Shown here: positions 1-35,825 of the stretch, piece by piece
How the letters are laid out: every line of letters starts with the position of its first letter
Position numbering within the stretch: position 1 is the stretch's first letter
IMG/VR virus record: IMGVR_UViG_3300009001_000035
Span: 1 to 35,825 of that record
Length of the DNA: 35,825 nucleotides
Reading direction: 5' to 3' (one strand)
From: a virus
The notes under the pieces: generated by a model
Database searches by the model: none
What the model was told of the DNA's origin: nothing
What the model saw: the letters and a program-made list of their open reading frames with translations, nothing else
Translations under genes and position numbers: made by a program

Positions 1-1
1 A

Positions 2-871
2 TCATCATCACCAGAAGAAGAAAAGAAACTCTCAACTCTTATTTCTACATTTGGTGGAAACATTAAAGGATACTTTGATTACATAAACGAACATAACAGA
101 TTAGATAAGATTGGTACTGGTAAGGCTAGGAAGGGTGTCTCTGAATTATATGATGGAGAAGACTTCGTTCTTTCTATTGATAGCCATACTAAGTTTTCTG
201 AGGGTTGGGATGAAAAGTTAGCTTGGCTTTACGAAGACGCTACTAAGTTGACTGGTAATAAGAAATCAATCATTACTGCATACCCTTCTAAGTATGCTTA
301 CAAAGATGAACAAAGAGTTTTTATAGATAACAAGAATTTATATCCATATATTGGATGGGAAGAAGAATGGGACTTAGAACTATATCCTTTCCTTTCACAA
401 CCAATATGGCAGTATTGCTTACCTTGGATGGTTAAAGATACTGTGGAAGATGATAGAAACTTACTTCCTACTGGTAAATTTAGTTACAACTTTTCTTTCA
501 GTGGTGAAAACTTTCTTTATGATGAAGACCCAGAAATGCTGATGATGGAAGAAGATATGTGTAAAACCTTTAAGTTGTTTAATGATGGTTGGGAACTTGT
601 TTATCCAAATACACAACCAATTGTGGGTCACATGTATAACACAGAGATAAGCTCTGAAGGTGGAGGAAGGGCTTATTGGCATCACTTTGTCAGTCCTGAA
701 GAAAAAGATATGTTAGAGCAAAAAGAAATGCAAAACTTTGTCAGATACTACGAAGACCCTAAGTTACAAGAAACTATAAAAAGATACGAGAAATGGATGA
801 ATGTAGATTTTAAAGAAAAATCTTTACATAACTATCACGTTCCCTTAGATTGGTTTCATAATGACATATAA
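2..871 (+). CDS. GlcNAc-type glycosyltransferase (GT60-like), 5' end missing
   Basis: The frame is open from base 2 with no start in view, so the gene begins before the window; the TTG at 248 is an internal Leu codon. The product resembles the Glycosyltransferase (GlcNAc) family (Pfam PF11397, which includes eukaryotic Skp1 hydroxyproline GlcNAc-transferase), which moves a sugar from a nucleotide-sugar donor to a protein. The evidence is a DFVLSIDSHTKFSEGWDEKL block near bases 160-225 (the DSH is the expected metal/donor-binding motif), then ITAYPSKY near 270-300, and a later EEDMCKTFKLFNDGWELVYP block near 550-610 followed by VGHMY, all in family order. The acceptor is unknown; capsid or tail proteins, DNA, or a host protein are possible. 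It overlaps the SET gene by 11 bases, suggesting coupled translation. The fold assignment is fairly firm; the substrate is not. Confidence 0.83.
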   Translation, partial: SSSPEEEKKLSTLISTFGGNIKGYFDYINEHNRLDKIGTGKARKGVSELYDGEDFVLSIDSHTKFSEGWDEKLAWLYEDATKLTGNKKSIITAYPSKYAYKDEQRVFIDNKNLYPYIGWEEEWDLELYPFLSQPIWQYCLPWMVKDTVEDDRNLLPTGKFSYNFSFSGENFLYDEDPEMLMMEEDMCKTFKLFNDGWELVYPNTQPIVGHMYNTEISSEGGGRAYWHHFVSPEEKDMLEQKEMQNFVRYYEDPKLQETIKRYEKWMNVDFKEKSLHNYHVPLDWFHNDI

Positions 872-1169
872 ACCTTTACCTGAATTTCTTACAATAGATA
901 AATCTAACATTGATGGATTAGGACTATTTGCAATAGGTGATATAGAAAAAGGTGTAAACGGTGGTATCACTCATATAGAAGACTCTATAACTACAAAATT
1001 ATACAGAACGCCTTTAGGTGGTTTTATCAATCATAGTGAAGAACCTAATGCAAAGATTGTAGAAGTCCAAAGAGTTAGATATTTATATTTTTTAAGGGAT
1101 ATTAAGTCTGGAGAAGAAATAACAGTTAAGTACACTATGTACAACCCAAGAGGAATTGAAAATGGCTAG
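861..1169 (+). CDS. Small SET-domain protein lysine methyltransferase
   Basis: This 102-residue protein is essentially one minimal SET domain. SET enzymes transfer a methyl group from S-adenosylmethionine to protein lysines. The visible motifs are GLGLFA at residues 19-24 (the GxG cofactor-binding motif), GGFINHSEEPNA at about 53-64 (the NHS...PN cofactor and active-site block) and GEEITVKYTMY at 84-94 (the GEELTxDY-like block carrying the catalytic Tyr91). No post-SET cysteines are present, and the domain is at the short end of the family, similar to viral and phage SET proteins. The start lies inside the end of the glycosyltransferase gene (11-base overlap) and the stop overlaps the next gene by 8 bases. 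The target is unknown; a virion protein or a host protein are both possible. Confidence 0.82.
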   Translation: MTYKPLPEFLTIDKSNIDGLGLFAIGDIEKGVNGGITHIEDSITTKLYRTPLGGFINHSEEPNAKIVEVQRVRYLYFLRDIKSGEEITVKYTMYNPRGIENG

Positions 1170-1545
1170 AGTTGAGTGGGAACCAGAAAAAGAAACCTAT
1201 GCAGAATTTAAAAAACGTAGAAGCAAATCTCATGGTGTATCTGGTATGGGTCAGAAAAAACGTGAAGGTACAGGTAAAATAAATAAATCTGCTTTACGTG
1301 AGAAAGCTTTGAAACGTGCACAATACAAGTGTGAATGGCCTGAATGCGATACTACACAGTGGCTGGAAATGGCACACATTACTGGAATTGGAATGGGAGG
1401 AATGAATAGAGACATTTCTAACAATGAAGGTAATGTGGCCATGTTCTGTAAATTTCATCACGATATTTTTGATGGTAAAACAATAACTGGTGCAAAAAGG
1501 GAGTACACTAAGTTTGTAAGAGCTTATTTAAAAAGGTACGTTTAA
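1162..1545 (+). CDS. HNH endonuclease adjacent to terminase
   Basis: This 127-residue protein has a basic N-terminal half and a C-terminal HNH nuclease fold. Cys57 and Cys62 form a zinc knuckle (CEWPEC), His72 sits in MAHITGIGMGG as the expected catalytic base, Asn91 follows, and Cys96 with His99/His100 (CKFHHD) completes the metal site. The start is ATG 1162, preceded by AGAGGAA; the upstream in-frame TTG at 1156 is less suited. HNH proteins encoded beside the terminase of HK97-type phages are known to assist terminase cleavage during packaging (Kala et al. 2014, PNAS), and this gene lies three genes away from terL, so a packaging role is plausible. A homing-type nuclease is the alternative. 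The nuclease fold is clear; the role is inferred from context. Confidence 0.85.
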   Translation: MARVEWEPEKETYAEFKKRRSKSHGVSGMGQKKREGTGKINKSALREKALKRAQYKCEWPECDTTQWLEMAHITGIGMGGMNRDISNNEGNVAMFCKFHHDIFDGKTITGAKREYTKFVRAYLKRYV

Positions 1546-1784
1546 TGCCCAGATATGATTATAAATGTTTATCTTGTGAAACAAGTTATGAGATAACACA
1601 CAAAATGAGTGAGGACCCAGAAATACTGTGTCCAAAAGATAATGTCGTTTGTAAAAGACAGATATCTAAGAATGTTATGTTTGAGACACCAATGGATGCA
1701 GAGTTTATACAAGACCCTTCAACATTGAGTGCTAAATCTATGGCACAAGTACAAAAAGCAAGTAAGCAAAAATATAGATGGTAG
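1545..1784 (+). CDS. FmdB-like zinc-ribbon protein
   Basis: This 79-residue protein opens with MPRYDYKCLSC, the typical beginning of the FmdB/CxxC_CxxC_SSSS zinc-ribbon family. Cys8 and Cys11 form the first metal knuckle. The second knuckle is irregular: Cys29-Pro is present but the usual second Cys (CPxC) is replaced by Asp, and the next cysteine is Cys36. Metal binding may therefore be altered or use the wider spacing. The rest is polar with no recognisable domain. The start codon shares one base with the HNH stop (TAATG). FmdB-like proteins are common in phages and bacteria, but their biochemical role is poorly defined; regulation or protein binding is usually assumed. Confidence 0.72.
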   Translation: MPRYDYKCLSCETSYEITHKMSEDPEILCPKDNVVCKRQISKNVMFETPMDAEFIQDPSTLSAKSMAQVQKASKQKYRW

Positions 1785-1790
1785 GAGAAT

Positions 1791-1997
1791 ATGGAATACG
1801 AACACATTTCAGAAGAAGATAAACAAACTATTGTAGATTCACAATTAAAAAAACTTGAGGCAGACCATTTTGCTTTATTGTTACTAGAACCAAACAAATT
1901 ACAGGATTCACAAAATCATGTATCATGGCATCAAGCAAAAACAGGAATAGAGCAATCTATAGAAAGATTAAGAGTTAAATCAAAAGAACTTTTATAA
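1791..1997 (+). CDS. Small hypothetical protein upstream of terminase
   Basis: I do not recognise this 68-residue protein. It is predicted to be mostly helical, charged, without cysteines or membrane segments. It has a good ribosome-binding site (AGGAG, 1783-1787, overlapping the end of the zinc-ribbon gene) and its stop abuts the terminase start, so translation is probably coupled. Its place directly before the large terminase is where a small terminase subunit is often encoded. However, 68 residues is short and I see no HTH, so a small-terminase role is only a positional guess. Confidence 0.6.
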   Translation: MEYEHISEEDKQTIVDSQLKKLEADHFALLLLEPNKLQDSQNHVSWHQAKTGIEQSIERLRVKSKELL

Positions 1998-3215
1998 ATG
2001 CCAATATATGCACCTGAACTACCTTCCCTTCACCCAGCTCAGAAAAAAGTTGCTGAGAGTGATGCACGTTGGAAAATACTTTGTGCTGGTCGCCGTTTTG
2101 GTAAGACTAGACTTGGTGTTCAACTTTGTATCCAAACGGCATTGGCTGGAGGTAGAGCTTGGTGGGTTGCTCCTACTTTTTCTATTGCTAGGGTTGGCTG
2201 GAGAGCGCTAGAAAATGCAGCACTTTCATTTCCTAAAGAAATTGAGCCAAAAATTTCAATCGCCAATATGGAAGTTCTTTTTCCCAATGGTGGTTTTATT
2301 GCTTGTAAGTCTGCTGATAATCCGCAAAGACTAAGAGGTGAAGGTTTAGACTTTATAGTTATTGATGAGGCCGCTTTCGTTAAGCCAGAAGTTTGGCAAG
2401 AAGTATTAAGACCTACTCTTACAGAAAGAAAAGGTTCGGCCTTATTTATTAGTACTCCTTTAGGTGTAGGTAATTGGTTTTATGATTTATGGGAAACAGC
2501 AGGTGAGCAAGATAACTGGGAAAGATTTAGATTTTCTACTATTGATAATCCTGCTATAGACCCTGATGAAATTGAAGCAGCTAAAACTGAAGTAGGTTCA
2601 ATAGTCTTTGCACAAGAATATATGGCCGAGTTTGTTGAAGCTGGTCAAGGTTTGTTTAAACCTGAATGGATTTCTTATTTTGATTTATCACCATCAGGAT
2701 TTTATATGGGTGGTGGAGGACAATGGAATCCTCAAGACTTAGAACACTTTGGTGCTGTAGATGTAGCAGTGACAACAGAGAAATCATCTGACTATACAGT
2801 AATAATGTCTTTTGCAAGAACACCAAGTAATCAACTTTTCTTAGAAGATTTAGTAAGAGTAAAGATGGAAGGGCCTGATATTGTTCCTGCTATGAAAAGA
2901 ATGTCAGATAAATACAGATGGAGACATGTATGTATGGAAAATCAAGGTTTTTCTAAAGCTTTTATTCAGCAAGCAGGTAGGTCTGGAATGAGAGTGCAAG
3001 AAATGCGAGCAGAGAAAGATAAAATAACCAAAGCTTTACCGCTAAGTGCTAGGATGGAGGCAGGTGATATCATGTTTCGCAAAAATGCGACATGGTTGAC
3101 AGAATTAGAGAGAGAATTATTGACTTTCCCTGTTGGAGCACATGACGACCAAGTTGATGCTCTGGGTCTCGCAGCACAGTCAGTACAACTAAGACACGGA
3201 TGGACAGCGTATTAA
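1998..3215 (+). CDS. terL: Terminase large subunit (packaging ATPase and nuclease)
   Basis: This 405-residue motor protein cuts concatemeric DNA and drives it into the prohead through the portal. The ATPase half has Walker A GRRFGKT at residues 31-37, Walker B with catalytic carboxylate in FIVIDEAA (Asp123, Glu124), and a coupling motif ISTPLG at 151-156. The RNase H-like nuclease half has Asp255 (GAVDVAV), Glu314 (CMENQG) and Asp384/Asp387 in HDDQVDALG, the expected acidic metal-binding residues. Length fits the family, and all motifs are intact. It starts right after the preceding stop and ends one base before the portal start. The gene has no introns or interruptions. Confidence 0.96.
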   Translation: MPIYAPELPSLHPAQKKVAESDARWKILCAGRRFGKTRLGVQLCIQTALAGGRAWWVAPTFSIARVGWRALENAALSFPKEIEPKISIANMEVLFPNGGFIACKSADNPQRLRGEGLDFIVIDEAAFVKPEVWQEVLRPTLTERKGSALFISTPLGVGNWFYDLWETAGEQDNWERFRFSTIDNPAIDPDEIEAAKTEVGSIVFAQEYMAEFVEAGQGLFKPEWISYFDLSPSGFYMGGGGQWNPQDLEHFGAVDVAVTTEKSSDYTVIMSFARTPSNQLFLEDLVRVKMEGPDIVPAMKRMSDKYRWRHVCMENQGFSKAFIQQAGRSGMRVQEMRAEKDKITKALPLSARMEAGDIMFRKNATWLTELERELLTFPVGAHDDQVDALGLAAQSVQLRHGWTAY

Positions 3216-6200
3216 ATGGAAGAAAAAAGTAGATTCCAGAAAGCTTTAGATTTTATCGTACCTGGAAGAGGTAATGAAGAAAAAGCTCAATCAAATTACA
3301 ATCAATTATTTGGCAACGATGCCTCTATATATGGTTATAACACATCATCAGGTTTTTTTGAATCCAACAAACTAAAAGAAATAGGTGACGGTTCAGGAAA
3401 CTCTGCTGTAACTGCATGTTTAAATGTTTTAGCTACATCATTTTCAGAACCACCTTTACAAATTGTAAAAATAGATAAAGAATTTGGTGATAAAGAAATA
3501 TCTGTTGACCACCCATTAGCACAACTATATAGAAGACCTAATCCATTTATGTCTTCTAACCTATTATCACATTATATAATTTTAGCTTTAAATACAATCG
3601 GTGATGCTTTCCTTTATAAAAACAGAGATACAAAAGGTCAAGTTGTTGAACTTGTACCACTTATGCCACACCTAGTAGAAGTAAGAGGTAATGAAGATAC
3701 TTTAATTACACACTATGATTATTCCGTTTATGGTAAAGGCGAAAAAATTGAATTACCAGAAAAAGATGTTGTCCACATACGACAAGGAATAGACCCTAAT
3801 GACCACAGAAGAGGACATGCTCCGCTTAAAACAGTCCTTCGTGAAATATTAGGTGATGAAGCTGCTGGACAATATACAGCTGCACTGCTCAACAACATGG
3901 CTGTACCTGGTGTAGTTCTTACACCAAGAAATGATGGATATGGTGGCCCTACTAAAGATGAAGCTGAATCAATACTTCAAATGTATAAAGAGAAGTTTGG
4001 TGGTGCTAATAGATTTGCACCTATGGTTTTATCTGGTGCTATGAATGTAGATATTGTTTCTTTCTCACCTGACCAAATGAAATTGGGTGAGTTACGAAGA
4101 TTACCTGAAGAAAGAGTATCTGCAGTTTTAGGTGTCCCAGCTATTCTCGCTGGACTCGGAGCTGGATTGGATGCAGCAACTTTTAACAATACAAAAGAAT
4201 TAAGAGAATTTTTTACAGAACAAAAACTTGTTCCAATGTGGAGAACAGTAGCTAATGAATTAACACATCAATTATTAGTTCCAGACTTTAAAGATGTTTC
4301 ACTTAGAGCAGAATATGATATTAACTCTGTTAGAGCATTACAACCAGATATGGACAATATGTATAAAAGAGTAAACATGGGTGTAGCTGGTGGTTGGATA
4401 ACTATTGGTGAAGCAAGACAAGTTGTAGGTTTAAGTTCTGATGACAAACATGATGTTTACTTAAGACCACTAAATATGATTCAAGTTGATACTGATGGTC
4501 AAGCTATTTTAAATGATATGCCAGAAGCTAACAGACAACAAGCTCAAAATGAACAAGAGGGCAATCCTTTAGCTGCTGCTGGTTCTGACATTGAAACAGA
4601 ACAAAAAGATTTACTTACATTGGAAGAATATCCACAAGTTAATTTAAGAGACCAAAGAGTACAACAGAATGAAGAACCTCGTAATGAAGGTAAGTATATA
4701 GCTGAAATGCCTAATGGTGCTTGGTGTGTTATTAGTCATGATGATGGAAAAGTTATTAAATGTTTTGACACAGAAAAAGAAGCACAATCTTATTTAAAAA
4801 AGAAACCTAAAAAAGCTGCAGCACCAGTAATGGCTGATACTTACACTACAAGAGAAGAAGCTATTGCAAGAGCTAAAGAATTAGGCTGTGATGGTTACCA
4901 TGTCGTTGACAGGGGAACAGCAGGTAAATTTTATATGCCATGCGATAGTGAAGAAGATTATAGTAAGTTAGTAAAGTCTGCACACCCAGGTAGAAATACT
5001 TCTAGCAATATGTGGATGTATGACACAATAGAAGCTGCTGAAAGAAGAGCTAAAGAAATTGGTTGCGAAGGTTATCACGAACACGAAGTAAGAGGAACTA
5101 CTTACTATATGCCTTGTGCAACTCATGAGCAAATGGAAAGGTCAAAAAAATCTTACCTTGTTGATATAATGGAAGAACTCAAAGTAAGTTTAGAAGAAGC
5201 TGAAGTAATTATGGAATCACAATTTAGTATTGAACCAGAAAATATAAAAGAAAAACCTAAAAAAGATAGAACAAATTTTCCAAGTCCAGGAGATGATAAG
5301 CAGGTATCAATCTCTAATTCAAAATATAAGCAATTTCCATATGGTTATGCAAAAGACCTAAAAGAAAATTGGCCTGAGATTTGGAGAAGAGCTGGTAACG
5401 GAGGTAACCCTCCTACATCATTCACAGGAAATGATGCCTTTAGAAATTGGACTAAATATAAGTCTGGTGACAGAAGTGAATCAGTTCTTAACTGGGTTCG
5501 TAGAAGAGAACGTTACATGGGAAGACATCAAGGTAACAACCGACTTAATGGCACTATTGCCAATATTAAGTGGGGTGGTGTTTCTAACATAGGTGTATCT
5601 TCTATGAAAAAAATAATTAACGACCAAAAGAAAGTTGTTCGTTCTAGGAGAAAAGCAGCTTCTGATTTAGCAGAAGAAATGGCTGACGAGATTGCATTGA
5701 AAGCTGTATCAGGAAGAATCAAAAAAATTCTTTCTGAAAAAGCAAAAAATCATAATGATAAAAATCCAAAACATAGAACAAACGCTAGAACTTTGGCCGC
5801 AGTTTTCGATAGAGGTGTCGGTGCTTACAGGACTAATCCTGGCTCAGTAAGAGGAAATGTTTCTTCAGCTGACCAATGGGCATTAGCCAGAGTAAATGGG
5901 TTCTTACACGCATTGCGTACAGGACGATTTAAGAGAAAACCTTATGACCAAGACTTGCTACCTTCTTCTCATCCGCTCTCATCTAAGAAAAGTGGGGAGA
6001 AAGCAGCTAGTGTTAGAATAGGACAATCTGTTAGTTGGTCTATTAATAAGGACCCAGACCCACCCTCAACAGTACACGGAATAGTTACATCAGTAAATGA
6101 TGGAGAAGCCACTATGCAAGTCTATGCAATACTTGAAAATGGTAAACATAAGAAAACTGATAGAAAAGTAAAAATGCCAGTCTCAAAACTCACAGTTATA

Positions 6201-6221
6201 AAAGACATAAAAGACAAATAA
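3216..6221 (+). CDS. Portal protein with long multi-domain C-terminal extension
   Basis: Residues about 30-430 resemble an HK97-type phage portal, the dodecameric ring at the capsid vertex through which DNA passes: a polar N-terminus, the LYRRPNPFMS region, the ITHYDYSVYGKGEKIELPEKDVVHIR wing segment (bases about 3708-3785), and a region ending near LGVPAILAGLGAG before a helical clip/stem. The remaining ~570 residues are not typical. They hold a tryptophan-containing segment (about 490-530), two tandem ~45-residue repeats (about 541-585 and 598-640) sharing RAKE-x-GC-[DE]-GYH ... YMPC, a basic domain (about 700-810), an Arg/Trp-rich domain (about 830-910, with RTNARTLAAVFDRGVGAYRT), and a C-terminal SH3/KOW-like beta domain from about 928. 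HK97-type portals are usually 380-550 residues, so this is nearly double. The portal assignment is supported by gene order and sequence; the extension is unassigned. Confidence 0.85.
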   Translation: MEEKSRFQKALDFIVPGRGNEEKAQSNYNQLFGNDASIYGYNTSSGFFESNKLKEIGDGSGNSAVTACLNVLATSFSEPPLQIVKIDKEFGDKEISVDHPLAQLYRRPNPFMSSNLLSHYIILALNTIGDAFLYKNRDTKGQVVELVPLMPHLVEVRGNEDTLITHYDYSVYGKGEKIELPEKDVVHIRQGIDPNDHRRGHAPLKTVLREILGDEAAGQYTAALLNNMAVPGVVLTPRNDGYGGPTKDEAESILQMYKEKFGGANRFAPMVLSGAMNVDIVSFSPDQMKLGELRRLPEERVSAVLGVPAILAGLGAGLDAATFNNTKELREFFTEQKLVPMWRTVANELTHQLLVPDFKDVSLRAEYDINSVRALQPDMDNMYKRVNMGVAGGWITIGEARQVVGLSSDDKHDVYLRPLNMIQVDTDGQAILNDMPEANRQQAQNEQEGNPLAAAGSDIETEQKDLLTLEEYPQVNLRDQRVQQNEEPRNEGKYIAEMPNGAWCVISHDDGKVIKCFDTEKEAQSYLKKKPKKAAAPVMADTYTTREEAIARAKELGCDGYHVVDRGTAGKFYMPCDSEEDYSKLVKSAHPGRNTSSNMWMYDTIEAAERRAKEIGCEGYHEHEVRGTTYYMPCATHEQMERSKKSYLVDIMEELKVSLEEAEVIMESQFSIEPENIKEKPKKDRTNFPSPGDDKQVSISNSKYKQFPYGYAKDLKENWPEIWRRAGNGGNPPTSFTGNDAFRNWTKYKSGDRSESVLNWVRRRERYMGRHQGNNRLNGTIANIKWGGVSNIGVSSMKKIINDQKKVVRSRRKAASDLAEEMADEIALKAVSGRIKKILSEKAKNHNDKNPKHRTNARTLAAVFDRGVGAYRTNPGSVRGNVSSADQWALARVNGFLHALRTGRFKRKPYDQDLLPSSHPLSSKKSGEKAASVRIGQSVSWSINKDPDPPSTVHGIVTSVNDGEATMQVYAILENGKHKKTDRKVKMPVSKLTVIKDIKDK

Positions 6222-6308
6222 AATACCACGCTTTTTTAAAGCATCTGCAAAAATTACTTATATAGCGTGCCTTTAATAAATCTGTTAACAGAGGAGATAT
6301 TAATAGCT
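6222..6308 (+). other. Intergenic leader of the protease gene with possible stem-loops
   Basis: This is the longest untranslated gap in the window (87 bases). It contains a 6-base inverted repeat (CACGCT at 6227-6232 and AGCGTG at 6264-6269) and an alternative small hairpin GCTTT-TTT-AAAGC at 6230-6242 that would compete with it. The two are mutually exclusive, but stems are short and AT-rich, so they may be chance. No convincing -35/-10 promoter pair is visible. Confidence 0.3.
6291..6296 (+). promoter_or_regulatory. Ribosome-binding site deciding the protease start
   Basis: GAGGAG lies 12 bases before the ATG at 6309. It is downstream of the alternative GTG start at 6267, so it supports 6309 as the real start and excludes the 14 extra hydrophobic residues of the longer reading. 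Confidence 0.65.
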
Positions 6309-7529
6309 ATGTCTGAAAAAGAAGTAAAGGCCATCGATTTCGAATTAAAACAAGAAGCCGAAGGTAAAGTTTCTGCTGTATTTTCAGTATTCAATAGTCT
6401 AGATTCTGACGGAGATGTAGTTCTCCCAGGTTCAATCAAATCAGGTTTTAAATCTGGCGATGTTCCTATGGTATGGGCACACAAGTGGGACATGCCAATC
6501 GGAAAAGGAAGAATCAAAGAAGACGATGGAAAAGCAACCTTCGATGGTGAATTTTTCATGGATACTGATTCAGGGCAAGAAGCTTATAAAATAGTAAAAA
6601 ACATGGGTGACATGCAACAATGGTCATTCGGTTATAGAGTAAATGACGCTGAAAGAGCACCATTCAAGAGTGCTGACAGCGAAGACGAACAAGATGCAAG
6701 ATACCTAAAAGACTTAACCGTATTTGAAGTATCACCTGTACTTGTTGGTGCAAATCAAGATACCTACACTATGGCAATCAAATCTAATAAAGAATTGGTT
6801 GAAGACTTAGTGGAGGATGAAAAGAAAAGTGTTTTAGGCTCTGGGTCTTTCCAAAAAGAAGAACCAGAAGCCGAAGTTCCTTCTGAGGAGCCTTCTGATG
6901 AACCTACCGAGGAGGTAGTTGAAGAAGAAGAAAAGTCTATAACTGTTGATATGCTTATAGAAAATCCTGCATTGTATTTGAAAGAATTACAAAAAGTAAG
7001 AAATTCTATTAAAGAAGCAACAATAGAGACTCAAGAATCAGAAGAAATAGAAGTGTCCGAGAAAAGTCAAACTTTCTCAGAACAAGTCAAAGATGTGCTT
7101 GCTGCATTAGACGACTTGATGGTACGAGCTACCGCCATTGCGATGTTGCGTGCTAAAGATGGAAGAACACTAGGTACAAAAGCTACTGAAGCTTTAAGAG
7201 CAGTTCAAGAAGACTTGAGCGATGCGTGGGTCGAATTAGACCAATTCATCGAAAATGTTGGAAGTGAACCTGCTGAAGTTTTAGAGTTAGAAGTTGAGGA
7301 ACAACAACCTGTTGAAGACGTTGTCGAAGATGAAGACCCATCTGATGACGTTGAGGTAGAAGAGGTGGAAACTTCAGAAGAACCTGAAGTAGAATCACCT
7401 GAAGCCGTTACAGATGATAACAGTGAATCGTCTGACGATGATTTTGATGCAGAGTGGTTAGAGGGTCAGTCTTTATTGGCTGATACCGTGGATATCGACA
7501 TAACAGAAGAGGACGAACCTGTCCTCTAA
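6309..7529 (+). CDS. Prohead serine protease (S78, HK97 gp4 type) with acidic C-terminal tail
   Basis: This 406-residue protein matures the prohead by cutting the capsid protein delta domain. Residues 1-160 carry the S78 protease fold: SVFNSLDSDGDVVLPGS near the N-terminus, His58 in VWAHKWD, Ser106 in QQWSFGYR and a Glu in LTVFEVSPV (about 140), the order expected for the catalytic His, Ser and acidic residue. Residues from about 165 to 406 are very rich in Glu and Asp with a helical middle (about 240-330). Such a tail is not required for catalysis and could scaffold or keep the protease inside the prohead. It lies directly before the major capsid gene, as in HK97. The start at 6309 is chosen from the GAGGAG site. 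The stop codon is part of a stem-loop that precedes the capsid gene. Confidence 0.92.
   Translation: MSEKEVKAIDFELKQEAEGKVSAVFSVFNSLDSDGDVVLPGSIKSGFKSGDVPMVWAHKWDMPIGKGRIKEDDGKATFDGEFFMDTDSGQEAYKIVKNMGDMQQWSFGYRVNDAERAPFKSADSEDEQDARYLKDLTVFEVSPVLVGANQDTYTMAIKSNKELVEDLVEDEKKSVLGSGSFQKEEPEAEVPSEEPSDEPTEEVVEEEEKSITVDMLIENPALYLKELQKVRNSIKEATIETQESEEIEVSEKSQTFSEQVKDVLAALDDLMVRATAIAMLRAKDGRTLGTKATEALRAVQEDLSDAWVELDQFIENVGSEPAEVLELEVEEQQPVEDVVEDEDPSDDVEVEEVETSEEPEVESPEAVTDDNSESSDDDFDAEWLEGQSLLADTVDIDITEEDEPVL
7508..7527 (+). promoter_or_regulatory. Stem-loop at the protease-capsid junction
   Basis: AGAGGAC (7508-7514) and GTCCTCT (7521-7527) pair perfectly over 7 bp around a 6-base loop. The stem runs into the protease stop codon (7527-7529) and is followed by AAAATATAATATATAGGAG, not by a T-run, so it is not a classical terminator. 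It lies about 30 bases before the capsid start and could affect processing, stability or upstream reading of the capsid message. A TATAAT at 7532-7537 follows it, without a matching -35. Confidence 0.5.
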
Positions 7530-7557
7530 AATATAATATATAGGAGATAATCAAAGT

Positions 7558-8808
7558 ATGTCAAAAGTACATGAACTTCAAGAGCAGATTGCAAAATCTC
7601 GTGAAGAGCTAAAAGCTGCTTTCGATTCATCAGAAGACGGCAAGTACAGTCCTGAGGCCAAAGAGAAAATTAAAGGTCTTAATACAGAACTTGCTGGATT
7701 TGTTGATGATTTAAGTATCGAAAAAGCCAAAGCTAAGAACGAAAAAGCTATGGAAGTTGGCGCTGATGAAGCACCCGTGAATACCATTCCTAATGCAATG
7801 CCTGAGAAGAAAGGCCCATCATCTATTGGTGAGCAATTCGCAAATTCTCAAGCTTATAAAGCATATACAGAAAATGGTGTTAAAGGTGTAGACTCACACG
7901 CTGAATTCAAAACAACATTGAATACAACTGGTTATCCACCAGAAAGCTTAAGAGCTCCTGGTATCCTAGAGACCGCTCTTCGTAACCCAGACAGCGTTAT
8001 TGGATTGTTTGACCAAATTCAAACTAACCAAAATGCATATGTCTACCTCGAAGAGACAACATTCACCAACAACGCTGGTTCAGTTGCTGAGTCTACTGAC
8101 ATTAGTACATCTAATGAAGGTGCTTTAGCATTTACAGAAAGAACAGAATCCATCAGAAAGATGGCTACATTCTTGCCTGTAACTGACGAGTTGTTAGCTG
8201 ATGTTGCTGGTATTCAAGGATATGTCAACTCACGTTTATCAACAATGATGAAGTTGAACATGGACAATCAATTAGTTAACGGTGACGGAAGTGCACCGAA
8301 CCTAACAGGTGTATTGAACAAATCAGGTATCAATACATTCGACTATTCTTCATACTCTGGAGAGTTAGCAAGATTAGGTCAAATTTATCAAGCCATAACA
8401 GAAATCAGAAAAGATGCATACGTAGAAGCAGATTCTATCGTAATGCACCCATCTGACTGGTATGACATCGTTACATCTGTAACAGACCAAGCAGGAGATG
8501 CTACCGCAGGTCTTGCTTCTAAGAACCCATTGTTCGTAGTTGCAGGTGGTTTTGGTGCTGATGTGACTCCAAGAATTTGGGGTCTTAGAGTCGTTCCTTC
8601 TACAGTAATTGCTGCAGGAACTGCTTTAGTTGGTAAATTTGGTGGTGGAGACGCCGCACAAGTTGTTATGAGAGAAGGTGTAGACCTTGCTGTTTCTGAC
8701 AGCCATAGTGACTTCTTCGCAAAAAATCAATTGGCAATTAGATTGACCATGAGATTAGGTTTTGCGTTGTATCGTCCAACAGCATTCTGTTCTATAACAA
8801 ACTTCTAA
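7558..8808 (+). CDS. Major capsid protein (HK97 fold)
   Basis: This 416-residue protein forms the icosahedral shell. Residues 1 to about 70 form a charged coiled coil (the delta or scaffolding domain of HK97 gp5), followed by a flexible linker to about 110. The remainder has typical HK97-fold features, with the segment TFLPVTDELLADVAGIQGYVNSRLSTMMKL (about 205-234) resembling the conserved E-loop and spine helix block of the family, and the C-terminal A-domain strands ending in AIRLTMRLGFALYRPTAFC. The protease upstream is expected to cleave the delta domain, probably near residue 110, but I cannot place the site exactly. AGGAG at 7542-7546 precedes the start. The coding region is flanked by stem-loops, and this is likely the most expressed gene in the window. 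Confidence 0.95.
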   Translation: MSKVHELQEQIAKSREELKAAFDSSEDGKYSPEAKEKIKGLNTELAGFVDDLSIEKAKAKNEKAMEVGADEAPVNTIPNAMPEKKGPSSIGEQFANSQAYKAYTENGVKGVDSHAEFKTTLNTTGYPPESLRAPGILETALRNPDSVIGLFDQIQTNQNAYVYLEETTFTNNAGSVAESTDISTSNEGALAFTERTESIRKMATFLPVTDELLADVAGIQGYVNSRLSTMMKLNMDNQLVNGDGSAPNLTGVLNKSGINTFDYSSYSGELARLGQIYQAITEIRKDAYVEADSIVMHPSDWYDIVTSVTDQAGDATAGLASKNPLFVVAGGFGADVTPRIWGLRVVPSTVIAAGTALVGKFGGGDAAQVVMREGVDLAVSDSHSDFFAKNQLAIRLTMRLGFALYRPTAFCSITNF

Positions 8809-8835
8809 AGTTTGTAAGAACAAATAATTAGTTTT

Positions 8836-8866
8836 CTTAGGGGTGAATTTTGTAATTTGCCCCAAG
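8836..8866 (+). promoter_or_regulatory. Stem-loop after the major capsid gene
   Basis: GGGGTGAATT (8840-8849) pairs with AATTTGCCCC (8854-8863) over 10 positions including two G-U pairs, closing a 4-base TTGT loop; CTT before and AAG after add three pairs with one bulged A. It is the strongest hairpin I can see in the window. It is not followed by a T-run, so it is likelier an RNA-stability or processing element, or a partial terminator, than a full intrinsic terminator. Confidence 0.6.
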
Positions 8867-8882
8867 AGAACAAGGAGAAAAA

Positions 8883-9050
8883 ATGAACCCAGAAGATAGA
8901 AAAACTCAACTACAAATGTTTGGAATGATAGTTAGAGATGAAGAATTTTTTAAGAAATCAGAAGAAATATTAAAACAGTTTACAAAACCTAAAGAAGAGA
9001 AAGTTAAAGAAATTAAAAATTTTGATGGGGAATCTAATGCCGAGGGGTAG
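8883..9050 (+). CDS. Small charged hypothetical protein after the capsid gene
   Basis: This 55-residue gene starts at an ATG with AAGGAG (8872-8877) 5 bases upstream, the first gene after the capsid stem-loop. The product is acidic at its start and mainly Lys/Glu rich afterwards, probably helical, without cysteines or membrane segments. I do not recognise it. Its stop overlaps the start region of the next tiny gene: the ATG at 9037 lies in the last five codons. A capsid-decoration or head-assembly role is suggested only by position. Confidence 0.6.
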   Translation: MNPEDRKTQLQMFGMIVRDEEFFKKSEEILKQFTKPKEEKVKEIKNFDGESNAEG

Positions 9051-9141
9051 ACCCAAGTCATATAAGATGGGTGGTCGAGTTCGTCCTAGAAAGATGAAAA
9101 GTGGTGGCCGTGTAAAAGCTAGACGACCTAGGAGAAGATAA
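9037..9141 (+). CDS. Tiny arginine/glycine-rich basic peptide
   Basis: This 34-residue ORF overlaps the end of the preceding gene by 14 bases and ends two bases before the next ATG. The product is extremely basic, mostly Arg, Lys and Gly, with the near-repeat MGGRVRPRKMKSGGRVKARR (residues 11-30). No SD lies close to its ATG, so it would rely on coupling to the upstream gene. The composition suggests nucleic acid binding or packaging inside the head. Overlap in two frames, tight spacing to two neighbours and the biased composition argue that it is real, although it is short. Confidence 0.5.
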   Translation: MPRGRPKSYKMGGRVRPRKMKSGGRVKARRPRRR

Positions 9142-9142
9142 A

Positions 9143-9205
9143 ATGGGATATGGAAAATATAAACCAAAGAAGGGTCCTAAAAAACCTAAAAAACGCGGTA
9201 AATAA
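9143..9205 (+). CDS. Tiny lysine-rich basic peptide
   Basis: This 20-codon ORF begins two bases after the preceding stop (TAAAATG). The product, MGYGKYKPKKGPKKPKKRGK, is almost wholly Lys, Pro and Gly. No ribosome-binding site is obvious, so translation would be coupled. AGGAGAAG inside the end of the previous ORF (9130-9137) lies 5 bases before this ATG and could act as its site. A DNA-binding or decoration role is a guess from composition. It may be a chance ORF, but the placement directly after another basic ORF is suggestive. Confidence 0.42.
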   Translation: MGYGKYKPKKGPKKPKKRGK

Positions 9206-9221
9206 GGTAAGATAAATTATT

Positions 9222-9497
9222 ATGTATACAACACCAAAAGAGAATATTTATAAGCTACCTGACGGAAAAATCTGGAAAGGTGTTCCAGCTGATTTACCAT
9301 CTAGTCAAGCTGACTTGATTGCTAAAGCAGGAAAAGAATACCCTACAGAATGGTTAAAAGAGCAAGGCGCATTAGATGCTCCTAAGAAAAAGAAAGCTTC
9401 TGCTAAAAAAGCAGAGCCTGCAAAAACTAAAGCTCAAGAACCAGTCGAAGATAAATCTGCCAAGGTAGAAAAAGAATCTAAATCTACAGACAAATAG
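9222..9497 (+). CDS. Small head-region protein with Lys/Ala/Glu-rich tail
   Basis: This 91-residue protein has a short ordered-looking N-terminus (residues 1-50, with YKLPDGKIWKG and a WLKEQG segment) and a low-complexity tail from about 54 rich in Lys, Ala and Glu. It is the last small gene before the head-tail connector, whose strong ribosome-binding site overlaps its stop. The family is not recognised. Proteins of this shape at this place often belong to head assembly or completion, but nothing more specific can be said. Confidence 0.7.
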   Translation: MYTTPKENIYKLPDGKIWKGVPADLPSSQADLIAKAGKEYPTEWLKEQGALDAPKKKKASAKKAEPAKTKAQEPVEDKSAKVEKESKSTDK

Positions 9498-9507
9498 GAG
9501 GTCATAA

Positions 9508-10161
9508 ATGGCTTTCTGTACTGCTGCTGATGTAGAGACATTCGCCTTAATAGACTTTCATAGCGACTTAGAGACACATTTAACAAATAATATAATACCT
9601 CTAGTTGATGAAGCAATTAGAGAATACTTAGGCATTGATGTTGATTACAACACTTATACAGAAACAATGTCAGGTAATCAAACCAAAGAATTATTTTTAG
9701 AACAAGGACCAATTAATGCTGTAACATCTGTAACAGAAGATGGTAATGCTTTAGAATATGGAAATGATAAAGACTTCTTATGGTATGAAAATGGTCGTCT
9801 TAGAAGAATTGGAAGTAGATGGTCTTTCGCTCAACCTGATAATATAACAGTTGTTTATACAGCAGGATACGATACAGGCGGAGGGTACGGACAAACAGTA
9901 CCTATACAGTTTAGATATGTTAGCGCTAGAGCATCCGCTCGAATGTTAGAGTCTGCTTTAGTTATGTCAGCACAACAAGAAGCAGGAGAAATAGTTTCTC
10001 AAACATCTTCACAAGTATCAAATTTTACAGCAGCAGATTCTGAATCACTAGGAGATTATTCTATTAGTTATGTAGGAAATATAGGTATGAACTCAGTTTC
10101 TATACTATCTGGTTCAGACCTACAAATAATAGGAAAGTTTAGAAAAAGGTTTTTTCTATAG
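9508..10161 (+). CDS. Head-tail connector (gp6-like adaptor)
   Basis: This 217-residue protein resembles HK97 gp6/SPP1 gp15-type adaptors that form the ring below the portal. The helical N-terminal half contains IIPLVDEAIREYLGI (about residues 29-43), the middle has the typical GPINAVTSVTEDG strand, and ITVVYTAGYDTGG (about 112-124) matches the conserved YTAGY-type loop, followed by helices rich in Ala and Arg. AGGAGG at 9496-9501 is 6 bases before the start and is the best ribosome-binding site in the window. Position after the capsid genes and before the head-closure gene fits exactly. Confidence 0.83.
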   Translation: MAFCTAADVETFALIDFHSDLETHLTNNIIPLVDEAIREYLGIDVDYNTYTETMSGNQTKELFLEQGPINAVTSVTEDGNALEYGNDKDFLWYENGRLRRIGSRWSFAQPDNITVVYTAGYDTGGGYGQTVPIQFRYVSARASARMLESALVMSAQQEAGEIVSQTSSQVSNFTAADSESLGDYSISYVGNIGMNSVSILSGSDLQIIGKFRKRFFL

Positions 10162-10173
10162 TAAAATAAGTCT

Positions 10174-10791
10174 ATGCCTAATAGACAAGCACCATCACCT
10201 GAAGAAGCTTTACAGCTATTTAAAAAATACCCAGAAAAATTACTTCGTGAGTGGGCTGATGAATGGGGTGTCTCAGTAGAAAGAGTAAGGCAAATAAGAC
10301 ATGAATCTGGTATTGGCGCAGTCTTTAAAATTAATTATGAAGTTGTTGAAAAAGTAGCAACAAGAATAGAAAGTGGTCAATTTACATTAACAAGTAGAGA
10401 AATGTATAAAGATTTACCTGTTAGCTATGATGCATTTGCTACATGGTTAAGAGATGACATTGATTCAGCTCAAAGAATAAATCAAGCACAAGAAAAAAGA
10501 AAATATGCAAAGTTAGACCCTAGTAAAAAAATATGTTCTATTTGTAAAGATAATTTAGACATAAATAAATTTCCTAAAAGTCAAAAATATGCAGATGGTC
10601 ATCATAAGTTTTGCTTTAATTGCTTATTAGAAATAAAAGATAATAAACCAAAAAATACAATTTACCGCAAATGTTTAATGTGTAAAAAAGAAAAGTCTAA
10701 TAAAAGTTTTGATAGTAGAAGTAATTTTTGTAAAATATGTAAATCTAAAAATAGAAGAGCTAAAAGGGCTAGAGACCTCAAAACACAATAA
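10174..10791 (+). CDS. HTH and double zinc-finger protein of unknown role
   Basis: This 205-residue protein is unlike its structural neighbours. Residues about 25-45 (WADEWGVSVERVRQIRHESG) look like a sigma-factor or replication-type HTH; a second helical unit follows (about 72-93). The C-terminal half has two clear cysteine clusters: Cys121/Cys124 with Cys147/Cys150, and Cys167/Cys170 with Cys186/Cys189, followed by a basic Arg/Lys tail. This organisation suggests DNA binding, as in regulators or Endonuclease VII-like proteins, but the catalytic motifs of a nuclease are not visible. It could regulate late transcription or be a former mobile gene lodged between connector and head closure. Function is not assigned. 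Confidence 0.78.
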   Translation: MPNRQAPSPEEALQLFKKYPEKLLREWADEWGVSVERVRQIRHESGIGAVFKINYEVVEKVATRIESGQFTLTSREMYKDLPVSYDAFATWLRDDIDSAQRINQAQEKRKYAKLDPSKKICSICKDNLDINKFPKSQKYADGHHKFCFNCLLEIKDNKPKNTIYRKCLMCKKEKSNKSFDSRSNFCKICKSKNRRAKRARDLKTQ

Positions 10792-10819
10792 TTCTTAATT
10801 AGCCTGTTAGTCTTTAAAT

Positions 10820-11170
10820 ATGGCAGGTCAACTACACAAACGACTATATAAAGATAAAATTAATGTTCAAAGAATATCTTCAGCTACTGTAGATGAACGC
10901 GGAATTGAATCTCAGACATGGCAATCTCACCTAACTGGTGTAGCATGTAAAATTATATCTTCTGGTACATCTGAAGATAAATCAGGAAGAAACACAATAT
11001 TAGAAAATTTTTCAATACATGTTCATGGAGATGTTGATATAAAAGCAAATGACAGATTGCAAGATTTTACTGATAACGATAAGTACTACGAAATAGACGC
11101 AGTGAGAAAATCACATAATAGAAGTGGAGGAGTTGTAGGGGTTGTGTTGTCGGCACATTATTTTGAATAA
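10820..11170 (+). CDS. Head closure protein (neck, gp16/Phage_H_T_join-like)
   Basis: This 116-residue protein has the size and beta-rich pattern of the head-tail joining or stopper proteins. Features are the N-terminal KRLYKDKINVQRISS strand, the mid-segment LTGVACKIISSGTSED, the DVDIKANDRLQDFTDNDKYYEIDAVR hairpin (about residues 73-98), and a C-terminal strand ending in VVLSAHYFE. The order connector, then stopper, then a tail-completion gene, is the usual one. Its last base is shared with the first base of the start of the giant gene that follows. Assignment rests on position, size and pattern. Confidence 0.62.
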   Translation: MAGQLHKRLYKDKINVQRISSATVDERGIESQTWQSHLTGVACKIISSGTSEDKSGRNTILENFSIHVHGDVDIKANDRLQDFTDNDKYYEIDAVRKSHNRSGGVVGVVLSAHYFE

Positions 11171-14100
11171 TGCCATCCCTTAGACAATCTATACAAGTAC
11201 CTAAATTAGCTTTAATTTCTAAACCTGACGAAAGAAGCTTAGCATTATTTAAATCCATTAAAGGACTTAAAGGGGCAGACCTAAGATATGCAATAGGTTA
11301 CAACATGTCTACTCTTAGAGCTTTTGGTGTTCCTATTAGCTCTAAAATTATATCTATGCCTTATGATGTATCACAAGCAATAAACACTTTTAACAGAGGT
11401 AAAAAGTTTATGCAAGGTGGAGGTTTTAAACAGATTAGACAGCGTGGTACTGTTTTAGCTTTAGCAAGAAGAGGTATTCCACAATTAAGAGGAGCTTTAA
11501 TACCTAGAACATCTAGCAAAATATTTAATCGTTATGCAAATATTTATGGTGGTCGTATTATTCAACAACAAATTATATCAAGAGCTGCAGGTGGTGCAGG
11601 TAAAAAAGAAATACTAGAAGCTATATTTAGACCAGAAATAATAGAAAGAGAAGCTAAAAAAGAATTGACTTCTAATAAATCAGATAACTTTTTATTTAAA
11701 TGGCAACAAGCATCTTACATGAGAGCAGTATCTGGTGCTCCTGACCCAATTAGAAATAATGCATTTGTTCAAGCAAAAAATTTTAACAGAAAGCAAGGTT
11801 TAAAAGGTAAGACATTTGATTCAAGATACGGAATTGTAGATAAAAGTGGTGAACACTTAGCTATGAGTGACAGTGCTTTTGAACAAATTATGTCACTTGT
11901 AGACCAATCAAGTTTGGCTCAAGCAGAGGAGACAGTTAGAGGTGCGGTTAATGATATTATGGCTGACCACATGGCTGAAGTTATGAACTCTTCAAATAAC
12001 CTTGCAACACGTCATTATAGAAAAGAAAACATTAGTGCATCTAAAGATAGAAAAAGAACAATGATAAGACACTATTACAATTTGTCTGGAAGTATTGATG
12101 CATTTGAACAAGGAACAGATGGTTTATCTCCAGATATGGATAATCCATTGTCAGCGTTTGAAAAATTTAATGTAAAGGTTATTGGAACTCCACAAGGTAA
12201 CGGCCAATCATATAGCATGACAGTCGATGGTTTTACTAACCCTTTTTTAGAAGGTGCTCAAAATAATAGTATGGAAGCATTAAATAAATCTATTGAATCA
12301 GATATGCAATTACTAAAAGCCAAACTAGGTGACCAATTAGGAGCTGCATTGGATGCTGGAGGTACAGAGATTGCTATGTTGGCTAACAATCTAGGATTAC
12401 CTACTCCTGACTTTCAAGGAGCTGAAGCTTTTGGAATTACAAATAAAACATTTGCTCGTACCGTTGCAAATGCTCTTTTTAGAGTAGGAACACATCAAAG
12501 CTCAGCTGTAGCTACTGATACTTTAGTAAATAAAGCAGATTTATTAGCACAAAATGATTTGTTAGCTATTTTAAGTTTTATTGACAAAATGTCTGACAGA
12601 GGTTTTAATAGTCTTGCTAGAACAGTATTAAAAATACTTTCTCCAAAAATTGGTGGAAGAGATGCAAAAACTAAATATCTAACTGAACAAATGAGAAGAG
12701 TATTAGTTCCTAAAGAAGAATCAAACTTAAACAATAACAAAGTAAATTCACAATTTAATATGCTTAATGCAACTGATAAACAACTCAGAGATTTAAATCA
12801 CATATATGGTGGTTGGTTTCTAGAAGGAGTTGGCGGTTTTAGACAAGAGGTACACTATGGTGTTGGTCAGGCTGCTGCTTCAGGTGCAGCTGTAGTTATT
12901 GGTGATACACCTACTTCAAAACCTAGATTTAATGTTGGTTTTGGTTTAGATGATGTATACATAGACCCAGCTATGGTTGATTATTACGACCATGTAAATA
13001 ACGAAGCTTCACAAAATACAAGAAGTGCCGATAGATATGGCTCCAGAATTTATAGAAATTTATTAACTCAATACAGAGCAGATAGAAAACGTAATAGAAC
13101 TTTAAATAAAACAAAAACAGAAGATAAATTAACAGAACCTGGTGCTTTATATCATGACAATGAAGAAGATATATTAAAAGCATTAAAGGCATTTGAAATA
13201 GATGTTTATACTGATGCTACTCAAAATTTTGGTAAAAAAGGTTTGTTTGCTATTCCTTATGGAAAATTATTACATCCATTACATGCACAAATAGAAAAAA
13301 AGATTAGAAGAGATTTAAATGCTACAGGTCCTTTAAGTGCTAAAAAAACATTAGATTTAAAAAAATTATTAGCTGGCTTCAAACATAAGGAAGCAGGTAC
13401 TTGGTCTTCTGTAAGATTGAATATGAATAATGATACTAGAATTCCAAGCGACGCACCTACACCATTTCTTGCAGGACAAATGGCATTTGTACAAGAAGGG
13501 GAGCGTGCTGAAAGAGAAATTGTAGATATAACTACAAACTCTACGAGATATCAAAATAGAAAAAAGGAAGAAGCTTATAGAGGTATAGGACCTAAAGACA
13601 ATAACTATGTTCCTAACAAAATTGCAATTGCAGAATCTATACACATATTACCAATTCATCAAAAAGGAAAAGCTTTTATTACTGCTGAAATTATTGCTGG
13701 TACAAGTAAAGCACGAATTGGTCCTGCTGATAAAATAAGGGACATTGAGCAAATAGAATATGGTGGTCCTGCTACTGACGCAAATAATCAGTTTACAAAA
13801 AGAACTGATGGAATGATATATTTACCAAGCTTGTTTTTTACAAGAGCTTGTGAAGAAGCAGCAGCATTTTTAGGATTTACAGATGCTGGAAGAGTTTTGG
13901 GTTTTGATAAAACTTTACAACAAAAAGTAGGTGTTAAATTTAGGTTAGGTAAAGGACAATATACATCTGCTGCTAGAGCATTTAAAACTAAAACAGAAAG
14001 AATGGAAAGAGAAGTTCATCAAAGTGGTTTACAAGCTATTAGAAGATATCGTAGAAATCTTAGAACTACAATAAGAAAAAGAAATTACTCACTTGGTAGC

Positions 14101-16494
14101 GATTCCATAAGAAAGCAAGGTCAAAGAATTATGAATGCTTTTAATAGTGAATCAGTTTCATTTATGGGTGATGGAGGAAATGACAGATTTATTGATGCAG
14201 CTTCTATTGTTAGAACAAATAAGGATAGTGTAACTAGCAGTATTCCAGGAATGTCACACGGATTTAAAATGGATGCATTTGGTAAGTATTCAGTAACTGG
14301 TAAATTTACAACAGGTATTTTAAATGAAGGATTTATGAGTTCTTTAGTTAATGAACCATATTATGACAGGTTTATTACTAATGACAATTTTGCTGTAGAT
14401 ATTTTAACATATATGGATGGTGAAGGTATGTTACAACAAGAACTAGGAAGAATACCTTATCAAAAATTGTTAGACCCTGGCTTTGTTAAAAAAATGAGAC
14501 AGATGGGTGCTGGTGTAGAAGCTAACAATTTAATGAGAAAAGTTAAACAACTAGCTTCTGGTGTAAAAGATGGAGGTTTTAAAGGTTTACAAATACAAAA
14601 TACATCAGATTTTGAATATGCTGCTAAATATTTTGGGGATAATTCAGAACTAGGAAAACTAATAGGTATGACTTCTATGGACACTAGAGCTCACATTTTT
14701 CAAGCACTAGGATTAGGAAAATTAAATAAAGTACAAGACCCAACAACTGGTCAATCACAATTATTTTTTCAATGGAACGACACTACAGATGTAACTGACT
14801 TAAATAATTTAATATCAGTTGGTAGGTCTAGTAAAAATAATAAACTATATCATTTAATGGATAATGTTGCAGGACCAGGAGCTAGAGGAAGATTAACAGC
14901 ACATTACTTAAATGTTATTAGAACAGTTTTAAATGGTGTGCCAGGTGTAAATCAAAATAGTAATAGAGAATTTAGAAACAGTATAGAAAGTCAAGCTGCT
15001 TTTATTGCAAGAAAAACAGTAACAGGTTTACAAACAGTATTCTCTCAAGTATCAGTAGGTCAATCTTTTGATGACATGAATGCTCTAATGCTTACCTTGG
15101 AGAAAATTACAGCTATATTAACACTTTCAGCATCTGCTGTTGTAGATAATGCAATAATGATGAAAAATATAATAAAAGCAGAGAGTGACTTTGACAAGTT
15201 AGTAGGAGAATCTTTAAAAGGTAATACAAGTGTTGGAGAAATGTTATTTAATATTCCTCATGGTGCTGATTTAAATAATATTGCAAACATGGATGATATT
15301 GTTGTAGGTTACGATGAGAATGGAAATATTGCCGCTTTTGATTCTGAATCAATAGTCAATGAGGCAGCAGTTGATTTAATACATTTTGATGAGCAAGAAT
15401 TGGGCGCTATGGGTGAGATTAGGTCAGTAGGAGGAAAAACTGTTGCAAGAGGTGGTAGCATGCCAGAAGCCTTAAAAGCTATACAACACCTTATATATCA
15501 AAATATAAATGCTGAAGGAACTAGAGGTTCAGGCTCTATAGAATCAAATATGGCTGACTCTTTAATAATGTTTAATGAAGCTAATTGGAAATTTAAATTA
15601 CCGAGAGGCAATTTTGACAGTGGTTTTGAAGCAGCACTAAATGCTATGCGTGCTTCTGTACCATTATATTCAGGAGAAAATAAATTCCTACCAGATGGTA
15701 TAGAAGTTGTTAGTACCAGTGGTGGTGCATTCCATAATGACAATTCATCAATACCTTTCCAAACTGCATCTAAATCAGTACAAAAAACATTTAAATATTT
15801 TGAAAAATTAAGAAGTGGTTCTAAAGTAGACCCTCAGACTGGTGCTGCATCTCAATGGGCAGCGACACCTAGAGCTGCTGGTGAACAATTTATAAAAGGT
15901 AGAGCATTTAAAGCATTAGCAATAGCAGACTTAACACACAGCCCTAAGTCAATAGAAATTGCAAACATTTTGTCTGGTAGAAGTAATAACGATATAACAT
16001 TATCTAACTTTGAACAAAATGTAGTTCTAACTGGTAGTGGTGGTAGGAATTACTTATCAGGAACAGAAATGGATATGATGATTGGTAATGTAGCAAAACA
16101 GTATGGTGAACATGGATTTGGTGAGTGGTTAAACGGATTAATTTCAGGATTGTCTTATGAAGTAAACCATGCTCTAAAAATGAACCAAGAACCACCCCGT
16201 GGAAAAAAGAAAACTGATGATATTGGTTTTGATACTTTACATATGATTATGGTAGTTGAGTGGATTTTAGGTAGAACTCCTGGCTCATCAAGAAAAATGG
16301 ACTCTTTGGGTCAATATGAAGCAGCAGGTAAATTTGAATTAAAACCATTACATCAAGGTGAAATTAGAAGTTTATATAATTACTTTGAACAACAAGCTAG
16401 AAATCACAGAAGAGGTAATAATCAAATATTCCCTAAACCTAAGTTTGCTAAAAAATCAGGACCTACTAGATATGGCGGTGCTGGTTATAATTAA
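11170..16494 (+). CDS. Giant protein of unknown function at the neck/tail-completion position
   Basis: This 1774-residue protein is not recognised. It lies exactly where a 120-170-residue tail-completion protein (HK97 gp10 type) normally sits, between head closure and tail terminator. Around residues 819-890, a patch with IEYGG near 862 and a following LPSLFFTRACEEAAAF segment vaguely resembles the end of gp10-like proteins (VEYGT...P.PF..PA), so a gp10 core may be buried in it; this is weak. The rest is polar, with many Asn, basic tracts, no strong signal peptide and no clear membrane span. It could be a second large tail or neck component, an ejected protein, or an enzyme; I saw no polymerase or protease motif. 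The last residues are glycine/tyrosine-rich. Confidence 0.72.
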   Translation: MPSLRQSIQVPKLALISKPDERSLALFKSIKGLKGADLRYAIGYNMSTLRAFGVPISSKIISMPYDVSQAINTFNRGKKFMQGGGFKQIRQRGTVLALARRGIPQLRGALIPRTSSKIFNRYANIYGGRIIQQQIISRAAGGAGKKEILEAIFRPEIIEREAKKELTSNKSDNFLFKWQQASYMRAVSGAPDPIRNNAFVQAKNFNRKQGLKGKTFDSRYGIVDKSGEHLAMSDSAFEQIMSLVDQSSLAQAEETVRGAVNDIMADHMAEVMNSSNNLATRHYRKENISASKDRKRTMIRHYYNLSGSIDAFEQGTDGLSPDMDNPLSAFEKFNVKVIGTPQGNGQSYSMTVDGFTNPFLEGAQNNSMEALNKSIESDMQLLKAKLGDQLGAALDAGGTEIAMLANNLGLPTPDFQGAEAFGITNKTFARTVANALFRVGTHQSSAVATDTLVNKADLLAQNDLLAILSFIDKMSDRGFNSLARTVLKILSPKIGGRDAKTKYLTEQMRRVLVPKEESNLNNNKVNSQFNMLNATDKQLRDLNHIYGGWFLEGVGGFRQEVHYGVGQAAASGAAVVIGDTPTSKPRFNVGFGLDDVYIDPAMVDYYDHVNNEASQNTRSADRYGSRIYRNLLTQYRADRKRNRTLNKTKTEDKLTEPGALYHDNEEDILKALKAFEIDVYTDATQNFGKKGLFAIPYGKLLHPLHAQIEKKIRRDLNATGPLSAKKTLDLKKLLAGFKHKEAGTWSSVRLNMNNDTRIPSDAPTPFLAGQMAFVQEGERAEREIVDITTNSTRYQNRKKEEAYRGIGPKDNNYVPNKIAIAESIHILPIHQKGKAFITAEIIAGTSKARIGPADKIRDIEQIEYGGPATDANNQFTKRTDGMIYLPSLFFTRACEEAAAFLGFTDAGRVLGFDKTLQQKVGVKFRLGKGQYTSAARAFKTKTERMEREVHQSGLQAIRRYRRNLRTTIRKRNYSLGSDSIRKQGQRIMNAFNSESVSFMGDGGNDRFIDAASIVRTNKDSVTSSIPGMSHGFKMDAFGKYSVTGKFTTGILNEGFMSSLVNEPYYDRFITNDNFAVDILTYMDGEGMLQQELGRIPYQKLLDPGFVKKMRQMGAGVEANNLMRKVKQLASGVKDGGFKGLQIQNTSDFEYAAKYFGDNSELGKLIGMTSMDTRAHIFQALGLGKLNKVQDPTTGQSQLFFQWNDTTDVTDLNNLISVGRSSKNNKLYHLMDNVAGPGARGRLTAHYLNVIRTVLNGVPGVNQNSNREFRNSIESQAAFIARKTVTGLQTVFSQVSVGQSFDDMNALMLTLEKITAILTLSASAVVDNAIMMKNIIKAESDFDKLVGESLKGNTSVGEMLFNIPHGADLNNIANMDDIVVGYDENGNIAAFDSESIVNEAAVDLIHFDEQELGAMGEIRSVGGKTVARGGSMPEALKAIQHLIYQNINAEGTRGSGSIESNMADSLIMFNEANWKFKLPRGNFDSGFEAALNAMRASVPLYSGENKFLPDGIEVVSTSGGAFHNDNSSIPFQTASKSVQKTFKYFEKLRSGSKVDPQTGAASQWAATPRAAGEQFIKGRAFKALAIADLTHSPKSIEIANILSGRSNNDITLSNFEQNVVLTGSGGRNYLSGTEMDMMIGNVAKQYGEHGFGEWLNGLISGLSYEVNHALKMNQEPPRGKKKTDDIGFDTLHMIMVVEWILGRTPGSSRKMDSLGQYEAAGKFELKPLHQGEIRSLYNYFEQQARNHRRGNNQIFPKPKFAKKSGPTRYGGAGYN

Positions 16495-16534
16495 TACCAT
16501 AATTATTAACTATATGTAACTATCATTATCTATT

Positions 16535-17005
16535 ATGCCAACAAGTAATCAACCTGTACCACCAGATGCAGAAATTATATTTAGACAGTTTCTTTTAAAT
16601 CAAACTTCAATAACTAATTTAGTAAGCACAAGAGTTGCTACAAGATTACCAAGAGATGCTGAAATGCCATTTATAACTATACAAAGAGCTGGAGGTATTT
16701 TATTAAGACCAGGTAGTCAAGTACATGCACAATCTGCCATAATACCTGTTCAATGTTTTGCTGGTCAGTGGGGTGGAGATGGAAATACATCTGCACCTGA
16801 TTTTGGTAAAGCAATGGAAGTAGCTAATGAAGTAATAAAAGTATGTTTCAATACAGAAAACGAATATATCACAACATCAGAATCAACTACTAGAGCCAAA
16901 ATATATGGATTTGATATACCACAAATGCCTACAAGAGTTACAGAAGCATCTACAGGATTAGGTAGATATGATGTAGGTATTTCAATGATGTATAGAGCAG
17001 TTTAA
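16535..17005 (+). CDS. Tail terminator protein
   Basis: This 156-residue protein has the alpha/beta pattern of tail terminators (lambda gpU/HK97 gp11 type) that cap the tail tube at the neck. Evidence: the N-terminal helix PDAEIIFRQFLLNQ, RVATRLPRDAEMPFITIQRAG (about residues 34-54), a strand with the IPVQCFAG block (about 70-77), a helix GKAMEVANEVIKV and a final strand GLGRYDVGISMMYRAV. Its place after the neck genes and before the tail tube gene is standard. No strong SD is seen. Confidence 0.8.
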   Translation: MPTSNQPVPPDAEIIFRQFLLNQTSITNLVSTRVATRLPRDAEMPFITIQRAGGILLRPGSQVHAQSAIIPVQCFAGQWGGDGNTSAPDFGKAMEVANEVIKVCFNTENEYITTSESTTRAKIYGFDIPQMPTRVTEASTGLGRYDVGISMMYRAV

Positions 17006-17046
17006 ATACCACTACTTTTCAGAACATCATATAACATTTAAGTATT

Positions 17047-17379
17047 ATGTTTAACAATAAAGATAAACAAGAAGATTCTAAAGTAGAGATTAAGGTCAGT
17101 CCTTTGTTTACAAAGGCTAGTACAGTACGAGATACTGTTACTGGAATTACCTTTACTTCAGGAGCATGGGTCGAGGTTGAGGCGAAAGACGCTGAACGCC
17201 TACTCAATAATAATATGGATATATTCATTAAAAATGAGAAAGACGATACAGCACTTGACGAAGCTGATTCTACTGTGGAAGACGATGAAGCAGTAGAAGA
17301 TAATGAGGATACGATTGAAGAGTCTCACGATGAGACTATCTTCGAAGATAATAGTATCGGATTAGACGAGCAGGAGTAG
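17047..17379 (+). CDS. Small protein with strongly acidic C-terminal tail
   Basis: This 110-residue protein is not recognised. Residues about 12-57 look folded (a small beta domain with TVTGITFTSGAWVEVEAKD). Residues from about 65 to the end are almost entirely Asp, Glu, Ser and Thr, giving a long acidic disordered tail. It sits between the tail terminator and the tail tube gene and ends four bases before the tube start. A chaperone or assembly-guiding role is possible but only inferred from composition and place. Confidence 0.7.
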   Translation: MFNNKDKQEDSKVEIKVSPLFTKASTVRDTVTGITFTSGAWVEVEAKDAERLLNNNMDIFIKNEKDDTALDEADSTVEDDEAVEDNEDTIEESHDETIFEDNSIGLDEQE

Positions 17380-17383
17380 ATAA

Positions 17384-18037
17384 ATGGCTACATATACAAG
17401 TGGTGCAATTAATGAGGTATTAGTTGGTACTGGTGTTCTTTATGTTGGCAACAGAGCTTCCGTTTCTTTCCCAACAGATGACGGTGCAGGTGCTTTTCAA
17501 ACAGCAGCTGTAGCATCAGCAAACTGGAAAGACATTGGATATTCTGAAGATGGATGGACTCTCGAAATGGATAGAACTTTCGAGGACATTCTAGTCGCAG
17601 AAGAAATAGACCCAATTAAAACCATAAAAACTGCTCAGGAAGCAAGATTAATGGGTGAACTTTCACAAGCTTCACTCAAAAACCTTTCTTTTGCAATGGG
17701 ACAACTTGACAGTTATGTCAGCGAAGACGATTCAGACTTCGCATCAGGATATGACGTTGTCAAGGCACCTATTACTGACTCCTTTAGCGAAATGGCAGCA
17801 TTGCTAATCGCAGAAGGACCAGCAGGTGCAGATAGACACATACAGATGCCTAGAGTGGTATCAGTAGGTGCATTCTCAATGCAGCATGCAAAGGCACCAC
17901 AAAAAGTGGTAATTGCAACTGAGTTTAAGTTGTTAGTCCCTGATTCAACACTTAACGTTGGAGCAACAGGTGGTAAAAACCACCTCTTCAGAATTGTTGA
18001 TAACACTAACGACACAACAACATTTGATGTCAACTAA
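17384..18037 (+). CDS. Major tail protein (tail tube)
   Basis: This 217-residue protein forms the stacked hexamer rings of the tail tube. It is beta-rich: an N-terminal segment EVLVGTGVLYVGNRA (about residues 7-21), SANWKDIGYSEDGWTLEMDR (about 45-64), which is a hallmark of tube proteins, and later strands with KVVIATEFKLLVPD (about 174-187) and LFRIV near the end. Size and place before the tail chaperone pair and the tape measure are standard for siphoviruses. I see no Ig-like domain added at the C-terminus. Confidence 0.87.
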   Translation: MATYTSGAINEVLVGTGVLYVGNRASVSFPTDDGAGAFQTAAVASANWKDIGYSEDGWTLEMDRTFEDILVAEEIDPIKTIKTAQEARLMGELSQASLKNLSFAMGQLDSYVSEDDSDFASGYDVVKAPITDSFSEMAALLIAEGPAGADRHIQMPRVVSVGAFSMQHAKAPQKVVIATEFKLLVPDSTLNVGATGGKNHLFRIVDNTNDTTTFDVN

Positions 18038-18078
18038 AAGTTGAGATAGTATTAATTTACAAGAGGAGATAGGTCGGT

Positions 18079-18435
18079 ATGGTCGACAAAAAATATAAAG
18101 ACTTTGATGCTGCTTTGGATGAAGCAGAAAACAAAGCAATCGAATTTACAATATCAGGTACAGACTACGAATTACCTGGTCAACTACCAGCTAGAGTAGT
18201 TCTAACTCAAATGAGATTTATGGACGAATCTGGCGGACTTCCACAAAACTCATTACCAGAATGGTTAGAGTCATTAGTTGGTAAAGATAACTTAGATGAC
18301 ATGTTAGACAAAGGTGCTACATGGAATCAATTAGACCAGTTATTACAATGGTTGTTAACTGAATACGGAATTGCTGGTGACGGTGAAGAAGAAGTTGAAG
18401 TTGACGTCGATGGAGAAGAAGACCCAAAAGAATAG
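18079..18435 (+). CDS. Tail assembly chaperone, upstream frame (gpG-like)
   Basis: This 118-residue protein corresponds to the gpG-like member of the chaperone pair that binds the tape measure and feeds tube subunits. It has an N-terminal beta region (residues 20-42, KAIEFTISGTDYELPGQLPAR), a helical bundle (45-100, including LDQLLQWLLTEYGI) and an acidic tail ending in EEDPKE. AGAGGAGAT at about 18060-18068 lies upstream. The end of the gene holds the slippery heptamer CCCAAAA, so some ribosomes shift into the -1 frame and continue into the next frame. The stop is TAG at 18433-18435. Confidence 0.85.
   Translation: MVDKKYKDFDAALDEAENKAIEFTISGTDYELPGQLPARVVLTQMRFMDESGGLPQNSLPEWLESLVGKDNLDDMLDKGATWNQLDQLLQWLLTEYGIAGDGEEEVEVDVDGEEDPKE
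18423..18429 (+). promoter_or_regulatory. -1 ribosomal frameshift site (C CCA AAA)
   Basis: In the gpG frame the codons are CCA AAA, preceded by C, which exactly matches the X XXY YYZ slippery pattern: both tRNAs can re-pair one base back as CCC and AAA. The shifted frame stays open through the gpG stop and enters the downstream ORF. Six bases after the heptamer, GCTTCAA (18436-18442) can pair with TTGAAGC (18475-18481), a 7-bp stem at a spacing suitable for stimulating the shift. Programmed frameshifting at this locus is known in lambda and many siphoviruses. Confidence 0.83.
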
Positions 18436-18446
18436 GCTTCAATCTT

Positions 18447-18779
18447 ATGGACGTAGTCTATGATTGGAATAAACTTGAAGCAGATTTTTTAAGATGGTAT
18501 AAAGTAGAAAATCCCTTAGAAGTAACTTGGAGGAGATTCTTATTACTACTAAGTGGTTTACCTATGGATAAATCTTTATTCTTTGCTCCTTACTACGAAG
18601 CAATGATGGAAGATGAAGAATATTCACCTAGAGAACGAGGTAGTTCCAAATCTGATTATAAAAAAGAATTAGACATGAAAGCCAACAGAAGAGGTAGACC
18701 TCGTAGTACAATAAGTTTAGACCAATTCCTTGCTCAGTCGGATGGTCTCGGTGCTAAAACAAATTTAAACGATATTTAA
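18447..18779 (+). CDS. Tail assembly chaperone, downstream frame (gpT-like, made by frameshift)
   Basis: This ORF is in the -1 frame relative to the gpG gene. It is probably read mainly as an extension of it: shifting at 18429 gives a 233-residue fusion made of the first 117 gpG residues plus 116 more. No strong ribosome-binding site precedes the ATG at 18447, which fits. The product resembles gpT-like chaperones: NPLEVTWRRFLLLLSGLPMD (about residues 22-41 of the ORF) is the typical WRRFLLLLxGLP pattern, followed by an acidic segment and a basic one. The fused form would bind the tape measure, and gpG alone the tube protein. Confidence 0.82.
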   Translation: MDVVYDWNKLEADFLRWYKVENPLEVTWRRFLLLLSGLPMDKSLFFAPYYEAMMEDEEYSPRERGSSKSDYKKELDMKANRRGRPRSTISLDQFLAQSDGLGAKTNLNDI

Positions 18780-18791
18780 ATAGGTAATTAA

Positions 18792-21700
18792 ATGGCAACA
18801 AAATCTGCTTTTTCCCTTAAGGGTGATATACAGTTATTCTTTTCTGATGCAACTCTTAAGAAAGCAAATCAACAGATAGCTCAAACAGCTGCAAGAATAC
18901 AAGGTAGAACTCAAAATGTTAATAGAAGCCTTGCTTCATTAGCAGGTAATGTTGGTACAACATTTGGTTTAGTTGCTGCTGGTTTTGGTGCCAGTGCCAT
19001 GGCAGCAGGTAAATTTGAAGAATCATTTGTTGCTGTTAAGAAAACATTAAACATAGCTGGAGATGCAAAAAAAGTAGAAACAGCTTTTAACTCTATTGCT
19101 AAATCATTATTAGAACTTACTAGAATATCTCCTGTCACAGCACAAGAATTAAATCAAATAGCAGCTGTTGGTGGTCAGTTAGGTATAGCTGCAAATGACA
19201 TTGTTAAGTTTACTCAAGTAATTCAAAAACTTACAATAGCAACAAACTTAGGTGCAGAAGACGCTGCACTTGCTATGGCTCGTTTGCAAGAAATAACAGG
19301 AAGAGGTGTAAATGAATTAGATAACTTGGGTGCTACATTAGTAGATTTAGGTAACAACTTTGCTGCAACTGAATCTGAAATTACTAATGCATCACTCCAG
19401 ATTGCTACAGCTACATCACAAGTTTCAGGAAATCTTAATAACGCAGCTGTAGACGCACTTGCATTCTCGACTGCCCTAAGAGCAATAGGTCAGCCAGCAC
19501 AGGCAGGTGCTACAGCAATTGTAAGACTCATGACAGATATGAGTCAAGCAGTAGTACAAGGTGGTGAAGACTTAGATTTATTTGCTAAAACTGCTGGAAT
19601 GTCATCTGGAGAATTTAGAAAATTATTCGGAGTAGATTCAACCAAAGCAATAGCTTTATTTGTTAAAGGACTAGACCAATCAAACATAGCTGGTATGTCA
19701 AACATAGAAGTTATGGAAAGACTTGGCTTGAGTCAAGTTAGAACTAGAAAAGCAATATTAGGATTATCTAAAGCTCACGAAACTTTATTTGAAGCAATAG
19801 ATACTGCAAACAATGCATTCGTTGAAAATACAGCACTTAACTTAGAAGCAGAAAGAAGATACGACACTCTTTATTCAAAAATACAACAGTTAAAAAACAT
19901 TGCACAAGCTGGAATAATAGATTTTTCACAAGATAACAATTCATTAGAATATGCAAAATCTACAGTAGAAACATTAACAAATCTAACTCAGGTAACTATG
20001 GATAATCTAAGTAGAATTATTAAGGTTATTGTTCCAGTTACAGGAACGCTATTTACATTAAGAACAGTTTTTAGTTTAATTGAAAAAAATACTGCAAACA
20101 TGGCGGCTAATTTAGGATTGGTTGACACATCTATGAAAGGTATAGGTAGTGCTTCTAAGGCTTTGAATAGTGTTGGTTTTGCTTTAGGAAGTGGTGGTGC
20201 TATTTCAGAAGAAGATGTAGAAACATTTGGAATGGATTTGTATAAAGGTGGAAGAATTACTACTGGAGATAGAATTAGACAAGCCATACCTAGTATATTT
20301 GGAAAAATTACAGGTTTTTCAACTGGTTCAGATAAAAGACAAGCTGACATAACTAGACAATCTTTCTTTGCAAGCAGAAGAGGTGCTGATGCTTTCATGC
20401 AAAACAAAGTCGACCAAATAGTTGACTTTAGAGGTCAAGATTTGGAAGGTTATGTTGACACTTTAGCAAATTTAGGTATAGAAACAGATGAACTTGCAGA
20501 AGCAATGTCTGAAACAAATGTAGCTATTAGAGCAGGTAAATTATTTATGGAAAAATCTATGGAGATAGCACATAATATGCTTGCAAATACAGGGATAGTA
20601 GGAGGAGATTATTCAGCATTTCCAAATCTTCAAAAAGCATTGCAAGGAAATAAATTAACAGATTTGGAACCTAATCAAATAATAAGTAAAGGACTTATAG
20701 ATTTAGACAAATACTCTCCTGAAGAAATTTTCAAAGCACGCCAAAGCATAGTTTTAGAACAGATTGATAATGCAACTTCAGGAGCTAAAACTGCTGACCC
20801 ATCGTTAGTTCAAAATTTCATAAGACAAATAAACTACTCAATATTTAATATGTACTCTGATTTAGAAGCATATTTTGCAGAAGGATTAAAAGCAAAAGTA
20901 CAAGCTATGAACATGGCATTGTTTCAAAGGCCAATTAATCCAATGGAACAAATAGGTTTAATAAGTAGAAGATTAGGTGTGGAACCAGACATGGTAGCAG
21001 GAACAGCTTCTGGTGTAGGAGCATCATATCCAGGTGGTTTTGACTTAGGACCAGATATGAGTATAGGGCCTTCATTAACTAAAGCACAAAGATTATTGAC
21101 ACTAGGTTTTGGACCAAATAACCAACAGGAAGAAATTGAAAAAGATTTAATAAAAATGGCAGAACAGTTTATCGGTGAAAGTACACTTGATTTACGAAAA
21201 CGAAATTATTTTGAAACTGCATTCAAAGGAATAGGTTTTGCAAACAACACTAGCAAAGATGTCTTAGGCATGAACCAAGCCATGGATACTGGTAATGCAA
21301 GACTTCTAAGTCTTATTAATCGGGTAGGTATTCAAGCATTACAACCTGAAGACTTTATGCAATCAGACGGAGAAGGATTTAGACTCACAGAAGCAACTGA
21401 TATTCCTTTAAGTATAAAAAAATTAGGTGAAGACGCAACTAAACAATATTTAGAAATGATACAACAAGGAGGGTTCTTTCCATTAATGGGAGATGAAGTT
21501 CAGTTCCACATTAAGAGATTAATGTCTGAATCTCAAATGTTTGTAAATAATTTACAAAATAAATTAGGAGCTATATTCAAAAAAGCTGCTGATGTTTTTG
21601 GACCAGTAATTACTAAGAGCCTTGATTTTATACAATTCCAAGGTCTGCGTTTAGTTGAATTTTTTGAAAATTTAGATAATAAAGTATTTAACAAATTAAG

Positions 21701-24700
21701 AAATAATTTACAAGAGTATGCAATAAATAATGTTGCAGCATTATCAAGCGTAACTTCAGTAGGAGATGCAAAGATAACTGACCCTCTTACTAGAAGTATA
21801 TTAGGTAAATCAATTGTAAGTCCAAGTGGTGTATCAAATGAAGCAGATGGTTGGATAAATCTTTTAAATGATAGAACAGAAAAATTTACTATGCTTCAAC
21901 GATTCGATGAAATGCTTAAAGAATACAATCAAGATTCCACAATTGTTACAGATTTCTATACACAATTAAGAAGTCGAGGATATCCACAAAGTCCAAATGT
22001 ATTACCTCCTGGAGTTTTGGGTGAATTGAGAAGTGAATTACCTGGACAAATGTTTAATAACATGGTTATGCGTCAGTTTGATGATATGGAACCAAAAGGA
22101 TTAGACATGAACGAGTTAGTCAGTAGGTTTAACATGCAGATGCGTGGAGGCATGGGTGCTTTTGGTAGTATTTCATTTAAAGGTAAGGTATTTCAAGAAA
22201 GTTTTAGCAAGATAGACACAATAGGTCTCAATTTAAGATTACTATTTAATACACTAAAAGACAAAGTAGCTCCATTATTTACATTTGTTAAAGATATAGC
22301 TTCTGCTCATTATTTACTTGATGCAAGTCAATTTAGTTTAATAGAAACAGTAACTCAAGAAGCTGAAAAATATAAAAGAGAATATTTAGGTGCATTAGAA
22401 AATGTATTTGAAGCTGGAAGAGGTCCATCAGCATTACTACCAGGAATTCCTAGTCCTTTACAAACAAAACCATATGCTCAATATGGAAGCCCTTTACAGC
22501 TTGATGCTGAAGGTAAACCAAAAGCAACTAGAATTTCTGGAATGAGTACTTTTGGTGGTATTAAAAGTCTTGGATTAAAAGATGGTGAAGTATTTGACAG
22601 GCCTGAAATACAGCCATCAGTAGGTGACTTTATTGTCGACTTAATGGGTACTCAGTTAACATTAGATGATGATATACCTTATCTTAATACTTTAAAAAAA
22701 TCACCTGATTTTCCAGCAGCTGCTGCAAAAATAAAGAAATTTAAAGCTGACTTTGAAAACCAAATAATAAATTTTGGAGAATATGTTGAACTTATAAAAG
22801 ATATACAAATAGAAATATTTAGAGCAGTACCAGAATCAGTTATGGATATTGCACCATTAGATTGGGCTAGTACTAATCGTAAATTAATTGAGGAAAATTA
22901 TGAACAAAGTGGTTTTGTAACTACTAGAAGTGGAGAAGAGTCTAAAGTACTAGGTCAAAAATTTAGACTTGGTGATTTATACATCCCTAATACAAACTCT
23001 GAGCAAGCAAGAAGAGAAGACTTTATTACTATGTTCCCAGAGCAATTCCTAGACCAAAGGTTTGCTCCTGATGATTCTCAAACTTCTACACCAATGAGAG
23101 GTGTTTATGGAACAAATCAAACAATTCTCAAGTATCAAGATACTATAAACGAATTTTATGCAAAAATAAGTGACGGTATAACAAGATTTGCTGACACTAT
23201 AAGAATGAAAATGCCAGCTATATCTGAAGGATTGAAGAAATTTACAGATAGATTGTTTAATTTTGCTGTTATGTTAGACCAAACTTTTAGAAAAATAGGT
23301 CAATCAATTGAAGAATTCCTACAAAACTTAGTTACTAGAATTGGTGAATCTCAAGTTGTTAAGGGAGTTGGAGAACGTGTATCAAGCTTTATTGGTGGTT
23401 TTAAGAAAGTAGGTGCACAAAAAGATTACAACGACTTATTAAAATCAGAAATAAAACTGCAAAATGTAATTAATAAAATATTAAGAAAAAGAGAGACTTC
23501 TCAAGTTAGACTCGGAGACTTAATTAAAAGAGAAGGTACACAAGAACTATTATCTGCAAGTTCTGTTAAAGGTGTATCTGATAAGCAAAACATAGATAAT
23601 TTACTAGATTCAATATATGGTACTAGTGGAGAAGGATTCTTTGGTAAACAAGCCAATAGGAAGAGAAGAGGTATTGCAGTTGGTGGTGGCCTTGAACAGG
23701 TAAACGAAGTTGTCGCATTATTACAAAGTTCTGATGATTTCTTTGTTGATTATAAAACTAGAGCTGGTGAAACAATAGAGCTTAATCAGTCAATGCTTAA
23801 GTCATTTACAGTGTTATCTTCAAAAGTAGGTAGATTTACTGCAGTATTATTAGGTATGATTAAAGCATTTAGCTTACTAGGTGTCGCTTACTTAGTAGTA
23901 GCACCATTAGTCAAGATGTTCTCTAAGATTGGTGCTCAATCAAGAGGTGCTAAAGAATTTACTAATACATTAAGAGAAGTAACTGATGGAATGCTTGAGT
24001 ATAGGGTTGAGTTATTTAAGTTATCTGAAGCAGAAAAACTTAGAGCTGACCAAGCAAAGGTTATAGGTGGAACTACAAGTGAAGCCTATGAATCAATAGT
24101 TGATTATATAGATAAACAAAACAAGGCACTTACTAATCAAAGAAAACAAATGTCACAGACATTGGGTACTTCTTTCTTAGAAAATATAGCTGAAAACTTA
24201 TTAGGTTCTCCACAAGATAACTTCTTCTTCAAAGGTGCTGGTGGCCCTGGCTCTTACATTGACAGTGTCATATCACAACTAGCAACTGGTAGAAATCTTA
24301 CTGAAGATATGGTTAGAAAGCAAATTGCTGAACCAATAGGTAATGCTTTATACAATGTGCTTGAAAGTGGTGAGATACCAACAATAGGTGAAATATTTAA
24401 TCAAGTACTATTTACAGAACAACCTAGTCCAACAAATATGGGTGAATTATCTGGATTCTTTACTGGCTTTACTAGGGAATTCCTTGAAAAGTCTGGTGTA
24501 GAAAAATCAACAGATGATGCATTCCTTTTCTTTAATGAAATATTCCAGAATGCTTTAGTAGAAGGCATTTTTGAATCACAAAAACTTAGCGCAGAAGAAA
24601 TAGCAAGAATGGGACAACAGGCTGGTGGTGACCCATTTGGTGCTGCTTTAGGTGGATTGTTGTTTGGTGAAGGCGGAATAGCCAACATGAATGACACTGA

Positions 24701-27700
24701 AATTAAAAAAGACATAAGAGATAGATTAGGAGCAGGTGCTAATTTTGGAGCTATATATGGAGACTTACTTGGTGAAGTAAATCAGAGCATAGCAAAAGTA
24801 ATAAATGACTATACAGGTAGAGGTACAAAAGGTACAGACTTCTTTGCAGAATTAGGTGAAGGAGATTTCTCATCAATAGGAGCAGGTGCAGTACAACAAG
24901 CTTTCTTAAGCGAAATATCTAAACAAATTAGAGCTACAACACCTAACGCTACTGATGCACAAGTAGGTCAAGCTATGGTTGAGTTCCTATCGTTCTATGA
25001 AACAGTAGGAGCAATGACAGGAGTAGCTTTAGGAACTGTAAGTGAACTACCACAATTATTAGAAAAAATAAGTCCTGACGCACCAATGTTCCAACCATTG
25101 ATGCAAATGCTTCAAACAAGAATACAGGAATTAGAACAGGCTGGTTATGTAACAGCTGACCAAATGTTTGATGCACAAGGTAACTTTAATGACATGTTCA
25201 AACTCTTTAATGAAGGTATGGGCAAGATTGAGAAAGAAACCATTGCAGATGTAAAAGCATTAAATAACACATTGGGTATTACTGCTCAAATGAGTGCAAA
25301 ACTTGCAATTAAGATGAGCGAATCATTTAAGAAGATGCGTAGTGAAATATCACTATTTGGTAAAGAAGTTCAACAACAACAATTTACTAGAAGAACACTA
25401 GGTGACTTGATAAATGATTTCGTACAAGCAGGAAATTTACAAGACAAATTAGAAAGCGATGTATCTAAATTAAGACTTCAAGGTTATCAAATGCTTGCAG
25501 ACAGAGTACTAAGTCTTGGACCTGGTGGTGCAGACTTAGCAAAGAGGTTCTTAAACGACTCAGTAGCTGCAGTAGCTGCCGAATCACAATTAAGAACTAT
25601 AGCTCCATCTGATGCAACAGCATTAGGTGTAACAAGTCCATTAGAAGACGACAAAGACTTTATGGCCAAGATGAAAGCAGCAGGTATGAATGTTGTTAAA
25701 GGACTTACAGAAGGAATAGAATCTGGTTATCAAGAAATATTAAATACATTTACAAACTTAGGTGAAGCTATAATTGAAAAATTAGCAATAGCATTAGATT
25801 TAGGTTCTCCTTCTAAAGCTACAGAGTATCAAGCTAGGATGGTTTTAAAAGGTCTACAATTACCTGCTCAAAAAAGTCCTGAGAGAACAGCTCTTTTAAA
25901 TACTTATGAAAAGCTAGGACAAGAAATACCTTCTAGCATTGCTAAAGGTATTCAAAATACTTCTAACTTATTAAACCCACTTCTCAATCCTCAAAACCCA
26001 TCTGGTAATCCAGACCAATCACTTATACCTGGAGCACCTGGTATTGGTAGAGGTGGTAAAGTAGGCCCACCAACAGCGTATAAAAGTAACTTCAATATTG
26101 GAGAGGGATACTACTCAGGTGGTATGTATTTTGACAGTGAAAAACTTGAAGCTATTTTTAGTAAGTTTGGTGCTAACTTCAGTATGTTTGTTGGAACACA
26201 AACAAATATACAAAATAAGCTAGATACAATAGTTGCAAATATTTACAACAATGCTACAGATAACATCACACAGATGCAAGAAGCATGGGGTATGGTTACT
26301 TCATTAACTAACGCAGAAAGACAATACAACTCATCAATACTTGGTGTTTTTAATGCTAAACAATCTCTAGCTAAAACTCTTAGGGAGGAAGCTTCACTAA
26401 CTGACAGAATTGCAGATACTAAAGAAAGATTAGACAAACTAGAAATTGAAGGTAAAAAAGGTAATATAACTGTCAAAGAGCGTGTTGGAATACTACAACA
26501 ACTTTTAAGTTTAAGAGAAATGGAAAAGAAAGCTGCTGGTGAATATGATGCTAGAACTGCTTTAAGTATTCAGCAAAAAGAACAAGAAGTTGCAAACATG
26601 GCTCTCATGTTTGACAGAGGTGTAATTACTCAATTAGATTTTCAAGCAGCACAAGAAGAGTTATCTGAACTTAAAGGTGAGTTTAAATCTGATGAAGATA
26701 AAGAACTATTTTTCTTACAACTTGCTGATGCTGAAGCAGAATATAAGAAAACAGTTGAAGACGCTAAGAAAGTAGACCAAAGTTTAATTTCAACTAGAGA
26801 AGAATATTTAACACTTCTTGATGAGCAAGAAAGAAAATCAGCTGAAGTAACAGTATCTCAAGATGGATACAGGGCTTCTTTAGAAAATGTAGTAACAACA
26901 AATATGGCTCTTAATATGGAGATACTTAAGTTTAATGAACAGGCTGGTCTTTATGCAGAAGAGTTAGCAAAGATTAAAGGTGCGTATGGTGAAGTTACTG
27001 ACGAAGTAAACAACTTATTTAATGCTGTTGAGAGATATCACAATTCACTAGGAAAAATTGGAATTGATTCAGCTACCGCTATAGGAGTAGCTTCTGGTGG
27101 TGATGATTTATCAGAAGAAGTTACTGCTAAAGCAGTAGAAGAAGAATTGAAACAAGAAGCTGCTGACCAAATATCAAATCAAGCCAAAACTTCTGTTACC
27201 ACATTCCAAGGTTTTGGAGATATGATTGCAAGTCAGCTAGATGCATTTAAACTTGGAGAGTACTTTACTGAATTATTAAATCAAGGTTCCAAAGGTGCAT
27301 TAATTGCTGATGATGCTTTTCTACAATCCATAATAGATGAATCTCAACAACCAGGTTATACTGTCAACAAGTATGGTTATCCTACATTTGGTCCTACATC
27401 TGATGAAAAAGATAGATTCTTAGAGGATGATTCACAAATATTAGGTTATCAAAAACGACTAGACTATTCAAACGCTGAAAGAATGTTTTTACAAAATATG
27501 GAAGCATTTGTTGAAAGTATTGGTATAAACCTAGAAAGAAATGCTGCAGGTATATATGAATACACACAATCTAACTTAGACTTTGTAGCAGAAAATTTAC
27601 CAGCTGCTTATTCAGAAATGGATATATTAGGATTTATGGATGTATTAAATAAGACTAATATGTTTAGAACTACATCTAACTTATTCCCAGAAGCTGATGT

Positions 27701-28235
27701 TATAAGTGGTGGTAGTGGTAGCGGTAGTGGTGGAAACTCAGGTGCAGACTCAGAACAAGGCAAGACTCCTGGTACTGCACTTGTATATAAAAATAATAAT
27801 GAATTACTTGATGGACTATATTATCAAACAAAACATTATGGTAATATTACAGGTGCTCAGATAAATGCTTTGTTAAAAGCAGGTATGAATGTTGTTCCTA
27901 AAGTTCCTACAGCAGCTATGGGTATGAGATTACCAGATATGAAAATGCCACAATTTAAAAATGGTGGAAGAATGCAAGACCACTTAATGAAGAGAGCTCT
28001 TGTTGGAGAATATGGACCAGAAGAAATAAGATTTGTTCCAGGTTCTGGTTTCTTAGTCAAGCCATTAACTCAAGGTGGTAGAGGTAATAACACCATAGTT
28101 GAGAATTTATCTGTTAATGTTACTGGTATACCAGTTGATAATGCATCTGCAAGAAAAGCAGCATTACAAATCAAGAAAGCATTACAAAGACTTGATAGAG
28201 AAGGTAGAGCTGGTGGAGGAGTTAGGAACACATAA
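18792..28235 (+). CDS. Tail tape measure protein (3147 residues)
   Basis: This giant protein sets tail length and is ejected with the DNA. The N-terminal region (residues about 25-380) matches the phage tail tape measure core (TP901/PhageMin_Tail type: KFEESFVAVKKT, ITAQELNQIAAVGGQLG-like blocks and helical repeats), with a hydrophobic segment at about 53-72. Further hydrophobic stretches lie at about 409-430 and about 1681-1710 (AVLLGMIKAFSLLGVAYLVV). A G/S-rich linker is near 2969-2985, and the C-terminal VGEYGPEEIRFVPGSGF block (about 3065) is typical of tape measure ends, as is SPSKATEYQARMVLKGL (about 2337). Residues about 2510-2720 form a coiled coil. At about 0.15 nm per residue, the tail would be about 470 nm. 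No peptidase or lysozyme domain was recognised in it. Confidence 0.93.
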   Translation: MATKSAFSLKGDIQLFFSDATLKKANQQIAQTAARIQGRTQNVNRSLASLAGNVGTTFGLVAAGFGASAMAAGKFEESFVAVKKTLNIAGDAKKVETAFNSIAKSLLELTRISPVTAQELNQIAAVGGQLGIAANDIVKFTQVIQKLTIATNLGAEDAALAMARLQEITGRGVNELDNLGATLVDLGNNFAATESEITNASLQIATATSQVSGNLNNAAVDALAFSTALRAIGQPAQAGATAIVRLMTDMSQAVVQGGEDLDLFAKTAGMSSGEFRKLFGVDSTKAIALFVKGLDQSNIAGMSNIEVMERLGLSQVRTRKAILGLSKAHETLFEAIDTANNAFVENTALNLEAERRYDTLYSKIQQLKNIAQAGIIDFSQDNNSLEYAKSTVETLTNLTQVTMDNLSRIIKVIVPVTGTLFTLRTVFSLIEKNTANMAANLGLVDTSMKGIGSASKALNSVGFALGSGGAISEEDVETFGMDLYKGGRITTGDRIRQAIPSIFGKITGFSTGSDKRQADITRQSFFASRRGADAFMQNKVDQIVDFRGQDLEGYVDTLANLGIETDELAEAMSETNVAIRAGKLFMEKSMEIAHNMLANTGIVGGDYSAFPNLQKALQGNKLTDLEPNQIISKGLIDLDKYSPEEIFKARQSIVLEQIDNATSGAKTADPSLVQNFIRQINYSIFNMYSDLEAYFAEGLKAKVQAMNMALFQRPINPMEQIGLISRRLGVEPDMVAGTASGVGASYPGGFDLGPDMSIGPSLTKAQRLLTLGFGPNNQQEEIEKDLIKMAEQFIGESTLDLRKRNYFETAFKGIGFANNTSKDVLGMNQAMDTGNARLLSLINRVGIQALQPEDFMQSDGEGFRLTEATDIPLSIKKLGEDATKQYLEMIQQGGFFPLMGDEVQFHIKRLMSESQMFVNNLQNKLGAIFKKAADVFGPVITKSLDFIQFQGLRLVEFFENLDNKVFNKLRNNLQEYAINNVAALSSVTSVGDAKITDPLTRSILGKSIVSPSGVSNEADGWINLLNDRTEKFTMLQRFDEMLKEYNQDSTIVTDFYTQLRSRGYPQSPNVLPPGVLGELRSELPGQMFNNMVMRQFDDMEPKGLDMNELVSRFNMQMRGGMGAFGSISFKGKVFQESFSKIDTIGLNLRLLFNTLKDKVAPLFTFVKDIASAHYLLDASQFSLIETVTQEAEKYKREYLGALENVFEAGRGPSALLPGIPSPLQTKPYAQYGSPLQLDAEGKPKATRISGMSTFGGIKSLGLKDGEVFDRPEIQPSVGDFIVDLMGTQLTLDDDIPYLNTLKKSPDFPAAAAKIKKFKADFENQIINFGEYVELIKDIQIEIFRAVPESVMDIAPLDWASTNRKLIEENYEQSGFVTTRSGEESKVLGQKFRLGDLYIPNTNSEQARREDFITMFPEQFLDQRFAPDDSQTSTPMRGVYGTNQTILKYQDTINEFYAKISDGITRFADTIRMKMPAISEGLKKFTDRLFNFAVMLDQTFRKIGQSIEEFLQNLVTRIGESQVVKGVGERVSSFIGGFKKVGAQKDYNDLLKSEIKLQNVINKILRKRETSQVRLGDLIKREGTQELLSASSVKGVSDKQNIDNLLDSIYGTSGEGFFGKQANRKRRGIAVGGGLEQVNEVVALLQSSDDFFVDYKTRAGETIELNQSMLKSFTVLSSKVGRFTAVLLGMIKAFSLLGVAYLVVAPLVKMFSKIGAQSRGAKEFTNTLREVTDGMLEYRVELFKLSEAEKLRADQAKVIGGTTSEAYESIVDYIDKQNKALTNQRKQMSQTLGTSFLENIAENLLGSPQDNFFFKGAGGPGSYIDSVISQLATGRNLTEDMVRKQIAEPIGNALYNVLESGEIPTIGEIFNQVLFTEQPSPTNMGELSGFFTGFTREFLEKSGVEKSTDDAFLFFNEIFQNALVEGIFESQKLSAEEIARMGQQAGGDPFGAALGGLLFGEGGIANMNDTEIKKDIRDRLGAGANFGAIYGDLLGEVNQSIAKVINDYTGRGTKGTDFFAELGEGDFSSIGAGAVQQAFLSEISKQIRATTPNATDAQVGQAMVEFLSFYETVGAMTGVALGTVSELPQLLEKISPDAPMFQPLMQMLQTRIQELEQAGYVTADQMFDAQGNFNDMFKLFNEGMGKIEKETIADVKALNNTLGITAQMSAKLAIKMSESFKKMRSEISLFGKEVQQQQFTRRTLGDLINDFVQAGNLQDKLESDVSKLRLQGYQMLADRVLSLGPGGADLAKRFLNDSVAAVAAESQLRTIAPSDATALGVTSPLEDDKDFMAKMKAAGMNVVKGLTEGIESGYQEILNTFTNLGEAIIEKLAIALDLGSPSKATEYQARMVLKGLQLPAQKSPERTALLNTYEKLGQEIPSSIAKGIQNTSNLLNPLLNPQNPSGNPDQSLIPGAPGIGRGGKVGPPTAYKSNFNIGEGYYSGGMYFDSEKLEAIFSKFGANFSMFVGTQTNIQNKLDTIVANIYNNATDNITQMQEAWGMVTSLTNAERQYNSSILGVFNAKQSLAKTLREEASLTDRIADTKERLDKLEIEGKKGNITVKERVGILQQLLSLREMEKKAAGEYDARTALSIQQKEQEVANMALMFDRGVITQLDFQAAQEELSELKGEFKSDEDKELFFLQLADAEAEYKKTVEDAKKVDQSLISTREEYLTLLDEQERKSAEVTVSQDGYRASLENVVTTNMALNMEILKFNEQAGLYAEELAKIKGAYGEVTDEVNNLFNAVERYHNSLGKIGIDSATAIGVASGGDDLSEEVTAKAVEEELKQEAADQISNQAKTSVTTFQGFGDMIASQLDAFKLGEYFTELLNQGSKGALIADDAFLQSIIDESQQPGYTVNKYGYPTFGPTSDEKDRFLEDDSQILGYQKRLDYSNAERMFLQNMEAFVESIGINLERNAAGIYEYTQSNLDFVAENLPAAYSEMDILGFMDVLNKTNMFRTTSNLFPEADVISGGSGSGSGGNSGADSEQGKTPGTALVYKNNNELLDGLYYQTKHYGNITGAQINALLKAGMNVVPKVPTAAMGMRLPDMKMPQFKNGGRMQDHLMKRALVGEYGPEEIRFVPGSGFLVKPLTQGGRGNNTIVENLSVNVTGIPVDNASARKAALQIKKALQRLDREGRAGGGVRNT

Positions 28236-29593
28236 TGTCTTATCAAATACACATAGGAAGATTAAGTATTACATCGCCTGAAACTTTACAGTTATCAGCA
28301 GGTGAAGATGGTAAATCATTGTCTTTAAATGGAAAATTTGGTGGTAAAGAACATACATTGGACCATATAAAATATTTAAGAGATGAGTTGCAATCTATGT
28401 CAACTATGACAGAAGCAGTACCTTTAAGATACGATGGTGATGCATCTATGAATGGATATGTAAAAGTTAGAAGTGTAAGTATTGATGTACAAAAATATTT
28501 AGTAGGTTCTATAAGTTACCAAGTAGATATGGAATATGTTGGTAGAGAAGGTGACGTACAAATGGAATCAAGACTATCTGGCTCATTAATAGAAAATGAT
28601 TTTGTTACTTCTGGAACTACACAACAACTTCATGCACCACCAGGAAATAGCTTTGCTTTTTATCATCCATCTAATCCAGCTTCAAATGTTAGAACTGCTA
28701 GAGATTTAACTAGCTCAACAGCTACTGATAGTACAAATTTATATATAAAACAATCTGACACTCTTAGAGATTTTAACTCTACTTACAATGTCGATGTAGC
28801 TGATTTTTATAAAGGTGCTTGTCAAATAAGAATGGGTTTACATATGCAAAGAGAAAATCAACATGACTCAGATACAGTTACTGAAAGTATTAGGTGTGGT
28901 AAATTTGCTGGTGCATATTCAAATGGTGATTCTGTAATTTTAGAAAACGGAATAATTAAATTAGTACTAGGAACAAGTTCTACTTCTTCTAGTTTTAAAT
29001 TATTTATTTGGGACGAAAATCAATATGCTACAGAGACTGAATGGGTATTTTCAGAAGGTGCTCCTGCTTCAGGTCAGCAACATGGTGACTTATTTGCAGG
29101 ATTTCATAAAGTTCAAATACTAGCTAATAGACCAGAAGTAGCAATTATTAGATGTACAACTTATAAAGATACAACAGATAGAGATAAAAGATTAATAGTA
29201 GATTTTACCTTAAGAAGAGGTTCTCATTATGTAGGCGTTATAACTTCTTATTACACAGCAGGAACATATGTAAATATAGCTTTAGAGAGTGCTCCTACTA
29301 CTGCACCTAATGTTAATAATATTGCTAGTGGTTATATTATGGATGGAACAACATCTCCTGAAGATGGTAACTATTGGTTTATAGGTTCTATTAATAATAT
29401 CAATTCATCACAAGCTTATACTGATAATGCTTTCTTTCAATCTAACCAAGCTGGTAATGTATTTTCATTTTGCTTAGGTTATGAACTTGTAGACCCTGGT
29501 ACTTCTGCTGCTTTTAGTTATAATGAAGCAGGAAATGTATTTAAACAATATCTAGATAATGTCAATGAGTATCAAAAGTTGGTGAAAGCTTAA
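28235..29593 (+). CDS. Distal tail protein (Dit-like), large form
   Basis: This 452-residue protein starts in the last base of the tape measure gene (TAATG), where the distal tail (Dit) gene is normally found. Residues about 1-105 resemble the Dit N-terminal ring domain (LDHIKYLRDELQSM helix, then VPLRYDGDASMNGYVKVRSVSID, the beta hairpin characteristic of Dit). The rest, from about 115 to 452, is beta-rich with no recognised family and may be a carbohydrate-binding-like addition seen in evolved Dit proteins (typical Dit lengths are 200-280). It would connect the tail tube to the hub and fiber. Cysteines are few and there are no membrane segments. The Dit reading is supported by order and the N-terminal pattern. 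Confidence 0.65.
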   Translation: MSYQIHIGRLSITSPETLQLSAGEDGKSLSLNGKFGGKEHTLDHIKYLRDELQSMSTMTEAVPLRYDGDASMNGYVKVRSVSIDVQKYLVGSISYQVDMEYVGREGDVQMESRLSGSLIENDFVTSGTTQQLHAPPGNSFAFYHPSNPASNVRTARDLTSSTATDSTNLYIKQSDTLRDFNSTYNVDVADFYKGACQIRMGLHMQRENQHDSDTVTESIRCGKFAGAYSNGDSVILENGIIKLVLGTSSTSSSFKLFIWDENQYATETEWVFSEGAPASGQQHGDLFAGFHKVQILANRPEVAIIRCTTYKDTTDRDKRLIVDFTLRRGSHYVGVITSYYTAGTYVNIALESAPTTAPNVNNIASGYIMDGTTSPEDGNYWFIGSINNINSSQAYTDNAFFQSNQAGNVFSFCLGYELVDPGTSAAFSYNEAGNVFKQYLDNVNEYQKLVKA

Positions 29594-30285
29594 TGCCAAT
29601 TACAGAAAAATTAATGTCACAAGGTAGCTTTGTTCTATCATTAGATTTAGCATTGACACCAAACTATATTCTTGGAGCTATACAACCATGGGACCAAATA
29701 ATAATAGTAGATGCTCCTATGGACGAGGCAGACTTAATTGACTCAGTAGTTTTACCAAATTCAGAATATGTAGGAATAATACAGTCTTTAGCTATTGAAC
29801 CTGAGTCAGCAGAAATAGAAGGTGCTGGTTTAAGTATATATGTTGGTGATTCAGAAAATAGAGGTCTAGGTATAAGTGAAATAGACAATGATGGTTCAAG
29901 ACCTAGAGAATATAGAAGTAAAGGTATAGAGTATGTAATTAATAATGATGACGGACAACCTTATGGAATTATTAGAAACAATGAGTCAGGACAATTAAGA
30001 ACAGTATATCCTGGAACTATTTCAGAAAAAATTATTGAAGATACAGATTTATTATTAAATTTTGAAGGTTCAGATGGCGCAACAACATACATAGATGAAA
30101 CAAATGATGAGCATGATATTTATTTTTATGGAAATTCAGAAATAAGTACAGACCAAGCTAAGTTTGGAAATTCTAGCTTGTTCTTAGATGGAAATAGTTA
30201 TGTAGATATAGACTACAGTCCTAACTTTCATCCAAATATAAATGATTTCACTATTGAATGGTGGGAATATAGGATTCAACCCTAG
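29593..30285 (+). CDS. Tail hub N-terminal part ending in the first half of a LamG domain
   Basis: This 230-residue protein starts one base inside the end of the Dit gene. Residues about 1-100 resemble the N-terminal domain of siphovirus tail hubs, with DQIIIVDAPMD and a YVGIIQSLAIEPESAEIEG strand pair, then LSIYVGDSENRGLGIS (about 94-109). From about 149 it has the first half of a LamG/concanavalin-like domain: DTDLLLNFEGSDGATTYID, then FGNSSLFLDGNSYVDID, then NDFTIEWWEYR. Here the reading frame ends with Gln-Pro-TAG. A LamG domain needs about 150-170 residues, so only half is encoded. The missing half occurs in the next gene, after a lysozyme domain. This suggests a hub gene split by an insertion. 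Confidence 0.75.
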   Translation: MPITEKLMSQGSFVLSLDLALTPNYILGAIQPWDQIIIVDAPMDEADLIDSVVLPNSEYVGIIQSLAIEPESAEIEGAGLSIYVGDSENRGLGISEIDNDGSRPREYRSKGIEYVINNDDGQPYGIIRNNESGQLRTVYPGTISEKIIEDTDLLLNFEGSDGATTYIDETNDEHDIYFYGNSEISTDQAKFGNSSLFLDGNSYVDIDYSPNFHPNINDFTIEWWEYRIQP

Positions 30286-30293
30286 GGAGTGTT

Positions 30294-33200
30294 ATGCCAC
30301 AGTTTGACTTTGCAAATGCGGACGTAAGTTCAGATTTTGTTACATATTTAGCAGCTCATGAAGGTGGGTTGCCTTTTGTTTATAAAGATGGTTATAGTGG
30401 AACATCTGTAGTTAGGGAAGATGACTGGACTCGTTCTTTTACAAATGGAGTGACAGCTAATCCTTATAATTCTAATTTATACTCTGATGCAAGAAATGCT
30501 TCTCTTGGTACATCAGTAGGACCTTCATCATTTTGGAAAAACCAAGTATCTGGTAGCTATATAAGGCATTATGCAGGTAGGGTTCCTTACGATAGAAGAA
30601 GACATCATTACTCAAAAGATTATGGAGGTACACAAACATTTGGTATAGGTATGACTACGGATGCTTTTTACAAACCAGGTGCAAGTAATAGTTCTCAAAC
30701 ACATTGGGCTATAGAAGATTTAAAAAAAGCAAGTGGTGTTGAAGGCGGAAAAACTGCAATAAGAGAATATTTATGGGATATGTTAACAAATCCAGATTTA
30801 GGTGTATCTGTAAAAATGAATGGTACTTGGTACAATATATATTTTCCTGTTGAATTTGATGATAGTTATGCAGAAAACTCTACTGGTGGTTATTGGATAG
30901 ATACTAATCTTTCTGGAAGCACAAATGATGGATTAGGTAATACAGGAAAATTAGTAAACAATGATGTATTAAATTTTAGATATACAGGAACACATCCTAC
31001 TGGACACAATGGTATAAATTTAGATGGAGTACAACTTACTGCTTGTAGGCCTTCACAAGAAATAATGAAAGCTTTGTGTGAAACTGCATTAAGTTATAAA
31101 TATGTTCCTTCAAGTATTAGTTTAATTACTGCTAAATATCCTAACATTGCTGACCAATTTCCATATGTAACTGCATATGCTCAGGCACATTTTGATGTAA
31201 TGATGGACATGGCTTGGCATAGAGGAATAGGTGGATTAAGAAGTTCATACTTTATGTATCTATACAATGACAGTGATTCAAACTCTTCTACTTATGTAGA
31301 TGGTTCTAGTGTGACTGGTGCTTCAGATTTAGAGCAATACAAACATGCAGCAAAAGCAATTATGTTTATGGGATTGAGCACTGATGGTCGTTCTACTGCT
31401 TCACAAAATGAGGTAAGAGGTTACAAAAGATATGTATGGAAAACTGGATTAGTCAATAGGTGCCTTAATAGAATACACGACATAATGATGGGAAGTCTAG
31501 AAAATACTTCTAACACATTTAGTATTGGAATAAGTCCTATTAATAATCCAAGCTGGTATGACGGACCTGATATACCTAAAGATTTCTTTTTAGCACCAGA
31601 TGAATTTTATCCTGGTTATTTTGATGGAATAGGTGGCATACCTGGTTGGTTACAATATTCTAAAGATTCAAATCTTCCTGGTCTTGGTAGTCAAGGATTA
31701 GGACAAGCTAGTTCTACAACTACTACAAGCACACCAGATGCAGACTCTATAGAAGAATCATTAACAAGTAATGCAAGGACTATAGATGAACTTATATCTG
31801 AGTTTGATGCTTTGCCTGTATGGGACTTTTGGAATGGCCCATCATCTGCAGGTGTACAACATAACTATGGTGACTACACTGATATATATTGGGGTAATCA
31901 GTCTATATACGATACTGACCCAGGCACACCTTCTTTTTATTGGTCAGACCCATTTTTTCAAGCAGCTTATTCTAAATGGTGGCAAGATGGTACATCTTGG
32001 TTTCATGGTGCTACTGCTTCTAGTACACCTAGAACACCTACTAAACATGGTGCTGTAATATCTTCTACACAATATGCTACTTTACCTTCATGGATGTTAG
32101 GTCTAAATGAAAATGGTTCAGGAGAATCAAAGGTTTATATAAGGTCATCTGTTTCACAATCATTAGTACTTAATGGTCTTGCAACAGATGATTGTTATGA
32201 TATTGCAAATGGTAAGTCATTAGGAACTATTGACTATGGTCAATGGAATCACTTTGCTATAACAAGAAGTGGTAATGACTTTTATACATTTAAAAATGGA
32301 ACAATGGTACAGACTTGGAGAAGTGAAAAGTCTGTAAAAATACCTCAACCAGATGTTAAATCTTGGGCAAAGATGGGACTTAACTTATCTATTGGTCGTT
32401 CACAAATATCAGATTATTTTTATGGTTACCTAGATGGCCTTAGAATAACTAAAGGAACTGCCAAAAGTGTTGTGAATAGCAGCACAGGTTTAGTCACATT
32501 TCCTGTTCCTACATCTGCTCCAACAGTAGAAAATAGTCAAGACCAATATACAGGTACACATTATGTAGAAACTGTATTAGCAGCACTTAATAAAATTGCC
32601 TCTCAATTAGACATAGAGTGGAGAATTAGAATAGGTACTGTTGATGATGATACACCTAGACCAATACCTAATGGAACTAATGCAGGAAAAGTACTAATAG
32701 ATGTAGGACCAAGAGACGACTTATTTGTTGGTCATGGTTTAAATGAAGATGCACAAGCAGTCGTAGTAAGAGGTACTTCTGGAGAAGACCCATCTATAGT
32801 AGGTTTAGACCCTTCATCTATTAAATCAGAATTTGATGCTAGAGAATATGTATCTACTGTTGAATATTTAGTTACTACATCTGGACATACAGCAGACTTA
32901 TTAGATGTTACTGATGACAATATTCCTTATAAAGATATGCATGGGCAACCATTAGAAAGAGTTATTTATGCTTCTGAACCTGACCATCCACATGTTTCTA
33001 AAGAGCAGAGAGCTAGAGCATTCTTAAATGAATTAAAAAAAGTAAAGAGAAGTATTAACTTAGATTTAGATTACTACGATATACAAGGCGATTTTGAAGT
33101 AGGGGATATGATATTTGTTTATGACCCTGACTTAGGTTTTGAAGATACAGAGGATATAAGAATAGAAGATGGTAGAACTAAACTTTTTGAAATATCTTAT

Positions 33201-34733
33201 CAAGGTGAATTTATAAACCCTGAAAAAATTAGGGTTACATCAATCAACTATCCAATCAAAGATGGTTATGGTGTTTACTTAAGAAGACTTATATCTCCTA
33301 ATAGTTCTCAAGTAGAATATCTTAACTTAACACCTTATGTTCAATGGGAACAAGGTGGAGCAAGATTAGAAGTTGGAGATGCACCTGTTAAATTAGGAGA
33401 TGACTTAAGGTTTAGTCCTGCAATAACAGGTATATCTGCTACAACTAAAGCACAAACTCCTGGTGAAGTTAGAGACCCTGATAACTTATCTTTAAATGGA
33501 ATTAACTTAACAAGCGGTGTAATAGCAGACGCATTGGGTGCTCCTACTGCAATTATAAAAATAGAGTGGAGAGTTCCTCTGAATACAGACAACACAATAG
33601 TTCAAAATGGTTCTCACTATAATATAAGATACAGAAAGACAGGAACTACAGACCCTTATTCAGAAAGTTCAATTAACTGGGGTAATGAAACATTTACCAT
33701 AGAAAGCTTAGCCGTAGGAACACAATACGAGGTAGGCGTACAAGCTGTAAACCAAAATGGTGCAGTTTCTAAATATGTTGATGCAACTATAACCACATCT
33801 ATAGATAGTGATGCTCCAAAAAAACCAGGTCCTGCAGCAGCTATTGCAGCAGGTGCATTAAGAACTCAGATTACTCATAATCTTGGTGCAGCTGTAGATA
33901 ATCAAGGACAACCTGTTTCAACAGTCGTAGACTTTACATTAGATTTTGATATAGACCATTTAAATGTATATGCTACAACAACATCTGGTTTTACAGTTGG
34001 TTCTAATTACTTAGTAGGTGAAATACCAGTATCAGCTTCTCACTTAAGATTGGAAATACCTGTTGTGTATGAAATACAAATGCCTAATGGCTCAACACAT
34101 TATTTTAGATTTACTGCTGTAGATAAAGCTGGTAACGAATCAGACCCTTCAGATGAGCAATCGGCTAGTGCTAATTTAATAACAACACAATACATTTCAG
34201 ATGCAACTATTACTGAAGCTAAGATACAAGACTTGGCTGTTACTACTGCAAAGATTACTGATGCTTCAATTACAAATGCTAAGATTGGAGATACTATACA
34301 GTCTGATAATTATCAACAAGACACACAAGGTTGGATAATAGAAAAACAAAATGCTAACTATCCTAATGGTTTTGCTGAGTTTAACGACATAGTAGCTAGA
34401 GGAAATATTACAGCAACTACTGGTGCTATTGGTGGTTGGGATATTGCTACTAATACTATTAAGGCAGACGTTACATCAGGTGGTACAACATATTACCTAA
34501 CTCTAGATGCTTCTGCTGGTACAATAGAAGGAAACTATTCAGCTGGTAGTTCAGGTTGGCAAATTGGTGCTGACGGTTCTGTAGAGTTTAACGATGGAAA
34601 CTTTAGAGGAGATATATCAGGTGCTAGTGGTACATTTAGCGGAGGATTAAATATTGGAAATGGAACCTTTGTTGTTACATCACAAGGTGGAGTAACATTG
34701 ACATCAATTACAGGCTTCCATATAACACCTTAG
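30294..34733 (+). CDS. Tail-associated lysozyme fused to the LamG second half, hub and fiber modules
   Basis: This 1479-residue protein has AGGGAG (30284-30289) 4 bases before its ATG. Residues about 10-400 form a T4-type (GH24) lysozyme: Glu23 and Asp32 in HEGGLPFVYKD, Thr115 in TQTFGIG, then HFDVMMDMAWHRGIGGL and a final GYKRYVWKTGLVNRCLNRIH, in family order with an ~80-residue insertion between Asp32 and Thr115. It would open the host cell wall during entry. A Trp/Tyr-rich linker (about 400-575) leads to the second half of LamG (about 575-725: GQWNHFAITRSGNDFYTFKNGT, LSIGRS, YFYGYLDGLRITKG). Then follow the hub C-terminal domain (about 755-1070, with YYDIQGDFEVGDMIFVYDPD), two FN3-like modules (about 1075-1172 and 1180-1295) and a gpJ-like fiber connector (TITEAKI...GDTIQSDNYQ...GWIIEKQN). 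Confidence 0.85.
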   Translation: MPQFDFANADVSSDFVTYLAAHEGGLPFVYKDGYSGTSVVREDDWTRSFTNGVTANPYNSNLYSDARNASLGTSVGPSSFWKNQVSGSYIRHYAGRVPYDRRRHHYSKDYGGTQTFGIGMTTDAFYKPGASNSSQTHWAIEDLKKASGVEGGKTAIREYLWDMLTNPDLGVSVKMNGTWYNIYFPVEFDDSYAENSTGGYWIDTNLSGSTNDGLGNTGKLVNNDVLNFRYTGTHPTGHNGINLDGVQLTACRPSQEIMKALCETALSYKYVPSSISLITAKYPNIADQFPYVTAYAQAHFDVMMDMAWHRGIGGLRSSYFMYLYNDSDSNSSTYVDGSSVTGASDLEQYKHAAKAIMFMGLSTDGRSTASQNEVRGYKRYVWKTGLVNRCLNRIHDIMMGSLENTSNTFSIGISPINNPSWYDGPDIPKDFFLAPDEFYPGYFDGIGGIPGWLQYSKDSNLPGLGSQGLGQASSTTTTSTPDADSIEESLTSNARTIDELISEFDALPVWDFWNGPSSAGVQHNYGDYTDIYWGNQSIYDTDPGTPSFYWSDPFFQAAYSKWWQDGTSWFHGATASSTPRTPTKHGAVISSTQYATLPSWMLGLNENGSGESKVYIRSSVSQSLVLNGLATDDCYDIANGKSLGTIDYGQWNHFAITRSGNDFYTFKNGTMVQTWRSEKSVKIPQPDVKSWAKMGLNLSIGRSQISDYFYGYLDGLRITKGTAKSVVNSSTGLVTFPVPTSAPTVENSQDQYTGTHYVETVLAALNKIASQLDIEWRIRIGTVDDDTPRPIPNGTNAGKVLIDVGPRDDLFVGHGLNEDAQAVVVRGTSGEDPSIVGLDPSSIKSEFDAREYVSTVEYLVTTSGHTADLLDVTDDNIPYKDMHGQPLERVIYASEPDHPHVSKEQRARAFLNELKKVKRSINLDLDYYDIQGDFEVGDMIFVYDPDLGFEDTEDIRIEDGRTKLFEISYQGEFINPEKIRVTSINYPIKDGYGVYLRRLISPNSSQVEYLNLTPYVQWEQGGARLEVGDAPVKLGDDLRFSPAITGISATTKAQTPGEVRDPDNLSLNGINLTSGVIADALGAPTAIIKIEWRVPLNTDNTIVQNGSHYNIRYRKTGTTDPYSESSINWGNETFTIESLAVGTQYEVGVQAVNQNGAVSKYVDATITTSIDSDAPKKPGPAAAIAAGALRTQITHNLGAAVDNQGQPVSTVVDFTLDFDIDHLNVYATTTSGFTVGSNYLVGEIPVSASHLRLEIPVVYEIQMPNGSTHYFRFTAVDKAGNESDPSDEQSASANLITTQYISDATITEAKIQDLAVTTAKITDASITNAKIGDTIQSDNYQQDTQGWIIEKQNANYPNGFAEFNDIVARGNITATTGAIGGWDIATNTIKADVTSGGTTYYLTLDASAGTIEGNYSAGSSGWQIGADGSVEFNDGNFRGDISGASGTFSGGLNIGNGTFVVTSQGGVTLTSITGFHITP

Positions 34734-34737
34734 GATT

Positions 34738-35825
34738 ATGGCTGACGGATTTCACATAGACGGAGATGGGAACCTTTGGATAGGTTCTGCTTCAACTAAC
34801 TTTGATAATAACGCTGCTTTCTATGTAAAGACAGACGGAGAAATGAAAGCTACTTCTGGAGAAATTGGTGGTTTAGATATTGAAAGCAACAGAATTAAAA
34901 GCAATTCTTATAGCAATACCAACGAAGAAGGTTTTCAAATACATTCAGATGGTACTGCAAAATTTTACGGTTCTTTAACTGCTAATACATTATCCGCTAC
35001 TGGTGCAAACATATCAGGAAATATAACTGCTACTGATGGAACTATTGGTGGAACACAAATAAATTCAAGTAATATTCAATCAACTACTTTTGACGATAAT
35101 ACAGGTTATCAAATAGGAGCTAACTCAGCAACATTTCATGATGTAACTATTACAGGTACATTAGATGGTGCAAACATAGATGGAACAGTTTCTGGAACTT
35201 TAGCTACTGCAAATAGTGGACAAAGAATAGAATTTTCAAATAATGGTTCTGCAATAATGCAGTTCTATAGCAATAGTGGTCAGTCTGGATATGTAGCAGA
35301 TGTATCTGGAGATTTACATTTGCAAGCACAGGCAAACTCAGCTCTTGTTTTATCTGGTGGAACAAACGGAATAAAGTCTTTCGGCCCATGGTATTACTGG
35401 GATGGTAGTGCTTATACAACAGGTAATTCAGGTAAAGTAATTATATCTGATTCAAATGGTAACCCATCTTGGGGAAATGTTCCTGCTAACGCTGGTGTAA
35501 CCTCTATAGTAACTACTCCAGGTAATCACATAACTGCAAGCAATAACACAGGTACTGTAAATTTAGTTGTTAACGCTAGTAACTTAAATGATACTCATAA
35601 CCATACAACCACTAATGCCGCAGGTACTACATTTAGTGGTGACAACCATGGTAATAACCACGGTGTAGATATGAGTAATGTACAAAACTCATCAGCTAAT
35701 GGAGGAGGTACATATCACTCTCATACAACATCAGCTGTAAATGCTTTAGCAACATCTGCTAGTTCAGTATTAAATTTAAGTGCTAACTCTGGTTCTATAT
35801 TTATAAATCACTTAGATAATGACCA
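34738..35825 (+). CDS. Tail fiber protein, 3' end missing
   Basis: This ORF begins with ATG four bases after the hub stop and runs off the window after 362 codons, so its end is not visible. It is a Gly/Asn/Ser/Thr-rich repetitive beta structure typical of central tail fibers: repeats such as GEIGGLDIESNRIKS, NITATDGTIGGTQINSS and DGTAKFYGSLTA alternate with LDGANIDGTVSG (bases about 35150-35190). Near the end are histidine-rich stretches (DTHNH, DNHGNNHG, YHSHT) that resemble the metal-binding HxH motifs of trimeric fiber tips. It would contact the host surface or extend from the hub. The relation to the previous protein (same repeat style) suggests a functional unit. The receptor-binding end is likely outside the window. 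Confidence 0.85.
   Translation, partial: MADGFHIDGDGNLWIGSASTNFDNNAAFYVKTDGEMKATSGEIGGLDIESNRIKSNSYSNTNEEGFQIHSDGTAKFYGSLTANTLSATGANISGNITATDGTIGGTQINSSNIQSTTFDDNTGYQIGANSATFHDVTITGTLDGANIDGTVSGTLATANSGQRIEFSNNGSAIMQFYSNSGQSGYVADVSGDLHLQAQANSALVLSGGTNGIKSFGPWYYWDGSAYTTGNSGKVIISDSNGNPSWGNVPANAGVTSIVTTPGNHITASNNTGTVNLVVNASNLNDTHNHTTTNAAGTTFSGDNHGNNHGVDMSNVQNSSANGGGTYHSHTTSAVNALATSASSVLNLSANSGSIFINHLDND

Follow-up and report, generated by a model that had tools for sequence, protein, structure and literature searches.

Genes in pieces are known from T4-like phages, where nrdA of Aeh1 is split by mobE and gene 60 of T4 by mobA; gene 43 of Aeromonas phage 25 is a further insertion-split phage gene (PMC2988022). 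In the cases studied, a working enzyme is restored from the two chains, and nrdA and mobE meet in a UAAUG stop/start overlap (PMC2988022). A homing endonuclease at the break is typical of phage genes in pieces, without being strictly defining. A GH24 tail lysozyme is carried mid-protein on linkers by T4 gp5, the working form of which consists of gp5* and gp5C; both are derived from one gene by proteolysis after the lysozyme, at Ser351-Ala352 (PMC3004832). Insertional fission into complementary polypeptides was described for the mitochondrial cox2 of Campsomeris (PMC5374615).

The locus analysed here is located on an IMG/VR fragment of an uncultured tailed phage, 35,825 bases long (hereafter the window). 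A gene of 3147 aa at the tape-measure position lies 5′ of a gene of 452 aa (28235..29593), followed by ORF1 (29593..30285, 230 aa; chain A) and ORF2 (30294..34733, 1479 aa; chain B); the 452-aa gene, both ORFs and all features given within them lie on the plus strand. A tail-tip protein is probably made here as two chains by a lysozyme unit located in a LamG domain, with chains A and B together completing LamG and hub. As in the genes in pieces, the coding sequence of a conserved phage protein is interrupted by a coding insertion and continues as two neighbouring cistrons. Whereas the insert there is a homing endonuclease and the hosts are enzymes, here a structural tail protein is cut in LamG by an inserted lysozyme, which shares its frame with the downstream half of that protein and is fused to it; a homing endonuclease was absent from the break, the insert consisting of lysozyme and linker. 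The principle of genes in pieces, known from enzymes, would thereby reach a structural protein of the tail, with a functional domain, fused to one of the halves, as the insert. T4 gp5 likewise has a lysozyme inside a hub-associated protein and ends as two polypeptides, but here two cistrons are used, the cut precedes the lysozyme and it is LamG that is divided; no homology to gp5 beyond the lysozyme fold was found. In Campsomeris cox2, too, an insertion splits the gene into complementary polypeptides, but in an animal mitochondrion and by a separate ORF cluster fused to neither half. In the open-access literature searched, which covers few of the subscription journals, no description of a tail protein or hub split at LamG by a lysozyme cistron was found; the initial annotation, which knew of no described hub with this arrangement, holds to that extent, although each part has close analogues.

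The protein is termed hub-like because of its place in the gene order, its PF09327 and FN3 domains and a match to gpJ in PHROG. It is encoded 3′ of the tape measure with one intervening gene, the 452-aa gene, which is Dit-like by position only (between tape measure and ORF1), was retained in all relatives inspected, split and unsplit, and gave zero matches in Pfam and PHROG searches. The position after tape measure plus one gene is shared with lambda gpJ-like central tail fibre and tail-tip proteins (phrog_31, PF09327), as are the fibronectin type III domain (PF00041, 1.6e-7; 33546..33764) and the Phage_Tail_Tip domain (PF09327, 9.8e-11; 34242..34427) of ORF2. The PHROG 31 gpJ match was confined to the FN3 region of ORF2, and in difference to the gpJ-like proteins the N-terminal region had no match to gpJ or to known hub families. 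The hub gave no match against PDB profiles, and a hub-only model had a pLDDT of 53, too poor for a fold search.

ORF1 comprises the N-terminal hub piece (residues 1-145, 29593..30027; 38% identity to residues 1-143 of the unsplit relative L028) and the first part of LamG (residues 150-228, 30040..30276). Its C-terminus reads ...FTIEWWEYRIQP-TAG, 3 residues beyond the LamG strand WWEYR; the ORF1 end directly before the TAG was also quoted as DFTIEWWEYRIQP. The TAG stop and an 8-nt gap (30283..30293) precede the ATG of ORF2, with a Shine-Dalgarno-like AGGGAG at 30284-30289, in agreement with the earlier description of a stop, an 8-base gap and a restart with its own ribosome-binding site. In ORF2, a decorated GH24-like lysozyme domain (30294..31580) is followed by a linker (31581..32042), the final ~50 residues of which (SIYDTDPG...WQDGTSWFHG) are conserved among split members, by the LamG remainder (residues about 584-725, 32043..32468) and by the C-terminal hub piece (32547..33416), which is continuous with ORF1 residues 1-145 in single-chain relatives; FN3 and tail tip complete the chain. 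In the linker region of relative L039 (ORF2 residues 426-442), a weak EF-hand-like match (9e-4) was observed.

Scans of IMG/VR returned 26 further contigs with the same split, giving 21 distinct sequences including the window. ORF1 terminates 2-5 residues past WWEYR in all 21 distinct members, the reading frame of the lysozyme continues without a stop into LamG in 21/21, and the ORF2 start MPQF is conserved throughout. The window being an uncultured fragment, it was considered whether the split is an artefact of assembly or the recent breakage of a gene in a single metagenome contig, but with distinct sequences, gaps and frames in the further contigs this explanation has a negligible probability; assembly error was rejected on the basis of the 26 other contigs.

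The gap from stop to start was -1, 1, 4, 6 or 8 nt, and the frame of ORF2 relative to ORF1 was 0, +1 or +2, differing between members. Several members carry an overlapping stop/start (UAAUG), so that the overlap of nrdA and mobE recurs here, and L017 and L019, both of the offset-0 group, have tandem TGA-TAA stops. The 4-nt-gap members (L002, L004, L010, L013, L077, L079, L081) have the common junction CCG-TGA-TA-N2-ATG. No obvious Shine-Dalgarno sequence precedes ORF2 in these members, so that its expression there is presumed, a point against the two-chain reading; their junctions suggest termination-reinitiation. Alternatively, a single chain could be produced if a programmed frameshift or readthrough of the stop occurred or if the lysozyme segment were spliced out, and a +1 shift at CCG-TGA would indeed join the frames in the 4-nt-gap members. 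However, because gaps and frames vary and tandem stops occur, no one device for frameshifting or readthrough could have been kept throughout, and the conserved MPQF start as well as the open lysozyme frame, which is under purifying selection, also stand against a single chain. A search of the insert for group I/II introns gave no Rfam family at E<=1. Frameshift, readthrough and splicing were rejected on the grounds of ORF2 in all three frames, the tandem stops and the intron search, and the production of a single chain is considered very improbable; the earlier statement that readthrough cannot restore one chain thus extends, through the three frames, to the relatives.

Within ORF2, Pfam PF13385 (LamG, Concanavalin A-like) matched the late part of LamG only (profile positions 63-142 of 151), and ORF1 residues 133-228 resembled the N-terminal part of cyanophage LamG domains. 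Aligned as one sequence, a check that the initial annotation had proposed, the joined pieces covered PF13385 positions 2-142 of 151 with 39.8 bits and were colinear with one LamG that is intact in Synechococcus phage S-SKS1 (88 bits, 3e-24). A profile of 211 positions was built from 11 intact LamGs, taken from sister phages only. On this profile, ORF1 of the window occupied positions 2-82 (8e-24) and ORF2 positions 96-205 (2e-20). In 21/21 split members, ORF1 covered positions 1 or 2 to 81-83 and ORF2 later positions only, and no second copy of either piece was found by the profile in either chain of these members; a complete LamG elsewhere in each chain, named beforehand as an observation that would speak against a divided domain, was not present. 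By profile alignment, one domain in two cistrons with one cut point is the strongest single result. The LamG is divided and resumes in ORF2 after lysozyme and linker, as had been claimed, but not in halves, because about 80 of the domain's about 230 residues lie in ORF1 (a partition of 1/3 : 2/3), and the second part starts at ~32043 instead of 32025.

In each of hub N, LamG N, lysozyme, linker, LamG C and hub C, pairwise dN/dS fell within 0.03-0.25, except that lysozyme and linker reached 0.38-0.41 between the window and L004, the pair that diverges most; judged by these ratios, every segment of both pieces is under purifying selection. Mean identity was 59% for LamG-N, 57% for LamG-C, 58-59% for the hub and 46% for the lysozyme. 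An AlphaFold read-through model, built on the in-frame relative L017, had a mean pLDDT of 65.7 and a pTM of 0.42, with pLDDT of 81-90 for LamG N, mostly 60-90 for the lysozyme and mostly 66-95 for LamG C. Its LamG structural matches comprised only ~165-173 columns at good rmsd, and viral fold matches spanning both LamG parts had large rmsd.

These data bear on whether LamG is reassembled at all. Both chains could be made and used while only the hub domain joins them; chain B would then complete its jelly-roll with linker strands, and the LamG piece of chain A would pack elsewhere or be a relic. Scored by itself, the LamG part of ORF2 is a fragment above the Pfam threshold (30.8 bits against a cutoff of 27.6), and for this reason the LamG of chain B might fold with linker strands; the linker adjoining the LamG remainder is conserved, and at a pTM of 0.42 the L017 model does not demonstrate docking of the LamG pieces. 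Yet the LamG piece of ORF1 is as conserved as the rest, is under purifying selection and ends in the near-invariant strand FTxEWWEYR; since a relic should decay, this disfavours the relic reading, and we regard a joining of the chains through the hub domain only as rather unlikely.

For the preferred reading, completion of LamG and hub by both chains, the following course is proposed. A hub-like tail-tip protein with a LamG jelly-roll at a fixed site would have been the starting state, and a unit that codes for the lysozyme and brings a start codon of its own (MPQF...) would have come to lie in the LamG loop just past the strand WWEYR. ORF1 would be translated to its stop, and ORF2 would be begun either from a separate ribosome-binding site, in the window AGGGAG, or by termination-reinitiation over a gap of -1 to +8 nt. 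Chain A, with the hub N piece and LamG 1-82, and chain B, with lysozyme, linker, LamG remainder, hub remainder and tail tip, would assemble in the virion and complete the LamG and the hub domain that they share, and the assembly would present the linker-tethered lysozyme with a free N terminus for entry. It appears fairly likely that a jelly-roll supplied partly by each of two genetically separate chains joins a virion structural protein in this way, as a long-maintained natural split-protein complementation that leaves the N terminus of the tail lysozyme free. With this locus, the ability of a divided jelly-roll to keep a large virion assembly joined becomes directly testable.

The lysozyme had been annotated as a complete GH24 lysozyme. 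The window's own copy is divergent and gave no Pfam match, but 7/13 aligned relatives matched PF00959 (best 1.1e-5), and the E-x8-D and T-x-G-x-G spacing of T4 lysozyme is kept in the window, with candidate catalytic residues Glu23 (30360), Asp32 (30387) and Thr115 (30636). Using Foldseek against the PDB, the modelled lysozyme domain of L017 had the SpmX muramidase 6h9d as top match (TM 0.79 by target) and also resembled the FAHEc1 endolysin 7m5i (GH24). The annotation is upheld, as GH24-like, by catalytic spacing, by the Pfam matches of relatives and by the fold of one relative, with the reservation of the divergent window copy.

The catalytic Glu, Asp and Thr, spaced as in T4 lysozyme, were present in 10/21 members, including the window, and replaced in 11/21. 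The replacements occur among L017-L026, L034, L039 and L046, are of I/T/V type in the L017 group and V/D/R in L039, and leave domain and gene split retained; from tree and residue survey, the losses are most simply explained by two events. The lysozyme of the window and of nine others probably cuts peptidoglycan during entry, whereas that of the eleven residue-losing members may have another role or may simply have been retained. That half of the members have lost these residues and yet keep the split raises the question whether the lysozyme domain has another role or the split is irreversible. No lysozyme match was found in isolated phages, and scanning of IMG/VR returned the split family only, an outcome favoured by the MPQF-start-anchored pattern. 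The flanks of unsplit relatives contained no convincing lysozyme.

Uninterrupted homologues, of the L028 and L094 types, align to both halves of the split hub. In the first sister type (L028, L050 and others; 14 distinct) the hub is a single chain with neither LamG nor lysozyme; residues 1-143 correspond to ORF1 1-145, and 6-9 residues on follows the ORF2 region from near residue 752. In the second (L094 and 15 others; 16 distinct), a single-chain hub carries an intact LamG at the same site and no lysozyme. L131, L137 and L146 are three divergent LamG-less single-chain hubs of a third LamG-less lineage. No hub relatives were found in a scan of prokaryote genomes, and isolated phages searched for the hub core gave no relative, LamG and FN3 neighbours only. 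Of the single-chain hubs checked, two, those of L050 (residues 1104-1174) and L094 (1256-1302), end in a Peptidase_S74 (endosialidase chaperone) domain, for which ORF2 of the window had no Pfam match.

An unrooted tree was calculated from the hub core alone, excluding LamG and lysozyme. The three states formed three fully supported groups separated by two changes, with the split members as one group. When L131, L137 and L146 were added, they branched beside the intact-LamG group, and LamG presence then needs two changes; a constraint uniting all LamG bearers was rejected on this tree, in which a long branch plays a part (p-AU 0.011). Because LamG domains outside the family are intact in one chain, the lysozyme-interrupted LamG is considered derived. 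The proposed insertion of the lysozyme into LamG, creating a stop and a restart, is borne out by the intact-LamG and LamG-less single-chain sisters together with the profile partition; of the proposed insertion of LamG into the hub, the sister phages confirm that LamG sits inside a hub-like protein, which on the unrooted tree may have either gained or lost it. No LamG, intact LamG and lysozyme-broken LamG form a graded natural series for one protein becoming two chains.

Elsewhere in the window, a 1774-aa ORF between head and tail genes (11170-16494) gave no match in a Pfam search. The partial ORF at the left end of the fragment (2-871) resembles a GlcNAc glycosyltransferase (PF11397, 2e-13), and a small ORF at 861-1169 has a significant SET-domain match (PF00856, 2e-9), which is unusual for a phage.
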